Shown here: in pieces, positions 1 through 64,000 of the stretch | Position numbering within the stretch: the stretch's first letter is position 1 | Layout of the letters: each line of letters starts with the position of its first letter | From: Alistipes sp. | Lineage (GTDB): Bacteria; Bacteroidota; Bacteroidia; Bacteroidales; Rikenellaceae | Length of the DNA: 64,000 nucleotides | Direction: 5' to 3' | NCBI GenBank assembly: GCA_017560425.1 | Contig: JAFZEX010000015.1 | Span: 1-64,000 of the forward strand | The notes under the pieces: generated by a model | What the model was told of the DNA's origin: nothing | The model's database searches: none | Seen by the model: the letters and a program-made list of their open reading frames with translations, nothing else | Translations under genes and position numbers: made by a program

Positions 1-1
1 A

Positions 2-469
2 AAGGTAGGTGGTAACTACGCTTCATCTATCTGGTCATTGGAGGAGGCTCACACTAAGGGCTTCTCTAACGTATTGTATCTCGATGCTGCTACTCACTCA
101 AAGGTTGAGGAGTTTGGTGCTGCAAACTTCTTCGGTATCAAGAACAACACTTACGTAACTCCTAAGTCAGCATCTATCCTTCCATCAATCACCAACAAGA
201 GCCTTCGTCAGATCGCTGCTGACCTTGGTCTTACTGTTGAGGAGCGTGATATCCCTGTTGAGGAGCTCGCTACATTCGAGGAGGCAGGTGCTTGCGGTAC
301 TGCAGCAGTTATCTCTCCTATCGGCGCATTGTACGATCTCGACAACAACGTTACTTACGACTACGGCATGAAGGTTGGCGAGACTTGCAAGAAGATGTAC
401 GACCACCTTCAGGGCATCCAGTACGGCCGTGTTGAGGACGTACACAACTGGAACGTTGAGGTAATGTAA
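2..469 (+). CDS. ilvE: Branched-chain amino acid aminotransferase, C-terminal part (cut by window start)
   Basis: The open frame enters from the left edge and encodes the last ~155 residues of a fold-type IV PLP aminotransferase. The segment KVGGNYASS at the edge, the later CGTAAVISPIG region (typical cofactor-phosphate binding loop of the BCAT family) and the C-terminal YGRVEDVHNW fit IlvE. The enzyme exchanges amino groups between Leu/Ile/Val and their 2-oxo acids with glutamate/2-oxoglutarate in the cytoplasm. The lysine that carries PLP lies outside the window. The stop codon TAA is the left end of a repeat/terminator element (468-560). Family assignment is secure; the gene symbol is by family resemblance. 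Confidence 0.88.
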   Translation, partial: KVGGNYASSIWSLEEAHTKGFSNVLYLDAATHSKVEEFGAANFFGIKNNTYVTPKSASILPSITNKSLRQIAADLGLTVEERDIPVEELATFEEAGACGTAAVISPIGALYDLDNNVTYDYGMKVGETCKKMYDHLQGIQYGRVEDVHNWNVEVM

Positions 470-560
470 TTTCTTGAGATAAGGACGCATCTGCGCCCTC
501 TCAATCAAAACCCCGAATGAGCAATATGCCCATTCGGGGTTTCTTTGTGCTAAAACCAAA
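468..560 (+). repeat. Stop-codon-anchored repeat element, copy A (with terminator hairpin)
   Basis: Copy A starts at the TAA of ilvE (AATTTCTTGAGATAAGG) and holds a first hairpin (CGC/GCG within AAGGACGCATCTGCGCCCT), then a terminator hairpin with arms CCCCGAATG (511-519) and CATTCGGGG (531-539) followed by TTTCTTTG. The apex AGCAATATGCC is a shortened form of the conserved apical sequence seen in the other copies. The tail TTTGTGCTAAAACCAA matches the right tail of copy B. It should terminate ilvE transcription. Confidence 0.75.
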
Positions 561-576
561 CGTTCCACGTGGAACA
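561..576. promoter_or_regulatory. Candidate parS site 1
   Basis: CGTTCCACGTGGAACA is a near-perfect palindrome that differs from the general parS consensus TGTTNCACGTGAAACA at two positions. ParB binds such sites to load onto DNA near oriC. A second copy lies 48 bp away, next to mnmG (gidA), a gene that is often near the origin. Confidence 0.6.
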
Positions 577-601
577 ATCCAATAGTATATCATCACAACA
601 A

Positions 602-631
602 AATAGAGTGCTCCACGTGGAACACTCTATT
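602..631. promoter_or_regulatory. Candidate parS site 2 inside a mnmG terminator-like palindrome
   Basis: The core TGCTCCACGTGGAACA (609-624) sits in a 30-bp inverted repeat whose outer arms are AATAGAGTG and CACTCTATT. On the minus strand the same structure follows the mnmG stop and is followed by TTTTGTTG, so it may also end the operon transcript. ParB-site identity is inferred from the consensus only. Confidence 0.55.
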
Positions 632-653
632 TATTATAATATGTATTGGTCGA

Positions 654-2537
654 TTATCTGCCGAATTTCACTAACAACACATTAATATCGGCTGGCGAGA
701 CTCCAGGAATTCGGCTTGCCTGACCGAGGGTTGTCGGACGAATACGGGTAAGCTTTTGACGTGCCTCGATTGTTAGCGACTGCAAAGCGTTATAGTCGAA
801 GCTCTCGGGAATAGTAATATTCTCCAATCGATGCATCTTCTCGGCATAGTAGCGTTCGCGCTCGATATATCCACGATACTTAGTTTGTATCTCTGCCTGC
901 TCAATAATCTCACTGCTTAGATCGTTTTCTGCAATGTACTTTAACAACTTTTTATGCACTCGGCTCAAGTCAGAAATTGTAACATTGCTACGAAGAACGA
1001 TGTCATAGAGCTTTTTTCCTTGCGTCAAAGGCTCTTCACCAACCGAAATTAAATAGCTGTCAATTTCACCTATTTTGACCGACGTTGCACGGAGCATCGA
1101 AATAAGCGATTCTACGGCCGCATTTTTTTTGAGCAAATTTTCATGCTTTTCCTCGCCAACAAGACCAATTTTGTAGCCAAGTGGTGTCAATCGCTGATCG
1201 GCATTATCCTGTCGTAGGAGTATTCGATACTCGGCTCGTGAGGTGAACATGCGGTAAGGCTCATCAACACCCTTGGTCACGAGGTCGTCGATCAACACGC
1301 CAATGTATGCCTCGTCACGACCAAGCACAACCTCCTCCTCGCCACAAAGCGAGCGATGAGCATTGATGCCCGCCATAAGACCCTGCGCTGCCGCCTCCTC
1401 GTATCCCGTAGTGCCATTTACCTGACCGGCGAAGTAGAGTCCATCAACAAGCTTGGTCTCGAGCGTATGTTTTAGCTGCGTAGGTGGGAAGTAGTCGTAC
1501 TCGATGGCATATCCTGGGCGATAGACATGTACATCTTCCAAGCCCACAATATTGCGCAACGCCTCCATCTGCACCTCGAAGGGTAGCGACGACGAGAAGC
1601 CATTTAGGTAGTACTCATTCGTATCACGACCCTCAGGCTCGAGGAATAGCTGGTGCTGCTCCTTGTCGGCAAAGGTGCGTAGCTTATCCTCGATGCTTGG
1701 GCAGTAGCGAGGACCTATGCCATGTATTGTGCCATTGAATAGGGGTGAGCGATCAAAGCCCGTGCGCAGAATATCGTGCACACGCTTTGATGTATATACC
1801 ATAAAGCAGGGTAGTTGGTTGCTAACCGCCACAGTATCTGTGTCATACGAAAATTTAGAAGGCTCTGCATCACCCTCTTGAATCTCTAATGCGTCGAAGT
1901 TTATGGTGCGTGCATCGAGGCGTACAGGTGTTCCTGTCTTCATGCGGCCGCTCTCGAAGCCGAGCTTTAGGAGGCTTGCCGTAACGCCATGCGCCGCCTG
2001 GTCGCCCGCACGACCACCCTCAGCACTCGCCTCGCCACAGTGCATCATGCCCTCGAGGAATGTTCCTGCGGTGAGCACTACCCTACCACACTCTATCTCC
2101 ACGCCCATGCGTGTTTTTACGCCCCTTACACGGGCTTTCTCGCCCGAGGTGTCAAAGAGTATGTCTACAACAGAATCTTGCCACAGATAGAGGTTTTTGG
2201 TGTTCTCAACGATGTGTCGCCACTCACGTGAGAACTTGTGTTTGTCGCACTGCGCACGTGGGCTCCACATGGCTGCACCCTTCGAGCGGTTGAGCATGCG
2301 AAACTGAATTGCCGAGCGGTCGGTAACACGGCCCATCATGCCACCAAGAGCATCTATCTCTCTGACTATCTGACCTTTAGCCACACCACCCACAGCAGGA
2401 TTACACGACATCGAGGCAATCTTCTCCATGTCGATAGTAATTAGCAGGGTGCGTGAGCCGAGGCGTGCAGCAGCCGTAGCCGCCTCACAGCCAGCGTGTC
2501 CTGCGCCTATGACCACTACGTCGTAGCTTAGCTTCAT
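654..2537 (-). CDS. mnmG: tRNA uridine-5-carboxymethylaminomethyl(34) synthesis enzyme MnmG (GidA)
   Basis: MnmG works with MnmE to put the carboxymethylaminomethyl group on U34 of several tRNAs, using FAD, NADH and a folate one-carbon donor. The 627-residue product has the usual length. It opens with the Rossmann motif [12 protein letters not shown] (residues ~9-20), and has the family signatures [17 protein letters not shown] (~50-66) and [17 protein letters not shown] (~370-386), plus the helical C-terminal domain that contacts MnmE. It is the last gene of the pheS-TPR-envC-ybeY-mnmG operon and its start overlaps the ybeY stop by 4 bp (ATGA), which implies translational coupling. Confidence 0.97.
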
Positions 2538-2971
2538 AGCATCTCCTCACGTAAAAGTTTGAGATATTTGTTCTCCATGCGGCGCATGTTACGCTCGGCG
2601 GTAGGAGCCTTGTCGCGATGTCCGCATAGGTGGAGTGTTCCGTGCACTATAACACGGCGCATCTCGTTGATAGGCAATGAGTTATACAACGAAGCGTTGT
2701 CCGTAACCGTAGCCACGTCGATATATACCTCGCCATTGATAATGCCCTCCTCTACCCTACTCTCACGCTCCTCGAACGTGATAACATCGGTATAGTAGTC
2801 GTGACCCAAGAAGTCACGGTTCATCTGTCGGTGGTAGTCCGACGAGCAGAAGACATAGTTTATCTCGCCCGCCTGGTATCCCTCACGACGAATAACCTCC
2901 TCGATCCAACGGCGTAGAACAAGGCGTTTTGTAGGCTTATAGTTTGACTCCTGATTATAGAAATGTATCAT
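2534..2971 (-). CDS. ybeY: Endoribonuclease YbeY (rRNA maturation factor)
   Basis: YbeY is a single-strand endoribonuclease with a bound metal ion, needed for 16S rRNA 3' end maturation and ribosome quality control. The 145-residue product carries the metal motif HGTLHLCGH (residues ~110-118), the H-x3-H-x4-H variant of the family's H-x3-H-x5-H signature, and the preceding strand region VITFEERES. Length fits the family. It sits 12 bp after the EnvC-like gene and overlaps mnmG by 4 bp. Confidence 0.95.
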
Positions 2972-2983
2972 AGATAGATGTCA

Positions 2984-4120
2984 CTATTTTTTGAAGCAGT
3001 CCATAACATTCATCGGCACGTTGGACTCTGTGTTGATAATCATAAATTGCATATAGGCGCTCATCACACCCTTATGATCAACGCCGATGCCGATTGTGCC
3101 TATCTGCTCGTTGCGCTTGACAACGTCGCCTACAGCCACACGTATCTGGCTAAGGTGTGTATATACCGACACGTAGCTACCGTGCGCAATCATCACCGTA
3201 GAGTGGTTGGTGTTATCCACAACAATGCGGATTACCTTACCCTCGTATATGCTATTTACAGCATCTCCCTTCGCACCAATTATCTTGACCATGTTGGTCT
3301 GCATCTTCTCCGTTTTACCGCCCTTTACAGGGAGATTTAGCGCCTTTGTAGACTTGTTGAAGGTCTTACCCACCTTGTTGCCCTCGGTGAGCTTACGGAG
3401 CTCCTTAGTGGCCTTATCGAGTAGCTGCTGCTGGCGCTTCTGCTCCTCGAGTGCTTTACGCTCCTTCTCCGACAGCTCCTCGAAGGTACGCTTAGCCTCC
3501 TCTCTATCACGCTTGAGCTCACTATGCTCCCTCTCCAACGAGCGCTCGATAGAGTCGAGCTCGGTGCGGCGTGAGGTAAGCTCGGTGCGCATGCCCTTGA
3601 GGCGAAGTGTCTGATCAACAATCCTATCGGCAAGCTCCTGGCGCTGCTCTGCAACATGGCGAATGTTCACCATGCGGCGTGTGGCATCGGAGAGGTCGGT
3701 CGATGAAAAGAGGTATGTTGTAGTGCGCTGCGTGCGGTAGTTGCGATACGCCACACGCACAGCCTCGGCATATATCTGTTTGTTGTATTCGAGTTGCTCG
3801 GCAAGCGAGTCGATGGTTTTATCGAGGGCATCAGCCTCAACCTTTAGAAGCTCCTGCTTGCGCTCAGTCTCAGCAATATACGACGTTCTGAGGTTCATCT
3901 GCTCGGTGAGCTTATCCACACGCTCCGTAGCACTACCCTTCTCTTTTTTAAGGTTTTGAACCTCCTTCTTGGTGCGCTCAAGGTCACGCTTATACTGCTC
4001 CACACGCTTCTTCTGCTCGGCAACAGTCGTTGTCTTCTTCTGTGCCAAGAGGGCATCTGTGGTGGCTGCCATGAGCACCACAACAAAGAGCAGTAAAATA
4101 TGTTTAAGCAAACGACCCAT
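2984..4120 (-). CDS. EnvC/M23-type murein hydrolase activator, degenerate LytM domain
   Basis: The 378-residue protein has a signal peptide (residues ~1-24), a long charged coiled coil (~30-245) and a C-terminal LytM/M23 fold (~260-370). This is the EnvC arrangement: the coiled coil is recruited to the division site and the LytM domain activates amidases. The HGSYVSVYTHL segment keeps one of the two histidine regions, but the first metal-binding region (normally HxGxD after the G-x-G start) reads instead as NMVKIIGAKGDAV with no His. I infer a non-catalytic activator rather than a peptidase. It follows the TPR gene by 8 bp in the pheS operon. Confidence 0.85.
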   Translation of the reverse strand: MGRLLKHILLLFVVVLMAATTDALLAQKKTTTVAEQKKRVEQYKRDLERTKKEVQNLKKEKGSATERVDKLTEQMNLRTSYIAETERKQELLKVEADALDKTIDSLAEQLEYNKQIYAEAVRVAYRNYRTQRTTTYLFSSTDLSDATRRMVNIRHVAEQRQELADRIVDQTLRLKGMRTELTSRRTELDSIERSLEREHSELKRDREEAKRTFEELSEKERKALEEQKRQQQLLDKATKELRKLTEGNKVGKTFNKSTKALNLPVKGGKTEKMQTNMVKIIGAKGDAVNSIYEGKVIRIVVDNTNHSTVMIAHGSYVSVYTHLSQIRVAVGDVVKRNEQIGTIGIGVDHKGVMSAYMQFMIINTESNVPMNVMDCFKK

Positions 4121-4128
4121 GCGCTACC

Positions 4129-5859
4129 CTACTTATTTTGTTTGATTTGAGAAATATGCTCCGCCATCACTGTAGCGTCGTAGCCTGCATCTACGGCCTT
4201 CTGCCAATAGATCTCTGCCATAGACTTTTCGCCCAAGGCCCACAGTATATCGCCAAAGTGTGCCAACAACGAGGCATCGCTCTGCTGCGAGAGCACCAAA
4301 GCCTGACGCATATACCTCTTAGCCTCCTCGTTACGACCAAGGCGGTGCAACACCCATGCGTAGGTGTCGATATAGTTGTAGTTGTTCTCCTCGAGCGTGA
4401 TTGCCATTTGCGACATTTCAAGGGCTATGTCGAGCTGCTCGTCACGGAGGCTGAGATAGTAGGCATAATTGTTCAATACCTCGGCATTCTCGATGTTGTA
4501 GCCGAGTGCCTTGCGATAAGCCTTAAATGCCTCCTTGTCATTGTCGATAGAGTGGTAGAAGTCGCCTATGCGTCCCCAACAAATGCTCAGATCCTCACTG
4601 CTTTTGAGCCCCTTTGCTGCATCACGCAATAGCTTTATCGCACTGGTCGGACCGTCGCTATAGTACAACACTTGGGCATACGAATCGAGCAGCTTTATGT
4701 TGTAGGGGAATAGCTTTAATCCACGCTCCAAGTGACTTAACAGAGCATCTAAGTCCTGAAGTTCTCTATCCAAGATGGTGATCACAGTAAAGTCGTGAGG
4801 CGAAACATTATCATCGTCGAGGTGACCATGCAGAAAATCCCTTGCCTCCTTAAACATGCCGGCAGTATATAGGTGGAGGGTGTTTACACGAATGACATCA
4901 CGGTCGGTAGGATACTCCTTCAAAAGCACGTTTATGAGGCCACCAATACGGAAATAGTTGTTACGATAAAAGTCTTCGTTATCAACAAACCCATAGAGGC
5001 GCTTAAGCTTAAGCTCAAAAGAGATCTCCTCATGCTTAAAGAGCTTCTCCTCATACTTAAACTGCTCGACAGCATCTCCTCGACGTATGTTAAAGTCGAT
5101 TATATCAACGATGGTCTCAATGCGTGTTGTGTCGGCACGATAGGCCTGCTCATAGGTTGCATATGCCAACGAGTCACGCTTAACCTTCTCGTAGGTTGTA
5201 GCCAACAAGATTAGTGCATCGACATCTGATGGGTCGTCTACAACAGCCCTACGGCACACATCTATCGCCAAATCATACTGATGTGTCGATAAGAGCAGCT
5301 CTGTCTTAATCTTATCGAAATAGGCGTTTCTACCCATGCGAAGCTCAGCCGAGTCGAGAATGGCTATTGCCGAGTATGGCTGATTTCTCCTCGAGTAGAT
5401 GTCCATGATGTAGTAGTACGTCATTAGGTTCTTGCTGTCGAACACCAACAGACGATTGTATAGCTGTAACGCCCTGTTATAGTCTCCTAAACGGTGGACA
5501 ATATAGGTATAATTCTCTAAGTACCACTTATTTGTAGTATCAGCCTCGTATGCTCCTCTGGCAAAGCGCTCCGCCTCGCTAACCCTAATTCCTGGCAACT
5601 TACTCAGGTTGTAGAGTGCTGGGGCATAGTCGCTCCTCTCGGCTATAATATCTCGCCATAGTCGCTCTGCACGTAGAGTATCCTTCTTGATGGTTAGACT
5701 CTTGACAGCCTCGACATGTCGGCGTGATATGGAATTACTGTCGCTACGCTCTACCCTATCTCCATCGTTTAAGGGAATAGTGGGGTGGTCGGCAGCACTG
5801 AGTGCTGTCGAAACCGCCACAAAGAAAAGCGCACAAAGAGTATAAAAGACTCTTCTCAC
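4129..5859 (-). CDS. Secreted tetratricopeptide repeat protein
   Basis: The 576-residue protein starts with a signal peptide (MRRVFYTLCALFFVAVSTALS-type, residues 1-22) and then is built almost wholly of TPR units, for example around residues 75-135, 145-240 and 420-560, where the pattern ALxxYNRLL, AxxxYRKALGYN and ALEMSQMAITLEENN recurs. TPR proteins are protein-protein scaffolds; no catalytic domain is visible. Position between pheS and the EnvC-like gene, with 8-12 bp spacing, suggests an envelope role co-expressed with division factors, but the exact partner is unknown. Confidence 0.85.
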   Translation of the reverse strand: MRRVFYTLCALFFVAVSTALSAADHPTIPLNDGDRVERSDSNSISRRHVEAVKSLTIKKDTLRAERLWRDIIAERSDYAPALYNLSKLPGIRVSEAERFARGAYEADTTNKWYLENYTYIVHRLGDYNRALQLYNRLLVFDSKNLMTYYYIMDIYSRRNQPYSAIAILDSAELRMGRNAYFDKIKTELLLSTHQYDLAIDVCRRAVVDDPSDVDALILLATTYEKVKRDSLAYATYEQAYRADTTRIETIVDIIDFNIRRGDAVEQFKYEEKLFKHEEISFELKLKRLYGFVDNEDFYRNNYFRIGGLINVLLKEYPTDRDVIRVNTLHLYTAGMFKEARDFLHGHLDDDNVSPHDFTVITILDRELQDLDALLSHLERGLKLFPYNIKLLDSYAQVLYYSDGPTSAIKLLRDAAKGLKSSEDLSICWGRIGDFYHSIDNDKEAFKAYRKALGYNIENAEVLNNYAYYLSLRDEQLDIALEMSQMAITLEENNYNYIDTYAWVLHRLGRNEEAKRYMRQALVLSQQSDASLLAHFGDILWALGEKSMAEIYWQKAVDAGYDATVMAEHISQIKQNK

Positions 5860-5871
5860 GTCGATTTAAGA

Positions 5872-6897
5872 TTATAGAGCGCTCTCAAACTGGTTGAGGA
5901 AGCGCACGTCGTTCTCGAAGTAGAGGCGAAGGTCACCAACGCCATACTTCAACATAGCGATACGCTCAACTCCCATACCAAAGGCAAAGCCTGAGAACTC
6001 CTTAGGATCGATATTGTTTGCCTCCAACACATTAGGATCAACCATACCGCAACCCATAATCTCGAGCCAGCCTGTGCCCTTACATACGCCACAGCCCTTG
6101 CCGCCGCAGATTGAGCACGACACATCAACCTCAGCCGATGGCTCGGTAAATGGGAAGTATGATGGACGCATACGAATCTGTGCCTGCTCGCCAAAGAGCT
6201 CCTTAGCGAAGTAGAGCAACGACTGCTTCATGTCGGCAAACGACACGTTACGGTCGATATACAAGCCCTCGATCTGGTGGAAGATGCAGTGAGCACGATA
6301 CGAGATAGCCTCGTTACGGAACACACGACCTGGGCAGATAACACGGATAGGTGGCTTCTGACGCTCCATGGTGCGCACCTGGATAGACGAGGTGTGGGTA
6401 CGAAGCACAACATCAGGGTTCTTCTCGATGAAGAATGTATCCTGCATGTCACGTGCTGGGTGCTCGGGTGGGAAGTTTAGGGCTGAGAATACGTGCCAAT
6501 CATCCTCGATCTCAGGACCATCAGCCACGGTGTAGCCAAGGCGTGAGAAGATGCCGATAATCTCGTTCTTAACGATTGAGATAGGGTGGCGTGAGCCCAC
6601 CTGCTCCTGAGTACCTGGGCGTGTCATATCGTCGATGCGTGAGGCGTTCATAGCCTGTGCATTAGAAATCTCCTCCTTGAGGGTGTTGATACGCTCGGTA
6701 GCCACATTTTTGAGGTGGTTGAGCTTCTGACCGAGCTCACGCTTCTGCTCAGGAGCAACGCTCTTAAACTCCTCCATAAGAGCGCCAAGCTCGCCCTTCT
6801 TACCAAGAATCTTAATTCTGAAAGCCTCAACATCGGCAGCACTCTTTGGTGCAAATGCCTCGATCTCGGCTAAAAGCTGTTCAATTTTGTTGATCAT
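5872..6897 (-). CDS. pheS: Phenylalanine--tRNA ligase alpha subunit
   Basis: PheS forms the catalytic half of the alpha2-beta2 PheRS that charges tRNA-Phe. The 341-residue length is standard. It has an N-terminal coiled coil (~1-95), class II motif 2 region RVFRNEAISYRAHCIFHQIEG (given here by its ends RVFRNEA and HQIEG, ~190-210) and motif 3 FGMGVERIAMLKYG (~306-319). The beta subunit is not in this window, so pheS and pheT are unlinked here. It is the first gene of a five-gene leftward operon with a -7 box at 6940-6947. Confidence 0.97.
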   Translation of the reverse strand: MINKIEQLLAEIEAFAPKSAADVEAFRIKILGKKGELGALMEEFKSVAPEQKRELGQKLNHLKNVATERINTLKEEISNAQAMNASRIDDMTRPGTQEQVGSRHPISIVKNEIIGIFSRLGYTVADGPEIEDDWHVFSALNFPPEHPARDMQDTFFIEKNPDVVLRTHTSSIQVRTMERQKPPIRVICPGRVFRNEAISYRAHCIFHQIEGLYIDRNVSFADMKQSLLYFAKELFGEQAQIRMRPSYFPFTEPSAEVDVSCSICGGKGCGVCKGTGWLEIMGCGMVDPNVLEANNIDPKEFSGFAFGMGVERIAMLKYGVGDLRLYFENDVRFLNQFESAL

Positions 6898-6939
6898 AAG
6901 TTATCGTATTTTTATCTCTTGCTTACATTTCAAAACGTA

Positions 6940-6947
6940 CAAAGTTA
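6940..6947 (-). promoter_or_regulatory. -7 box of the pheS operon
   Basis: On the minus strand the sequence is TAACTTTG, a match to the Bacteroidota -7 consensus TAnnTTTG, about 43 bp before the pheS ATG. No good -33 TTTG at the expected distance was seen. Confidence 0.5.
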
Positions 6948-7222
6948 CTAATATTTTCGCAAATCACAATATTAATTGTGGATTAATTCGCTAAATGGCA
7001 TCTTCACCTCAAAAAAGCACCGTAAAACCGAGCCTGAAATCTCACCTTGGAAAGCCCCATTTTTCAGCCAAAAAATAGGGTAGTTTTCGGCTCAAAAATG
7101 GGCATTTTTTTAGTGGCGATATTTACTATATTTATACTATTTCACCACAACAAAACAGGTGCAAAGAGTCATGAATAACGTTACGTTATTATAGGGGATA
7201 GTGTTTTTTTGGCGTTTTGTGG

Positions 7223-7253
7223 TTTCACTTTTTAATAATTTTTATTATATTTG
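7223..7253 (+). promoter_or_regulatory. yebC promoter (Bacteroidota type)
   Basis: TATATTTG at 7246-7253 fits TAnnTTTG, with TTTC (7223-7226) 19 bp upstream as a weak -33. It lies over the more upstream possible start at 7251, which argues that translation begins at 7302. Confidence 0.6.
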
Positions 7254-7301
7254 CACCATTGTACTCATACGTCAAAATTAACAACAAAAAAATATAAAAC
7301 T

Positions 7302-8036
7302 ATGGGAAGAGCATTTGAGTATCGCAAAGCGAGAAAGATGAAGCGCTGGGGACACATGGCGCGAGTATTTACAAAGATTGGTAAGGAGATTGAGATGGCA
7401 GTTAAGGCTTCTGGTCCAGATCCATCATCAAACCTCCGTCTTCGCCTTCTTATCCAGAATGCAAAGGCTGAGAACATGCCAAAGGAGAATGTTGAGCGTG
7501 CTATCAAGCGTGCAACAGACAAGGACGCTGCCGACTACAAGGAGATGATCTACGAGGGATATGGCCCTCACGGTATCGCTATCTTGGTTGAGACAGCTAC
7601 CGACAACACAAACCGTACTGTTGCCTCTGTACGCATGTACTTCAACAAGTATGGTGGTGCTCTTGGCACATCAGGCTCTGTAGGCTTCATGTTCGAGCAC
7701 AAGTGCGTATTTAAGTTCAAGCCAACCGAGGGTGTAGACTTCGAGGAGATGGAGCTTGAGATGATCGACTTCGGCGTTGATGAGTTCTACGCTGAGGATG
7801 GCGAGGTAACAGTATACGCTACTTACGAGTCATTCGGTCAGATTCAGACATGGATCGAGGAGAAGGGCTTCGAGCTTGTATCGGGTGAGGCAGTACGCAT
7901 CCCAACCGACACCAAGGAGCTTACAGCAGAGCAGCGTGAGGCTGTTAATAAGCTTATCGAGCACCTCGAGGAGGACGACGACGTGACTAACGTATATACT
8001 ACTATGGCCGAGTCTGACGAGGACGAGGAGGAGTAA
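7302..8036 (+). CDS. yebC: YebC/PmpR-family regulatory protein
   Basis: The YebC/TACO1 family includes DNA-binding regulators and factors that help ribosomes through proline-rich or stalled stretches. The product (244 residues) opens with the family signature MGRAFEYRKARKMKRWGHMA-like segment and continues with NMPKENVERAIKRA (~60-73) and YEGYGPHGIAILVE (~83-96). An in-frame upstream TTG at 7251 would add 17 residues, but it overlaps the promoter, so ATG 7302 is chosen. The C-terminus is very acidic (ends DEDEEE). ileS follows after 22 bp, probably in the same transcript. Confidence 0.95.
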   Translation: MGRAFEYRKARKMKRWGHMARVFTKIGKEIEMAVKASGPDPSSNLRLRLLIQNAKAENMPKENVERAIKRATDKDAADYKEMIYEGYGPHGIAILVETATDNTNRTVASVRMYFNKYGGALGTSGSVGFMFEHKCVFKFKPTEGVDFEEMELEMIDFGVDEFYAEDGEVTVYATYESFGQIQTWIEEKGFELVSGEAVRIPTDTKELTAEQREAVNKLIEHLEEDDDVTNVYTTMAESDEDEEE

Positions 8037-8058
8037 TCATATATTCAACACTTGTTTT

Positions 8059-11000
8059 ATGAAGAAATTTACTGAGTATAAGGGTCTTGACCTTAGTGGC
8101 ATCGCCGACGAGGTGTTGGCGCAGTGGACTAAGGAGGACACCTTTCACAAGAGCATAACCACACGTGAGGGTCACCCAACATTCGTGTTCTACGAGGGTC
8201 CCCCATCAGCAAATGGTACCCCAGGTATCCATCACGTGATGGCACGTACCATCAAGGATGTATTCTGCCGCTTCAAGACCCAGCAGGGTTATCTCGTACA
8301 CCGTAAGGCGGGTTGGGACACACACGGTCTTCCTGTTGAGCTTGGTGTTGAGAAGAAGATGGGTATTACGAAGGAGGATATCGGCAAGACCATCACCATC
8401 GAGGAGTACAACAAGGCATGCCGTGAGGCTGTCATGGAGTTCACCGACCTTTGGGAGGATCTCACTCGCAAGATGGGTTATTGGGTAAATATGGACGATC
8501 CATATATCACCTACGACAACAAGTTTATCGAGACATTGTGGTGGTTGCTCAAGCAGCTCTACGAGAAGAACCTTCTCTACAAGGGCTACACCATTCAGCC
8601 ATACTCACCAGCAGCAGGTACAGGTCTTTCAACACACGAGCTCAACCAGCCTGGTTGCTACCGTGATGTTAAGGACACCACATGTACTGCTCAGTTCCGC
8701 ATCCTTGAGCCTAAGGCCGAGATGGAGGGCTGGGGTACTCCTGTGTTCTTGGCATGGACAACAACACCATGGACACTCCCATCAAACACTGCACTCTGCG
8801 TAGGACCTAAGTACGACTACGTTGCAGTACGCTCATACAACCCTTACACCTCTGAGAAGATCACAGCTGTTGTTGCTGAGCCTCTTCTCTACTCAATCTT
8901 CAACAAGAAGGGCGAGGAGCTTGCGTTGGATAGCTACAACCCTGGCGACAAGGTTATCCCATTCGAGGTAGTTGGTAAGTGGAAGGGTACCGAGCTCGAG
9001 GGCATGCACTACGAGCAGCTCTTGCCATGGGTTAAGCCTGTTGAGGCTGACGAGCAGGGCAACTGGAAGGAGGCCGCAGATAAGGCATTCCGTGTAATCC
9101 TCGGCGACTATGTTACTGTTGAGGATGGTACCGGTATTGTGCACATCGCTCCTACGTTCGGTGCTGACGATGCCTTTGTAGCACGTCAGGCAGGCATCCC
9201 TTCACTCTTCATGATCAACAAGCGTGGCGAGACACGTCCTATGGTTGATTTTGCTGGTAAGTTCTACCTTACTGAGGAGCTCGACGATAAGTTTGCTAAG
9301 GAGTGTGTTGCCGAGTCATACAAGGAGTATGAGGGCCGCTTCGTGAAGAATGCCTACGACCCACAGTTTACCGTAGATGGCCGCTACGACGAGAAGGCTG
9401 CTGCCGCTGCCGAGAACCTCGACATCTACATCTCAATCAAGCTTAAGGAGTCGAACAAGGTATTCAAGATTGAGAAGCACACCCACAACTATCCACACTG
9501 CTGGCGTACCGATAAGCCTGTGTTGTACTACCCACTCGACTCATGGTTTATCCGCACCACAGCACTCCGTGAGCGCATGATGGATCTCAACAAGACCATC
9601 TATTGGAAGCCTGAGTCTACAGGTACAGGCCGCTTCGGTAAGTGGTTGGAGAACATCAACGACTGGAACCTCTCACGTTCACGTTTCTGGGGTACTCCAC
9701 TTCCAATCTGGGCTACTGAGGACCGCTCAGAGCTCAAGTGCATCGGCTCTGTTGAGGAGCTTATCGCCGAGATCGAGAAGGCAGTGGCTGCTGGCGTGAT
9801 GACCGAGAACCCATATAAGAACTTCAAGGTTGGCGACATGTCGAAGGAGAACTACTCGACCGACAACATCGACCTTCACCGTCCTTATGTAGACAACATC
9901 GTGCTTGTATCATCTAAGGGCGAGCCTATGCGCCGTGAGCCAGACCTCATCGACGTATGGTTCGACTCGGGTGCTATGCCTTATGCTCAGGTACACTACC
10001 CATTCGAGAACAAGGAGGGCTTCGACCAGATTTACCCTGCCGACTTCATCGCTGAGGGTGTTGATCAGACACGTGGTTGGTTCTACACATTGCACGCCAT
10101 TGCAACAATGCTCTTCGACTCTGTAGCATTCAAGAATATCATCTCTAACGGCTTGGTATTGGATAAGAATGGTAACAAGATGTCTAAGCGCTTGGGCAAT
10201 GCCGTTGATCCATTCGAGGTTTTGAAGAAGTATGGTGCTGACGCTACACGTTGGTACATGATCTCTAACTCACAGCCTTGGGACAACCTCAAGTTCGACG
10301 TTGATGGCGTTGATGAGTGCCGTCGTAAGTTCTTCGGCACATTGTACAACACATACTCATTCTTCGCCCTCTATGCCAACATCGATGGCTTCACAGGTGC
10401 TGAGGAGGAGATTGCCGTTAAGGAGCGCCCAGAGATCGACCGCTGGATTCTCTCAGAGCTTAACACCCTTGTTAAGGACGTTACTAAGTACCTCGAGGAC
10501 TACGACCCAACACCTGCGGCACGCCGCATCGACGAGTTCGTAAACGAGAACCTCTCTAACTGGTACGTACGTCTTAACCGTAAGCGTTTCTGGGGTGGTA
10601 CTATGACTGCGGATAAGCTCGCTGCATATCAGACTCTCTACACATGTCTTGAGACTGTTGTGATGCTTGCTGCGCCTATCGCACCATTTATCTCAGACCG
10701 CATCTTCCGTGACCTCAACGCCGTGAGTGGTCGCCACACAGAGGAGAGCGTACACCTTTCTACGTTCCCTAAGTGCGACGAGAGCCTCATCGATGCTGAG
10801 CTCGAGGACATGATGCAGCTTGCACAGCGCACATCATCAATGGTTCTTGCTCTTCGCCGTAAGGTGAACATCAAGGTGCGTCAGCCACTTCAGAAGATTA
10901 TCATTCCTGTGTTGGACAAGACTATGGCAGAGCATATCGAGGCTGTTAAGCAGCTCATCATGGGCGAGGTGAATGTTAAGGATATCGAGCTTATCACCGA

Positions 11001-11544
11001 CACCACAGGCATCATCACTAAGCGCATTAAGCCTAACTTCAAGACGTTGGGTGCTAAGTGTGGTAAGTATATGAAGCAGGTTGCTCAGCTCGTAGCGTCG
11101 TTCACTCAGGAGCAGATTGCTGCTGTGGAGACTAACGCCGAGACAATCCTCAAGGTTGAGGACACTGAGTTTGTTACTACCGCTGCCGACTTCGAGATTA
11201 CGTCGGAGGATATGCCAGGCTGGTTGGTAGCCTCTGAGGGCAAGCTCACCGTGGCTCTCGACATCACCATCACCGACGAGTTGCGCCGTGAGGGTGTGGC
11301 ACGTGAGTTGGTAAACCGTATCCAGAATATCCGTAAGGAGTCAGGCTTCGAGGTTACCGACAAGATCCGTGTTGAGATCGAGGCAACAGAGCTCACAACA
11401 CCTGCTGTTGAGAGCTTCGCCGAGTATATCGCACAGCAGACCTTGGCGTTGGAGGTTAAGGCTTCTAATGCTCCTCAGGGCGAGTTTGTTGTTGATTCAG
11501 ACATCGACGAGTCGCCTCTAAAGATTGCTGTTACAAAGGCGTAA
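8059..11544 (+). CDS. ileS: Isoleucine--tRNA ligase
   Basis: IleRS charges tRNA-Ile and edits valine. The 1161-residue class I synthetase has the HIGH-equivalent segment PPSANGTPGIHHVMA (residues ~48-62), the editing CP1 domain (~190-400, with TTPWTLPSN at ~230-238), the catalytic DVWFDSGAMPY and GVDQTRGWFYTLH regions, and KMSKRLGN (~707). Length, KMSKR and the GIHH variant match the long, eukaryote-like IleRS class found in Bacteroidota. That class is generally less sensitive to mupirocin than the short bacterial class, which is family knowledge and not tested here. A strong terminator follows. Confidence 0.97.
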   Translation: MKKFTEYKGLDLSGIADEVLAQWTKEDTFHKSITTREGHPTFVFYEGPPSANGTPGIHHVMARTIKDVFCRFKTQQGYLVHRKAGWDTHGLPVELGVEKKMGITKEDIGKTITIEEYNKACREAVMEFTDLWEDLTRKMGYWVNMDDPYITYDNKFIETLWWLLKQLYEKNLLYKGYTIQPYSPAAGTGLSTHELNQPGCYRDVKDTTCTAQFRILEPKAEMEGWGTPVFLAWTTTPWTLPSNTALCVGPKYDYVAVRSYNPYTSEKITAVVAEPLLYSIFNKKGEELALDSYNPGDKVIPFEVVGKWKGTELEGMHYEQLLPWVKPVEADEQGNWKEAADKAFRVILGDYVTVEDGTGIVHIAPTFGADDAFVARQAGIPSLFMINKRGETRPMVDFAGKFYLTEELDDKFAKECVAESYKEYEGRFVKNAYDPQFTVDGRYDEKAAAAAENLDIYISIKLKESNKVFKIEKHTHNYPHCWRTDKPVLYYPLDSWFIRTTALRERMMDLNKTIYWKPESTGTGRFGKWLENINDWNLSRSRFWGTPLPIWATEDRSELKCIGSVEELIAEIEKAVAAGVMTENPYKNFKVGDMSKENYSTDNIDLHRPYVDNIVLVSSKGEPMRREPDLIDVWFDSGAMPYAQVHYPFENKEGFDQIYPADFIAEGVDQTRGWFYTLHAIATMLFDSVAFKNIISNGLVLDKNGNKMSKRLGNAVDPFEVLKKYGADATRWYMISNSQPWDNLKFDVDGVDECRRKFFGTLYNTYSFFALYANIDGFTGAEEEIAVKERPEIDRWILSELNTLVKDVTKYLEDYDPTPAARRIDEFVNENLSNWYVRLNRKRFWGGTMTADKLAAYQTLYTCLETVVMLAAPIAPFISDRIFRDLNAVSGRHTEESVHLSTFPKCDESLIDAELEDMMQLAQRTSSMVLALRRKVNIKVRQPLQKIIIPVLDKTMAEHIEAVKQLIMGEVNVKDIELITDTTGIITKRIKPNFKTLGAKCGKYMKQVAQLVASFTQEQIAAVETNAETILKVEDTEFVTTAADFEITSEDMPGWLVASEGKLTVALDITITDELRREGVARELVNRIQNIRKESGFEVTDKIRVEIEATELTTPAVESFAEYIAQQTLALEVKASNAPQGEFVVDSDIDESPLKIAVTKA

Positions 11545-11579
11545 TCTAATATAATAGGGTATAACGCCCTTAACAAAAA

Positions 11580-11614
11580 ACTCCGAACGGTGCGTGCTGT
11601 TCGGAGTTTTTTTT
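11580..11614 (+). terminator. Rho-independent terminator of ileS
   Basis: Arms ACTCCGAAC and GTTCGGAG(T) with a 10-nt loop, followed by eight T. Confidence 0.9.
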
Positions 11615-11629
11615 GTGCGCAGAGGTAGG

Positions 11630-11718
11630 GAGTTTAGGGAACTTAGCGAGATTAAGGAGTTTAGCGAGGCGCTATCGACATTTTATGCAACGCCTAATCA
11701 CTAAACTCGCTAAATTGC
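11630..11718. repeat. Inverted pair of 9-bp tandem arrays
   Basis: The left arm is four 9-bp units: GAGTTTAGG, GAACTTAGC, GAGATTAAG, GAGTTTAGC (11630-11665). The right arm (11691-11718) read on the minus strand continues the same 9-bp pattern: AATTTAGC, GAGTTTAGT, GATTAGGCG. The two arms face each other over a 25-bp spacer. A related structure is at 49901-50003. Confidence 0.7.
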
Positions 11719-11886
11719 ATACCACTGCTAAACCTATTTTAACCCCATTTTGCCACTGCCAATTTTGGTTAATATTATCCCCAACCCCTGTTATTTTATT
11801 ATTTTTTTAGCCAATATTTGCGTATTTCATAATTTTTGCTTAATTTTACAAATATTATAACGACAAAACTAAAAAAATAACGACTT

Positions 11887-12261
11887 ATGGCAGAGGAGAA
11901 AACCCGTTACAACGACGCTGAGCTCGAGGAGTTCCGCCTGTTGATTGAGCAGAAGTTGGCCTCGGCAAGAGCCGACTACGATATGTTGCGCACAGCAACA
12001 AGCAACGAGAACGACACCGAGGATTCATCTCCTACGTTCAAGGTTATGGAGGAGGGTGCCACAACACTCTCTAAGGAGGAGTATGGCCGTTTGGCACAGC
12101 GCCAGGCTAAGTTTATCCGCAACCTTGAGATGGCATTGGTGCGTATCAAGAACAAGACCTACGGCATTTGCAAGACCTCAGGCAAGCTCATTCCCCGTGA
12201 GCGCCTATTGCGTGTTCCACATGCTACTGAGTGCATCGAGGTAAAAGAGGCCCGTAAGTAA
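11887..12261 (+). CDS. DksA/TraR-family protein with incomplete zinc site
   Basis: The 124-residue product has an N-terminal coiled coil (~8-40, LEEFRLLIEQKL) and the DksA/TraR C-terminal region TYGICKTSGKLIPRERL (~95-111) and PHATECIE (~114-121). DksA-type proteins enter the RNA polymerase secondary channel and modulate initiation with ppGpp. Only two of the usual four zinc cysteines remain: the second is Ser in CKTS and the last is Val/Lys in CIEVKE. Such reduced sites are common in Bacteroidota members of the family. The stop codon TAA is the first bases of repeat copy B. Confidence 0.88.
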   Translation: MAEEKTRYNDAELEEFRLLIEQKLASARADYDMLRTATSNENDTEDSSPTFKVMEEGATTLSKEEYGRLAQRQAKFIRNLEMALVRIKNKTYGICKTSGKLIPRERLLRVPHATECIEVKEARK

Positions 12262-12389
12262 TTTCTTGTGATAAGGGGTCATCTTCGACCTATCCCAAAA
12301 AGCTGAGCACCCGAGGCTGTACTAAGTGTACTATCCTCGGGTGCTCACTTTTGTGATAAGCCAAATCTAACCCCTTCTAACAAGAAATT
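12260..12389 (+). repeat. Stop-codon-anchored repeat element, copy B (best terminal inverted repeats)
   Basis: Left end AATTTCTTGTGATAAGGGGT (12260-12279) and right end AACCCCTTCTAACAAGAAATT (12369-12389, 21 nt described as ACCCC...ACAAGAAAT) are inverted copies with few mismatches. Inside are a small hairpin (GGTC/GACC), a terminator with arms GAGCACCCGAGG (12305-12316) and CCTCGGGTGCTC (12335-12346), and the apical motif CTGTACTAAGTGTACT. The element begins in the dksA-like stop codon. Confidence 0.8.
12305..12353 (+). terminator. Terminator hairpin in copy B
   Basis: A 12-bp perfect GC-rich stem with an 18-nt loop followed by ACTTTTG; it should end the dksA-like transcript. Confidence 0.75.
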
Positions 12390-12420
12390 TGTTTTTTTGC
12401 TGATTGAGGGGGGCAGGGGC

Positions 12421-12518
12421 TGGGATAAATGGGATCGCTTCGCTTGATGAGGGTGATGGGTAACGCTAACGCTTGATGGGAATTTTCCCATCTTTCCCAT
12501 TCGTCCCATCTTTCCCAT
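12421..12518. repeat. GATGGGAA-type short tandem repeats, partly inverted
   Basis: The right part (12485-12518) has 9-bp units TTCCCATCT, TTCCCATTC, GTCCCATCT, TTCCCAT. The left part has the opposite orientation words GATGAGGG, GATGGG and GATGGGAA with GCTTCGCTTGATG / GCTAACGCTTGATG spacers. The two halves meet at GATGGGAATTTTCCCATC. Confidence 0.6.
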
Positions 12519-12542
12519 AAAATAAACCCCGTGAAAAGCACA

Positions 12543-12605
12543 CCATACTTTTCACCTTTCACTTCTCACCTTTCACCTTTCACCTTTCACTTCTCACCTT
12601 CTACC
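12543..12605 (-). repeat. 7-bp tandem array running into the yifB stop codon
   Basis: Eight 7-bp units of the type TTCACCT / TTCACTT / CTCACCT / TCTACCT. Read on the minus strand they are GGTGAGA, AGTGAAA and GGTGAAA, starting inside the yifB stop (GGTAG). A related array with the same following word (AGTA-GGTGTGCTT) is at 46211-46255. Confidence 0.75.
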
Positions 12606-14139
12606 TTCCCCAATTCTCTCTATCGAGGGAGCGGTAGCCGATAGCTTCGCTGATGTGTTGTGGCTCGATACTCTCCTTAGCTTCGAGGTCGGCGATGGTG
12701 CGGGCAACCTTTATTATGCGGTCGTAGGCACGTGCCGAGAGGTTTAGGCGCTGCATGGCACGCTCCAAAAGCTCGCCACACTCCTTTGTGAGGGACGCAA
12801 ACCTACGAAGCATCGAGCTATTCATCATGGCGTTGCAGTGTATCTCCAAGCCCTCGAACCTCTGGCGCTGAATCTCACGTGCTGCAACAACCCTACGTCG
12901 CACATCGGCGCTACTCTCCTCACGTCTCTCCGACGACATATCCTTGATCGACACAGGCGTTACCTCAACATGAATATCTATGCGATCCATCAGTGGACCC
13001 GATATATGCGACATATAGCGGTGCACCGCCGCTGCCGAGCATGTACACTCCTTGGTAGGGTGGTTGTAGTAGCCACAAGGGCATGGGTTCATAGATGCTA
13101 TAAGCGTGAAGTTAGCAGGGTAGTCCACCGAGTACTTAGCACGTGATATTGTTATATGTCTATCCTCCAACGGCTGGCGCAACACCTCCAACACGTTGCG
13201 ACCAAACTCGGGCATCTCGTCCAAAAACAAGACACCATTATTTGCCAGCGACACCTCGCCAGGCTGAGGATATGTGCCACCACCAATAAGTGCCACCTGC
13301 GATGTTAGGTGGTGAGGAGCACGGAAAGGACGCTCTAAGATGAGTCCTCGGTGCGCACCTATCTTACCCGCCACAGAGTGTATCTTCGTAGTTTGTAGCG
13401 CCTCGTCGAGCGTCATAGGGGGCATGATTGTTGGCATGCGTCGTGCAAGCATGGTCTTACCCGAGCCGGGCGAGCCAATCATAATAATGTTATGACCGCC
13501 AGCTGCCGCAATCTCCAAGGCACGCTTTACATATGCCTGACCCTTGACATCAGCAAAATCCTCAGCATAGAGGCTCTCCTCCTCGATATTCACACTACTT
13601 ATAGTATGCTCAGCAGGGGTATATGGCATACGCTCAGAGAGTATCTCGCAGAGCTCCACAAGGCTGCTTACGCCGATAATCTCGACACCCTCGACCACAG
13701 CACCCTCAGCAACATTCTCCTTAGTCAGAAACACACGCTTTAAGCCCTTCTCACGAGCCATGGCAACAAGCGGAAGTACACCCTTTACGCCACGTAGCTC
13801 GCCATTGAGCGACAGCTCGCCAATAAACATGCTCTCGTCGATATACTTCGACTCGAGTTGCTCGGTAGCCACCAATATACCCACAGCAATAGGCAGATCG
13901 TACAACGAGCCCTCCTTGCGCAGGTCGGCAGGGGCGAGGTTCACAACAATCTTCTTTGCCAAGAGCCTATATCCGCTATTCTCGTATGCGGCTTGTATTC
14001 GTTGCTCGCTCTCCTTGATGGTGTTGTCGGGAAGTCCAACGATAAAGAGGCCAATGCCGCCACCAGCGACATTAACCTCTACGCTTACCTCCACTGCCTC
14101 GATACCCGAGATAGCACCAGTATGTATCTTTGTAAACAT
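12601..14139 (-). CDS. YifB/ComM-family Mg-chelatase-like AAA+ ATPase
   Basis: The 512-residue protein has the N-terminal chelatase/Lon-like domain (~1-170), Walker A IGSPGSGKTMLARRMP (~221-236), Walker B VLFLDEMPEF (~303-312), sensor region and a zinc-type cysteine group CPCGYYNHPTKECTC (~352-366), then the C-terminal Mg-chelatase helical domain. The ComM group is a hexameric helicase that helps branch migration during natural transformation; in organisms without shown competence its role is unclear. It lies 12 bp after dnaB, so it is likely co-transcribed. Its stop codon lies at the edge of a 7-bp tandem array. Confidence 0.93.
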   Translation of the reverse strand: MFTKIHTGAISGIEAVEVSVEVNVAGGGIGLFIVGLPDNTIKESEQRIQAAYENSGYRLLAKKIVVNLAPADLRKEGSLYDLPIAVGILVATEQLESKYIDESMFIGELSLNGELRGVKGVLPLVAMAREKGLKRVFLTKENVAEGAVVEGVEIIGVSSLVELCEILSERMPYTPAEHTISSVNIEEESLYAEDFADVKGQAYVKRALEIAAAGGHNIIMIGSPGSGKTMLARRMPTIMPPMTLDEALQTTKIHSVAGKIGAHRGLILERPFRAPHHLTSQVALIGGGTYPQPGEVSLANNGVLFLDEMPEFGRNVLEVLRQPLEDRHITISRAKYSVDYPANFTLIASMNPCPCGYYNHPTKECTCSAAAVHRYMSHISGPLMDRIDIHVEVTPVSIKDMSSERREESSADVRRRVVAAREIQRQRFEGLEIHCNAMMNSSMLRRFASLTKECGELLERAMQRLNLSARAYDRIIKVARTIADLEAKESIEPQHISEAIGYRSLDRENWGR

Positions 14140-14151
14140 ATTACCTCATAA

Positions 14152-15756
14152 TTAGAATGGAGCAATGTCGTCGCCAGGCTTTGAAGGTGCTGGTGCAGGA
14201 CCAAGGTCGAAGTCGCTCGGCACACCACTCATGCCACCAAAGCCACCCATATCCGCTGGGGCACTACCCATAGGTGGTAGCGAATTGGCACTCGATGCTG
14301 CATAGTCGTAGCTCTCGCTATATCCGCCACCATTGAGCACATCTGCCGTTAGGGACGAGTCGGCATCCATAAACTTAGCCTGCTCCTTAACAAAGCGCAA
14401 AGGCACATCTGTTACCTCACCATTACGATGCTTGGCGATGATAATCTCCGCCATACCCGCAGTAGATAGTCCCTGCTCGTTGGTTGTAAGTCCGTAGTAC
14501 TCAGGACGATGGATAAATGCTACTACGTCGGCATCCTGCTCGATAGCTCCCGACTCACGAAGGTCAGAAAGCTGTGGTCGCTTCGAGCCACCACGGTTCT
14601 CCACGTTACGGCTAAGCTGCGAGAGGGCGATGATTGGCACATCCAACTCCTTGGCAATAGCCTTCAACGTACGTGAAATCAAAGATACCTCCTGCTCACG
14701 ATTTCCTCGTGTCTCGGGCGATGCGGCAGTCATCAGCTGCAAGTAGTCGATGATGATAATCTTAATGTCGTGCTGTGTCTTTAGTCGTCGAGCCTTCGAG
14801 CGGAACTCGTATACTGACAAGGCTGGCGTATCGTCGATAAATAGTGGTGCACGGCCAAGCTCCAAGGTCTGCTTCTCGAGGTGTGCCCACTGCGCTGGCG
14901 AGAGGTTACCCGTACGCAAATCTTTCGACTGAAGCTGTGTCTCGGCAACAATAAGACGGTTCATAAGCTGCACCGACGACATCTCCAACGAGAAGAAGGC
15001 AACAGGCGACTTAAGTTCTACTGCCATGTTACGTGCCATAGTAAGCACAAAGGCTGTCTTACCCATAGATGGACGTGCCGCAATGATGATAAGGTCTGAT
15101 GGCTGCCAACCGAGCGTGATGCTATCGATATCGGTAAATCCTGAGCGCACACCGTTATACTCGCCCGCAGTCTTTGCCGCCGCCTCAATCTGCTTGATAG
15201 CCTTATGCAGAATGTCGGATGCCGACTGCACCGAGCGCTTAACATTACCCTCCGATACCTTGAAAATCTCCTGCTCGGCAAAGCCAATAAGCTCGGTCAC
15301 ATCTACCTCCTCGTCGTATGAGCGACGCTGAATCTCGGTTGCCGAGCGGATAAGCTCACGCTGAACATACTTCTGTGCAATAATCTTGGCATGGAACTCG
15401 ATATGTGCTGCCGATGCCACACGCTGTGTTAGCTGTGCAAGGTATGCGGCACCACCCACCTTTGTAAGCTCCTTCTGCGACTTTAGCTTCTCGGTCACGG
15501 TGAACAGGTCGATAGCCTTCATCTCAAACGAGAGATCCTGGATCGCCTTGTAGATAATTTTATGCTCCTCGCTGTAGAAGGTATCTGCGCTGAGATACTC
15601 CTGAACATCGATGATAGCATCTTTCTCGAGCATCAGCGCACCTAATACCGCCTGCTCGAGTTCTATCGACTGAGGAGGTGTAACACCCGTAATATCAGTT
15701 AGTTGAGCTAATGCCTCACTATTGTTTTTCGAAGCTTTGTTATATTGTTTTGCCAT
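14152..15756 (-). CDS. dnaB: Replicative DNA helicase DnaB
   Basis: DnaB is the hexameric helicase that unwinds the replication fork. The 534-residue product has the N-terminal primase-interaction domain (~25-130) with IELEQAVLGALMLEKDA, Walker A AARPSMGKTAFVL (~226-238), the RecA-like core with IIIIDYLQLM (~335-344) and SQLSRNVENR (~379-388). The C-terminus is a ~60-residue Gly/Pro/Ser-rich tail ending DDIAPF, longer than in E. coli. No intein is present. A -7 box lies at 15789-15796. Confidence 0.97.
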   Translation of the reverse strand: MAKQYNKASKNNSEALAQLTDITGVTPPQSIELEQAVLGALMLEKDAIIDVQEYLSADTFYSEEHKIIYKAIQDLSFEMKAIDLFTVTEKLKSQKELTKVGGAAYLAQLTQRVASAAHIEFHAKIIAQKYVQRELIRSATEIQRRSYDEEVDVTELIGFAEQEIFKVSEGNVKRSVQSASDILHKAIKQIEAAAKTAGEYNGVRSGFTDIDSITLGWQPSDLIIIAARPSMGKTAFVLTMARNMAVELKSPVAFFSLEMSSVQLMNRLIVAETQLQSKDLRTGNLSPAQWAHLEKQTLELGRAPLFIDDTPALSVYEFRSKARRLKTQHDIKIIIIDYLQLMTAASPETRGNREQEVSLISRTLKAIAKELDVPIIALSQLSRNVENRGGSKRPQLSDLRESGAIEQDADVVAFIHRPEYYGLTTNEQGLSTAGMAEIIIAKHRNGEVTDVPLRFVKEQAKFMDADSSLTADVLNGGGYSESYDYAASSANSLPPMGSAPADMGGFGGMSGVPSDFDLGPAPAPSKPGDDIAPF

Positions 15757-15788
15757 ACCTTAAATAAGCACAAAAATTTTCACATCCA

Positions 15789-15796
15789 CAAAATTA
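15789..15796 (-). promoter_or_regulatory. -7 box of dnaB-yifB
   Basis: Minus strand TAATTTTG matches TAnnTTTG, 33 bp before the dnaB ATG. Confidence 0.45.
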
Positions 15797-15992
15797 GAAA
15801 TTTTATCGAAAACAGCAACTATATTTCCGCCATAAGTTATCATAAGTTGTTTTTGGATTATTAACACCAAATTGTTAATAATGTAAAATTTAGCCCCACG
15901 TTCATGCCTCACTATATTTTTAGCCTATACCACTATAAGAAAATAATATTAAAATTAATAGATATAAAACATTGTGTAAAAAATATTATTTC

Positions 15993-16000
15993 TACATTTG
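15993..16000 (+). promoter_or_regulatory. -7 box of the glutathione peroxidase gene
   Basis: TACATTTG matches TAnnTTTG, 57 bp before the ATG; ATTG at 15971-15974 is a weak -33. Confidence 0.55.
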
Positions 16001-16056
16001 CAGCGGAATAAAACTTGCAACAAGTTTAGTAGATATAATAAATAAATATAAGGATT

Positions 16057-16647
16057 ATGAATACAACAAATAAATCGTGTGGTTGCTCATGTGGCACAAA
16101 GAAGAGATTGTATAGTTTCGAGGTAATGGCGCAAGATGGCGAATTGGTGAAGCTCGATAAGTTCAGGGGCGAGGTTGTTCTTGTGGTAAACACGGCAAGC
16201 AGGTGTGGCTTTACTCCTCAGTATGCCGAGCTTGAGGCGCTATATAAAAAGTATCACGACAAGGGCTTCGAGATTTTGGATATGCCTTGCAACCAATTTG
16301 GTGGTCAGTCGCCCGAGAGTGATGCCGAGACTACGCAGTTCTGCCAGCTTAACTATGGCACAGAGTTTCCGCAGATGAAGAAGTGCGAGGTGAATGGCGC
16401 AAACGAGCTACCACTCTACACATGGCTAAAATCACAGCAGGGCTTCAAGGGTTTTGATGAGGATCACCCACTATCTAAGATTCTCGACACAAAGCTTCGT
16501 GAGGCAGATGCTTCTTACGACAAGAAGAGTGATATTAAGTGGAATTTCACAAAGTTTCTCATCAACCGCCAGGGCGAGGTAGTAACCCGCTTCGAGCCCA
16601 CTGCCGATATGGCAAAGGTTGAGGCAGCAATCGTAGAGCTTCTATAA
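16057..16647 (+). CDS. Glutathione peroxidase-family thiol peroxidase
   Basis: The 196-residue product has the GPx signatures ASRCGFTPQYAELE (peroxidatic Cys, ~45-58), MPCNQFGGQSPES (~76-88) and WNFTKFLINRQG (~168-179). Bacterial Cys-type GPx proteins mostly use thioredoxin to reduce peroxides. The Gln of NQFG and the Trp/Asn of WNF complete the catalytic set. Odd point: before the GPx fold there is a short N-terminal stretch SCGCSCGTKK with three cysteines in five residues, which is not part of the usual fold and has no signal-peptide shape. It ends in a bidirectional terminator shared with the convergent SH3/TonB gene. Confidence 0.93.
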   Translation: MNTTNKSCGCSCGTKKRLYSFEVMAQDGELVKLDKFRGEVVLVVNTASRCGFTPQYAELEALYKKYHDKGFEILDMPCNQFGGQSPESDAETTQFCQLNYGTEFPQMKKCEVNGANELPLYTWLKSQQGFKGFDEDHPLSKILDTKLREADASYDKKSDIKWNFTKFLINRQGEVVTRFEPTADMAKVEAAIVELL

Positions 16648-16654
16648 AAATAGA

Positions 16655-16702
16655 ATTGAGCCTGACCAAAATTATAACATGGTCAGGCTCAATGTTTTTG
16701 TA
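16655..16702. terminator. Bidirectional terminator gpx / SH3-TonB gene
   Basis: Perfect 14-bp arms ATTGAGCCTGACCA (16655-16668) and TGGTCAGGCTCAAT (16680-16693), with T-rich flanks in both directions. Confidence 0.85.
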
Positions 16703-16715
16703 TAGAATTTAATAA

Positions 16716-17933
16716 CTACTCATTTGCTGTTGGAGTATTAAACTTGAATGATATTGGCAATGTGTAGGTAACACGTACAGGCTTGTTACTCTGTTTACCT
16801 GGCTCCCACTTTGGTGACTCCTGGAGCACCTGGATAGCTGCCTCAGACAATGTCTTATCTGGAGACTGAAGCACCTGGATGTTTGATAGTCTGCCATCCT
16901 TCTCAACGACAAACTTAACAACCACGTTACCCTGGATACCATTCTCCAAAGCGATTTGCGGATACTTAACATTCAACTGAACCCAGTTACGGAACTTACT
17001 GAGGTCACCGCCCTGGAATGTAGGCATCTCCTCAGCAGTCACGAAGATCTCCTCCTCGACAATCTGCTCAACAACCTCCTCGAACTCGAAATCCTCAAAT
17101 GCTGCTGCATCGTCAGAGAACAAAAGGTCTAGAGTGTCAATCTTAGTATCGTTAGAAACGATAGTAAGAACGTCGGCAAGAACCTGAGTCTTTGCCTTCT
17201 GCTGCTCAGCAACCTCCTCTAATTCAATAATTATATCTCTCAAATTATCTTTTACCCATTTTCCATACTCCATAAACTCAGCCCTGGTACAGAGAGCAGG
17301 ATCAACACCCTCCATTTCCTCGTCTGACTCATAACCAGTTAGGAAATCTACACGATTTTCATTGGTGAATATACTTATATATTTGATGCTATACTCCCTT
17401 CTTTCTGTTATGTATACGAGTTCTCCATTCTCGAAAAAGTGATTAGGAGAGATCTCCTTAACAGCAATCAGCTTAATCTCATTATCCTGCAAGATATAGT
17501 ATCCGTAAGCTACATAAATGTAGTTAGCAAACAACGCCCAATAACCATTATTATAAATAGACAATGGTCCAAAGAACCCGGCACACCACATACCTGTAAT
17601 ATCGTTAACCGTAGCACTTCCCGTATATGCCACCGTTGGCTCATCTTGCACAAAGCGTGATGGAACATAGCCTCGTACGCCATTATAGTTTATCTCCATC
17701 CACTCGCCGAGGTTACTGATAAGCGTAGCTCCCGTAGGGCCATTCTTAAACTTACCAACCTTAGTAGCATTAAAAGATGCCGTTTGGCGCATATAAACAA
17801 AGCCGTCGTGAGCACAGCTATATACCTTCTCGCCAGGCTGAGCATCACCACTATACTTAACATTTGCATTTTGCGCCGATAGTGTAAGGGTGGATAGTAG
17901 CACCGATAGTACTACAATAAGTAGACGTTTCAT
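16716..17933 (-). CDS. Secreted SH3b protein fused to a TonB linker and C-terminal domain (chimera)
   Basis: The 405-residue product has a cleavable-looking signal peptide (~1-20), an SH3b domain (~37-99, with GEWMEINYNGVRGYV), a middle region of unknown type (~100-235) and then ~170 residues that match the tonB product at 45442-46137 almost residue for residue: the acidic linker with LLFSDDAAAFEDFEFE and the TonB C-terminal domain (MPTFQGGDL to TYTLPISF). There is no N-terminal membrane anchor of TonB type. DNA identity with tonB begins sharply at 17207 (minus) and is very high. Similar SH3/TonB_C fusions could be periplasmic or outer-membrane adaptors; the function is unknown. A -7 box lies at 18002-18009. 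Confidence 0.88.
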   Translation of the reverse strand: MKRLLIVVLSVLLSTLTLSAQNANVKYSGDAQPGEKVYSCAHDGFVYMRQTASFNATKVGKFKNGPTGATLISNLGEWMEINYNGVRGYVPSRFVQDEPTVAYTGSATVNDITGMWCAGFFGPLSIYNNGYWALFANYIYVAYGYYILQDNEIKLIAVKEISPNHFFENGELVYITERREYSIKYISIFTNENRVDFLTGYESDEEMEGVDPALCTRAEFMEYGKWVKDNLRDIIIELEEVAEQQKAKTQVLADVLTIVSNDTKIDTLDLLFSDDAAAFEDFEFEEVVEQIVEEEIFVTAEEMPTFQGGDLSKFRNWVQLNVKYPQIALENGIQGNVVVKFVVEKDGRLSNIQVLQSPDKTLSEAAIQVLQESPKWEPGKQSNKPVRVTYTLPISFKFNTPTANE

Positions 17934-18001
17934 AATCTGTTATTTTTAATTTTTCATAACACCGGTAGCATACTCCTCATATAGAGTATTAAATCGTTCA
18001 A

Positions 18002-18009
18002 CAAATTTA
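18002..18009 (-). promoter_or_regulatory. -7 box of the SH3-TonB gene
   Basis: Minus strand TAAATTTG matches TAnnTTTG; the ATG is 69 bp downstream. Confidence 0.45.
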
Positions 18010-18056
18010 GGAATTATTTATTTAACAAACAATCTTCGGTGTGGAGTTATAGATTA

Positions 18057-18140
18057 GGCGATACTATGTATCGCCATATAAGGGCGTGTCGGGGGCTGCA
18101 CTTCGGGAAGATTTTTCGTAGCCCCGTCCGACTTTTCAAC
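18057..18140. other. Two consecutive hairpins, possible small structured RNA
   Basis: GGCGATAC (18057-18064) and GTATCGCC (18068-18075) form a perfect 8-bp hairpin. Then GTCGGGGGCTGC (18088-18099) pairs with GTAGCCCCGTCCGAC (18118-18132) with a small bulge, enclosing the mini-hairpin CTTCGGGAAG; TTTTC follows on the plus strand. The direction of transcription is not known. Confidence 0.4.
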
Positions 18141-18443
18141 ATTATAATTTTTATTGTTTTATACTTATATATATAATTAAAAATAAAATATAAATAATAA
18201 TAGCTGTTGATTGTGTCAATAACTTTAGGGTGGGGTAGTTCTCAACATCTGTTTATTTTTTTGTTCATTATTTTATCTTTATAAATTATTGAAAATAAGA
18301 AAAATAAACTGAAATTAACAATATCAACAAATGTTTTATCAACATCTGAACACTATTAAAATATTAACATCAGATGATGATAACCACGAAATTTGGCGTT
18401 GATAACTCGCATGAAAGATTTAGTCAATTTTATTTGCAAAGAA

Positions 18444-18472
18444 AGAGTGGCCGTATATACAACGACCACTCT
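18444..18472 (-). terminator. Terminator of mrp
   Basis: Arms AGAGTGGCCGT and ACGACCACTCT with one mismatch; on the minus strand the stem is followed by TTCTTTG. It lies 54 bp past the mrp stop. Confidence 0.65.
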
Positions 18473-18525
18473 CAAACTTGCAAATCTTTTTATTAAAAAT
18501 TTACCGACAGTTACTAACACCGTTT

Positions 18526-19581
18526 TTAACACTCGGCTGGTAGCTTTTCAACAACCCTGTCGGCGATGTTAGCATAGTACTCCTCGACACGTGGATCGAA
18601 GCCGCCAGCAGGGCGACCCTCGTCGCCACCCTCCATGATAGATTGGATAATAGGCACCTGACCCAATAGCTCGATGCCCGCCTCCTCGGCATAGCGTGCA
18701 GCGCCACCCTTGCCAAAGAGGTAGTAGCGGTTGTTGGGCAACTCCTCAGGCGTAAACCATGCCATATTCTCAACAACACCCAACACAGGAATGTTCACCT
18801 GTGGGTGGCGGAACATCTCGACACCACGCACAACATCGGCAACAGCAACCTGCTGAGGTGTTGATACGATTACAGCACCCGATATCTTAAGCTCGTTGAT
18901 AATAGAGAGGTGAATGTCGCCCGTTCCTGGAGGAAGGTCGATAAGAAGGTAGTCGAGCTTACCCCAGCGTGTCTGGTGAATAAGCTGATGCAGGGCATTC
19001 GACGCCATGCCACCACGCCACATAAGAGCGTCGGTAGGCTTGATAAAGAAGCCGATAGACATAACCTTGATGCCCAACGACTGCGCAGCAAGCATATACT
19101 CGTTGCCCTCCTCGTCCTTCTCGGCCTCGGGAACATAGCCCTCAACACCAAACATCTTAGCCTGCGAAGGACCATAGATGTCGGCATCGAGAATACCTAC
19201 ATTATAGCCATGCTGGCGCAATGCCACGGCGAGGTTAGCCGTGATTGTTGATTTACCAACACCACCCTTGCCCGAAGCAACAGCGATGATGTTGCATATC
19301 TCCGATGTTGTTGTCTGCTGCTCACGGCGGCGAGGCTTTGGTGCTGCCTCACGGATGATCACCATGCAGTCGTTCTCGGGATAGGTCTGCTTCATGAGCT
19401 CCTCCACCTGACGCTTCACCTTCTGCGCAAAGGGGTCACGGGCCTTCTGAAAGCGTAGGGTGATGGCAATAGAGCCATCTTCACCCCTGTCGGCACGATC
19501 AACAAAACCACTATCTACGATATTCTGCTCGGTTTCGGGGTGTATGATTTGACGCAATAGCGCCTCCAACTGTTCGTTCAT
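18526..19581 (-). CDS. Mrp/ApbC-family P-loop ATPase (Fe-S cluster carrier)
   Basis: The 351-residue protein has an N-terminal MIP18/DUF59 domain (~5-80) and the Mrp ATPase with deviant Walker A VASGKGGVGKSTITANLA (~102-119), LDADIYGPSQAKMFG (~134-148) and LIDLPPGTGDIHL (~218-230). This family binds and transfers Fe-S clusters to apoproteins in the cytoplasm. The CxxC cluster motif usual in many Mrp proteins is not obvious: the C-terminal region reads MAWFTPEELPNNRYYLFGKGG, so the CxxC is replaced. It follows sppA by 25 bp. Confidence 0.92.
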   Translation of the reverse strand: MNEQLEALLRQIIHPETEQNIVDSGFVDRADRGEDGSIAITLRFQKARDPFAQKVKRQVEELMKQTYPENDCMVIIREAAPKPRRREQQTTTSEICNIIAVASGKGGVGKSTITANLAVALRQHGYNVGILDADIYGPSQAKMFGVEGYVPEAEKDEEGNEYMLAAQSLGIKVMSIGFFIKPTDALMWRGGMASNALHQLIHQTRWGKLDYLLIDLPPGTGDIHLSIINELKISGAVIVSTPQQVAVADVVRGVEMFRHPQVNIPVLGVVENMAWFTPEELPNNRYYLFGKGGAARYAEEAGIELLGQVPIIQSIMEGGDEGRPAGGFDPRVEEYYANIADRVVEKLPAEC

Positions 19582-19606
19582 CTTTTATAAGGGTTATTCT
19601 ATATAA

Positions 19607-21397
19607 TTAAAAGTTTACTTCTATTTTTTGAGGCATCTCCATCAACACGCCCGAGTGTGTGAAGATGTAGATATTCTCCTCTACAAGGTTGTTGAGCTCC
19701 TTACCATATATACTATAGTTGATGCCACACGCCTTGGCAGTCATCATGCCCATAGCCTCGAGCCACGCCTCGAAGGGTGTTAGCGGAGTCTTTATCTCCT
19801 TGAGTCTAAAGTCGGCAAGGTCGGCAAGGTCAGCAGCCTTGGCTATAGCCTCGTGCAAGCCACCATTGGCATCTGCCAAGCCGTTGGCAACAGCCTGACT
19901 TCCACTCCACACTCTACCCTCAGCAATGTTGTACACCTGCTCTATGCTAAGGTTGCGACCCTCAGCCACCTTGCTGGTAAATGCTGTGTAGACATCGTCT
20001 ACGCCCTGCAACATAACCTCCTTCTGACGCTTTGTCATGGTGTTCATATAGCTTACGGGCAGAGCATCGGGCGATGTTAGAGCATAGTCTACGGTGATGC
20101 CGAGACGGTTTTTAAGCAAGTTGCTAATATTAGGAATCATGCCAAAAACACCTATCGAGCCGGTTAGTGTGAGCCTGTCGGCAATGATATAGTCGGCAGG
20201 AGCCGAGATATAGTAGCCACCACTCGCTGCATACTCACCCATAGATATTACCACAGGCTTTGTCTTCTGAAGTAGCTCCATCTCATGCCATATGATATCT
20301 GAGGCGATGGCTGAGCCACCAGGCGAGTTCACACGTACAACAACCGACTTGATGCTATCGTCGAGGCGTGCCTCACGAATCTGCTGTGCAAGGCTATTGC
20401 CAAAGATGTAGCCACTACCCACTTCATTGCCATCAACAATCTGACCATCAGCATAGATAATACCCACATTTGCCTTGCCCGCAATCTGAGGATTTATGAG
20501 AGTAAGGTTCTTGGCATACTCGCCCAACGATATCTTGTTTAGCTCACCTTTGCGGTTCGACTTAACACCCATCACACCGAGATATTTATATAGGTCGTCC
20601 ACATACTCTATTTCGTTGATAAAGCCATGCTTCTTAGCCTCCTTAGGTGAGTTTATGCTCAATGAGGCAGCAAGCGCCTTAACCTTTGCAGGCTCTATGT
20701 TACGCTGAGCGCCCACCTCGTTGCATATTGTTGTCCACATATCCTCGGCAAGGCTCTCCATCTGCTCACGGTTAGCCTCCGACATCTTTGTTAGGAAGTA
20801 TGGCTCCACGGCGCTCTTATACTTACACACCGTAGGGCGGAATATCTCGACACTTACGTCCAACTTATCGAACAAGCCCTTCATAAACACCGTGCCGAAA
20901 GCCATGCCTCGCCACTCGATAGTACCCACAGGCGACATCGATATGCGGTCAGCCACCGAGGCAAGATAGTACTCGCTCTGCGTGAAGATATCGTCGTAGG
21001 CAACAACAAACTTTCCCGACTGCTTGAAGCGTAGGAGTGCCTGGCGCAACTCCTCGATGTTCGACGCCGAGATTGTGCCCATACCATTTTGGTAGATGCA
21101 CACACCCTCGATATTTGGGTCAGCTGCAGCAAACTCTAATGCCGATATCGCCTGCATGATGGTTATTGGCGATGCCATGCTTAGCGAGTTGATGTCTATT
21201 GTAGGCATCACGTTTGGCGAGTCCACAACACTCTCGCCAAGGTCGATACACAACACCGAGTTTTTCTGAGTCATGGTAGGCTCACCACCCAACGATGCGA
21301 GTAGCGAAAAACCAAAGATTAGGCTGAGCACAAAAACTACTCCCGAGCCAATTACCACAGCGGCGAGGGCTGCCAAAAATGTCTTCCAGAAATTCAT
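19607..21397 (-). CDS. sppA: Signal peptide peptidase SppA, 67K type
   Basis: SppA cuts remnant signal peptides in the membrane with a Ser/Lys dyad. The 596-residue tandem-domain form is seen here: an N-terminal membrane helix (~10-32), the first half carrying the lysine segment PTVCKYKSAVEPYF (~205-218) and the second half the serine segment GEYAASGGYYISAPADYI (~387-404). Length matches the 67K class. A good -7 box (21429-21436) and an AGGAGA ribosome site precede the ATG. mrp follows in the same direction. Confidence 0.95.
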   Translation of the reverse strand: MNFWKTFLAALAAVVIGSGVVFVLSLIFGFSLLASLGGEPTMTQKNSVLCIDLGESVVDSPNVMPTIDINSLSMASPITIMQAISALEFAAADPNIEGVCIYQNGMGTISASNIEELRQALLRFKQSGKFVVAYDDIFTQSEYYLASVADRISMSPVGTIEWRGMAFGTVFMKGLFDKLDVSVEIFRPTVCKYKSAVEPYFLTKMSEANREQMESLAEDMWTTICNEVGAQRNIEPAKVKALAASLSINSPKEAKKHGFINEIEYVDDLYKYLGVMGVKSNRKGELNKISLGEYAKNLTLINPQIAGKANVGIIYADGQIVDGNEVGSGYIFGNSLAQQIREARLDDSIKSVVVRVNSPGGSAIASDIIWHEMELLQKTKPVVISMGEYAASGGYYISAPADYIIADRLTLTGSIGVFGMIPNISNLLKNRLGITVDYALTSPDALPVSYMNTMTKRQKEVMLQGVDDVYTAFTSKVAEGRNLSIEQVYNIAEGRVWSGSQAVANGLADANGGLHEAIAKAADLADLADFRLKEIKTPLTPFEAWLEAMGMMTAKACGINYSIYGKELNNLVEENIYIFTHSGVLMEMPQKIEVNF

Positions 21398-21428
21398 GAT
21401 ATCTCCTGTTTTAGGTGAAATGTTAGTG

Positions 21429-21436
21429 CAAATATA
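21429..21436 (-). promoter_or_regulatory. -7 box of sppA
   Basis: Minus strand TATATTTG matches TAnnTTTG, 32 bp before the ATG. Confidence 0.5.
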
Positions 21437-21545
21437 CTAATAATTCTCCAATTATAACCCCTAAAAAACCTATATACCGAGATAATAATTCAAATTGTTG
21501 GGAGTTAAAATCGTGGGAATATTAGGAGATTACACCTAATTTTAT

Positions 21546-21553
21546 TATATTTG
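21546..21553 (+). promoter_or_regulatory. -7 box of the DHH phosphoesterase gene
   Basis: TATATTTG ends two bases before the first in-frame ATG (21555), so transcription should start after that ATG. This supports the second ATG at 21573 as the start. Confidence 0.55.
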
Positions 21554-21572
21554 CATGATTAATACTATTAAT

Positions 21573-22598
21573 ATGCAGTTAGCATCTTCAAAGATAGAGG
21601 CACTACGCGAGCTACTCGCAAAGCCTCAGTCGATAGTTATTCTTGCGCACACCAATCCCGATGGCGACGCTATTGGCTCGTCGTTGGCATGGGCTGAGAT
21701 TTTGCGCAAAGAGGGTCACGATGTAACATGTATAGTGCCCAACCGCTACCCCTACTACCTCGAGTTTATGCCCAATATCTCGGATATTGTGATATTCAAG
21801 AGCGATGGCGAGGGTAGAGCCAAGGAGGCGCTAAAGCGTGCCGACATCATCTTCTGCCTCGACTTCCACCTACTGTCACGCCTCGACCAGCTTGGCGACA
21901 TCATCGACGAGAACCAGCATGCTAAGCGTGTGCTCATCGACCACCACCTCGACCCAAATGAGGACTTCGATATTATGTTCTCACACCCCGAGGCATCGAG
22001 CACCTGCTACCTCGTAGCACGTCTTATCGAGGATATGTATGGCGTGGAGCATATATCTCGCACCATGGCTGAGAACCTATTCGTGGGCATGATGACCGAC
22101 ACGGGCAACTTCTCATTCTCGTCGGTAACCCCCGACGTGTTCCGTGTTGTGAGCCACCTTGCCGAGACAGGCATATCTATTCCCGATATCCATATCCATG
22201 TCTACAACTCCTTTACGGAGGGCCGTGCACGATTGTTTGGCTATGTCATCAACCGCAAGATGAAGATCTTCCACAACGGCACCGTGGCACACATGTCGAT
22301 CACCGAGGAGGAGATGCGCAAGTTCTGGTTCCAGCAGGGCGACTCCGAGGGCTTTGTGAACTATCCGCTAACCATCAAGAAGATGAAGATGTCGGCAATG
22401 TTCACCGAGCATACCGACTTTATCCGTGTATCGCTACGCTCACGTGGCGACATCGACGTAAACCTCTTTGCCCAGCGTTACTTCAATGGCGGAGGACATA
22501 AGAATGCTGCTGGCGGAAAGTCCTACCTCTCAATGGCAGATACCATCAAGCACTACGAGAAGTGTGTCAAGGAGTATGCCGCAGAGGGTAGATTGTAG
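21573..22598 (+). CDS. nrnA: DHH/DHHA1 phosphoesterase, NrnA-like oligoribonuclease
   Basis: The product (341 residues from ATG 21573) has the DHH motifs HTNPDGDAIGSSLAW (~25-39), the DFH of FCLDFHLLSRLD, DHHLDP (~123-128) and the DHHA1 motif GGGHKNAAGG (~309-318). NrnA-type enzymes degrade 2-5 nt RNA pieces and can remove the phosphate of pAp. The ATG at 21555 would add six residues but lies at the expected transcription start. The ABC exporter gene follows after 17 bp. Confidence 0.92.
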   Translation: MQLASSKIEALRELLAKPQSIVILAHTNPDGDAIGSSLAWAEILRKEGHDVTCIVPNRYPYYLEFMPNISDIVIFKSDGEGRAKEALKRADIIFCLDFHLLSRLDQLGDIIDENQHAKRVLIDHHLDPNEDFDIMFSHPEASSTCYLVARLIEDMYGVEHISRTMAENLFVGMMTDTGNFSFSSVTPDVFRVVSHLAETGISIPDIHIHVYNSFTEGRARLFGYVINRKMKIFHNGTVAHMSITEEEMRKFWFQQGDSEGFVNYPLTIKKMKMSAMFTEHTDFIRVSLRSRGDIDVNLFAQRYFNGGGHKNAAGGKSYLSMADTIKHYEKCVKEYAAEGRL

Positions 22599-22615
22599 AA
22601 TGAAATAAGCAAACT

Positions 22616-24454
22616 ATGTTTAAAACATATTTACGACTACTCAACTTTGCTAAGCCACTAAGTAGGTACACCGTGCCTTACTTCTTCTTTGCTGCCTTTC
22701 ATGCGTTGTTCAACACCTTCAACTACGCAATGATTATCCCCATTCTCAACGCCATGTTTGAGAGTGATGGCGGCTTCGGCTTCGAGCCATTGTATGAGTT
22801 TCCGGGTATAGAGTTTAGCGAGGCGGGCTTCACGGCTGTGCTCAGCTACTTCTACACCTCGGTCTTTGGTGCGACGTTTAGTGCTGTGCGCTTCTTGGCG
22901 CTTCTTGGCGTTGTCACCATCACAATGAACCTCCTAAGCAACGCCTTTCGCTATGCTGCGGCGATGACTGTCGAAAGACTACGTGTGAACACCATTCAGC
23001 GTATGCGTGACGACATGTACTCGCATATCATCAACCTCAACGTAGGCTTCTTTGCTGGTCAGCGCAAGGGCGACATCATGTCACGCATCACTCAGGATGT
23101 TATGGTTGTGCAGTATTGTATCACTAACACCCTTCAAGTCGCCTTCCGTGACCCATTCCTTATCGTGGGTTTCCTTGTGCTCATGATTAGCATCTCATGG
23201 CAGCTATCACTCTTTGCCGTTGTCTTCCTCCCTATAGTGGGTCTTGTCATCGGCCGTGTTGTCAAGCGCTTGCGCCACCCTGCTATGCGTAGCCAGGAGC
23301 GCATGGGCGAGCTTGTGTCGGTGCTCGACGAGTCGTTGTCGGGAATCAAGATTATCAAGGGCTACAACGCCTCAGGCTTCCTTGTCGAGAAGTTTAAGTT
23401 TATAAATACGCAGCTCTCAAACCTCCTTATATCTATGGCACGCCGCCAGCAGCTCGCCTCGCCTATGAGCGAGTTTATGGGCATCACGGCTGTTGCCGTA
23501 ATCCTTGTCTTTGGAGGTATCCTCGTGGGTAATGGACTTATCAAGGGTGCGGGCTTCATCGCCTTTATCGCTGCCTTCTCGCAGATCACACGCCCCTTGC
23601 GCTCGTTTATCGACCAGTTTGCAAACATCAACCAGGGTGTTGCTGCGGGCGAGCGTATCTTCGCCATGCTCGACTCTAAGAGCGAGGTTGAGGATATGCC
23701 TAATGCACGTGACTTCGAGGGCTTGAAGCACTCTATCGAGCTTCGTGACGTGCGCTTCTCGTACGACGGCCAGCGTGATGTTATCGACGGCGTTACTATC
23801 AAGGTACGTAAGGGCGAGACCGTTGCCCTGGTGGGTGCTTCGGGTGGCGGTAAGTCTACGCTCAGCGAGCTTATACCACGCTTCTACGATGTTCAGGCGG
23901 GCGAGGTTTTGTTCGACGGCGTGAATGTCAAGGAGTACAAGCAGGAGTCGTTGCGCCAGAAGATGAGCATCGTGGCGCAGGAGACAGTCCTCTTCAACGA
24001 CTCTATCGAGGGTAATATCCTCATGGGTCGCCCATCAGCCACCCACGACGAGGTTGTCGAGGCATCGAAGGTTGCCAACGCCCACACCTTCATCATGGAG
24101 AGCCCCGAGGGTTATGCTACAAACATAGGCGACCGTGGCTCTAAGCTATCGGGAGGTCAGCGCCAGCGCATAAGCATCGCCCGTGCTGTGCTCAAAGACC
24201 CCGAGATTCTTATCCTCGACGAGGCGACCTCTGCCCTCGACACCGAGAGCGAGAAGCTTGTTCAGGATGCCCTCACCAACCTTCTCGAGGGTCGCACATC
24301 CATCGTCATTGCCCACCGCCTAAGCACTATCTACAATGCCGATAGAATCTATGTCATCGACAAGGGCCGTGTTGCCGAGGAGGGTACCCACTCCGAGCTC
24401 CTCGCCCGCAATGGTATCTATGCGCACCTAATAGCTATGCAAAGCTTCAAGTAA
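22616..24454 (+). CDS. ABC exporter, MsbA-like (fused membrane and ATPase domains)
   Basis: The 612-residue half-transporter has six predicted membrane helices (~20-330) and a nucleotide-binding domain (~370-605) with Walker A VGASGGGKSTLSEL, signature LSGGQRQRISIARA, Walker B ILILDEATSALD and H-loop IVIAHRLST. The overall form is that of MsbA-like lipid/drug exporters of the inner membrane; the substrate cannot be told from sequence. Loop at 55-80 is rich in Phe/Gly/Glu. The stop TAA begins repeat copy C. Confidence 0.93.
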   Translation: MFKTYLRLLNFAKPLSRYTVPYFFFAAFHALFNTFNYAMIIPILNAMFESDGGFGFEPLYEFPGIEFSEAGFTAVLSYFYTSVFGATFSAVRFLALLGVVTITMNLLSNAFRYAAAMTVERLRVNTIQRMRDDMYSHIINLNVGFFAGQRKGDIMSRITQDVMVVQYCITNTLQVAFRDPFLIVGFLVLMISISWQLSLFAVVFLPIVGLVIGRVVKRLRHPAMRSQERMGELVSVLDESLSGIKIIKGYNASGFLVEKFKFINTQLSNLLISMARRQQLASPMSEFMGITAVAVILVFGGILVGNGLIKGAGFIAFIAAFSQITRPLRSFIDQFANINQGVAAGERIFAMLDSKSEVEDMPNARDFEGLKHSIELRDVRFSYDGQRDVIDGVTIKVRKGETVALVGASGGGKSTLSELIPRFYDVQAGEVLFDGVNVKEYKQESLRQKMSIVAQETVLFNDSIEGNILMGRPSATHDEVVEASKVANAHTFIMESPEGYATNIGDRGSKLSGGQRQRISIARAVLKDPEILILDEATSALDTESEKLVQDALTNLLEGRTSIVIAHRLSTIYNADRIYVIDKGRVAEEGTHSELLARNGIYAHLIAMQSFK

Positions 24455-24591
24455 TTTGAAAGTGATAAGGGGTCGATTGCGTCCCCTAGAAAAAATCCCG
24501 ACAATGAGCAGTACTTCTTGTACAGCCCATCGTCGGGATTTTTGCCGAGTGTAGCACTCGGCGCCACTGCTGCACCACTCTAACAAGAAAT
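24453..24591 (+). repeat. Stop-codon-anchored repeat element, copy C (three hairpins)
   Basis: Left end AATTTGAAAGTGATAAGGGG at the ABC gene stop; first hairpin AGGGG/CCCCT; terminator with arms AAAAATCCCGAC (24491-24502) and GTCGGGATTTTT (24532-24543); apical motif TGAGCAGTACTTCTTGTACA; an extra hairpin GCCGAGT/ACTCGGC (24544-24562); right end CTCTAACAAGAAAT, as in copy B. Confidence 0.78.
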
Positions 24592-24628
24592 AGTGCGCTT
24601 ATGAATCGCTGGGGCAGAAGACAAAAAA

Positions 24629-24667
24629 GATGGTCGGGTATCACACTAAGCTGTGTACCCGACCATC
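24629..24667. terminator. Bidirectional terminator next to cotH
   Basis: Arms GATGGTCGGGT and ACCCGACCATC, with inner ACAC/GTGT; T-rich on the minus strand, so it serves cotH. Confidence 0.8.
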
Positions 24668-24700
24668 TCTCTATTTTTATGTCCTGCTCTCCTAAAGATT

Positions 24701-26239
24701 CTATTTCGAAGGTATCGAGCTTGCTTTGACCTTGAAGAAGTTCATCGACGAGTTGGCATCGAGCAGGCGGTAGTCGTAGATGTTACCCCAGCCGGCTGGG
24801 CGATCCTTAATCTCGCAATCCTCTTCGGTGTCGTTCACAACATAGCTACTAATCATGTTGTGCCATGTCTTGATGCGGTTAATCGACGCCGAGTAGTAGA
24901 ATAGGTTGTTTGCAGGGTTGCACAACTCGTTGAGCGCCTCGACATATATAGCACGATAGTCGTCAAACTTAAGTATCTTGCCGATAAGAGGGTTCTTGTT
25001 TGTGTCGCCCCAGTTTAGTGGATCGTGTCTTCCCGAGTCGCTTTGCACACCGCAGTTGAGCGACGTGCCGAGGGTGTTGTCGTAGTCGAACGGAATGAAG
25101 AAGAATTTGTAGTTGTCCTTATCCGACGAGTTGAAATATATGTAGTAGTTGTTCGAGTTGTTCCAATAGTCGTCCCACATGCCCACAACAACATTTGCGG
25201 CATAGGTGCGTAGGAGCAATCTCACGTCGCACACCGAGGCAATCCAGTCGTGGAACTCCTGACCTGTGAGGCGTGTTAGGTTTTTCGAGAACTCAAGGAG
25301 CTGAGCCTTTGCTGCGTCGAAGTTCTCGGTGTTTGTCTTTAGCTCGTATTGGTAGTTTGCCCCCGAGCCGTCGTCGGCATGTATCGAGGCGTTGCGTATG
25401 TCGTTGTAGTTGAGCGTAGCGCCAAACCTACACTTCCACAAGTTGTGTTCGTGGTCGCCAAATAGCTCCTTGCGCTTCTTCACATACTTGTCATCTACCG
25501 CCTCGATCATCTCGTATACGCCATAGTATGCGGGGTTGCTGTCGCCCTCGACATGAATCCATAGGCGGCAGTATGAGCTATATACCGATGTCCATATGCC
25601 GAAGCGGCGGAATAGGTCGTAGCAGTATAGCTCACGGCAGTATGCTCTATCGTCCTTATGCCACTTTAGGTGGAGCTTACGCACGTTGTGTAGCTCGTGG
25701 TCGTCGTCCTTCTGATACTTATGTAGGTTGAGCATAAAGTGGCAGTGGTGCCAGTCGGCGTTGTTGCGCCTGTGCATCTCGCCACCATTACCCTCGGGGC
25801 GGCGGCGTGAGGTGTTGCCACGCAGGCGCAAGCCCACGTCTGCGAAGTTGTGGGTCTCACCCTTCGACTTAAACTCGGCGTCGCAGTGAATATAGTGGCT
25901 GGTGTTGCTATCACGGTCATACTCCTGCAGCAGCTCGTTCCACTGCGCCTCGCTTACAGTTATGCGTATCTGTGGCAATACGTTCATGTCGAACACCCAG
26001 TCGAGCTCGCCCTGAGCCCACGAGGTGTCGGGGTAGTCGCCATATGTTGGGGTGTCGCCACCAGGATTTTCATCCTCCTTGCCATCATCGTTGCCGTCGT
26101 CCTTGCCATCATCGTTGCCGTTGCCACCGCCTGTGCCCTGGCTTGGTGGAAATGGAAGGTCGATCTCGAAGCCCTCGCATGCCGAGAAGCCGAGGAGTGT
26201 GACGAGTGCTACTGCTACTATGTATAAAAATTTTCTCAT
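24701..26239 (-). CDS. CotH-family protein kinase-like lipoprotein
   Basis: The 512-residue protein has a lipoprotein signal with lipobox GFSAC (Cys ~21), an Asp/Gly/Asn-rich low-complexity linker (~35-62) and a CotH domain (~85-480). Visible CotH features include GLRLRGNTSRRR (~138-149), YDLFRRFG and the late FIPFDYDNTLGTSLN (~388-402). CotH proteins are atypical kinases that phosphorylate secreted proteins; here it would face the periplasm or cell surface. The linker is encoded by a short tandem DNA repeat at ~26075-26130. It follows mscS by 19 bp. Confidence 0.85.
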   Translation of the reverse strand: MRKFLYIVAVALVTLLGFSACEGFEIDLPFPPSQGTGGGNGNDDGKDDGNDDGKEDENPGGDTPTYGDYPDTSWAQGELDWVFDMNVLPQIRITVSEAQWNELLQEYDRDSNTSHYIHCDAEFKSKGETHNFADVGLRLRGNTSRRRPEGNGGEMHRRNNADWHHCHFMLNLHKYQKDDDHELHNVRKLHLKWHKDDRAYCRELYCYDLFRRFGIWTSVYSSYCRLWIHVEGDSNPAYYGVYEMIEAVDDKYVKKRKELFGDHEHNLWKCRFGATLNYNDIRNASIHADDGSGANYQYELKTNTENFDAAKAQLLEFSKNLTRLTGQEFHDWIASVCDVRLLLRTYAANVVVGMWDDYWNNSNNYYIYFNSSDKDNYKFFFIPFDYDNTLGTSLNCGVQSDSGRHDPLNWGDTNKNPLIGKILKFDDYRAIYVEALNELCNPANNLFYYSASINRIKTWHNMISSYVVNDTEEDCEIKDRPAGWGNIYDYRLLDANSSMNFFKVKASSIPSK

Positions 26240-26258
26240 CTATCTATGTTTACGTTGT

Positions 26259-27488
26259 TTATGCTCTGCGAATGTCTATGCCCGAAGGTGCCTGGTATAT
26301 GCGCAACTTAAATATTGGCGCAAGGGCTACGATATACGATATTATCTCCGACTGAAGATTCTCGTATGGCACCCAGTTTACGTCTGCTGAGAAGCAGTAA
26401 ATCTCGATGGGCAATCCCCACTCCGATGGCTGCAGCTGGCGCACCATCGATATCATCTGAGAGTTTGTGCGTGGGTGGTGTGTTATGTAGTTTGTTATGC
26501 TACGCATAAATAGGTCGAGGTTGGTGAGTGTTGCTCCCTCCGCCGACTTTAGCTCCACGCCCTCCAATGCACGCTTGCCAAGCTCGTTTTGTGTCATTGT
26601 GTCGATAAACTCGGCTGTGGCAAACTCCACGCTCGTAACATCGATGTTCACCGAGCGCTTGATGCGTCTACCTCCCGTGTCGAACATCGCCTGCCAGTTG
26701 TCAAACGGCTCGTTGATAAGCAGATAGGGTGGTATTGTTTGTAGCGTGTTGTCCCAGCCACGAATCTTCACTGTTGTGAGCGCCACCTCCTCAACCATGC
26801 CGTTCACGCCATGGTTAGGCATCGATATCCAGTCGCCCACCTTGAGCATCTTGTTGAGCGATAGCTGAATGCCCGCCACGAAGCCGAGGATAGAGTTCTG
26901 AAATATCAGCATGAGCACGGCTGCCGAGGCACCAAGTCCGGTGAGCAGCATCACGGGCGACTTGTCGATGATTATCGCCACAACAAGGATTATGGCAATC
27001 ATCATTATTATCACCTGTCCTGTCTGCATAAGGCCCTTTATCGGTCTGCCATGTAGGGCTGGTCGGGTGTCGGCAATGGCAAATGCCATGCGTATTATGG
27101 CGTTGAAGAAGCGCACGAATGCCACGACGATGTATACCTCAACTATGCGATTTATGATTGTTGCAATGAGGCTTGGCTGCTCCTCGGCGGGGAGTGCCAA
27201 CGGAAGTAGGGCATAGATGGTTATTGGCACCACTATGCTACACATGCGCACAAGCACGTTGTGGTCGAATAGCATGTCGTCCCACTTGGCGCTTGTTCGT
27301 GTTACTATCTTGCGCACAATGCGTAGCACCACCTGGCGTAGCACAAAGTCGATGGCGAGCGCAAAGAGAATGATGAGCAGGAGTACCACCCACTCGTCGA
27401 TGATGTTGGCAAGATGCTCCGAGCACCCCCACTTTGTTAGCGTTGCGTGTATCCACTCAATCATGCTATATTCTTCGTGCTGCAACAT
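26259..27488 (-). CDS. MscS-family mechanosensitive ion channel
   Basis: The 409-residue protein has several N-terminal membrane helices (~22-195), the pore-helix/beta-domain region LGASAAVLMLIFQNSILGFV (~189-208) and the cytosolic beta domain with KVGDWISMP (~219-227). This is the MscS fold that opens on membrane tension. The C-terminal domain is longer than in E. coli MscS and resembles YbdG/MscM-type members. A later in-frame ATG at 27464 (MIEWIH) is an alternative start. It is upstream of cotH in the same operon. Confidence 0.9.
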   Translation of the reverse strand: MLQHEEYSMIEWIHATLTKWGCSEHLANIIDEWVVLLLIILFALAIDFVLRQVVLRIVRKIVTRTSAKWDDMLFDHNVLVRMCSIVVPITIYALLPLALPAEEQPSLIATIINRIVEVYIVVAFVRFFNAIIRMAFAIADTRPALHGRPIKGLMQTGQVIIMMIAIILVVAIIIDKSPVMLLTGLGASAAVLMLIFQNSILGFVAGIQLSLNKMLKVGDWISMPNHGVNGMVEEVALTTVKIRGWDNTLQTIPPYLLINEPFDNWQAMFDTGGRRIKRSVNIDVTSVEFATAEFIDTMTQNELGKRALEGVELKSAEGATLTNLDLFMRSITNYITHHPRTNSQMISMVRQLQPSEWGLPIEIYCFSADVNWVPYENLQSEIISYIVALAPIFKLRIYQAPSGIDIRRA

Positions 27489-27574
27489 AATTCGTAGTGC
27501 TTAAAATTTGTTAAACAATGATTTAAAGGCGAAAGGTAGCAAAAATTGTGGAATTATCCACACCGCCAAACAAA

Positions 27575-27608
27575 AATTCTCGCCACCCGAAGCCGAGTAG
27601 CGAGAATT
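27575..27608. terminator. Terminator after WG-repeat gene 1 (duplicated sequence)
   Basis: Arms AATTCTCGC and GCGAGAATT. The flanks CAAACAAAAATTCTCGCCAC and GTTTAGATG recur at the terminator of the second WG gene (55709-55742). Confidence 0.75.
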
Positions 27609-27625
27609 AGATATGTTTAGATGCT

Positions 27626-28432
27626 TTAATATCTGATTTTATCCACTGATCCATCACGGTAAATAATATCATAGTCACAAGAAGGACTTGTACTCATTAT
27701 ACTTGCCGACCAACGTTCGTGCGTAGAATCATTTGAAATTCTGATTACTCCGTACTTTGCCGCAATAATAAGTTGACCAGATTTGTTAATCACACCCCAC
27801 TTATTGTTGATCTGAACTCGTGCGTAGTTGTGGTACTCATTCTCACCGAAAGGACGAGCCTCCTGGTATTGTGCTGAGATTACGAAATTACCAGAGGTGT
27901 TGATATATCCCCACTTGTTGTTAACCTTAACGGCAGCCATACCCTCGGCAAAGTCGGTAGCCTCCTCAAACTGAGCAGCGATAACAATCTCGCCCTTAGC
28001 ATTAACATAGCCATAGAGCAAGCCCTCCTTGACCAAGGCCAAGCCATCGTTGATGTCGCCCTTTATCTCATACTTAGGCTTTGCCGCCTCAGTAGATGCA
28101 GGTGCAGATTCAGCCGCAGCCTCAGCCACCTTTGTTGCTGCCGCAGATAGCAATTCATCAATCTTTGCTGTTAGTGCCGCCACCTGCTCAGAATTAGTTT
28201 TATAGGCATTCTCTAAAGTCTCGTATGCTGCAACCATAGTCTGAAGTTGCTCATCAAGCACCTTGTTGCTCTCAGCCACAGCCGCCATCTCGCTTAGTTT
28301 GTTCTGAAGCTCAACATTTTGAGCCTTAAGTGTGTTGAGTTCCTCGCCAAGTGCCACAACCTCCTTCTTTTGGGCTGATGCTGCGCCTATGCCCACCATG
28401 AGCATAAGAGCGATGATAAGTAGTCGTTTCAT
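27626..28432 (-). CDS. WG-repeat protein with signal peptide and coiled coil (copy 1)
   Basis: The 268-residue protein has a signal peptide (~1-20), a coiled coil (~24-95) and three WG-type repeats (~125-230): GYVNAKGEIVIAAQFEEA, WGYINTSGNFVISAQYQEA and WGVINKSGQLIIAAKYG. WG repeats form beta-rich surfaces, often in envelope proteins, with no assigned reaction. The layout is shared with the protein at 55789-56628. It follows ykuD by 21 bp. Confidence 0.87.
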   Translation of the reverse strand: MKRLLIIALMLMVGIGAASAQKKEVVALGEELNTLKAQNVELQNKLSEMAAVAESNKVLDEQLQTMVAAYETLENAYKTNSEQVAALTAKIDELLSAAATKVAEAAAESAPASTEAAKPKYEIKGDINDGLALVKEGLLYGYVNAKGEIVIAAQFEEATDFAEGMAAVKVNNKWGYINTSGNFVISAQYQEARPFGENEYHNYARVQINNKWGVINKSGQLIIAAKYGVIRISNDSTHERWSASIMSTSPSCDYDIIYRDGSVDKIRY

Positions 28433-28453
28433 AGGTTATTAGATTATTACAAA

Positions 28454-29155
28454 TTATTTCTCCTGCTCGTTAATCTCGATATCCTTCTGCGAAGGCTCAA
28501 TGATGACCTTCATGCCAATCTTCACAAGCTGCTTAAGCTTGTCGAGGTCAGCATTGTGAAGACGTATACAACCCTCAGTAGCACGTGTGCCGATTGACTC
28601 AGGCAGGTGTGTGCCGTGGATACCGATACCAGAGTGTGGAGGGGTATTGAGGCGGATAAACCAGTTGCCATAGCAACCAGCGATAATGCCCTTACCATCC
28701 TTAAAGTCGTGAGTCCAAAACGAAGCATCCTGAATCAGGCTAACTGAGAACTCACCCTCGGGGGTTCTCATATCGCCAGGCCTTTGCTTGTTGCCATAGT
28801 TCTTGCCAACAGCCACAGGGCAGTGCATAACAACATTGCCATCAGCATCGTAGAGCGTAAGTGTCATCGACTCCTTCGATATAACAATGCAGTCAGACAT
28901 AGAAGCATCAGCTACAAGCTCCTTCGACACGACCTCTTCCACAACCTCATAATCAGCCTTACCTTCAAGTTCGACACATATGTCGTAGAGGTCTAATACG
29001 GCGTGTCGCAATATGTTGATCTCTATACGCTGCAGTTCTACTTGCTCCTTGAGCGAGTTAATCTCGTTGTTGAGTGCTTCGATTTTACGTCGTTGTGCCG
29101 ACACAGAGCTCACTGCAACAATGAGCATCAGGGCGATGATAAATAGTCGTTTCAT
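28454..29155 (-). CDS. L,D-transpeptidase (YkuD domain) with coiled-coil N-terminus
   Basis: The 233-residue protein has a signal peptide (~1-20), a coiled coil (~22-65) and a YkuD domain (~88-225). The catalytic motif is seen as HGTHLPESIGTRATEGCIRL (~190-209), with the nucleophile Cys in GCIRL. Such enzymes make 3-3 crosslinks in peptidoglycan or attach proteins to it. The first ~60 residues resemble those of both WG proteins. Promoter TTTG-N19-TACCTTTG lies at 29177-29207. Confidence 0.92.
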   Translation of the reverse strand: MKRLFIIALMLIVAVSSVSAQRRKIEALNNEINSLKEQVELQRIEINILRHAVLDLYDICVELEGKADYEVVEEVVSKELVADASMSDCIVISKESMTLTLYDADGNVVMHCPVAVGKNYGNKQRPGDMRTPEGEFSVSLIQDASFWTHDFKDGKGIIAGCYGNWFIRLNTPPHSGIGIHGTHLPESIGTRATEGCIRLHNADLDKLKQLVKIGMKVIIEPSQKDIEINEQEK

Positions 29156-29176
29156 GGTTATTAGTGATTAATAACA

Positions 29177-29207
29177 CAAAGGTAATAAAATAAAGATATA
29201 CCACAAA
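29177..29207 (-). promoter_or_regulatory. Promoter of ykuD-WG operon
   Basis: On the minus strand, TTTG (29204-29207) is 19 bp from TACCTTTG (29177-29184), close to the Bacteroidota consensus. Confidence 0.65.
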
Positions 29208-29296
29208 TAATATCGGAAACAGATTGTGTAGTACTGGGTATTTCCGCTTCGCTCTGGGAAGAATGGGGGAGATGGGGTTAGATAATCCCGCAGTGT

Positions 29297-29426
29297 AATT
29301 TAGCGATAGAAGGTAGTAGCTGTGGTCTTGACATGAAAAAGCTCCAGATGGGCTGTACTTGACGTACTGCTCATTTGGAGCTTTGATTGAAAGGCCGCAG
29401 ATGCTGCCTTATCTCGCTAAATTTTA
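29297..29426 (-). repeat. Stop-codon-anchored repeat element, copy E (minus strand)
   Basis: Read on the minus strand it begins right after the fabG stop as AATTTAGCGAGATAAGGCAG and ends with CTACCTTCTATCGCTAAATT; these ends are inverted repeats. Inside are a first hairpin (GCAG/CTGC), a terminator (GCTCCA.../...TGGAGC, 29341-29381) and the apical motif TGAGCAGTACGTCAAGTACA. Confidence 0.78.
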
Positions 29427-30170
29427 GCAGTTCATGGCACCACAACAGTGGATTACCTGTCCGCTAACATATGCCGAGAGGTCAGAGCCAAGGAACACTG
29501 CAACATTTGCAACATCCTCAGGGGTGCCGCCACGGCGTAGTGGAATCTGCGCTGCCCACTGATCCTTAACCTCCTGCGAGAGCTGGTTGGTCATATCTGT
29601 AACGATGAAGCCTGGGGCGATGCAGTTAGCACGGATGCCACGAGGACCCATCTCCTTAGCGATAGACTTAGCCAAGCCAATCATACCAGCCTTAGATGCC
29701 GAGTAGTTGCACTGGCCTGCGTTGCCCGAAACACCAACAACAGATGACATGTTGATGATTGAGCCTGAGCGCTGCTTAGCCATAACAGGGGTCACGGCGT
29801 GGATAAAGTTGAATGCCGACTTAAGGTTTACGTTGATAACAGCATCCCACTGAGCCTCCGACATACGCATCATAAGGCCGTCCTTGGTAATACCTGCGTT
29901 GTTCACCAACACGTCGATACGACCGAAGTCCTCGACAACCTGCTTAACAACCTCGTGTGTCTCGTCGAAGTTAGCAGCATTTGAGGCATATGCCTTAGCC
30001 TTAACGCCGAGAGCCTCAATCTCCTTAACAGTCTCCTCGACAGCCTCATTAATAGCCAAATCTGTGAATGCTACGTGAGCACCCTCCTGGGCATAGCGCA
30101 AAGCGATAGCCTTGCCAATGCCTCGTCCAGCACCTGTTACAAGTGCTACCTTTCCTTCAAGAAGTTTCAT
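29424..30170 (-). CDS. fabG: 3-oxoacyl-[ACP] reductase
   Basis: FabG reduces 3-oxoacyl-ACP with NADPH in fatty acid elongation. The 248-residue SDR has TGAGRGIGKAIA (~12-23), NNAGITKDGLMMRM (~89-102), the catalytic Ser in NMSSVVGVSG (~141-150) and YSASKAG (~155-161). It is the last gene of the fabH-fabF-fabG operon, 27 bp after fabF. The C-terminus (GAMNC) is slightly unusual. Confidence 0.95.
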   Translation of the reverse strand: MKLLEGKVALVTGAGRGIGKAIALRYAQEGAHVAFTDLAINEAVEETVKEIEALGVKAKAYASNAANFDETHEVVKQVVEDFGRIDVLVNNAGITKDGLMMRMSEAQWDAVINVNLKSAFNFIHAVTPVMAKQRSGSIINMSSVVGVSGNAGQCNYSASKAGMIGLAKSIAKEMGPRGIRANCIAPGFIVTDMTNQLSQEVKDQWAAQIPLRRGGTPEDVANVAVFLGSDLSAYVSGQVIHCCGAMNC

Positions 30171-30197
30171 ATTTCGAATTTTCTTTTTGCTTATCTA

Positions 30198-31451
30198 CTA
30201 TTTGTTGTCCCACTTGCGGAGTGCCACGCAGGCGTTGTGACCACCGAAGCCCAACGAGTTAGAGATGGCTACGGTGAGGTCGGCCTTGCGAGCCTTGAGT
30301 GGTGTGTAGTCGAGGTCGCACTCTGGGTCAGGGTTTGTAAGGCCGATGGTTGGCGTTACAACACCGTGGTAGAGCGACAAGGCTGAGGCGATAAGCTCAA
30401 CAGCGCCTGTTGCACCAAGCATGTGACCTGTGATCGACTTGGTAGAGGTGATCATAGCCTTGCGTGCTGCCTCCTCGCCCATAGCGAGCTTGATAGCCTT
30501 AGTCTCGGCAGCATCGTTGAGTGGAGTGCCTGTGCCGTGTGCGTTGATGTAAAGCAAATCCTTCTCTGCGTCGAACTGTGCCTCGTCCAATGCCTGCTTG
30601 ATAGCACGTGACGCAGGAACACCGTCTGGACGTGGAGCGGTGAAGTGGTGAGCATCGCAGCTATTGCCATAGCCCACAACCTCAGCATAGATCTTAGCAC
30701 CACGCTTCTGGGCGCTCTCCAATGACTCGAAAATCATCATACCGGCACCCTCGGCGATAACGAAGCCGTGGCGGTCAGCCGAGAATGGCAACGACGCCTG
30801 GAGAGGATCCTCCGAGCGTGACAACGCCTTGCTGTTAGCAAAGCCGCCGATAGCCAATGGGTGTACCGAAGCCTCCGAGCCACCGCAGATGATAGCGTCG
30901 GCATAGCCATGCTTGATGGCACGGTAAGCCTCGCCCGCAGCGTGAGTACCTGTGGCACAAGCAGTAACAACAGGAAGACATACACCCTGAGCATTGTGCG
31001 AGATAGCAACATTACCCGAAGCGATGTTCGAAATCATCATAGGCACGAAGAATGGCGAGATGCGGCCTACGCCCTCGTCAAACAACACCTTAGCCTGGCT
31101 CACGAAGGTGTCCATGCCACCGATACCCGAGCCGATATATACACCAAGACGCTCAGGAGCAATATTCTCGCCGCTAACCAAGCCGCTATCCTTCATTGCG
31201 TCTGAGGCAGCAGCCATAGCATATACACAGAACTTGTCGCTACGACGTGCCAAGCCAGCATTTAGCTCATACTCCGACTGGTCGAAATTCTTGATCTGAC
31301 CAGCAACCTTAACAGGAAGGTTGTACTCATCTAAGCCCTGGATAAAGTCGATACCACACTTTCCATCTACGAGGTTCTTCCACGTATCCTCAGCATGGTT
31401 TCCTACTGGGGTGATTGCACCAATACCAGTAATAACTACTCTCTGTTCCAT
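30198..31451 (-). CDS. fabF: Beta-ketoacyl-[ACP] synthase II
   Basis: FabF condenses malonyl-ACP with acyl-ACP in chain elongation. The 417-residue product has the Cys-His-His set: VTACATGTHAAGEAYRAIK (~163-181), INAHGTGTPLNDAAE (~304-318) and KSITGHMLGATGAVE (~339-353). Length and motifs are typical. It sits between fabH and fabG with about 27-bp gaps; no acpP lies beside it. Confidence 0.95.
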   Translation of the reverse strand: MEQRVVITGIGAITPVGNHAEDTWKNLVDGKCGIDFIQGLDEYNLPVKVAGQIKNFDQSEYELNAGLARRSDKFCVYAMAAASDAMKDSGLVSGENIAPERLGVYIGSGIGGMDTFVSQAKVLFDEGVGRISPFFVPMMISNIASGNVAISHNAQGVCLPVVTACATGTHAAGEAYRAIKHGYADAIICGGSEASVHPLAIGGFANSKALSRSEDPLQASLPFSADRHGFVIAEGAGMMIFESLESAQKRGAKIYAEVVGYGNSCDAHHFTAPRPDGVPASRAIKQALDEAQFDAEKDLLYINAHGTGTPLNDAAETKAIKLAMGEEAARKAMITSTKSITGHMLGATGAVELIASALSLYHGVVTPTIGLTNPDPECDLDYTPLKARKADLTVAISNSLGFGGHNACVALRKWDNK

Positions 31452-31478
31452 TTATGTCGTAAATTTTTAATACCCAAC

Positions 31479-32432
31479 TTATTTTGCCCACTCGATGACA
31501 CATGCTCCCGTTGTGAAGCCCGCACCAAAGGCACTAAATACCAACTTATCGCCCTTCACGAGCTTGCCACCACGGTTAAGCTCGTCGAGAAGTGCAGGAA
31601 GTGCTGCCGACGAGATGTTGCCGTAGCGCTCCACGTTGTGTGGCACACGCTCCTCATCAACACCAAGGAAGTTGCGTATCGAGTCGATGATACGCTTGTT
31701 TGCCTGGTGCAACACGAAGTACTTAATCTCCTCAGCCTTAAGACCTGCCTCGGCAAGCACCTTGCGGATGTCGCGGCACGAGTTAGTCACGGCGTGCTTA
31801 AACACCTCACGGCCCTTCATCACCAATGGCTCGAAGTTCTCCTCCTTGTCGATATAGGGCGTTGGCTCGAGCTTGCGCTGGTAGTAGAGCACGTCGGTGA
31901 GCGACGATGTGGTGAGGCGCATCGACTTAAGCTCGTCGCCATCAGTAACCACCGCAGCACCTACGCCATCGCCAAAGAGCACACATGTGCTCCGGTTCTG
32001 CCAGCTAACCATGCGTGAAGGCTCCTCAGCACATACAATAAGAATGTTGCGAGCCTTCTTGCACTTGAGCTTGTCATCAGCCATGTCGAGGGCAAAGATA
32101 AAGCCAGCACATGCTGCATTGATATCAAGGGTAGGACATGTTGCACCCAACTTGCCCTGGATAATACAACTGAGGGCTGGGGTAACATACTCGTTCACCA
32201 CGTTCGAGCAGATGATATAGTCGATGTCTGCCACTGTGAGGTTGGCATCCTCGAGCGCCTTGTTGGCAGCTATCACAGCCATATCCTCCAACTTCTCCGA
32301 CGAAATCACAAGGCGCTCCTTGATACCTGTGCGCTCTGTAATCCACTCATCTGTTGTCTCGAGGAACTTTTCGAGCATCTCGTTTGTTACCGAACACTTA
32401 GGGTGCGCCGATCCTGTTCCAATAATTTTCAT
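31479..32432 (-). CDS. fabH: Beta-ketoacyl-[ACP] synthase III
   Basis: FabH starts fatty acid chains from acyl-CoA and malonyl-ACP. From the start chosen (MKIIGTGSAHP, 317 residues) it shows the catalytic Cys in NAACAGFIFALD (~110-121), His in VLHQANKRII and Asn in ERYGNISSAALP (~266-277). An upstream in-frame start at 32480 would add 16 residues but covers the presumed promoter (TAGTTTTG at 32453-32460), so 32432 is preferred. Confidence 0.93.
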   Translation of the reverse strand: MKIIGTGSAHPKCSVTNEMLEKFLETTDEWITERTGIKERLVISSEKLEDMAVIAANKALEDANLTVADIDYIICSNVVNEYVTPALSCIIQGKLGATCPTLDINAACAGFIFALDMADDKLKCKKARNILIVCAEEPSRMVSWQNRSTCVLFGDGVGAAVVTDGDELKSMRLTTSSLTDVLYYQRKLEPTPYIDKEENFEPLVMKGREVFKHAVTNSCRDIRKVLAEAGLKAEEIKYFVLHQANKRIIDSIRNFLGVDEERVPHNVERYGNISSAALPALLDELNRGGKLVKGDKLVFSAFGAGFTTGACVIEWAK

Positions 32433-32452
32433 TCGTTTCTGTATTAGTTTAA

Positions 32453-32460
32453 CAAAACTA
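32453..32460 (-). promoter_or_regulatory. -7 box of the fabHFG operon
   Basis: Minus strand TAGTTTTG fits TAnnTTTG, about 20 bp before the fabH ATG. Confidence 0.45.
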
Positions 32461-32626
32461 AGGCATGAACCAATTTTCAAGAACCTGCCTTGCAGCTATT
32501 CGAACAGAAGTCCTTCGCTCCTTGCACGAATAACAACGCAAAGATACGTCGTGCGATTGTATGCACACGCAATATGTGGCGAAATTAGCTATTTTGTGGT
32601 AAAATTGCAATATGTGTGGTAAAAGT

Positions 32627-32657
32627 TTTGACGTTTTTTGAAAAAATAATACATTTG
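32627..32657 (+). promoter_or_regulatory. Promoter of the LytTR regulator gene
   Basis: TTTG (32627-32630), 19 bp, TACATTTG (32650-32657); the ATG is at 32686. Confidence 0.65.
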
Positions 32658-32685
32658 TAGTCAAAACATAACAGATTTTAGGTCT

Positions 32686-33663
32686 ATGCAGAGCCGTGAA
32701 ATTCCAAAATATATGATATCGAGACGCTACATCTCGGCAATCATCGCCTTCATTGTAGCATTCTCTGCGCTGTTCATGGTGATATACAAACCCTTCTCGC
32801 TTGCCATATGGTTTAGCACAAGCGACACCCTGCGCTTCTCGCTCACTATACTCTTCTATGTGGCAGCCGTCGTGGTGCTTATCGTGAGCCGCTCGATGAT
32901 GTATGCCCTGCAAGATAGGTATATGATGAGCATCAACCGCTACGTGTTGTGGCTCATGTGCGAGAATGTCGCAATATCGCTGCTCTACACCATCATCACC
33001 CTCTCGCTCTTCCCCGAGCAGGGACTTAGTTTCGGAACGCTCGGCACACGAGCCCTCATCTGCGTGACGATGATACTTGCCATACCCAACGCAATGATTA
33101 TGTTCTATGCTGCATATCGTGCTAAGTGCGAGGAGGTTGAGGCATCGGAATATCAGCTTCAGAAGCTGCGTGAGGAGTGTCGTCGCCTCGAGCTTATGAC
33201 CAAGCACGAGAAGGAGCGCCGTGAGGAGGCAATAACGCAGGCAGCAGCCCTCGACCGCTCGCCACGCATGATCAACCTCTACGACAACAACAACACTCTA
33301 CGCCTTACCATCAGCCTCGACTCGCTCTACTATCTCGAGTCGGAGGACAACTACATAAAGGTTCACTACAAACACAACGACAAGATTGCTACCTACATGC
33401 TACGCTGCCGCACAAAGAGCGTGGAGGAGGCATTGCGTGACACCGTGATGAGGCGCTGCCACCGCTCATATATAGTGAATATCAGTAAGATACGCTTTAT
33501 ACAAGACGAGCACCGACTACACTTCATCACCCTCGACGACGACTCTATTAGTCCTATACCGCTGTCGAAGAGCTACTACGAGTCGATACTCGCATCGCTC
33601 AACACCATGAAGAGCTGGAAGGAGAAGGTAAACACCATAACTGACAGCAACACAGAGGCATAG
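32686..33663 (+). CDS. Membrane-anchored LytTR-domain transcriptional regulator
   Basis: The 325-residue protein has four predicted N-terminal membrane helices (~17-36, 46-68, 84-107, 117-138), a charged coiled coil (~140-185) and a C-terminal LytTR DNA-binding domain (~195-310) with ISLDSLYYLESEDNYIKVHY and the Arg-rich CHRSYIVNISKI. There is no receiver domain and no histidine kinase beside it. LytTR domains bind DNA as dimers; a membrane form implies direct sensing at the membrane. It is divergent from fabHFG and shares its upstream region, so a link to membrane lipid synthesis is possible but unproven. Confidence 0.88.
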   Translation: MQSREIPKYMISRRYISAIIAFIVAFSALFMVIYKPFSLAIWFSTSDTLRFSLTILFYVAAVVVLIVSRSMMYALQDRYMMSINRYVLWLMCENVAISLLYTIITLSLFPEQGLSFGTLGTRALICVTMILAIPNAMIMFYAAYRAKCEEVEASEYQLQKLREECRRLELMTKHEKERREEAITQAAALDRSPRMINLYDNNNTLRLTISLDSLYYLESEDNYIKVHYKHNDKIATYMLRCRTKSVEEALRDTVMRRCHRSYIVNISKIRFIQDEHRLHFITLDDDSISPIPLSKSYYESILASLNTMKSWKEKVNTITDSNTEA

Positions 33664-33706
33664 CCAACATCGGCATTGGGGTGGGCTATGAGTAGATTTA
33701 ACGCTA

Positions 33707-34432
33707 TTACTCCTTGAATTTTCCTGCTACGGCAAGCGTGGCGATAGAGATCCTACACGTGGGCACATCACGTTGTAGGGCATAGATACACGCCGAGAGC
33801 GTAGCACCCGTGGTGAGCACGTCATCAACCAACAGAATATGCCTATTTTCGAGGCGTTCGGGGTTGCGAACGGCGAATAGGTCGCTCACATTTAGCCACC
33901 TCTCCGAGGCGTGTTGTCGTGTCTGCGAGGGGTTGTTGCGACGACGATACAGCGAACGCCTATCTACCTTTACGCCAAGCTCCTTAGCAATGCCCTCGGC
34001 GATATACTCCGATTGGTTATACTTGCGCTTAAGATATTTCATAACGTGCAGAGGGACAGGCACAACGAGGTCTACGTCGTTGTATAGCCCCGACGATTTA
34101 AGCTCTGCGCCATAGAGCTCGCCAAAGGTTAAGCCGAGTCGCCACTCGCCCTGGTATTTTAGGCGGTGGATCATCTTGCGCCAACGGTCATCGGTCCTAA
34201 AATAGAGATATGACGATGCCTCGACAATGGGGGCAATCATCTCGAAGTGCTCTTTTACGGGGTTGTTGCTCGAGTAGAGATAGCGTGTTGTGGGCATCTC
34301 GAAGCGACACTTAAGACATATCGAGCCGAGCTCGCCACCCATGCTTCTGCCACAGATGATGCAGCCATCATCATAAATTAGCGAGCCGAGGTCATCAACA
34401 AGACGCCTTAGTATCTTACCAACAATCGACAT
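33707..34432 (-). CDS. ComF-family phosphoribosyltransferase-like protein
   Basis: The 241-residue product has the N-terminal zinc-type cysteines CIICGR and CLKC (~24-44) and the PRPP-binding loop ILLVDDVLTTGATLSA (~200-215), the ComF arrangement. ComF is involved in DNA uptake in some bacteria; in Bacteroidota its role is not clear. The start overlaps the priA 3' end by 17 bp, so it is translated from the priA transcript. Its pairing with yifB/ComM elsewhere in this window is notable but not proof of competence. Confidence 0.9.
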   Translation of the reverse strand: MSIVGKILRRLVDDLGSLIYDDGCIICGRSMGGELGSICLKCRFEMPTTRYLYSSNNPVKEHFEMIAPIVEASSYLYFRTDDRWRKMIHRLKYQGEWRLGLTFGELYGAELKSSGLYNDVDLVVPVPLHVMKYLKRKYNQSEYIAEGIAKELGVKVDRRSLYRRRNNPSQTRQHASERWLNVSDLFAVRNPERLENRHILLVDDVLTTGATLSACIYALQRDVPTCRISIATLAVAGKFKE

Positions 34433-36674
34433 CTGTGGTTATTGTAATGCTCTTAAACCTCTTATCCTGAGCCATTTGGTCGAGCGCCTCGTGCATCAGC
34501 ACTCGGGCACGCTTCATCGATGCTCCCGACTCGATTTTTAGAAGTATCTCGGCACGATGCTCTCCACGCAACATCTCCAGAGCGGCAGATACGGGACCCA
34601 TAACCCTGTCGCCAAACTTCTTGCGCATGACCATAGCAAAGCTGTGTGCCGCATGGCGCAGAAGCTCATAATCTTTGCTACGCAACATAAAGCGCACAAG
34701 GTGTGAGTAGGGCGGATAGCCGAATGCCTTGCGCTCGGCAAGCTCGACACGTGCCATTGAGTGGTAGTCGCCCATGGCAACATACTTAATCACAGGGTGT
34801 TGTGGCTGTGATGTTTGTATAACCACACGGCCTCGGTCGTTATGTCTGCCGGCACGGCCTGCCACCTGCATGATTAGCTGATAGGCACGCTCCGCAGCAC
34901 GGAAGTCGGGGGCTGAGAGCAGGTTGTCGGCATTGAGGATACCCACCGTCGTAACACCCTCGAAGTCGAAGCCCTTGGTGAGAATTTGTGTGCCTACCAA
35001 TATGTCTGTCTCCTTCTCTTCGAAGCGGTGCACGATGCGCTTAAAGGCGCTCTCAGAGGATGTGGTGTCGCCATCGAGGCGTTCGACACGTGCGTCGGGG
35101 AATAGGCGTGTAACCTCCTCCTCTACCTTCTCCGTGCCAAAGCCCATGGTCTTGATGTCTTGAACCTGGCAGTTAGGACACACCGTAGGGCGCTCCATCG
35201 TGAAGCCACAGTAGTGGCACTCCATGCGGGATGTCGCCTTATGCTGTGTTAGTGTCACGTTGCAGTGTGGGCAACGGGGCGAGTAGCCACACGTGCTACA
35301 CTGTATATATGGCGCATAGCCTCGTCTATTTTGGAACAAGATGACCTGCTCCTGGGAACTAAGCGAACGCTCTATGTTGCGCAGTAGGTCGAAGTTAAAG
35401 TGTACCTTACGCTCGCCACGCTTAACGCTACGAATGGTATCCGACACGATAACTTCGGGAAGAACACCCTTGCCCCAGCGCTCCTTAAGCTCTACATATT
35501 GATACTTGCCAGATATGGCATTTAGGTAGCTCTCTAACGAGGGCGTGGCACTGCCCAACACCACACGCACGCCATCGAGGTGTGAGAGTAGCACGGCGCA
35601 GTCACGGGCGTTGTAGCGGGGTTGCATGTCGCTCTGCTTATAGCCTGGGTCGTGCTCCTCATCAACGACAATAAGCCCCGGGTTGCGCATAGGCAGAAAT
35701 ATTGCTGAGCGCACACCCACAATAAGCTCGCCACCCGTCGAGGCGGCAAGGCGCAGGAAGGTATGACCACGACGAATGGGCGTTAGGCGTGAGTGGTAGG
35801 TTGTTGTGCGACCCTCGAAAATTCGTTCGAGGCGCTCGATAAGCTGCGAGGTGATGACAATCTCGGGCACAAGCACCATGACATCACGACCCTTAGATAG
35901 CTCCTCGGCGATAAGGTGTATGTAAATCTCGGTCTTTCCCGAGCCTGTCACGCCATGTAGAAGCGCCACCTTGCCACCGTTGTGTGCCTCTCTAATCTCG
36001 CCCAAGGCTCGTGTTTGCGCCTCGGAGAGTGTGGGAAGTAGGAAGTTGTTAGCGTTGTTTTCGGTGATGCGCTCACGAGGACGTAGCTCGGTGCGAATAA
36101 GAGCCTTGGAGCGTAGTGCTGAGAGCTGCTGCGACGTGGCATCGACAAGGCGACGAGGCACAAAGCCATCATCAGATGTTCGCTCATGAGCAAGCGCCGC
36201 AATGCTATCCATAATCTCGGTGCGGCGTGGTGAGCGGCGGCTGTGCTTCTCGACATATTTCGCCAACGCCTCCTCTGATTGTAGCTCTTCACTAAGGGCG
36301 ATAAACGACTCGGTAGGTGGCTCTATGGCACGTTCTACAAGCTCGACAAACGATGTTGCCGAGGGCTTAGCCAACGATGGCAGAGCGAGGCGCATAACCT
36401 CGCCTAACGTGCACATGTAGTAGTCGGCAATCCACTCCCATAGCCTCTGCTCACGCTCGCCAAGAATAGGGTGCGAGTAGAGCTTCTTGAGGATTGGTTT
36501 TAGGCGTGGATAGTCGGGCTTCTCGGTGCTAATGCCCCACACTAAGCCCGTATAAAAACGACTGCTGCCAAACTGTACGACAACGGCATCGCCTACCTCG
36601 ACAGCCAACGCCTCATCAAGCGAGAAGGTGTAGATTGGCTGTGCCAATGGTAGAACTACCTGAGCGTAAAGCAT
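34416..36674 (-). CDS. priA: Primosomal replication restart helicase PriA
   Basis: PriA recognises stalled forks and reloads the replisome. The 752-residue product has the N-terminal 3'-DNA-binding domain, Walker A LLHGVTGSGKTEIYIH (~238-253), DEEH box VVDEEHDPGYKQ (~334-345), the zinc-binding cysteines (CSTCGY, CPHC, CHYCGF, CPNC, ~445-495) and the helicase C-terminal motifs QVAGRAGRHNDRG. All eight zinc cysteines are visible. It follows yitT and overlaps comF. Confidence 0.96.
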   Translation of the reverse strand: MLYAQVVLPLAQPIYTFSLDEALAVEVGDAVVVQFGSSRFYTGLVWGISTEKPDYPRLKPILKKLYSHPILGEREQRLWEWIADYYMCTLGEVMRLALPSLAKPSATSFVELVERAIEPPTESFIALSEELQSEEALAKYVEKHSRRSPRRTEIMDSIAALAHERTSDDGFVPRRLVDATSQQLSALRSKALIRTELRPRERITENNANNFLLPTLSEAQTRALGEIREAHNGGKVALLHGVTGSGKTEIYIHLIAEELSKGRDVMVLVPEIVITSQLIERLERIFEGRTTTYHSRLTPIRRGHTFLRLAASTGGELIVGVRSAIFLPMRNPGLIVVDEEHDPGYKQSDMQPRYNARDCAVLLSHLDGVRVVLGSATPSLESYLNAISGKYQYVELKERWGKGVLPEVIVSDTIRSVKRGERKVHFNFDLLRNIERSLSSQEQVILFQNRRGYAPYIQCSTCGYSPRCPHCNVTLTQHKATSRMECHYCGFTMERPTVCPNCQVQDIKTMGFGTEKVEEEVTRLFPDARVERLDGDTTSSESAFKRIVHRFEEKETDILVGTQILTKGFDFEGVTTVGILNADNLLSAPDFRAAERAYQLIMQVAGRAGRHNDRGRVVIQTSQPQHPVIKYVAMGDYHSMARVELAERKAFGYPPYSHLVRFMLRSKDYELLRHAAHSFAMVMRKKFGDRVMGPVSAALEMLRGEHRAEILLKIESGASMKRARVLMHEALDQMAQDKRFKSITITTDVDCW

Positions 36675-36696
36675 GGCAGCAGTTTTATATGTTATG

Positions 36697-36724
36697 AGCT
36701 AAACTCCCTGAGGGGTTTAGAGCT
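36697..36724 (-). terminator. Palindrome over the yitT stop codon
   Basis: AGCTAAACTCC pairs with GGGGTTTAGAGCT with small mismatches, across the yitT stop. It could be a weak terminator between yitT and priA. Confidence 0.4.
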
Positions 36725-37700
36725 TGTTCAAAGCATCGAAGCCCTGACCGTAAACACCCATAACTGAGCCCACGGTGAGGAATGCGTTTGGATCCTGCTC
36801 ACGAACAAGCTTAAGGATCATAGAGGTGTCACGCTTGCGGCAAACAACCATAACAGCCTTAGATGGAGTCATTGTGTATGAACCCATTGCGTCGATAAGC
36901 GTAGCGCCACGGTTAGCCTTAACCTTGATCATCTCGGCCATAGCCTCGTAGTCCTTGCAGAAGATCATAATCTGGTTAGACTGCTGGTTGCCCGACTGAA
37001 CAAAGTCTACGGTGTAGCCGATAACAGCAATCATCATGAAACCATAGACCATACGTGCAAATGCCTCAGGTGCAAGAGGGCTGATCTGCATCACCTCAAT
37101 AACACCTGCCTCGTTAGCCATATTAACAGTTGTTGTGAGAAGCACAGACGAGATAAGAATACCGCAGTCGGTCATGAGCAACACCTTACCGTAGCTTACA
37201 GTACGGAACTTGTTGATGATCATAGCAACGATATCGGTACCACCTGTTGAGCCACCCTGCATGAACGACACTGCGATACCTACGCCGCACGATGCAGCAC
37301 CAAGCACAACCATGAGAATGCGCCATGCATCAACACCCTTGAACACGTTTACCACGGTGTCGGGTGGAAGCAAGCCAACAAGGTTGAACATCACAGACAT
37401 CATCAAGATGCAGTATAGGGTCTTAATACCGAACTTCCAACCCACGATCATTACGCCGAGGATAAGAAGGATACAGTTGATAATGAAGATCAAGTTACCG
37501 ATGGTAAAGAAGCCTGCTGAGAGCGAAGCTGGAAGAATGGCGTTGATAAGTGTTGCCAAACCAGCAGCACCACCACCCATACCACCTGCGGGCAATACAC
37601 ACATCTGCCAACCGAAGGCGTAGCAGAACATACCGAAGGTCATCAAAACGTACTCCTTGATACCTACAAGGATGTCACGAGAAGATAGTTTAACACCCAT
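36717..37700 (-). CDS. YitT-family membrane protein (DUF2179)
   Basis: The 327-residue protein has about five to six membrane helices (~14-230) followed by the small C-terminal DUF2179 domain (~240-325), the YitT layout. Members are inner-membrane proteins of unclear transport role. Glycine-rich GGMGGGAAGLATLINA (~38-53) and FMQGGSTGGTDIVAMIINK (~147-165) are family motifs. A promoter with -33 TTTG and -7 TACATTTG lies at 37766-37798. Confidence 0.9.
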   Translation of the reverse strand: MGVKLSSRDILVGIKEYVLMTFGMFCYAFGWQMCVLPAGGMGGGAAGLATLINAILPASLSAGFFTIGNLIFIINCILLILGVMIVGWKFGIKTLYCILMMSVMFNLVGLLPPDTVVNVFKGVDAWRILMVVLGAASCGVGIAVSFMQGGSTGGTDIVAMIINKFRTVSYGKVLLMTDCGILISSVLLTTTVNMANEAGVIEVMQISPLAPEAFARMVYGFMMIAVIGYTVDFVQSGNQQSNQIMIFCKDYEAMAEMIKVKANRGATLIDAMGSYTMTPSKAVMVVCRKRDTSMILKLVREQDPNAFLTVGSVMGVYGQGFDALNKL

Positions 37701-37765
37701 ATCAATTCAAAATTTGTAAAGTTTGGTTAATAAACTTTGTTTATAAAAGCCTGTTTTTAGTGGCG

Positions 37766-37798
37766 CAAATGTACAAACTTTAGCACGAAAAGTGCAAA
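37766..37798 (-). promoter_or_regulatory. Promoter of yitT-priA-comF
   Basis: Minus strand TTTG (37795-37798), 21 bp, TACATTTG (37766-37773); about 65 bp of leader before the ATG. Confidence 0.6.
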
Positions 37799-37873
37799 AA
37801 ATTTGATTTATTTTACAAAGATATGCGAAAATGCTTGAAATAGTGCACATTACGCAGTTAGAAGCATTGGTCC

Positions 37874-40051
37874 TTAGAACCAACACTTCTTCTTGCTGCC
37901 CATAACAAACTCGAGCTCGCCACCAGCAACAACCTCGTCGTGGGTGATATGGCCACGCTTCAAAGTCTTGCCGTTGAGCTTAACACGCTGAACATAGCGG
38001 TTCTCGTCGCTATAGCCTGTGCGCTTAACACGGAACACGCCGCCAGCAACGTCGAGCTCGGCCTCATCAACCATAGGCACGCCCAACACATACTTGCCCG
38101 CAGCAGGCTCAACAGGATAGAAGCCCATGGTGGTCATGATGTACCATGCCGACATCTGGCCTACGTCCTCGTTGCCCGACAAGCCATCAACATCTGTTGA
38201 ATACATTGTGTTCATCACCTCGTACAAGCGGTCGGCACCCTTCCATGGCTGGCGCAACATAGTGTAGAAGTAGATGATATGGTGGCTTGGCTCGTTGCCA
38301 TGAACATACTGACCGATAAGGCCTGAGATGTCTGGAGTCACGTCCTCGCCCTCCATCTTTGTGTCGGCAGTAAACAAGCCGTCGAGCTTCTCGATAGTCT
38401 GCTTCACGCCACCGAAGCACTCAACCAACTTATCCAAGTCCTGAGGCACAAGCCACAAATACTGCCATGCGTTACCCTCGCAATACTCGTTGTTGATGCG
38501 TGATGCGTTGTAAGGGTTGAAGTCTGCTCGCCACTCGCCGGTAGATGACTTACCACGTGGGTAGCCCACCTCAGGGTCGAAGTAGTTGAGCCATGAGTGG
38601 CTACGCTTCTCGAGGTACTCTGCCTCCTCCTTGCCAAGCATCTTAGCTACCTCGTAGGCAGCAGCATCGGCAATGGCAAACTCCATGTCGTGAGCGATAG
38701 ACTCGCCCTGAAGATCGTTAGGCATGTAGCCATATTGCTTACGATACTTACCACCACGAATGTCGTGCATAGCCGACTTGTAGATAGCCTTCCAAGCACG
38801 CTCAGCGTCGATGCCCTCGATGCGCTTAGTCACAGCGTCAGACACGGCGATGATACCTGGTGAGCCCACCATACAGCCGTTATCCCAGCCCCAAAGGTGC
38901 CAGATAGGCAAGAAGCCCTGCTCGTCGCAGATGTTGATCATGGTGTTGATAACGTCGTCCATGCGCTCAGGGTGTGTGATGGTCATCAGCGGAAGCTTAG
39001 CACGGTAGGTATCCCACAACGAGAATGTTGTGTAGGTGTGGTGACCAGGATTTTGGTGAATCTCGTTGTCGGCACCACGATATGTGCCATCAACATCTGA
39101 GAAGAGCGATGGAGCAACATACATGTGATATACGCCTGTGTAGAAGATCTCCTCCTGCTCGGGTGTAGCGCCCTTGATGCGGAACTTCTTTAGCTCGTCG
39201 TTCCACTTCTGCATAGCAAGCTTGCGTGCAGCATCAAACTCGATGCCAGCCACCTCGGTGTTGTAGTTTAGCTCAGCACCCTCGGGGCTTGTTGATGAAA
39301 GGGCAACCTTAACGCCAATCTGCTCACCCTCAGTGGTCTTGAAGTGTATGCGATAGTAGTAGCCATACTCGGTGATAGCCTCGAACTTCTCGAAAGGCTT
39401 CGAGAACTCGATGACGAAGTATACCTTTTGGTTGTTCGACCAGCCCCAGCTATGGCGACGACCAACGATGCGTGTGTCGCTAACAGCCTCGGCATACAAA
39501 TCCTCAGGACGGTCGAAGCAGCCGCCATGCGCCAAGTCCAAGATGATAGCCGCCTCGTCGCTGGCAGGGAAGGTGTAGCGGTGCAAGCCGCCACGCTCCG
39601 TTGCAGTCATCTCGGCGAGGATATTGTAGCGAGTAAGAGGCACTGAGTAGTAGCCAGGCTCTACAACCTCCTTTGAGCGATCAGCTTCGCTCCAAAAGCC
39701 TGTCGAATAGTCGCCAAGACGACCACGGCCATATGCCACCTCGCCAACAACAGGCATGAGTGTAACGTCGAACAAGTCGCCACAACCGGTACCCGAAAGG
39801 TGGGTGTGCGAGAAGCCGATAACGCTATTCTCCGAGTCGTGGTATCCCGAGCACCAGTCCCACTCCTGGGTGATGCTTGTAGGACCCACCTGGGTCATGC
39901 CGAAGGGCACGTTAGCACCCACAAACACGTGGCCATGACCTCCAGAGCCAATCTTTGGATTAACCTTAGCAGCATAGTCTTGAGCATAGCCCATGCCACA
40001 ACCAGCGATGACGAGCAACGCTGCGATAAGTGTTAGGTTTTTGATTTTCAT
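37874..40051 (-). CDS. GH92-family alpha-mannosidase (second of pair)
   Basis: GH92 enzymes are Ca2+-dependent exo-alpha-mannosidases that trim host N-glycans or yeast mannan. The 725-residue protein has an N-terminal export signal ending near GCGMGYAQ (a possible lipobox), the GH92 opening VNPKIGSGGHGHVFVGANVP, GFSHTHLSGTGCGDLFD (~77-93), FSLWDTYRAKLPL, the glycan-binding HGNEPSHHIIYFY (~574-586) and GNEDVGQMSAWYIM (~619-632). The ATG overlaps the stop of the upstream GH92 by 4 bp (ATGA), implying coupled translation. Confidence 0.94.
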   Translation of the reverse strand: MKIKNLTLIAALLVIAGCGMGYAQDYAAKVNPKIGSGGHGHVFVGANVPFGMTQVGPTSITQEWDWCSGYHDSENSVIGFSHTHLSGTGCGDLFDVTLMPVVGEVAYGRGRLGDYSTGFWSEADRSKEVVEPGYYSVPLTRYNILAEMTATERGGLHRYTFPASDEAAIILDLAHGGCFDRPEDLYAEAVSDTRIVGRRHSWGWSNNQKVYFVIEFSKPFEKFEAITEYGYYYRIHFKTTEGEQIGVKVALSSTSPEGAELNYNTEVAGIEFDAARKLAMQKWNDELKKFRIKGATPEQEEIFYTGVYHMYVAPSLFSDVDGTYRGADNEIHQNPGHHTYTTFSLWDTYRAKLPLMTITHPERMDDVINTMINICDEQGFLPIWHLWGWDNGCMVGSPGIIAVSDAVTKRIEGIDAERAWKAIYKSAMHDIRGGKYRKQYGYMPNDLQGESIAHDMEFAIADAAAYEVAKMLGKEEAEYLEKRSHSWLNYFDPEVGYPRGKSSTGEWRADFNPYNASRINNEYCEGNAWQYLWLVPQDLDKLVECFGGVKQTIEKLDGLFTADTKMEGEDVTPDISGLIGQYVHGNEPSHHIIYFYTMLRQPWKGADRLYEVMNTMYSTDVDGLSGNEDVGQMSAWYIMTTMGFYPVEPAAGKYVLGVPMVDEAELDVAGGVFRVKRTGYSDENRYVQRVKLNGKTLKRGHITHDEVVAGGELEFVMGSKKKCWF

Positions 40052-42291
40052 AGGTTAGATTTTAATATTAATTTTATCTCTTTATTCTTGATTAGTTCCT
40101 CGTGTGATATGCGATACTTGTTTATCGGCTTACCACCAAGCTCAATGCCCGAGATATAGTCGCCCTCGCCCTCAGTGGTGATGGTGAGTGTGCCATGGTC
40201 GGTGTCGATCTCCACCTTTGAGAAGCGTGGCGTGGTGAGGGTGTAGTATGGCTCGCCAGGGCAGTCGGGGTAGAGGCCCATCATCGAGAATACTGCCCAT
40301 GCCGACATAGTTCCAGTGTCGTCGTTGCCAGGGAGTCCGTCGGGTGTTGTCGAGTAGTTCTCGTCGAGTAGCTGCTTCACGAGCTGCTGCGTGCGCCACT
40401 CCTCGCCCCTAACACGGCTAAAGAGGTAGGGATAAGCAATATCGGGCTCGTTGGTAGGGTCGTAATAGCCATTCTCGAAGACGCTCCATAGCTTCTTGGT
40501 AAATACCTTGCTACCACCCATATATTTTATTAGTCCCTCAACGTCGTGGGGCACAAAGAAGGTGTAGTTCCACGAGCTACCCTCATGGAAACCAATGGTA
40601 TTCGAGAAGTTAGCGCCCGCCGTAGGGTCGAACTCGCCGACATACTTGCCATCCTCGCCAATAGGACGCATAGCGCCATCAGCCTTCGAGTAGTAGTGTC
40701 GCCAGCCCGAGGCACGACGCTCCATCTCCTGGGCAAACTTTGTGTCGCCCATCTCACGGGCAAAGCTCGCAAGGGCGTTGTCGGCAACATAGTATTCCAA
40801 GGCGTGCGACACCGAGTTATCGCCCGACATATCCTGCGCAAACAGACCTACGGGGATATAGCCTCGCTCGATGTATGGGTCGATATCGGGACGCATGGTG
40901 TTGCTCTTGCCTGGCGTTGTTGCCGAGCGCTTCATAGCCGCATATGCTGCCTCAACATCGAAGTCGCGCAAACCCTTGAGGTAGCTATCTACAATCACGG
41001 GGATTGCTGGGTCGCCCTCCATGGTGAATGTCTCTCTGCCATATAGCTCCCAGCGGGGTAACCAGCCCCACTCCTGCGACATTGCCACCATCGAGCGTAT
41101 CATGTCGGTCTGCACGTCGGGGTATGCCAACGTAAGAAGCTGATGCACATTGCGATATGTGTCCCACAACGAGAATACTGTATAGCGGTTGTAGCCCTTT
41201 GCTAAGCCCGTAGCGCCACTCTCCATTGCGGGGTACTCGCCATTCACGTCGCTGAGGATGTTGGGGTGCAGCAGCGCATGGTATAGTCCCGTGTAGAATA
41301 TTGTGCGGTCGTCGTCTGAGCCACCCTCAATACGTATCTTGCCGAGTGCCTCGTTCCATGTGTTGTATGCTGTGGTGCGCACCTCGTCGAATGAGCGTCG
41401 AGCAACCTCTGCCTCGAGGTTTTTGCGGGCATTTTCGATAGAGGTATACGATATACCCACCTGAAGCTCTACCACGGTGCCTGGCTCCACGTCGCCCAGC
41501 GCAAAGTAGAAGCCTATGTCGTTGCCCATCATCTCACGGGCATAGCTTCTATATAGTTTATACTCGCCACTATCGCCCGACCACTGAGCCTCAACGCCCG
41601 TCATCTCGGGTTGTAGCTTCCAATAGCCTGTGCTCTCAGCCTTGCGTGAAAGGCGAGCTACGAAGTATACGGGGAACACGGCTTGGTTTGTATAGCAGAA
41701 TGTGCCCAAGAGGCGCATGCCCTCAACCTCCGTGTCGCTCACACGGCGAAGCATAGCTCCTGTCTCGTTCGAGAGCGACGTGCCCAAGTTAATGAGGATA
41801 TTTGCCTTGCCACCATCGGTAAAGGTGTAGCGCTCGATAGATGCTCGCTGGGTGGCTGTTGCCTCGGCACGCACGCCATACTTATCATACATAGTGGCAT
41901 AGTAGCCTGGCACTGCCACTTCATCGACATATGTCGAGCCGTGGTCGTATCTGTCGGGCATCACATCACCTACCGTTGCCATGGTGATTATAGCGCCAAG
42001 CTCGGGGCAGCCAACGCCACTTAATGCGCCATGTGCAAAGCCCACGCTATACTTATTACGTATGTCGTAAGGTGCTGACCACCAACGGTTATCCTTGTCG
42101 TAGCGATTGAGCTCCGAGCCCGTAACGTTGAAGGGCACAACAGCCATCATGCCATGGGGCACAACAGCGCCTGGGTGGGTCACCGAGTAGTCGGCAGTGC
42201 CGATAAATGGATCTACCCACTTTGCTGGCTCCGATGCCCAAAGCCCAAAGCACGATATTGTCGCAAAAAGCGTTAGTAGTAGTCGCCTCAT
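40048..42291 (-). CDS. GH92-family alpha-mannosidase (first of pair)
   Basis: The 747-residue protein has a signal peptide (~1-19) and the GH92 sequence KWVDPFIGTADYSVTHPGAV (~24-43), FAHGALSGVGCPELG, FSLWDTYRNVHQLL, and GNDDTGTMSAWAVFSMMG (~652-669). The canonical GNEPSHH loop is changed to PTNEPDIAYPYLFSR (~600-614), which suggests a different leaving-group or linkage preference from its neighbour. It lies 8 bp after the GH97 gene and overlaps the next GH92 gene. Pairs of unequal GH92 enzymes are common where different mannose linkages are attacked. Confidence 0.94.
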   Translation of the reverse strand: MRRLLLTLFATISCFGLWASEPAKWVDPFIGTADYSVTHPGAVVPHGMMAVVPFNVTGSELNRYDKDNRWWSAPYDIRNKYSVGFAHGALSGVGCPELGAIITMATVGDVMPDRYDHGSTYVDEVAVPGYYATMYDKYGVRAEATATQRASIERYTFTDGGKANILINLGTSLSNETGAMLRRVSDTEVEGMRLLGTFCYTNQAVFPVYFVARLSRKAESTGYWKLQPEMTGVEAQWSGDSGEYKLYRSYAREMMGNDIGFYFALGDVEPGTVVELQVGISYTSIENARKNLEAEVARRSFDEVRTTAYNTWNEALGKIRIEGGSDDDRTIFYTGLYHALLHPNILSDVNGEYPAMESGATGLAKGYNRYTVFSLWDTYRNVHQLLTLAYPDVQTDMIRSMVAMSQEWGWLPRWELYGRETFTMEGDPAIPVIVDSYLKGLRDFDVEAAYAAMKRSATTPGKSNTMRPDIDPYIERGYIPVGLFAQDMSGDNSVSHALEYYVADNALASFAREMGDTKFAQEMERRASGWRHYYSKADGAMRPIGEDGKYVGEFDPTAGANFSNTIGFHEGSSWNYTFFVPHDVEGLIKYMGGSKVFTKKLWSVFENGYYDPTNEPDIAYPYLFSRVRGEEWRTQQLVKQLLDENYSTTPDGLPGNDDTGTMSAWAVFSMMGLYPDCPGEPYYTLTTPRFSKVEIDTDHGTLTITTEGEGDYISGIELGGKPINKYRISHEELIKNKEIKLILKSNL

Positions 42292-42299
42292 AATATCTC

Positions 42300-44246
42300 T
42301 TATCTCTTTTTACACTTTATAACAAAGCCTCCACCCCTCTGCATCACTATATTTAATTTGTCGGTGGGCGAGGTAATCTTCTCGTAGGTATATCCGCAGT
42401 CGCCATCGTTATCACGATATAGCTCCACCGTGCCTACCTCGACGGGGAGTGCAAGCTCGATGCTCATAGCCTCGTTCTCGCCATTAAGACCCGCAATATA
42501 GAGTGTGCCGTCGTTGGCTATGCGCTGCATTATTATGTGTTCGCCAATCTTGCCCGAGATGGTTTTGCTCGATGCCCATGTGGTAGGGATAGAGCTTAGG
42601 AACGATGTATATTCAGGCTCTTTGTCATATGCCGTAGGCGAGTCGCAGAGCATGGCAAGTGGCTGATCGTAAACCACATACATTGCTAACTGATGGCAAC
42701 GTGTGCCTTGGCTCATAGGTCGTGAGTAGTTTGGCGCAAACTCTTCACGCTGAGCATTGCGCATAGCTCCCGGCGTGTAGTCCATAGGGCCCGCCACAGC
42801 ACGGATAAAGGGAATTGTCACGTCGTAGGTTAGCTGGTCGTGCTCCCTGCCGAGCCACTTCATCGTCTCGAGGCCGTGCACACCCTCAAAATTTATGGCG
42901 TTGGGGTATGTGCGCTGCAATCCCGTAGGCTTGTAAACGCCGTGATAATCAACGAGCATGTGGTATTTTGCAGCTATCTCGGCTACATCGTATACGAAGC
43001 GCACCATCTGCTGGTCGTCACGGTCGAGGAAGTCTACCTTCCAGCCCTTAACGCCAAGCTCGGAGTAGTGCTTGCACAACCCCTCAATGTCGCGCTGCAT
43101 AGCCCAATAGCCTGCCCATAGGATTATGCCCACGCCACGCTCCTTGCCATAATCCACAAGCTCCGCTATATCGATCTCAGGCACTACCTTCATAAGGTCT
43201 GCCTCGCCCTTTACCGACCAGCCCTCGTCCAAAATTACATACTCGATGCCGTAGCGTGCGGCGAAGTCAATATAGTGTTTATATGTGGCGTTGTTGATGC
43301 CCACCTCGAACTCGACACCCTCCAAGCCCCAGTCGTTCCACCACTCCCAGGCAACCTTGCCAGGCTTAATCCACGAGGTATCTGCCAAGCGACAATCGTC
43401 TGCTAAGTTCCACACTAAGCGGCTATCAGCCAAATGTTTATCTTCGGTTGCAATGACCACGCCTCGCCAAGGGAATGTGCGCTTGCCCGAGCACTCGGCA
43501 ATATAGGGTTTGCGAGATTTTACCACGCCCTGCAACATATTGTAGTCGCCCTGCTCCACAACATCGGGAACAGTGGCAAACTCGGTATCAACGACACCAT
43601 CTTGGTCACGGTTCGAGAGGAACATACCGGGGTAGTCCTCGAGGTTCGACTCGACGATGCAGACCTTAAGATTGTTGTGCTCAACAACGGCGGGCGTGAA
43701 GATTAGCCTGCGCCAATCTATGTCGCTAAGCGCCACATGGTTATATGTATTCTCAAACGAAGTGTAAAACTGCGTAGGGTAGTCCGACGTAGCATCGGGC
43801 TTGAAGTTCACGTAGGGCACCCACGCCTTGTCGTTGTTGCCAAATGCGAACTCGGCAACCTCGTCAGTGATGGTGTAGTCGCCCTCGGTGTTCGATATAA
43901 AACGGTAGGCAACGCCATCGTCGTAGGCACGCAACTCCACGGCAAAGCCTTCGAACTCTACGACAGCCGAATTATAGAGCGCCTCTTTGTAGGTTTTCAC
44001 CTTGCCTCTACCTACATTCTCGCCCCACACACCATTCGATGTTATCATCTTAAGTGTTGAGGGTTCAACGGCTTTGGTGTTTGTTTTGTAGCTATATGCC
44101 CACCAACGCAATTCGCCCCCACGCCAGTCGAGCGACACGAGGTTGTTGCCACATGGCGACACCACGCCTACGATATCTCGTGGGCGCTTAGCCTCGACGC
44201 TAAGGCATAGGCACAAAGCAAATATTATGAGTAAAAATCTCTTCAT
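42300..44246 (-). CDS. GH97-family glycoside hydrolase (alpha-glucosidase/galactosidase type)
   Basis: The 648-residue protein has a signal peptide (~1-19), the N-terminal GH97 beta-sandwich, and the catalytic barrel with AWEWWNDWGLEGVEF (~299-313), YVILDEGWSVKGEADL (~341-356), GWKVDFLDRDDQQMVRF (~404-420) and EGVHGLETMKWLG (~460-472). GH97 holds inverting alpha-glucosidases (SusB) and retaining alpha-galactosidases. The Asp in WKVDF sits where the retaining group has its nucleophile, so a retaining enzyme is my tentative reading. It starts 3 bp after the rlmN stop. Confidence 0.92.
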   Translation of the reverse strand: MKRFLLIIFALCLCLSVEAKRPRDIVGVVSPCGNNLVSLDWRGGELRWWAYSYKTNTKAVEPSTLKMITSNGVWGENVGRGKVKTYKEALYNSAVVEFEGFAVELRAYDDGVAYRFISNTEGDYTITDEVAEFAFGNNDKAWVPYVNFKPDATSDYPTQFYTSFENTYNHVALSDIDWRRLIFTPAVVEHNNLKVCIVESNLEDYPGMFLSNRDQDGVVDTEFATVPDVVEQGDYNMLQGVVKSRKPYIAECSGKRTFPWRGVVIATEDKHLADSRLVWNLADDCRLADTSWIKPGKVAWEWWNDWGLEGVEFEVGINNATYKHYIDFAARYGIEYVILDEGWSVKGEADLMKVVPEIDIAELVDYGKERGVGIILWAGYWAMQRDIEGLCKHYSELGVKGWKVDFLDRDDQQMVRFVYDVAEIAAKYHMLVDYHGVYKPTGLQRTYPNAINFEGVHGLETMKWLGREHDQLTYDVTIPFIRAVAGPMDYTPGAMRNAQREEFAPNYSRPMSQGTRCHQLAMYVVYDQPLAMLCDSPTAYDKEPEYTSFLSSIPTTWASSKTISGKIGEHIIMQRIANDGTLYIAGLNGENEAMSIELALPVEVGTVELYRDNDGDCGYTYEKITSPTDKLNIVMQRGGGFVIKCKKR

Positions 44247-44249
44247 CGC

Positions 44250-45275
44250 TTATCTCTTTTCGGCGGTTGATAGTAGTCCGCAAGCAGCCTCTATATCTTC
44301 GCCACGTGAGGCACGCAAGGTGGTCTGTATGCCACGCTTAGTGAGCGTGTCACGAAACTCGATAATCTTCTCAAGCTCAGGCGAGTAGAATGGCGAGTCG
44401 GGAATCTTGTGGAAGCGGATAAGGTTGATGCGACACTTGATGCCATCGAGCAAACGTGATAGCTCCTTGATATGTCTGAATGAGTAGTTCATGCCCTCCA
44501 AAACGATATACTCGAACGACACTCGGCGCTGGTGCGTGAAGTCGTAGCGACGCAAGATGTCGCACACCTCACGAATAGAGTACGAATTCTCAATAGGCAT
44601 AATCTCCTTGCGCTCCTCGGGGAAGGGGTTGTGTAGCGACACGGCGATGTGCACCTTCGACTCGTCGAGCAAGCGAGGAAGGGTGCGAGCAACGCCCGCC
44701 GTAGATACGGTGATGCGTGTTGGCGACCATGCCATGCCCCACTCCGAGGTGAGGATGTCGAGCGTCTGAAGCAGGTTGTCGATGTTGTCGAGCGGCTCGC
44801 CCATGCCCATAAACACGAGGTTGGTGAGCTTGTCACGCTCGGGGATAGATAATATCTGGTTAATTATCTCTGTTGCAGAGAGTTGGTGGCGAAAGCCCAT
44901 GCGGCCTGTGGCGCAGAACTTGCAACCCATTTTGCAGCCCGCTTGCGACGATACGCAGAGTGTCATGCGCTCGCCATCGGGGATAAGTGCCGACTCGATA
45001 TACTCGCCCTCGAAGGTGCGGAACAGATACTTCTTGGTGCCATCTGTCGATACCGACTCCTTGAGCGGAGCGCTTAGCCCAAGCTCGCAGTTTTGCTTCA
45101 ACACCTCACGTGCCGCCTTCGACAGGTCGGTCATCGAGTCGATGTCGGTGACAAAGCGAGAGTAGAGCCATCGTGCTATCTGCTTGTGGGCAAAACGTGG
45201 CAAGCCAAGCTCCTCGCAAAGAGCCTTGAGTTGGGCGAGTGATGCCCCATATAGAGTAAATTTCGAAGTGGCCAT
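44250..45275 (-). CDS. rlmN: Dual-specificity 23S rRNA A2503 / tRNA A37 C2-methyltransferase
   Basis: RlmN is a radical SAM enzyme that methylates A2503 of 23S rRNA and A37 of some tRNAs. The 341-residue product has the cluster motif CKMGCKFCATG (~113-123), the GMGEPLDNIDNLL segment (~156-168) and the C-terminal second catalytic Cys in SRGEDIEAACGLL (~322-334). The gene leads an operon with GH97 and two GH92 genes spaced by 3, 8 and -4 bp. Confidence 0.96.
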   Translation of the reverse strand: MATSKFTLYGASLAQLKALCEELGLPRFAHKQIARWLYSRFVTDIDSMTDLSKAAREVLKQNCELGLSAPLKESVSTDGTKKYLFRTFEGEYIESALIPDGERMTLCVSSQAGCKMGCKFCATGRMGFRHQLSATEIINQILSIPERDKLTNLVFMGMGEPLDNIDNLLQTLDILTSEWGMAWSPTRITVSTAGVARTLPRLLDESKVHIAVSLHNPFPEERKEIMPIENSYSIREVCDILRRYDFTHQRRVSFEYIVLEGMNYSFRHIKELSRLLDGIKCRINLIRFHKIPDSPFYSPELEKIIEFRDTLTKRGIQTTLRASRGEDIEAACGLLSTAEKR

Positions 45276-45302
45276 ACTGCAAATAACATAGTTTACCGAC
45301 TA

Positions 45303-45310
45303 CAAAATTA
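45303..45310 (-). promoter_or_regulatory. -7 box of the rlmN-glycosidase operon
   Basis: Minus strand TAATTTTG fits TAnnTTTG, 27 bp before the rlmN ATG. Confidence 0.45.
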
Positions 45311-45337
45311 AGAAAAAATTAATATTTTTCAGCCTGA

Positions 45338-45371
45338 TTTGACATTTTTTCAAAATTAATGTATATCTTTG
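45338..45371 (+). promoter_or_regulatory. Promoter of tonB
   Basis: TTTG (45338-45341) and TATCTTTG (45364-45371), 22 bp apart; leader about 65 nt. Confidence 0.6.
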
Positions 45372-45441
45372 CGTAGTGTTGTGTGTGTATGCACATGATG
45401 CTTCATGCCTAAGTTACTAAAAACTAAAAAATTAACAATAC

Positions 45442-46137
45442 ATGGAGATTAAGAAATCACCTAAAGCAGATCTCGAAAACAAGAAGACGCTTTTCTTGGA
45501 GATCGGTCTTGTAATTGCACTAGCAGCAGCTGGCACAGCATTTGCTATTAGCTCAAAACCAGAGCCAGAGCCTTACGCACCTCCTAAGCAGGATGTTCGT
45601 GAGCAGGAGTTTGAGATGGATCGTACTATCCAGCAGCAGGATCAGCAGCAGCCTGAGCAGCAGAAGGCAAAGACTCAGGTTCTTGCCGACGTTCTTACTA
45701 TCGTTTCTAACGATACTAAGATTGACACTCCAGACCTCTTGTTCTCTGACGATGCAGCAGCATTCGAGGATTTCGAGTTCGAGGTAGAGGAGGTTGTTGA
45801 GCAGATTGTCGAGGAGGAGATCTTCGTGACTGCTGAGGAGATGCCTACATTCCAGGGCGGTGACCTCGGTAAGTTCCGTGCATGGGTTATGCAGCACGTG
45901 AAGTACCCACCAATCGCTCTTGAGAACGGTATCCAGGGTAACGTGGTTGTTAAGTTTGTCGTTGAGAAGGACGGTAAGCTCTCTAACATCCAGGTGCTTC
46001 AGTCTCCAGATAAGACATTGTCTGAGGCAGCTATCCAGGTGCTCCAGAAGTCACCAAAGTGGAAGCCAGGTAAGCAGCGTAACAAGCCTGTGCGTGTTAC
46101 CTACACATTGCCAATCTCATTCCAGATTAAGCAGTAA
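45442..46137 (+). CDS. tonB: Energy transducer TonB
   Basis: TonB passes the energy of the inner-membrane ExbBD motor to outer-membrane transporters. The 231-residue protein has a short cytosolic start, one membrane helix (~17-36), a Pro/Gln-rich then acidic linker (~38-145) and the C-terminal TonB domain (~143-231) with MPTFQGGDL, YPPIALENGIQG and GNVVVKFVVEKDG. No exbBD is beside it. From residue ~72 on (GAGCAGCAG at 45655) the gene is nearly identical in DNA to the 3' part of 16716-17933. A terminator follows. Confidence 0.94.
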   Translation: MEIKKSPKADLENKKTLFLEIGLVIALAAAGTAFAISSKPEPEPYAPPKQDVREQEFEMDRTIQQQDQQQPEQQKAKTQVLADVLTIVSNDTKIDTPDLLFSDDAAAFEDFEFEVEEVVEQIVEEEIFVTAEEMPTFQGGDLGKFRAWVMQHVKYPPIALENGIQGNVVVKFVVEKDGKLSNIQVLQSPDKTLSEAAIQVLQKSPKWKPGKQRNKPVRVTYTLPISFQIKQ

Positions 46138-46156
46138 GGCTTAGCCACATAGTATT

Positions 46157-46187
46157 GAGGGGTACCGCCTAATAGGTGGCACCCCTT
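46157..46187 (+). terminator. Terminator of tonB
   Basis: Stem AGGGGT...ACCCCT extended by CCGCC/GGTGG, followed by TAATTATAT. Confidence 0.6.
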
Positions 46188-46210
46188 AATTATATGAGGC
46201 GGTTGGCTTC

Positions 46211-46255
46211 AGTGAGAAGTGAAAGGTGAGAAGTGAAAAGTAAGGTGTGCTTCGC
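46211..46255 (+). repeat. 7-bp tandem array (GTGAGAA/GTGAAAG type)
   Basis: Units AGTGAGA, AGTGAAA, GGTGAGA, AGTGAAA are followed by AGTAAGGTGTGCTTCGCACA, which includes a short TGTGC/GCACA hairpin. The array and the trailing AGTA-GGTGTGCTT match the minus strand of 12530-12605. Confidence 0.65.
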
Positions 46256-46263
46256 ACAAGTTT

Positions 46264-46343
46264 AATTAGTAATTAGTAAAGAGTAATGAGTGATAAAGAG
46301 CAACGAAAAAATATTACTAATTGCTAATTACTCACTACTCATT
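46264..46343. repeat. Inverted pair of 7-bp tandem arrays
   Basis: The left arm has units AATTAGT, AATTAGT, AAAGAGT, AATGAGT (46264-46291). The right arm (46312-46343) read on the minus strand has AATGAGT, AGTGAGT, AATTAGC, AATTAGT. The arms face each other over about 20 bp. Confidence 0.7.
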
Positions 46344-46400
46344 GAAAACATTGCTGATTACTTATTTCTAACTAAATATTCCCCTCCTATTTAATATATA

Positions 46401-47636
46401 ATGAAAGAGGAAACAAAAGAGAGTACTAAGCGTCGCCAAGGCGAACCACAGCCTACGGTTGAGGAGCGTGACATACGTGCTGTGCTCGTGGCTGTTATTC
46501 GTGATAGCCAAAACCCCGATACGGCACACGAGTATCTCGACGAGTTGGAGTTCTTGGCCGAGACAGCAAACATAAAGAGCGTGAAGCGCTTCACACAGCG
46601 CCTACCTCAGCCACTATCAAAGATCTACGTTGGTCCTGGTAAGCTCGAGGAGATTGCCCTATGGTGCAAGGAGAACGAGATTGATGTTGCCATCTTCGAC
46701 GACGAGCTGTCGCCAGCGCAGACACGCAACATCGAGCAGGCTATGCCCTGCAAGGTGATGGACCGCACACGCCTAATCCTCGACATCTTCATGTCACGTG
46801 CGCAAACGGCATATGCCAAGACCCAGGTTGAGTTGGCGCACAACGAGTATATGCTACCCCGCCTAACAGGTATGTGGACGCACCTTGAGCGTCAGCGAGG
46901 TGGTACGGGTACTCGTGGTGGTGCTGGTGAGCGTGAGATCGAGACCGATAGACGTATTGTGCGTAACCGCATCACAAAGCTCAAGGAGGATCTCAAGAAG
47001 ATTGACCGTCAGATGGCTGTGCAGCGCTCTAATCGTGGTCAGATGGTGCGTGTGGCATTGGTGGGATATACCAACGTGGGTAAGTCTACATTGATGAACC
47101 TACTCTCGAAGAGCGAGGTGTTTGCCGAGAACAAGCTCTTTGCAACACTCGACACCACCGTGCGCAAGGTTGTCTTCGACAATCTTCCATTCCTCATGTC
47201 CGACACCGTAGGTTTTATCCGCAAGCTCCCTACCGAGCTTATCGAGTCGTTCAAATCGACACTCGACGAGGTGCGTGAGGCCGACCTCTTGTTGCATGTT
47301 GTGGATATCTCGCACCCCGGCTTCGAGGATCAGATTGCCGTGGTTAAGCAGACATTGTCGGATATTGGTGCGGGCGACAAGCCTACATTCCTTATCTTCA
47401 ACAAGATAGATGCCTATACATATACCCCCAAGGAGGAGGACGACCTAACACCAGCAACCAAGGAGAATATGTCGCTCGACGACCTTAAGAAGAGCTGGAT
47501 AGCTAAGGCAAACACCCCTTGCATCTTCATCTCGGCACGTGAGAAGGTGGGCGTGGAGAAGCTGCGCAACGACCTCTACGGCATGGTGCGTGAGATACAT
47601 GCGGGTCGCTATCCATTCAACAACTTCCTATACTAA
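46401..47636 (+). CDS. hflX: GTPase HflX
   Basis: HflX splits stalled or heat-damaged 70S ribosomes. The 411-residue protein has the N-terminal HflX domain with VGPGKLEEIALWCKENEID (~75-93), a linker helix with GGTGTRGGAGEREIETDRR (~168-186), then the G domain: G1 GYTNVGKSTLMNLL (~222-235), G3 DTVGFIRKLP (~268-277) and G4 FNKIDAY (~332-338). upp follows after 21 bp. Confidence 0.95.
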   Translation: MKEETKESTKRRQGEPQPTVEERDIRAVLVAVIRDSQNPDTAHEYLDELEFLAETANIKSVKRFTQRLPQPLSKIYVGPGKLEEIALWCKENEIDVAIFDDELSPAQTRNIEQAMPCKVMDRTRLILDIFMSRAQTAYAKTQVELAHNEYMLPRLTGMWTHLERQRGGTGTRGGAGEREIETDRRIVRNRITKLKEDLKKIDRQMAVQRSNRGQMVRVALVGYTNVGKSTLMNLLSKSEVFAENKLFATLDTTVRKVVFDNLPFLMSDTVGFIRKLPTELIESFKSTLDEVREADLLLHVVDISHPGFEDQIAVVKQTLSDIGAGDKPTFLIFNKIDAYTYTPKEEDDLTPATKENMSLDDLKKSWIAKANTPCIFISAREKVGVEKLRNDLYGMVREIHAGRYPFNNFLY

Positions 47637-47657
47637 GCATCAAACACCCCAAATACT

Positions 47658-48311
47658 ATGGTTAAGATACTAAACAAGGAGAATACCATTCTCAATAAGT
47701 TCCTCGCCGAGATGCGTGATAAGCATGTGCAGGGTGACTCTATGCGCTTTCGTCGCAACATGGAGCGTGTTGCCGAGATTATGGCATACGAGATCTCGAA
47801 GAGGCTAAACTACAAGACTCGCATGGTTGAGACCCCACTCGGCATTGCTGCCGTGGAGGAGATTAGCGACAAGGTGGTCATCGCCACAATCCTTCGTGCT
47901 GGACTACCTTTCCACCAGGGCTTCCTCAACTACTTCGACGATGCCGATAATGGCTTTGTTTCGGCATATCGCAAGAGCCGTCCCGATGGTAGCTTCATCG
48001 TAGATGTTGAGTATGTATCTACCTCGTCGCTTGCGGGCAAGACCCTTATTTTGGTAGATCCTATGCTCGCTACGGGAACATCGCTCATGCTTGTTTACGA
48101 CGCTCTTATTCGTCGTGCTGGCGAGCCCGAGCATACCCACTTTGCCGCAGCCTTCGCCTCGGAGCAGGGCGTGGAGTATGTGCGTAAGCACACCAACCCC
48201 GAGAAGTGCACGTTGTGGTGCGCATCGGTCGATCCTGAGCTTACTTCTAAGTCGTATATCGTGCCAGGCATCGGCGATGCTGGTGACCTTGCCTACGGCG
48301 TGAAACTATAA
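47658..48311 (+). CDS. upp: Uracil phosphoribosyltransferase
   Basis: Upp salvages uracil to UMP with PRPP. The 217-residue protein has the PRPP-binding loop LVDPMLATGTSLMLVYDAL (~132-150), the dyad ATILRAGLPFHQG (~76-88), and the uracil-binding C-terminal YIVPGIGDAGDLAYG (~199-213). Length is typical. It is the second gene in the hflX-upp-cyclophilin-DAHP synthase run. Confidence 0.95.
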   Translation: MVKILNKENTILNKFLAEMRDKHVQGDSMRFRRNMERVAEIMAYEISKRLNYKTRMVETPLGIAAVEEISDKVVIATILRAGLPFHQGFLNYFDDADNGFVSAYRKSRPDGSFIVDVEYVSTSSLAGKTLILVDPMLATGTSLMLVYDALIRRAGEPEHTHFAAAFASEQGVEYVRKHTNPEKCTLWCASVDPELTSKSYIVPGIGDAGDLAYGVKL

Positions 48312-48332
48312 ACCATTAAATATTAATACGTT

Positions 48333-48770
48333 ATGAAATACGCAATTATATCTACCGAGAAGGGCGACATGAAGGCTGAGTTGTACGCCAACGAGACCCC
48401 TATTACTGTTGATAACTTCGTTAAGTTGGCTGAGAGCCACTTCTACGATGCCTTGTGCTTCCACCGTGTTATTCCTGACTTTGTTATTCAGGGTGGCTGC
48501 CCTAAGGGCGATGGCACAGGTGGCCCAGGCTATACTATCCCTTGCGAGACACGTGCCGAGCGTCAGTACCACGACCGTGGCGTGTTGTCTATGGCACACC
48601 GTGGCCCTAACACAGGTGGCTCGCAGTTCTTCATCTGCCACAACCGCATGAACACACAGCACCTCGACGGCATGCACACATGCTTCGGTAAGGTGGTTGA
48701 GGGTGTGGACGTTATCGACGACATCCGTCCTGGCGACCTTATCCTCTCGATAACTATTGTTGAAGAGTAA
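48333..48770 (+). CDS. Cyclophilin-type peptidyl-prolyl isomerase
   Basis: The 145-residue protein is a minimal cyclophilin without a signal peptide, so it should act in the cytoplasm on proline peptide bonds. Motifs: [13 protein letters not shown] (~49-61, with catalytic Arg), [12 protein letters not shown] (~89-100) and [14 protein letters not shown] (~108-121). It lies 21 bp after upp and 13 bp before the next gene. Confidence 0.94.
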
Positions 48771-48783
48771 ACCGAAGTAAGGC

Positions 48784-49845
48784 GTGAAGGAGTTTAAGCC
48801 ACTTTTCGAGGATTGCACCCTAAGTCCGCTATATATTGCGGGCCCTTGTAGTGCTGAGAGCCGTGAACAGCTACTCTCGGCAGCCGAGGGCGTGGCACGT
48901 GCGGGCGTGCAGATATTCCGTGCAGGAGTGTGGAAGCCACGCACCAAGCCAGGCTCGTTTGAGGGCGTGGGTGCCGAGGCTCTCGAGTGGCTCAAGGAGG
49001 CTAAGGAGCGCTACTCGTTACGCATAGTCACGGAGGTGGCAACACCCGAGCATCTCGAGCAGGCACTCAACGCTGAGGTAGATGGCGTGTGGATAGGTGC
49101 TCGCACCACCACAAACCCCTTTGCCACACAGCAGATTGCTGATGCCCTGCGTGGCGTAGATACGGCAGTGCTCATCAAGAACCCCGTTATTCCTGATGTC
49201 GATTTGTGGATAGGCGCTATCGAGCGTATATATAATAGTGGTATACGCCGCATTGCCGCCGTGCACCGTGGCTTCGGCACCCATCATGCCACGCTCTACC
49301 GCAACGACCCACATTGGTCGGTGCCTATCGAGCTGCAGCGCCTGTTGCCAAATATCACGCTTATCTCCGACCCAAGCCATATTGGTGGCCGTCGTGACCT
49401 TGTTGCGCCTCTCTCGCAGCAGGCCCTCGACCTCGGCTTCTCGGGACTCATGGTCGAGTGTCACCCAACACCCGACATGGCACTGAGCGACGCCTCGCAG
49501 CAGATTACGCCCGAGACGTTTAAGTCAATAATAGATGGTCTTAAGTGGCGACGCACGCCGGCGGATAATGGTCTGCTCTCGCAGTACCGCATGCATATCG
49601 ACACCATAGATAGCCGCATCGTCGAGCTCCTTGCCGAGCGCATGGAGGTGGCACGTGAGATTGGCGAGCATAAGCGCCAGCACGGCATGGCTATCGTCCA
49701 GCGTGATAGATTTAACGAGGTGCTCAAGTCGGCAGAGGCACGTGCCGAGTTTATGGGCCTCTCGCGCAGCTTTATCCACACTATCATCACCGCCATCCAC
49801 GAGGAGTCGGTACGCCAACAGAGCGAAATCAATGGCGAGAACTAA
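48784..49845 (+). CDS. Bifunctional DAHP synthase / chorismate mutase
   Basis: The enzyme joins the first step of the shikimate pathway (phosphoenolpyruvate plus erythrose 4-phosphate) to chorismate mutase, as is usual in Bacteroidota. The 353-residue product has a DAHP synthase barrel (~1-255) with IAGPCSAESREQLL (~19-32), AGVWKPRTKPGSFEGVG (~46-62) and DPSHIGGRRDLV (~199-210), then an AroQ-type mutase helix domain (~262-350) with IDTIDSRIVELLAERMEV. The mutase part can supply feedback control. The start is GTG at 48784; no ATG is near. Confidence 0.93.
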   Translation: MKEFKPLFEDCTLSPLYIAGPCSAESREQLLSAAEGVARAGVQIFRAGVWKPRTKPGSFEGVGAEALEWLKEAKERYSLRIVTEVATPEHLEQALNAEVDGVWIGARTTTNPFATQQIADALRGVDTAVLIKNPVIPDVDLWIGAIERIYNSGIRRIAAVHRGFGTHHATLYRNDPHWSVPIELQRLLPNITLISDPSHIGGRRDLVAPLSQQALDLGFSGLMVECHPTPDMALSDASQQITPETFKSIIDGLKWRRTPADNGLLSQYRMHIDTIDSRIVELLAERMEVAREIGEHKRQHGMAIVQRDRFNEVLKSAEARAEFMGLSRSFIHTIITAIHEESVRQQSEINGEN

Positions 49846-49868
49846 ATGAAATATGGGCAATAACCAAC

Positions 49869-49897
49869 AAGGGCGGAATAATTTCCGCCCTTGTAAT
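49869..49897 (+). terminator. Terminator of the hflX-to-DAHP synthase genes
   Basis: Perfect arms AAGGGCGGAA and TTCCGCCCTT with a 4-nt loop, followed by GTAATATT. Confidence 0.75.
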
Positions 49898-49900
49898 ATT

Positions 49901-50003
49901 GAGAGTTTAGGGAAATTAGGGAATATAGAGAATATAATGAGGTCAAAGATAGATTAATAAAACTCGCTAATCTCCTTAAATTCCCTAAATTCATTAAACT
50001 CTC
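49901..50003. repeat. Inverted pair of 9-bp tandem arrays
   Basis: Left units GAGTTTAGG, GAAATTAGG, GAATATAGA, GAATATAAT (49903-49938). The right arm (49960-50003) read on the minus strand gives GAGTTTAAT, GAATTTAGG, GAATTTAAG, GAGATTAGC, GAGTTT. Both arms begin GAGAGTTTA. Related to 11630-11718. Confidence 0.72.
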
Positions 50004-50017
50004 TACTACGTCTAAAA

Positions 50018-50566
50018 CTATCTACCTCGGCGCTCCACACGCAAACGATGCATCTTCTCTTTAAAGCCACCCTCATTCAAAAACTTTTCCGAGAGCGAGG
50101 ATAGTAATTTATGTAGCAGATAGTCCTCTTGTTTAAGTAGTATTATTGCCATGTTGGCAACTGTTTCAAGAGGGCGTGACTTAGCAATCTCTACAATACG
50201 CTGATTATCTCCCTCAATACCAAGTTGTCGCATCGCAACATATTTATCCGATATCTCCGACCACTGCTCATAGCCATTAACACGGAGGAAATCCTCATAG
50301 TCAGCAAGTAGCTCCTTGAAACTTGCCTTGGCAACGTTAATCAGCTTAATACCCATCTCAATGGAGGTGTCAATATCTGCATTACCCTCAATAATATTCT
50401 GCTTACCAGAACGTGCAGCTTGCACCATTTGGTCGATATTTCTATCGCCTCGCTCAAAAGCAGAATGGGCAAAATGGTAGGTGATGTCAAATATCACCTC
50501 AGCCTTACAATAGCATATAAGTTTTTTATGATTGCCTTGGCTCTTGATTAATCTATTTCCGTTCAT
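50018..50566 (-). CDS. Four-helix-bundle suffix-domain protein
   Basis: The 182-residue protein is all-helical and has the four-helix-bundle (S23-like) pattern: RNIDQMVQAARSGKQNIIEG (~42-61) then ASFKELLADYEDFLR (~80-94) and a C-terminal basic tail. Family proteins are widespread in Bacteroidota, often as accessory genes, and their function is unknown. Neighbours give no clue; it is alone on its transcript, with a -7 box TATCTTTG at 50586-50593. Confidence 0.8.
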   Translation of the reverse strand: MNGNRLIKSQGNHKKLICYCKAEVIFDITYHFAHSAFERGDRNIDQMVQAARSGKQNIIEGNADIDTSIEMGIKLINVAKASFKELLADYEDFLRVNGYEQWSEISDKYVAMRQLGIEGDNQRIVEIAKSRPLETVANMAIILLKQEDYLLHKLLSSLSEKFLNEGGFKEKMHRLRVERRGR

Positions 50567-50585
50567 GGCAAGTATATCTTTATTA

Positions 50586-50593
50586 CAAAGATA
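50586..50593 (-). promoter_or_regulatory. -7 box of the four-helix-bundle gene
   Basis: Minus strand TATCTTTG matches TAnnTTTG, 20 bp before the ATG. Confidence 0.5.
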
Positions 50594-50668
50594 CTATTTA
50601 TTGCTTCATTAACAAAACAAAATAGGCTGAACATATCTGTCAGCCTATTCCATACATATTTCTCTTTT

Positions 50669-51532
50669 CTACTCCTGCGCTGCTGCCTCACGCTTGGCGC
50701 GGGCCTCTTTGCGGATCTTGAGTGGAGTCTTCTTCAGATACTTGCGGCAGAACAATGCAAAGTGTCCGTGGTTGGTGAAGCTATACATCTTGATGATGCT
50801 CTTCAGTGGCACGTTGGTCTCGGTGAGCAGGTGCTCGATCTCGACGATGCGCTGCTTCTGCATCCAGCTATATGGCGTGTCGTGGAACTCCTGCTTGAAC
50901 ATGTTGTTGAAGTGCTGAATGCTGAAGCCGCAGATGTCGGCAAGCTCCTCAACAGTCTTGACACGTGGAGCGTTGTTCTTCACGAGCGATGCGAACGACT
51001 GGTTGCGGTCGAAGAGGTTGTAGAATGTGCGCAGCTGGATTTGTGGCGAGTAGAAGAACTTGAAGATGATGAACATCTCCTGAATCTTAGCATGGTGTAG
51101 GTGGTTGCAGCGCATGTTGTTCTTCAGATATAGCTGCATAGAGCGCATGAATGCCTCGATAGCATCGTTGAAGGCCACCTGCGTAAATTTGTAGTTAATC
51201 TTCTTAATCTTGCCAACAATGCTGTTGAACGGAATCATGTCGCACGTAGCACCCGCAGTGATGAAGTGAGCCTTGATAATCTCGACATCAGACAGAGCCG
51301 TAACCTCGTAGTGGTAGGCACGATAGCAGAACACGAAGTGGCTCTCACGCACAACATACTCACGACGCTCCTCGGAGGTAATCTCGAAGCTACCTGCGGT
51401 GAGGAACAAAAGGCTGTTGAAGTCGCCACGATCAATGATAAGCTTCTCGCCCTCTTTAAGGGTGATATACGTAAAGCCAGCCTCGGGCTGCGATGTGTAT
51501 GAATGGCACGATGCGGGACACTGATTAGACAT
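50669..51532 (-). CDS. AraC-family transcriptional regulator
   Basis: The 287-residue protein has an N-terminal cupin-like sensor region (~20-110) and a C-terminal AraC helix-turn-helix pair (~190-275): VEELADICGFSIQHFNNMF, then LKSIIKMYSFTNHGHFALF. The second helix-turn-helix ends in the usual FCRKYLKKTPLKIRK. The effector is not known. The promoter is at 51578-51608. It is alone, with no neighbouring operon to suggest a target. Confidence 0.88.
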   Translation of the reverse strand: MSNQCPASCHSYTSQPEAGFTYITLKEGEKLIIDRGDFNSLLFLTAGSFEITSEERREYVVRESHFVFCYRAYHYEVTALSDVEIIKAHFITAGATCDMIPFNSIVGKIKKINYKFTQVAFNDAIEAFMRSMQLYLKNNMRCNHLHHAKIQEMFIIFKFFYSPQIQLRTFYNLFDRNQSFASLVKNNAPRVKTVEELADICGFSIQHFNNMFKQEFHDTPYSWMQKQRIVEIEHLLTETNVPLKSIIKMYSFTNHGHFALFCRKYLKKTPLKIRKEARAKREAAAQE

Positions 51533-51577
51533 AGGTTTCGGGTTTTAGGTTATATTAATCTATTAATGTTCACTATA

Positions 51578-51608
51578 CAAATATACGCAAATAAAATTGA
51601 AATACAAG
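51578..51608 (-). promoter_or_regulatory. Promoter of the AraC-type gene
   Basis: Minus strand CTTG (51605-51608), 19 bp, TATATTTG (51578-51585). Confidence 0.55.
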
Positions 51609-51650
51609 CCTTTTGTGGCTAAAAATATAAAAAAGTATGCAAATACAATA

Positions 51651-51689
51651 GTTATCGGGTCTTTTTAGCTGCGAAAAAGACCCGATAAC
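51651..51689. terminator. Perfect 16-bp inverted repeat, terminator
   Basis: Arms GTTATCGGGTCTTTTT and AAAAAGACCCGATAAC with a 7-nt loop. It should terminate the leftward DUF4435 gene. Confidence 0.75.
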
Positions 51690-51732
51690 TTATCTCAAAG
51701 AATATATCTTAACGGTGCTGATATGCACCCCT

Positions 51733-52803
51733 CTACGGCTCGAAGTTGCACCTGAGCATCACGGGAGGCTCTTGCCTCTCCTTGATCTTGGCAATCATGG
51801 TATCGAGATATGCCTGAATATCATCACGTAGGCGCTTATAAAGAGGGCTCGAGGTGTAGTTCTCGTTATCCAACAACACATCACGTATCGAGCGCAAGGT
51901 GTTGGTATAGTTGTTCAGCTCGTTCTTGAGTGCCACGCCCTCAACCTTCGAGGAGTGAATCTTGGCAATAGATAGCTGGCGCAGCTTCTCGCATACTGCC
52001 GAGAGCACAATCATCACAACATTGTCCATGAGCGTGTGTCCGTGCATGAACATGTAGCAGTTATCCTCCTCAACACCAAGCTTTTTCAGGCGCTCGGCAA
52101 ATGCCTCAACATCATGGCTCATCTCGGGGTTAGCCTCCACCAGGGCGTTGTGTCTACGCTCGACGTTGCGTTGTAGCCATGCGAGGGTCGATTCGCCATT
52201 ATGACGAATATCGACATAGCCGAGGCGCACGGCATTGCGGAACTCGACAAGTGTAAAGATGCTCTCGTGCGATAGTTGTGCCGAGTAGGCGTACCACAAA
52301 AATAGGGGATAGATCAACCGTGAGTAGTTGGCAAAGAACTCGACAAAGTCGAAGATGCGGGTGTCGTTCTTCGTTGCCTTCACGCAGACGTTGTGTAGCG
52401 ACGGAGCGTAGCATAGGTAGTTCTCCGTAGCATATACATAGGTATGAAACATATTCTCGGCACCGAGCACCTCACGCGACTGCTCGTTAGCGCCATCGAA
52501 GAGGTAGTCGAAGTCGGAATCGACACATAGTATCACACGCTCGGGGTCGGTAGAGCCAATCATCGACATAAGCACCTTCTTGCCCTTGGGCAGGTCGTCA
52601 CGGTTGGGCACCGAGATCTCGAAGCGGAGATATGGGTTGCGGAAGTGATCGAATATGCCACGCCAAAATGCTACATCCTCGTAGCCCTCGACATATACGT
52701 GCACAAGGTATCTATCGTCCTCGGGCGGAAGAATATCGGGCAGGCGATCGGGGTTGTACGACGTGAGGTCACGACGACGTCTATGTTTTTTGTTGGGTTT
52801 CAT
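51733..52803 (-). CDS. DUF4435-domain protein, TOPRIM-like
   Basis: The 356-residue protein has a basic start, then VYVEGYEDVAFWRGIF (~32-47) and RVILCVDSDFDYLFDG (~89-104), the Glu and DxD pattern of a TOPRIM-type nuclease fold; a helical C-terminal half follows (~160-345). DUF4435 proteins often stand beside AAA ATPases in OLD-like systems, but no ATPase gene is near here. The function is unknown; a single-gene nucleic acid enzyme is the best guess. It is divergent from the SUI1 gene. Confidence 0.72.
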   Translation of the reverse strand: MKPNKKHRRRRDLTSYNPDRLPDILPPEDDRYLVHVYVEGYEDVAFWRGIFDHFRNPYLRFEISVPNRDDLPKGKKVLMSMIGSTDPERVILCVDSDFDYLFDGANEQSREVLGAENMFHTYVYATENYLCYAPSLHNVCVKATKNDTRIFDFVEFFANYSRLIYPLFLWYAYSAQLSHESIFTLVEFRNAVRLGYVDIRHNGESTLAWLQRNVERRHNALVEANPEMSHDVEAFAERLKKLGVEEDNCYMFMHGHTLMDNVVMIVLSAVCEKLRQLSIAKIHSSKVEGVALKNELNNYTNTLRSIRDVLLDNENYTSSPLYKRLRDDIQAYLDTMIAKIKERQEPPVMLRCNFEP

Positions 52804-52828
52804 AACGTAAAGTTACAAAAATTTTTTA

Positions 52829-52836
52829 TATCTTTG
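52829..52836 (+). promoter_or_regulatory. -7 box of the SUI1-glutamine synthetase genes
   Basis: TATCTTTG matches TAnnTTTG, 52 bp before the SUI1 ATG. Confidence 0.5.
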
Positions 52837-52887
52837 TGTTAAAGTATATTTATTTGATTACATTTTATATATTATTATTTATTTAGC

Positions 52888-53229
52888 ATGAATAATGATT
52901 GGAAGGAGAGGTTAGGCGTGGTGTTCTCCACCAACCCCGACTATAAATACGAAACCTCTGCCCAAGAGGAGGCAACAACCCTCGAGCCCTCGAAGCAGAA
53001 TCTCAAGATATGGCTCGACCGCCTCAAGGGTGGCCGTGTGGCTACGGTGGTACGTGGCTTTGTTGGTAGTGCCGACGACCTTGCTACGCTGGGCAAGGAG
53101 CTCAAGAAGAGCTGTGGCGTGGGTGGCACTGCTAAAGATGGCGAGATAATCATTCAGGGTGATCACCGTGACCGCATCGTGGAGCTGCTCACCAAGGCTG
53201 GCTATCGCTGCAAGAAGGCGGGAGGATAG
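52888..53229 (+). CDS. SUI1/YciH-family translation initiation factor-like protein
   Basis: The 113-residue protein has an eIF1/SUI1 fold in its C-terminal half (~45-110): GRVATVVRGFVGS, LKKSCGVGGTAKDGEIIIQG and the final helix DRIVELLTKAGYRCKKAGG. YciH-type proteins may affect start codon fidelity. The glutamine synthetase gene follows after 38 bp. Confidence 0.93.
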   Translation: MNNDWKERLGVVFSTNPDYKYETSAQEEATTLEPSKQNLKIWLDRLKGGRVATVVRGFVGSADDLATLGKELKKSCGVGGTAKDGEIIIQGDHRDRIVELLTKAGYRCKKAGG

Positions 53230-53267
53230 CCCAACAAACGAAAAGTATAACTAATACAGATACAACT

Positions 53268-54770
53268 ATGACAAAGGAGTTAGAGCTAAATCCCAATAAG
53301 GTTGTTGCCTTCTTGGGTAAGCCTGCAAGGGAGTTTACAAAGGCCGACATCGTGCGCTACATCTGCGAGAATGGCATCCGCATGGTAAACTTCATGTATC
53401 CTGCGGGCGACGGTCGCCTCAAGACCCTTAACTTTGTAATCAACAATGCTGCGTACCTCGACGCTATACTCACCTGTGGTGAGCGTGTCGATGGCTCGAG
53501 CCTCTTTCCATTTATCGAGGCGGGTAGCAGCGACCTATATGTTGTGCCACGCTTCCGCACAGCCTTCCTCGACCCATTTGCCGAGATCCCTACGCTCACT
53601 ATGCTCTGCTCATTCTTCAACAAGGATGGCGAGCCTTTGGCATCGGCACCACGCTACACGCTCCTCAAGGCGTGCGCAGCCTTCGAGCAGGTTACAGGCA
53701 TGCAGTTTGAGGCTATGGGCGAGTTGGAGTACTATGTGATTGCTGAGGACGAGGGTTTGTTCCCCGCTACCGACCAGAAGGGATACCACGAGTCGTCGCC
53801 ATATGCCAAGTTCAACGAGTTCCGCACCGAGTGTATGGCATATATCGCTCAGGCGGGCGGTCAGATTAAGTATGGCCACTCTGAGGTGGGTAACTTTACT
53901 ATCGACGGCCTTATCTACGAGCAGAACGAGATAGAGTTCTTGCCTACAGCAGCTGCTGAGGCGGCAGACCAGCTTGTAATTGCCAAGTGGATTATCCGTA
54001 ACCTCGCCTATCGCTATGGCTTCGACGTTACGTTTGCGCCAAAGATCACTGCGGGCAAGGCGGGCTCAGGACTACATATACACATGCGCATTACGAAGGA
54101 TGGCAAGAATATGATGTTGGAGGATGGCGCACTCTCGCCTGTGGCACGCTGTGCTATCGCTGGCATGATGGAGCTTGCACCATCGATCACCGCCTTTGGT
54201 AATACCAACCCTACATCATACTTCCGCCTTGTGCCACACCAGGAGGCACCTACTAACGTATGCTGGGGCGACCGCAACCGCTCGGTGTTGGTGCGTGTGC
54301 CACTTGGCTGGGTTGCTAAGAGCGACATGTGTCGTATTGCCAACCCACTTGAGGGTGACAGCAACTACGATACCACACAGAAGCAGACCGTGGAGATGCG
54401 CTCACCCGATGGCTCGGCAGATGTATACGAGCTTATCGCAGGCTTGGCTGTGGCGTGCCGCTATGGCTTCGAGATGGATAACGCCCTGGAGGTTGCTGAG
54501 CGCACATACGTGAATGTGAATATCCACCTCAAGGAGAACGAGGATAAGCTGTATGGTCTTGCTCAGCTTCCTGATAGCTGTGCTGCGTCGGCCGACTGCC
54601 TCGAGAAGCAGCGCTCGATATTCGAGAGCCGAGGTGTCTTTAGCCCTGCTATGATCGACGGCATCCTTAAGTCGTTGCGCTCGTTCGACGACCGCACCCT
54701 ACGCTCCGACATTGGCTCCGATAACGAGAAGATGATGGAGCTCGTTCGCAACTATTTCCACTGTGGATAG
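53268..54770 (+). CDS. Glutamine synthetase (type I-like, Bacteroidota form)
   Basis: The enzyme makes glutamine from glutamate, ammonia and ATP. The 500-residue protein has a beta-grasp domain (~20-110) and the catalytic domain with ELEYYVIAEDEG (~147-158), the Mg/Glu region GLIYEQNEIEFLP, KITAGKAGSGLHIHMRI (~254-270), NTNPTSYFRL (~303-312) and the RSPDGSADVYE segment (~382-392). I see no NLYDLP adenylylation motif. Whether it is a true GS or a GS-like gamma-glutamyl ligase cannot be fully settled. It ends in a terminator at 54800-54856. Confidence 0.88.
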   Translation: MTKELELNPNKVVAFLGKPAREFTKADIVRYICENGIRMVNFMYPAGDGRLKTLNFVINNAAYLDAILTCGERVDGSSLFPFIEAGSSDLYVVPRFRTAFLDPFAEIPTLTMLCSFFNKDGEPLASAPRYTLLKACAAFEQVTGMQFEAMGELEYYVIAEDEGLFPATDQKGYHESSPYAKFNEFRTECMAYIAQAGGQIKYGHSEVGNFTIDGLIYEQNEIEFLPTAAAEAADQLVIAKWIIRNLAYRYGFDVTFAPKITAGKAGSGLHIHMRITKDGKNMMLEDGALSPVARCAIAGMMELAPSITAFGNTNPTSYFRLVPHQEAPTNVCWGDRNRSVLVRVPLGWVAKSDMCRIANPLEGDSNYDTTQKQTVEMRSPDGSADVYELIAGLAVACRYGFEMDNALEVAERTYVNVNIHLKENEDKLYGLAQLPDSCAASADCLEKQRSIFESRGVFSPAMIDGILKSLRSFDDRTLRSDIGSDNEKMMELVRNYFHCG

Positions 54771-54799
54771 GGTCTATATGCTCCCCTAAGCTAAGCATA

Positions 54800-54860
54800 G
54801 AGGGATAAAGTGCTGGTAAATAATGGAAATCTATCTTTATCAGCATTTTATCCCTCTTTG
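54800..54860 (+). terminator. Terminator of glutamine synthetase
   Basis: Arms GAGGGATAAAGTGCTG and CAGCATTTTATCCCTC around a 25-nt loop, followed by TTTG. Confidence 0.7.
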
Positions 54861-55020
54861 TTGTTTAAATATTGGGTTTAGGTCAAACTCGCTGAGGTAT
54901 AGTGCTTTGCGTGTGCATGGCACTATTTTTGTTTTATCTACGCAGTAATTTGTAATGTTTAAAAAGGTTTAATTTGTGCAAATTGAACGTTATTAAATTA
55001 AAAAGTTACAATATAATTCA

Positions 55021-55028
55021 TACATTTG
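55021..55028 (+). promoter_or_regulatory. -7 box of the short AraC-type gene
   Basis: TACATTTG matches TAnnTTTG; the ATG is only 22 bp downstream, giving a short leader. Confidence 0.55.
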
Positions 55029-55050
55029 TGTTGTAAAAAAACAGAATAAG

Positions 55051-55674
55051 ATGCGTGGTTACAGTATCGAGAAAATGGCTATGTTGCATACCGAAATGGA
55101 ACATATGTTTGTGGAGTCCAACGACATAACAAGTCGTGATGCCTACAATGGTAGTGCTGTTGGGTGTATAATTAGCGGAAGTTGTAGGCTTAAGCAAGAT
55201 GGCGCATTGCGTGTAATTCCCGAGCGCATGCTCTATGTCATTGACAACCGCACCGAGAGCGTGGAGAATGTCACCAATAGCGAGGGCTCGTTCGAGCAGG
55301 TGTTGTTTATGGTTGAGCGTGAGCCATCGCCCCACACCACATCGTCGGGACTCAGAGAGCGTGAGCGCTTCAATAATGCCATTATGCAGGGCATAGTGTC
55401 GAACCTCACAATTGAGGAGCTGGCTACGATGTGTTGCTACTCGGTATCCACCTTCAAGCGTCGTTTCAGTCAGCACTACAACGAGTCGCCCCACAAGTGG
55501 CTGTTGCGCTGCAGGCTGATGCTTGCGGCAAAGATCATGTCGAAGACCAACATATCTATTACGGAGCTATCGTCGCTATGCGGCTTTATCAATGTGTCGC
55601 ACTTCATAGCCACCTTCCGTCGCCACTTCGGCATAACGCCAGCATCGCTAAAGAACTATTCGCGCGAGGAGTAG
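55051..55674 (+). CDS. Short AraC-family transcriptional regulator
   Basis: The 207-residue protein has a small N-terminal sensor-like part (~1-105) and an AraC DNA-binding domain (~112-203): TIEELATMCCYSVSTFKRRF and ITELSSLCGFINVSHFIATF, ending in RRHFGITPASLKNYS. It is shorter than most AraC proteins, whose sensor is ~150 residues. Nothing nearby points to the regulon. Confidence 0.88.
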   Translation: MRGYSIEKMAMLHTEMEHMFVESNDITSRDAYNGSAVGCIISGSCRLKQDGALRVIPERMLYVIDNRTESVENVTNSEGSFEQVLFMVEREPSPHTTSSGLRERERFNNAIMQGIVSNLTIEELATMCCYSVSTFKRRFSQHYNESPHKWLLRCRLMLAAKIMSKTNISITELSSLCGFINVSHFIATFRRHFGITPASLKNYSREE

Positions 55675-55708
55675 TACATAGATTCTTGCCGATACACTAT
55701 CAAACAAA

Positions 55709-55742
55709 AATTCTCGCCACCCATAACCGAGTGGCGAGAATT
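55709..55742. terminator. Terminator after WG-repeat gene 2 (duplicated sequence)
   Basis: Arms AATTCTCGCCAC and GTGGCGAGAATT with a 10-nt loop; flanks match the terminator at 27575-27608. It may also end the AraC gene. Confidence 0.8.
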
Positions 55743-55788
55743 GATGTGTTTAGATGTCTATTGTTGGAGTAGATATTGGGATATTTTG

Positions 55789-56628
55789 TTAATAATCCCA
55801 ATAATCCAGATGAAAATAATTTGCTTCTACTATACGTCCATCTTTGATAAAGCAAGCAAATTCCTTGTAGCCCTTACGACATTTTATAACAGGGTTGTCT
55901 CTTGTTGTCGTGTGCGTTTTATCACTTTTATCATCGTAGCTTTTATAAAGCGTAATTCTCGACGAATAAAAAGGTACCTCGTAACAGTAACGGTCAATTG
56001 CATCAAACTGAGCAGCAACAATCACCTTTCCATTGGTATCTATTATGCCCCATTTATCGTTTAGTCTGAATGCTGCACGATTAAGCCTGAAGTCGGTGAC
56101 CTCCTCATACTTTGGTGCAATAACTATCTCACCTTTTACATTTATAAAGCCATATTTTGTACCCTGCCTAATCGCAACAAGACCACAATGTATATCTCCG
56201 ACAATCTCATAGCTCTGTGACTGTGCGGTTGTGGCTTGGTTATTTAGGGCCTCGGTGAGAGTGTCTATCTTAGCGAGTAGGCTGCCATACGACTGCTCGA
56301 AGTTGAGCTGAGGCAATGCCTCGGTAGCAGCAATGAGCCTATCGAATTTTACACACAGCGAGTCAATCTTCTGCGACTTGTTGTCGTAAGCCTCCTCGAG
56401 CGAGGTATATGCTCGCACGAGCTTGTTTACCTCATTATTCAGCGAGTCTATATGCTTGTGCATAGCCTCCTCACGAGCCATGAGGGCGTTAATCTTGTTC
56501 TGTAGCTCAACCTCACGAGCCTTGAGTGCGTTAATCTCCTCGGTTAGCGCCACCACATCCCTCTTCTGCGCCGAGGCACTACCTATTGTGGCACACACAA
56601 GCACCACAAGAATAAAGAGTCGTTTCAT
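55789..56628 (-). CDS. WG-repeat protein with signal peptide and coiled coil (copy 2)
   Basis: The 279-residue protein has a signal peptide (~1-20), a coiled coil (~25-125) and two clear WG repeats (~145-215): YGFINVKGEIVIAPKYEEV and WGIIDTNGKVIVAAQFDAI. The third repeat is lost and replaced by a sequence rich in Tyr, Lys and Thr. The layout and terminator match copy 1. It lies 27 bp after dxs and is probably read from the dxs transcript. Confidence 0.86.
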   Translation of the reverse strand: MKRLFILVVLVCATIGSASAQKRDVVALTEEINALKAREVELQNKINALMAREEAMHKHIDSLNNEVNKLVRAYTSLEEAYDNKSQKIDSLCVKFDRLIAATEALPQLNFEQSYGSLLAKIDTLTEALNNQATTAQSQSYEIVGDIHCGLVAIRQGTKYGFINVKGEIVIAPKYEEVTDFRLNRAAFRLNDKWGIIDTNGKVIVAAQFDAIDRYCYEVPFYSSRITLYKSYDDKSDKTHTTTRDNPVIKCRKGYKEFACFIKDGRIVEANYFHLDYWDY

Positions 56629-56655
56629 AGTGTGTGAGTTAGTTTTGTGATGTGT

Positions 56656-58521
56656 TTACAAATTCTCGAGCGTTGCGAGGAGCGCCTCCTCGTCGTAGCC
56701 ACACTCGGCATATAGCTGTGCGGGTGTGCCCTGCTCAACAAACCTATCGTCGATGCCCAGGTGCTTGATTGTGGGGTGCATGCCCTCGCTTGCGAGCAGT
56801 GCGCTGAGGCTCTCGCCCACGCCACCACGTATCACACCATCCTCGATGGTCACAACCTTCGTAAAGCGCTTGCCGATCTCCATGATGAGCGCCTTGTCCA
56901 AAGGCTTGACATAGCATAGGTCGTAAACGGCAACACTACGTGTTGAGCGCTCGGCAGCACGCATAGCCACATTTGCCATGGTGCCAACGGCGATAATGGC
57001 GATATCTGTGCCCTCACGTAGCATCTCGCCCTTGCCCTCAGCCATCTCCTTAAACTCTGCGCCCTGCCACTCAACGCCCTCGCCGATGCCTCGTGGGTAG
57101 CGAATGGCTGTGGGGTGGTCGTTGCGTAGTGCTGTGTACATCATGTTGCGCAACACAAGCTCGTTGCGGGGTGCTGCTATGGTGATGTTGGGCACACAGC
57201 CCAAGTATGCAAGGTCGAACATGCCATGGTGTGTAGCGCCATCCTCGCCCACCAAGCCGCCACGGTCAAGACACATGACCACAGGTAGGTTTTGCAGTGC
57301 CACGTCGTGGATAACATTGTCGTAGGCACGCTGCATAAAGGTGGAGTAGATGTTGCAGAAGGGGCGCTTGCCTGCTGCCGCCATGCCTGCCGAGAAGGTC
57401 ACGGCATGACCCTCGGCGATGCCCACGTCGAAGCAGCGCTCGGGAAGCTCACGCATCATGATGTTCATCGAGCAGCCCGAAGGCATTGCAGGGGTGATGC
57501 CCACAACACGCTCGTCGAGGCGTGCAAGCTCGAGAAGTGTCTCGCCAAAGACATCTTGGTAGCGAGCTGCCTTATACACCGAACGCTTACGCTCGGCGGT
57601 AGCCACATCGAAGCGTCCTGGAGCATGCCACACCGAAGGGTCGGCCTCGGCAGCGGCATATCCCTTGCCCTTCTTGGTCTTGATATGCAAGAGCTTAGGG
57701 CCGCCAATGCCCTTGAGCGAGCGGAGCGTGTGTATCAGGCTCTTGAGGTCGTGGCCGTCGATAGTGCCGAAATAGCGGAAGTTAAGACTCTCGAAGAGGT
57801 TGCTATTTTGAAGCAGTCCTCGCTTGATGGCACCTCCTGCCCAACGTATGAAGCGGTGCAGTGGAGGTATTACGCCAAGGCCTCGCCATAGGGTGTTTTT
57901 GAGGCGGTTGTAGAACTGCGATGTAGACATGCGCACGAGGTATCTATCCAAGGCTCCCGTAGGCTTGTCGATCGACATCTCGTTGTCGTTGAGCACAACA
58001 AGAAGGTTGGTCTTGGGCGATGCGCCAGCATTGTTGAGTCCCTCGAATGCCAAACCACCTGTCATTGCGCCATCGCCAATTACCGCCACCACATGGCTTT
58101 TTTGACCGCTCATCTCCACAGCCTTAGCCATGCCGAATGCCGCCGAGATGCTCACCGATGAGTGTCCTGCTCCAAAGGCATCGTACTCGCTCTCTGCCAT
58201 GCGTGGGAAGCCGCTGATGCCTCCCTGCATGCGGTTTTTGAGGAATGCTTCACGGCGACCCGTGATAATCTTATGGGCATATGCCTGGTGTCCCACGTCC
58301 CACACGATGCGGTCGTTGGGCGTGTCGTAGACATAGTGTAGCGCCACGGTGAGCTCTATCGCTCCGAGGCTCGAGCCGAGGTGGCCAGGGTTTGTTGAGC
58401 AGCACTCCAAAATATAGTGGCGAAGCTCCTCGCAATAGCACTTAAGTTCGCCTATCGACAACTGCTTAAGGTCGTCGGGCGAATTTACTCTGTCGAGATA
58501 TTTATATTGTGTATCTGCCAT
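56656..58521 (-). CDS. dxs: 1-deoxy-D-xylulose-5-phosphate synthase
   Basis: Dxs makes the first intermediate of the MEP isoprenoid pathway from pyruvate and glyceraldehyde 3-phosphate with thiamine diphosphate. The 621-residue product (from MADTQYKYLDR) has GHLGSSLGAIELTVALHYV (~46-64), GDGAMTGGLAFEGLNNAG (~150-167), DNEMSIDKPTGAL and the C-terminal DRGGLVGEDGATHHGMFD (~418-435). An upstream start at 58563 would add 14 residues and cover the promoter, so 58521 is used. Confidence 0.95.
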   Translation of the reverse strand: MADTQYKYLDRVNSPDDLKQLSIGELKCYCEELRHYILECCSTNPGHLGSSLGAIELTVALHYVYDTPNDRIVWDVGHQAYAHKIITGRREAFLKNRMQGGISGFPRMAESEYDAFGAGHSSVSISAAFGMAKAVEMSGQKSHVVAVIGDGAMTGGLAFEGLNNAGASPKTNLLVVLNDNEMSIDKPTGALDRYLVRMSTSQFYNRLKNTLWRGLGVIPPLHRFIRWAGGAIKRGLLQNSNLFESLNFRYFGTIDGHDLKSLIHTLRSLKGIGGPKLLHIKTKKGKGYAAAEADPSVWHAPGRFDVATAERKRSVYKAARYQDVFGETLLELARLDERVVGITPAMPSGCSMNIMMRELPERCFDVGIAEGHAVTFSAGMAAAGKRPFCNIYSTFMQRAYDNVIHDVALQNLPVVMCLDRGGLVGEDGATHHGMFDLAYLGCVPNITIAAPRNELVLRNMMYTALRNDHPTAIRYPRGIGEGVEWQGAEFKEMAEGKGEMLREGTDIAIIAVGTMANVAMRAAERSTRSVAVYDLCYVKPLDKALIMEIGKRFTKVVTIEDGVIRGGVGESLSALLASEGMHPTIKHLGIDDRFVEQGTPAQLYAECGYDEEALLATLENL

Positions 58522-58537
58522 TGCTAAAAAACAGTTG

Positions 58538-58574
58538 TAGTTGGTGCACAACACGCACACCAACTACAAAGATA
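58538..58574 (-). promoter_or_regulatory. dxs promoter with an inverted repeat at the transcription start
   Basis: Minus strand -7 box TATCTTTG (58567-58574) overlaps the first base of the inverted repeat TAGTTGGTG (58558-58566) / CACCAACTA (58538-58546). The repeat covers the expected transcription start and could be an operator or a 5' hairpin. Confidence 0.5.
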
Positions 58575-58634
58575 GGGATTTTTTATGTTAAAAGCGAATG
58601 TTGCACCTAAAATTATTTTAGTGCGCAGCGCTCA

Positions 58635-60170
58635 CTACTTCACTCTGAGCTTTTTACCAAGCGAGAGAATGTCGGTCTTCTCCATGTTGTTTAGCTCGCA
58701 TAGGCGCTTCACGGTGGTGTTATACTTCACTGCGATGTGGCCAAGGGTGTCGCCCTCAACAACGGTGTGATACTCTGCCTCCTCACTCTTCTTTGTGCTC
58801 TTTGTCTGCTTTGCAGGGGCGCTCTTGGTTGTTGTGGTCTTGCCCACAATCATCTGCTCGCCAACACGATAGATCTTTGGCTCGGTAAGGCCGTTGAGCT
58901 CCATGATGGCATCTACCGTGGTGTTGTACTTCTTGGCAATAGCCCAATACGACGTATCCTCGGCTGTCACGGTGTGGTAGACGTACTCAACCTCAACCAC
59001 TGTTGCCTCCGACACCTGAAGCTTCTTGCCGATGTTGATGATGGCATCCTTCTCGATGTTGTTCCACTCGCAGAGCTTCTTGACCGAGGTGTTGTACTTT
59101 ACGGCAATGTGGCTGAGAGTCTCGCCCTCGGCAACGGTATGATACTTGACATCGCCCGACGTACTCTTAGTAGTGCTCTTCGCCTTCTCGCTCTTATTCT
59201 CTTTGCCCTCTTTGCCCTCTTTGCTCTCCTTGGTTTCTTTGTTCTCTTTGCTCTCCTTCTTTGGTGCTGGCACCGCAACCTCCTCGCCAAGGTATCGACC
59301 CTTGGTTGTTGCCTTGGTTGGTGGGTCGTACACGGTGAGAGCTATGCCGCCACGTGGCAGGCCCTTATAGGCGTTGCTAAAGCGCTCGGTAGGAATCTTC
59401 ACGCTCTTGTCCACAGGGCGGTTTTTGTCTGTCGTGCGATGCTTGAATAGCCACTCGTATGCCTCGTCCATGTAGAATGTGCGGGCATATACCGAGTGTC
59501 CGGCACCCACCCACTCGTCGTAGCGTAGGCGTGGGGTGTTGGGGTCTACCTTCTCCATGGCGCTCTTCACGCTACGTGAGGCGCTCACCGCCACCGAGGC
59601 ATCGGCTGTGCCGTGCATAATCCATAGTGGCACCTTGTTGAGGTTGCCCAAGGTTGCTGCCTTGAGTGTCGAGCCACCACATAGGGCTATGGCTGCTGCT
59701 GTGCGCTCGGGATATGTCGCTGCAAAGTCGAGTGTTCCGTAGCCGCCGAGGCTCATGCCCAAGACATAGAGGCGTGAGGTGTCCACGTCGTAGCGCTTAG
59801 CCACCCAATCAACAACATTGAGAAGGCGCTCAGGTCGCCACCAGTCGCCATGCTTAACCTGTGGTGCGATGACCACTGCGTTTATCTTGCGACCACGCTT
59901 GATGGCATCTATCGTACCATACTTGCGCACGGTGTATAGGTCGGTGCCGCTGAGGCTGCGACCATGCAAGAAGAGGACGATAGGCATCGGATCTTTGACA
60001 TCGTCGGAGTTGGGCTTTGCCATACGCTCCTGGCGCATATCTTGGTATCCGTCAGGCAGATACAACCAAAAGTTGTAGCCATTCTGCACCGAGTCACGCA
60101 TGGCATATAGCTGTGCCGAGCAGACCATAGGTGCAACAAGTAGTAGTGTTAGTAATAGAAGTTTTCTCAT
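58635..60170 (-). CDS. Secreted alpha/beta-hydrolase with three C-terminal LysM domains
   Basis: The 511-residue protein has a signal peptide (~1-19), an esterase-type hydrolase domain (~30-245) with FLHGRSLSG (oxyanion region) and nucleophile GMSLGGYGT (~137-145), a Lys/Glu/Ser-rich linker (~290-335) and three LysM domains (~342-385, 394-438, 466-510) of the form YHTVxxGDTLxxIAxKYN. LysM domains bind peptidoglycan, so the esterase would be held in the cell wall. The fold resembles feruloyl/PHB-type esterases; the substrate is unknown. It follows the PQQ-propeller gene by 14 bp. Confidence 0.85.
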   Translation of the reverse strand: MRKLLLLTLLLVAPMVCSAQLYAMRDSVQNGYNFWLYLPDGYQDMRQERMAKPNSDDVKDPMPIVLFLHGRSLSGTDLYTVRKYGTIDAIKRGRKINAVVIAPQVKHGDWWRPERLLNVVDWVAKRYDVDTSRLYVLGMSLGGYGTLDFAATYPERTAAAIALCGGSTLKAATLGNLNKVPLWIMHGTADASVAVSASRSVKSAMEKVDPNTPRLRYDEWVGAGHSVYARTFYMDEAYEWLFKHRTTDKNRPVDKSVKIPTERFSNAYKGLPRGGIALTVYDPPTKATTKGRYLGEEVAVPAPKKESKENKETKESKEGKEGKENKSEKAKSTTKSTSGDVKYHTVAEGETLSHIAVKYNTSVKKLCEWNNIEKDAIINIGKKLQVSEATVVEVEYVYHTVTAEDTSYWAIAKKYNTTVDAIMELNGLTEPKIYRVGEQMIVGKTTTTKSAPAKQTKSTKKSEEAEYHTVVEGDTLGHIAVKYNTTVKRLCELNNMEKTDILSLGKKLRVK

Positions 60171-60184
60171 AGTCGGCTTCTAAA

Positions 60185-61711
60185 TTAGATTATTTCAAAA
60201 CGGTATATCTCACGACCACGGCTTCCGATAACTATCGAGTTGCCGATAACCACGGGCGACGACTCGAAGTTGTTTGCCATATTCTGCTTAAAGAGTATCT
60301 TGCCACTCTCGGCATCGATAAGATAGGCGTTGCCATGAATGTCGCCGGTGAAGATGTACATGCGATTGTCGGGCGTGTAGAGGGCTACGGGCGACGACCA
60401 CGCATATGTCGAGAGGCGTGTTTGATAGACTATGTCGCCTGTCTTGCGGCTTATGGCAACAAATGTTCCAGCGTCCGATGTGCCCATGCCACAGATGTTG
60501 GTGAAGATTAGACCCTCGCAGTTGCCATGTCCGAGCAGAGGTGTCGAGAACATGCCACCATCAACAGGCTTCTCCTTTGAGCCCAGCTTGCGACATCTGA
60601 TCTTGTTTTGCCAAATGACCGAGCCTGTTAGTGCATCGAGCTTGGTGAAGTAGCAGTAGCCCGGCGATTGCTGCTTGTCTACCTCGGTGGCGGTGTAGAG
60701 CACCATGCGGCCATCCTCCTCGGCAAGGAGGATTGTGGCATCGCTATCGTCGTGGTTGTCGTACCACCATACGGGCTTCATCGTGTTGATATTCACGCAC
60801 AAGACATTGCCTCGATTGTCGCAGGTGTAGATGTAGTTGCGCCATACGGCAGGCGACGACTCGATGCCTGGCGCCTTGTCGTTTATGCGGTAGCGCAGCG
60901 TCGAGTGTAGCTTGAATGTGGTGCCGTCGGTGCAATATTTGTACATCGTGCCATTCTCCGACACACGAATCATGAAGTCATCTACGACGATTGCCGAAGG
61001 GTCGTAAGCACCCCATTTGCGCCACGCCTTGTTGTCACGACCGAAATATGATAACCTCTTGTGTGTGAATAGGTTGAACACTACAGCGCCAATGGTGTTA
61101 TCAGAGGCGGGAATGCCGTGACCGATGTAGAGGTTGCCATTTAGGCGTGGGTCGAGCGACACGCTGCCCTTGATAGGGTTTTTGCCCTCGAAGGTCTTGC
61201 GTGATGCCTTGCCCGTGTCGTAGTTGATGAAGTAGGTGTTGCCACAAAGCGAGCCGAGGATAATCTCACGGCTGCCGAAGTTTGCGGTAAGACCCTCTGA
61301 CTTAGCTCGTTGTAGGCTCATGAGCGAGTCGCTCCACTCGACATATACCGGCTGACCTGTCCAGCCTGAGCCACCACCCCATACGCCATAGTCTGTCACA
61401 CGACCGTCGTAGCTTGTTGAGAAGCACCACACACGGCGGATTTTTGAGGGCACGCTGTCGAGAGTTCCCGAGTAGGGCATGTCACGACGTGGCGAGCCTC
61501 GGAATGTGAATATTCCTGGCGCATCCTCGTACAAGTCTTTGAAGCTGCGCAACTTAGGCGATGTGATGCTGTCGAAAATATCGACCTTGTAGACGATGCT
61601 ACGAGCCGACTCAAGGCATGTGTCGGGTAGCTCCTCCTGGGCAAATGCAGGAGCGGTCACAGCCATAACAATGGCCACTAACGCTGTAAGATGGTGGATA
61701 AGTCTCTTCAT
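60185..61711 (-). CDS. Secreted PQQ-type beta-propeller protein
   Basis: From ATG 61711 the product has a signal peptide (~1-25) and repeated beta-propeller blades of the PQQ/BamB type (~60-505), for example SGKILFKQNMANNFESSPVV and TGDIVYQTRLSTYAWSSPVA. No dehydrogenase active site is seen, so it is probably a scaffold or binding protein. A longer ORF begins at 61753 but the signal peptide starts at 61711. It leads a two-gene operon with the LysM esterase. Confidence 0.85.
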   Translation of the reverse strand: MKRLIHHLTALVAIVMAVTAPAFAQEELPDTCLESARSIVYKVDIFDSITSPKLRSFKDLYEDAPGIFTFRGSPRRDMPYSGTLDSVPSKIRRVWCFSTSYDGRVTDYGVWGGGSGWTGQPVYVEWSDSLMSLQRAKSEGLTANFGSREIILGSLCGNTYFINYDTGKASRKTFEGKNPIKGSVSLDPRLNGNLYIGHGIPASDNTIGAVVFNLFTHKRLSYFGRDNKAWRKWGAYDPSAIVVDDFMIRVSENGTMYKYCTDGTTFKLHSTLRYRINDKAPGIESSPAVWRNYIYTCDNRGNVLCVNINTMKPVWWYDNHDDSDATILLAEEDGRMVLYTATEVDKQQSPGYCYFTKLDALTGSVIWQNKIRCRKLGSKEKPVDGGMFSTPLLGHGNCEGLIFTNICGMGTSDAGTFVAISRKTGDIVYQTRLSTYAWSSPVALYTPDNRMYIFTGDIHGNAYLIDAESGKILFKQNMANNFESSPVVIGNSIVIGSRGREIYRFEII

Positions 61712-61819
61712 AATATGGTGCGAAGTTAATATAATTATTTCGAAGTCAAGCATTTTAGCCTCAATATTCGCACTTTACGACCTTATGTCGGGGTGTCGAG
61801 AAAAAATGAGGGCTAAAAA

Positions 61820-61851
61820 ATTGTGAGTTCGAGCGAAAATTATTATCTTCG
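61820..61851 (+). promoter_or_regulatory. Promoter of pyrH-tlpA-frr
   Basis: ATTG (61820-61823), 20 bp, TATCTTCG (61844-61851), a weak fit to TTTG/TAnnTTTG. The expected start of transcription (~61858) favours ATG 61891 over 61864. Confidence 0.4.
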
Positions 61852-61890
61852 CATTCGATATATATGTTTAATCATATCGACAATCAAATT

Positions 61891-62607
61891 ATGGCAACAG
61901 CTAAATACAAGAGAATACTCCTTAAGCTCAGCGGCGAGTCGTTGCAGGGAGAGCAGAACTATGGCCACGATGTGAACGTGCTTCGTGACTATGCCGAGCA
62001 GATTAAGCGCATCCAGCAGATGGGCGTAGAGATTGGTATCGTTATCGGTGGTGGCAACATCTTCCGTGGCATCCAGGGCGCTGGCCGTGGCTTCGACCGT
62101 GTTAAGGGCGACCAGATGGGCATGCTCGCAACTATCATCAACTCGCTTGCGTTGCAGTCGGCACTCGAGTCGTTGGGCGTTAAGTGTAAGGTGCTCACAT
62201 CAATCCGCATGGAGCCTATCGGCGAGTACTACTCTAAGGCTAAGGCTCTCGAGTATCTCGAGGCAGGTTATGTTGTTATCATCGGCGGTGGCACATCGAA
62301 CCCTTATTTCTCAACAGATACTGCATCGGCACTCCGAGGCATAGAAATTGAGGCAGAGGTTATGTTCAAGGGCACACGTGTTGATGGCATCTACACCGCA
62401 GACCCCGAGAAGGACCCAACAGCAACTAAGTTCGACACCATCACCTTTGACGAGGTTATCAACCGCCGCCTAAAGGTTATGGATCAGACAGCATTTACAC
62501 TCTGCCGTGAGAACCACCTGTCGCTCATCGTCTTCGATATGGATACCGTGGGTAACCTCGAGAAGGTTGTTGCTGGTGAGAATATTGGTACAGTAGTAAC
62601 TGAGTAA
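61891..62607 (+). CDS. pyrH: UMP kinase
   Basis: PyrH phosphorylates UMP to UDP. The product (238 residues from ATG 61891) has KRILLKLSGESLQG (~7-20), IVIGGGNIFRG (~50-60), GTSNPYFSTDTASALRG (~135-151) and VDGIYTADPEKDP (~168-180), the bacterial UMP kinase signatures. The longer ATG at 61864 would add nine residues and lies close to the transcription start. tlpA and frr follow with 19 and 25 bp gaps. Confidence 0.95.
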   Translation: MATAKYKRILLKLSGESLQGEQNYGHDVNVLRDYAEQIKRIQQMGVEIGIVIGGGNIFRGIQGAGRGFDRVKGDQMGMLATIINSLALQSALESLGVKCKVLTSIRMEPIGEYYSKAKALEYLEAGYVVIIGGGTSNPYFSTDTASALRGIEIEAEVMFKGTRVDGIYTADPEKDPTATKFDTITFDEVINRRLKVMDQTAFTLCRENHLSLIVFDMDTVGNLEKVVAGENIGTVVTE

Positions 62608-62626
62608 CAATTAAATAGTTATAACT

Positions 62627-63232
62627 ATGGCATTTGAGACAAAATATAAGAAGCGTGGTTCAAACCTATCGCTCATCATCATGCTCATCGCTCTACTCGG
62701 CCTTGTGGCAGCAATCTTGTTATGGCCAAACGAGGCGCAGGCGACAGAGGGCGAGCTTGCAGCAACTGTTGAGCAGCAGGATGACGTTGAGGCAACAACA
62801 CTCGTTAAGGTTGGCGAGATGGCTCCCGACTTCTCAGTAGAGATGCTCGACGGCCGCACAATCAAGCTCTCGGAGCTTCGTGGCAAGGTTGTCATGGTAT
62901 GTTTTTGGGCTACATGGTGCCCTCCATGCCGCCAGGAGATGGCTCACCTTCAGGAGGGTGTTATCGACCACTTTGCTGGCAAAGACCTTGTGGTGTTGCC
63001 TATATCTCGTGGCGAGAAGAGAGATGTTGTCGAGAAGTTCATCAACTACAATGGCTACACCTTTGGTGTAGGTCTTGACCCTGAGCGTGCTATCTACGAC
63101 ATGTATGCATCGAACTATGTGCCACGCACATTCATCGTAGATAAGAGCGGTAAGGTAACCTACCGTGTTGCGGGCTACGACGAGGAGACTGCCGAGGCTG
63201 TGAACGCAGCTATCGCCAAGGCATTGAGATAA
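62627..63232 (+). CDS. TlpA-family membrane-anchored thioredoxin-like protein
   Basis: The 201-residue protein has one N-terminal membrane helix (~15-35), an acidic stretch (~38-60) and a thioredoxin fold (~65-200) with the active site WATWCPPCRQEM (~93-104) and the cis-Pro region NYVPRTFIVDKSG. It should act in the periplasm as a disulfide reductase of the TlpA/ResA type. Placement between pyrH and frr is unusual, because those two genes are normally adjacent or near tsf. Confidence 0.93.
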   Translation: MAFETKYKKRGSNLSLIIMLIALLGLVAAILLWPNEAQATEGELAATVEQQDDVEATTLVKVGEMAPDFSVEMLDGRTIKLSELRGKVVMVCFWATWCPPCRQEMAHLQEGVIDHFAGKDLVVLPISRGEKRDVVEKFINYNGYTFGVGLDPERAIYDMYASNYVPRTFIVDKSGKVTYRVAGYDEETAEAVNAAIAKALR

Positions 63233-63257
63233 ATTGCTAACTAATAAAACTAAAGAT

Positions 63258-63815
63258 ATGGATACTAAGACTATTCTAAGTGAGGCAACCGACCGCATGC
63301 AGCGTGCTGTTGACCATCTTGTTGAGGAGCTTCTCAACATCCGTGCTGGTAAGGCATCAGTGAATGTTCTTAATGGCGTTTTCGTTGATTACTACGGCTC
63401 GCAGACCCCTGTATCAGGCGTTGCCAGCGTCACTGTGCCCGATGCAAAGACCGTGCTTATTCAGCCATGGGACAAGAATATGATTCGCCCTATCGAGAAG
63501 GCTATCATCGACTCAAACATCGGCCTTACACCATCGAACAATGGTGAGCACATCCGCCTCTCAATCCCACCACTTACTGAGGATCGTCGTAAGGAGATCG
63601 TTAAGACCGTTAAGGGCGAGGGCGAGACTGCACGTATCAGCCTACGTAACGCACGTCGTGATGCTGTTGAGGCATTCAAGAAGGCTCAGAAGGAGGGCAT
63701 GTCTGAGGACGAGCAGAAGGACGGCGAGGCACAGGTACAGAAGCTTCTTGAGAAGTTCACCAAGATTCTCGATGCTGAGCTTGAGAAGAAGGAGAAAGAG
63801 GTAATGACCGTGTAA
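63258..63815 (+). CDS. frr: Ribosome recycling factor
   Basis: Frr splits the post-termination ribosome with EF-G. The product (185 residues from ATG 63258) has LNIRAGKASVNVLNGV (~30-45), VASVTVPDAKTVLIQPWD (~60-77) and the C-terminal LRNARRDAVEAFKKAQK (~132-148). The earlier start at 63234 adds eight residues and is less likely. The stop TAA begins repeat copy D. Confidence 0.96.
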   Translation: MDTKTILSEATDRMQRAVDHLVEELLNIRAGKASVNVLNGVFVDYYGSQTPVSGVASVTVPDAKTVLIQPWDKNMIRPIEKAIIDSNIGLTPSNNGEHIRLSIPPLTEDRRKEIVKTVKGEGETARISLRNARRDAVEAFKKAQKEGMSEDEQKDGEAQVQKLLEKFTKILDAELEKKEKEVMTV

Positions 63816-63930
63816 GTTGTTGCGATAAGGGGCTATTCTCGGCCCATCTCATAAGTAAGACCCCTCGGGCTGTACTTCTTGTACAATCCCGAGGGGATCT
63901 TCTTTTGCGAAAGACCAAGCCTACCCCCTC
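63814..63930 (+). repeat. Stop-codon-anchored repeat element, copy D
   Basis: Starts at the frr stop (AAGTTGTTGCGATAAGGGG); first hairpin GATAAGGGGC/GCCCATC; terminator arms CCCCTCGGG (63861-63869) and CCCGAGGGG (63888-63896) around apex CTGTACTTCTTGTACAAT; tail TTTTGCGAAAGACCAAGCC, then CCCCCTC. Confidence 0.76.
63858..63905 (+). terminator. Terminator hairpin of copy D (frr)
   Basis: 9-bp perfect GC-rich core extended by AGA/TCT, with an 18-nt loop and TCTTCTTTT after the stem. Confidence 0.78.
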
Positions 63931-64000
63931 TTTCCCCTAAAACGCATACCTATAAATACTTATTTATTCGAAAAAGCTCATGCAACATGGTGGTCGTGTG

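Follow-up and report, generated by a model that had tools for sequence, protein, structure and literature searches.

An Alistipes genome carries at least 143 copies of a repeat of about 130 bases that in most cases lies flush with the ends of genes, nearly always on one strand of each contig. When complete, the repeat forms a single long, imperfect hairpin whose end arms match, and its conserved and covarying fold belongs to the strand complementary to the gene. We tentatively propose that the functional form of the repeat is this opposite strand folded as a single-stranded DNA hairpin, the copies making up a REPIN/ERIC-like family at the level of the genus. The window in which the repeat was noticed is a stretch of 64,000 nucleotides on contig C8 of a 1.84-Mb, 50-contig MAG (G000, here the source genome), which is a relative of ruminant-gut Alistipes/Rikenellaceae.

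Five copies in the window follow unrelated genes, at the places given by the first-pass annotation. Copy A (468..560, plus strand) lies 3' of ilvE (frame 38-469), copy B (12260..12389, plus strand) 3' of a DksA/TraR-like gene (11887-12261), copy C (24453..24590, plus strand) 3' of an ABC exporter gene, copy D (63814..63930, plus strand) 3' of frr (63234-63815), and copy E (29297..29423, minus strand) 3' of a fabG-like gene (29424-30170, minus strand). The Pfam families of the upstream genes are, in the order A, B, C, E, D, aminotransferase class IV, DksA/TraR zinc finger, ABC exporter, short-chain dehydrogenase (FabG type) and ribosome recycling factor. Copy E had been given as 29297-29426; its extent is right up to 29423, and the last three bases, 29424-29426, are the stop codon of the fabG-like gene. 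As annotated, a TAA stop overlaps or abuts every copy: in A-D its T is the base just before the repeat (offset -1), and in E the whole codon abuts the repeat. Copies B and E are complete. In B the left arm AATTTCTTGT (12260..12269, plus strand), which has the AA of the stop codon in common with the gene, is matched by its reverse complement, the right arm ACAAGAAATT (12380..12389, plus strand); the arms of E are AATTTAGCGA and TCGCTAAATT. Copy C has two arms mismatched to each other and an additional small hairpin, and the right arm of D is degenerate. Copy A has the left arm and both hairpins but no right arm, being cut off at a parS-like site. What had been described as a right tail common to all five copies turns out to be the 3' side of the outer hairpin, with a matching arm in B and E only. 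The parS-like palindrome, GTTCCACGTGGAAC, is at 562-575, directly 3' of the truncated copy A, and a near-match to it begins some 48 bases later; it is also found near ilvE in the related genome G017. parS palindromes serve as chromosome partition sites.

The GATAAGG hairpin ascribed to the five copies is present in all of them. In B this first local hairpin (GATAAGG...TATC, 12270..12294, plus strand), which is also in the consensus, would form as an alternative to the outer stem, and the minimum-energy fold of B as a single copy favours the outer stem over it. The apical hairpin (12304..12347), with a GTAC...GTAC tip, an A run before and a T run after, looks like a two-way terminator. Allowing up to two mismatches, the GATAAGG hairpin pattern has 12 matches in the window, the five copies and seven others; the mean in shuffles is 4.0, and 12 was reached in none of 100. 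All five copies fold much better than shuffled sequences (z from -4.5 to -9.7). An Rfam search of the whole window gave no match above gathering score, and the best matches of B and E, below threshold and on the opposite strand, are to unrelated hairpin families. Copy B has no match in phage and plasmid collections. A second repeated terminator-like sequence, unrelated to the family, occurs in the window as two 49-base stretches that are 86% alike (27560-27608 and 55694-55742), the first of which has a strong hairpin with a T tail on the minus strand.

The first-pass annotation had proposed a covariance model search of this genome and its relatives, and a model search finds the family to be far larger than five copies. 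Model R1, built from the five window copies, has at least 150 matches in the source genome down to E about 2e-7. We used 143 rows, after seven opposite-strand shadows had been dropped and with one pair overlapping by about 50 bases; because at least six further same-strand matches lie outside the 143, the true copy number is higher. R1 was positive in 13 of 41 genomes, all of the same genus (the source genome and 12 of 24 sampled same-genus species), and had no match in 16 genomes of other families of the order. A broader model, R2, built from 31 divergent copies, was positive in 70 of the 200 Rikenellaceae genomes searched, among them the source genome: 62 of the same genus, seven of a second genus and one of a third. 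The E-values of both models are rough. Presence among close relatives is patchy. A pattern scan of named genomes found at least 95 stretches. Among the 80 matches listed, 73 are from MAGs of Alistipes or Rikenellaceae, and where the source of these MAGs is named it is mostly a ruminant; the seven others are chance-like, with a best R1 E of 0.12. The source genome, G017 and G133 are MAGs, and the remaining genomes were treated as such.

Within the source genome 37 of the 143 copies have a tandem copy behind them. By eye, some copies are shortened and others are chimeras that join the left half of one type to the right half of another. The 35 contigs with copies have 70 ends, and 19 of these ends have a copy within 500 bases, so assemblies may break at the repeats and the copy number may be underestimated. 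Long intergenic stretches of 9-base repeats (among them GAATTTAGG, AGGACCTTA and TGATGGGAG), followed by their complements, occur 3' of many of the last copies and would fold into large hairpins; similar stretches lie behind dksA in G004, where the family copy is absent. Of 104 last copies, 53 have a GTGCGC-like motif within 30 bases of their 3' end, which may be the beginning of a further repeat unit.

Anchoring at gene ends was measured against stops closing open frames of at least 60 codons, taken as open frames without a gene caller. With 37 tandem followers and three copies at contig edges set aside from the 143 rows, 103 first-in-array copies remain, and 100 of them have a stop within 12 bases. 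In 66 the offset is -1 (63 TAA, 3 TAG), and the repeat contributes the last two bases of the stop; 27 others are at -2 to -12, seven at +9 (with a TGA inside the repeat) and three farther away or without a stop. The distances are thus not random, in keeping with the annotated idea of an element anchored at gene ends. In G133 the offset is -1 in 21 of 37 copies not flagged as tandem, and five have no nearby stop, two of them being tandem by eye; in G022 it is -1 in 13 of 20 sampled copies. Anchoring is looser in G003, where four of 20 copies have no such stop nearby and two more are at -59 and +23.

Judged from the sequences, the stop is native at the three genes tested. In G022 and G004, which have no repeat at ilvE, dksA and the ABC exporter gene, the three proteins terminate where those of the copy-bearing genomes do, and in four of these six cases the stop is TAG, versus TAA in the source genome and G017. 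For these three genes we therefore reject a stop that is made by the repeat and truncates the gene. A repeat-created stop is also disfavoured by the unequal use of frames (66 of 103 at -1 versus 7 at +9). One copy overlaps the last two bases of tRNA-Gln, and one lies directly after the terminator of a gene that looks, by eye, like L27. The rule is therefore that the repeat sits right against the end of a gene unit, in most cases the stop codon. The neighbours of 106 copies are convergent in 50 cases and in the same direction in 41, with none found in 15; a role as 3' UTR of a convergent neighbour was rejected on the first two counts.

A complete copy is built of arms of the form AATTTnnnnn / n'n'n'n'n'AAATT, then stems interrupted by small internal loops, and a GTAC...GTAC tip. 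Among 138 examined copies the tip was recognised in 122, with 59 different loops, and the arms occur in 69 combinations, their variable bases changing together. For the 31 divergent copies, the consensus fold of the opposite strand has an energy of -33.6 kcal/mol and 38 pairs, 28 of them changed on both sides; that of the gene strand has -9.0 kcal/mol and 20 pairs, 14 of them changed on both sides. The opposite-strand structure pairs in 90.1% of cells versus 71.1% in shuffles, and cells changed on both sides number 230 versus 86, with slid versions of the structure nowhere near; the structure was derived from the same 31-copy alignment, which favours it, and the copies are kin to each other, so the cell counts are not independent. 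That the stems differ while pairing is kept, as the first-pass annotation had described, is borne out by this covariation, which likewise does not refute the annotated idea of an element anchored at gene ends.

The folding of single copies points to the same strand. It is the opposite strand that has the better fold in 129 of 138 source-genome copies, 33 of 35 in G017, 17 of 20 in G022 and 20 of 20 in G003 (fixed 128-base windows in these last two), and 49 of 50 in G133. The folds of the gene strand are about 14 kcal/mol weaker. In the first four of these genomes there are 4.2-4.8 G-T pairs per copy on the opposite strand versus 0.3-0.5 on the gene strand. In the 31-copy alignment the non-Watson-Crick cells of the opposite strand include 152 G-T and 16 A-C, and an internal loop at columns 26/118 has facing G and A in 25 of the 31 copies. 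In the arms alone the wobble asymmetry is weak, with 18 G-T versus 30 A-C cells on the gene strand. Mutational strand bias was rejected as the source of the G-T excess: the third-position skew, with more G and T in genes that run in the same direction as the copies, points to C-to-T change on the gene strand and would predict the opposite asymmetry. This suggests selection on the opposite strand, acting on it as RNA or as single-stranded DNA.

Placement is also confined largely to one strand. On the 18 source-genome contigs with at least four copies, 104 of 114 copies lie on the majority strand of the contig (133 of 143 overall), frames being common on both strands and tandem copies not being independent. 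On contig C6 of G017, where sites were counted by hand, 16 lie behind 114 plus-strand frames and four behind 151 minus-strand frames (p = 0.0007), the strand of the elements being the one with fewer frames. A 400-kb sample of G133 has 47 of 50 copies on the majority strand of the contig; a test against the frame ratio gives p = 3e-9, which exaggerates the bias, since the copies themselves define the majority and tandem copies are counted twice. In all seven sampled G133 contigs, of both polarities, the gene strand of the copies has more G and T than the other, both along entire stretches and in third codon positions. The G/T-rich strand is usually the leading strand; the gene strand is thus presumably leading and the foldable strand the leading-strand template. 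No strand switch was seen within a contig and tRNA orientation on contig C6 of G017 is uninformative (five of 11 agree with the element strand, six are against it), so this assignment rests on base skew. Ribosomal protein L2, found in one of seven genomes, was useless as a marker; the six without a match to PF00181 (G000, G017, G003, G022, G021 and G011) are 78-93% complete, and L2 is probably missing from these bins. Copy E is the exception to the plus-strand majority of the window. Its segment is inverted relative to G017, where the corresponding copy has the plus-strand orientation of most copies around it.

The centre of the repeat has features of a transcription terminator. A run of at least four T lies 8-32 bases after the tip in 100 of the 122 copies with a recognised tip, and a run of at least four A lies 8-32 bases before it in 84 of them, which makes the centre look two-way; on any reading of the repeat, the centre could plausibly act as a two-way terminator. 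These runs bear on the possible, though doubtful, reading of the repeat as a gene-end RNA element that acts in the direction of the gene, terminates transcription, protects the 3' end and is kept because genes need it. The T run, the strong folds, the start at the stop codon and the keeping of sites between near species are all consistent with such an element. However, the conserved structure is on the other strand, the A and T runs together give the centre a two-way look, one copy follows a gene's own terminator and another a tRNA, and G022 and G004 manage without a copy at ilvE, dksA and the ABC gene. Placement of the copies on one strand is not what a 3'-end RNA element predicts.

It is unlikely that the copies are transcribed toward the gene, giving an antisense hairpin RNA that acts on the gene or is bound by a protein. 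The G-U pairs, the covariation and the facing G-A mismatches of the opposite strand are all RNA-like, and the best Rfam matches of B and E, below threshold as they are, fall on that strand. Since wobble pairs, G-A mismatches and compensatory changes are equally typical of RNA, they also count against reading the fold as single-stranded DNA. An antisense RNA nonetheless sits poorly with a hypervariable tip loop (59 loops in 122 copies), and by eye we recognised no shared promoter. The mixed orientation of the neighbours means that none of them gives a common transcript, and an RNA role predicts no placement on one strand.

The sites are shared between near species and the interiors of the copies differ. 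Among 102 gene ends with a copy in the source genome, 35 were located in 508 kb of G017, and 34 of these 35 have a copy at the same gene end. Because the sites barely differ between the two genomes, recent movement is not supported. Of the 34 pairs, 11 (32%) have interiors with a likeness of 80% or more, versus 34 of 200 random pairs from the source genome (17%). At the dksA site (copy B) the G017 copy has a different interior, at the ABC exporter site (copy C) G017 has two tandem copies, at the fabG site (copy E) both G017 and G022 have a copy at the same gene end, and at the frr site (copy D) G017 has a complete copy. The empty alleles of G022 and G004, which have no copy at ilvE, dksA and the ABC gene, keep the stop position, and their downstream flank cannot be aligned by eye; the sites compared yielded no clean pair of an empty and a filled allele that has a target duplication. 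Two breaks in synteny between the source genome and G017, at 24453-24701 and 28447-29407 of the window, coincide with copies C and E; the other breakpoints in the window involve no copy.

For 12 of 20 sampled G022 copies the same gene end also bears a copy in the source genome, the proteins being 85-99% identical in 11 cases and 70% in one. For two other G022 genes the orthologues in the source-genome stretches examined (82% and 93%) are not followed by a copy, and the remaining ones were not found there or only at 31% identity. The much more distant G003 has the dksA site in common with the source genome (72% identity). Three of its genes at 77-82% identity have no copy there, which leaves dksA as the only one with a copy among the four G003 genes more than 70% identical in the examined stretches; three further shared hits are between proteins 42-47% identical and may be paralogues. 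Sites are thus kept among near species and are largely different at depth.

If the opposite strand is the functional form, it would fold as single-stranded DNA, and the folded strand would serve as substrate for recombination or copying between copies. The agent would be an enzyme outside those we recognised, or general recombination. By filling the 3' end of the gene, the repeats would probably also supply it with a two-way transcription terminator. Our search for enzymes covered Y1 transposase/RAYT, reverse transcriptase and integron integrase. Y1 transposase/RAYT (PF01797) was found in none of 25 genomes of the genus, several of them incomplete MAGs, and in five of 14 controls; a REP/RAYT system was rejected on this result. 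Reverse transcriptase (PF00078) is absent from the copy-rich G000, G017, G022, G021 and G011, and the copy-rich G003 and G006 have one each. Its absence from five of seven copy-rich genomes led us to reject retro-copying or a derivative of a group II intron. No integron integrase (TIGR02249) passed the curated cut-off in 61 genomes, and none of the 14 controls passes it either, weaker matches being present in all 61 genomes and all 14 controls. Integron sites were rejected on this result and for want of fixed core boxes. We consider it improbable that the copies are attC-like single-strand recombination sites spread over the chromosome behind leading-strand genes and served by an unrecognised recombinase, so that genes with their hairpins could be moved, duplicated and reordered like cassettes.

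Four near-identical copies in G133 (L365:17229, L370:4996, L372:10629 and L359:4043) lie inside a MITE-like element of about 260 bases, whose two ends, GAGGCTGAATAAAAAG and TTATTCAACCTC, can be clearly recognised in L372 and L359 but have diverged in L365 and L370; three of the four are 32-44 bases after a stop, and for one no stop was found. These copies bear on a very improbable account in which the palindrome is kept for DNA reasons and selection has weakened the gene-strand hairpin to spare the terminating ribosome, the G-T excess being a by-product. REPs near stop codons hinder translation in E. coli, and gene-strand folds some 14 kcal/mol weaker in repeats that start at the stop codon agree with this account. 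By itself, though, it leaves the compensatory changes unexplained, and the four MITE-borne copies, which amount to one independent case, have the same asymmetry (-60 vs -45 kcal/mol). We give hardly any credence to the copies being inert leftovers of a past MITE burst, with the transposase lost, gene conversion since and gene ends merely tolerating them: high copy number, chimeric and shortened copies seen by eye, patchy presence in the genus and the MITE-like repeat of G133 that carries a copy all speak for it, but tolerated insertions should scatter between genes and not cluster at -1, and pairing is kept across very different copies.

Should the single-stranded DNA reading hold, a chromosome could carry well over 100 structured single-strand hairpins under two rules, one setting them flush with the gene end and the other on one replication strand, and gene-end architecture, replication polarity and repeat evolution would become linked. 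The family, patchy among close species, would then offer a natural system in which to study how palindromic repeats are copied, kept and made uniform when no transposase is known. Annotators should note that the repeats form the 3' ends of many genes.

We found no description of this repeat family in the literature searched, which left out most subscription papers and is no proof of novelty. Two-way intrinsic terminators resemble the centre of many copies in having an A run, a stem and a T run. This likeness is confined to the inner third of our repeat; a terminator has no counterpart to the outer arms, their covariation or the strand asymmetry. ERIC elements are palindromic and also have a 3' position. 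The enterobacterial repeat RU-1, for its part, is given as 127 bp (PMC2759123), and MITE-type repeats are described as adjoining genes, with proposed effects on their mRNA (PMC2229807). ERIC, IRU and RU-1, like the MITEs RUP and Correia, are similar to our family in size and in their place next to genes. Unlike in these, the arms of our repeats covary and are not fixed, with 69 combinations in 138 copies instead of terminal inverted repeats common to all, the interior modules differ widely, no TA duplication was demonstrated at the sites compared, and the phylum is a different one. REP and REPIN sequences are described as hairpins that occur interspersed and in high numbers within a genome, show compensatory changes and form clusters (PMC3116915, PMC3733652). 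Our family likewise has many interspersed hairpin copies with compensatory changes, with GTAC as a common motif at the hairpin tip; it differs in a length of about 130 bases, anchoring at the stop codon, a strand bias along the chromosome and the lack of a RAYT in the 25 genomes searched.

The core boxes of attC sites are RYYYAAC and GTTRRRY, whereas the arms of our repeats vary (TTGTTG, TTCTTG, TAGCG and others) and have no such boxes. In the account of chromosomal integrons in PMC5371416, the recombining bottom strand of attC is on the leading-strand template in 25 of 30, and PMC11023631 describes a growth cost of inversion in such integrons. Our copies differ from attC sites in being dispersed behind ordinary chromosomal genes and in having variable arms without an invariant core; they are like them in being hairpins behind genes, in having the bottom strand as the presumably active one and in the position of this strand, judged here by base skew, on the leading-strand template. 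As a population of hairpins with compensatory changes in which no RAYT was found and which is not made up of attC sites, the family is therefore best filed among the interspersed palindromic repeats.
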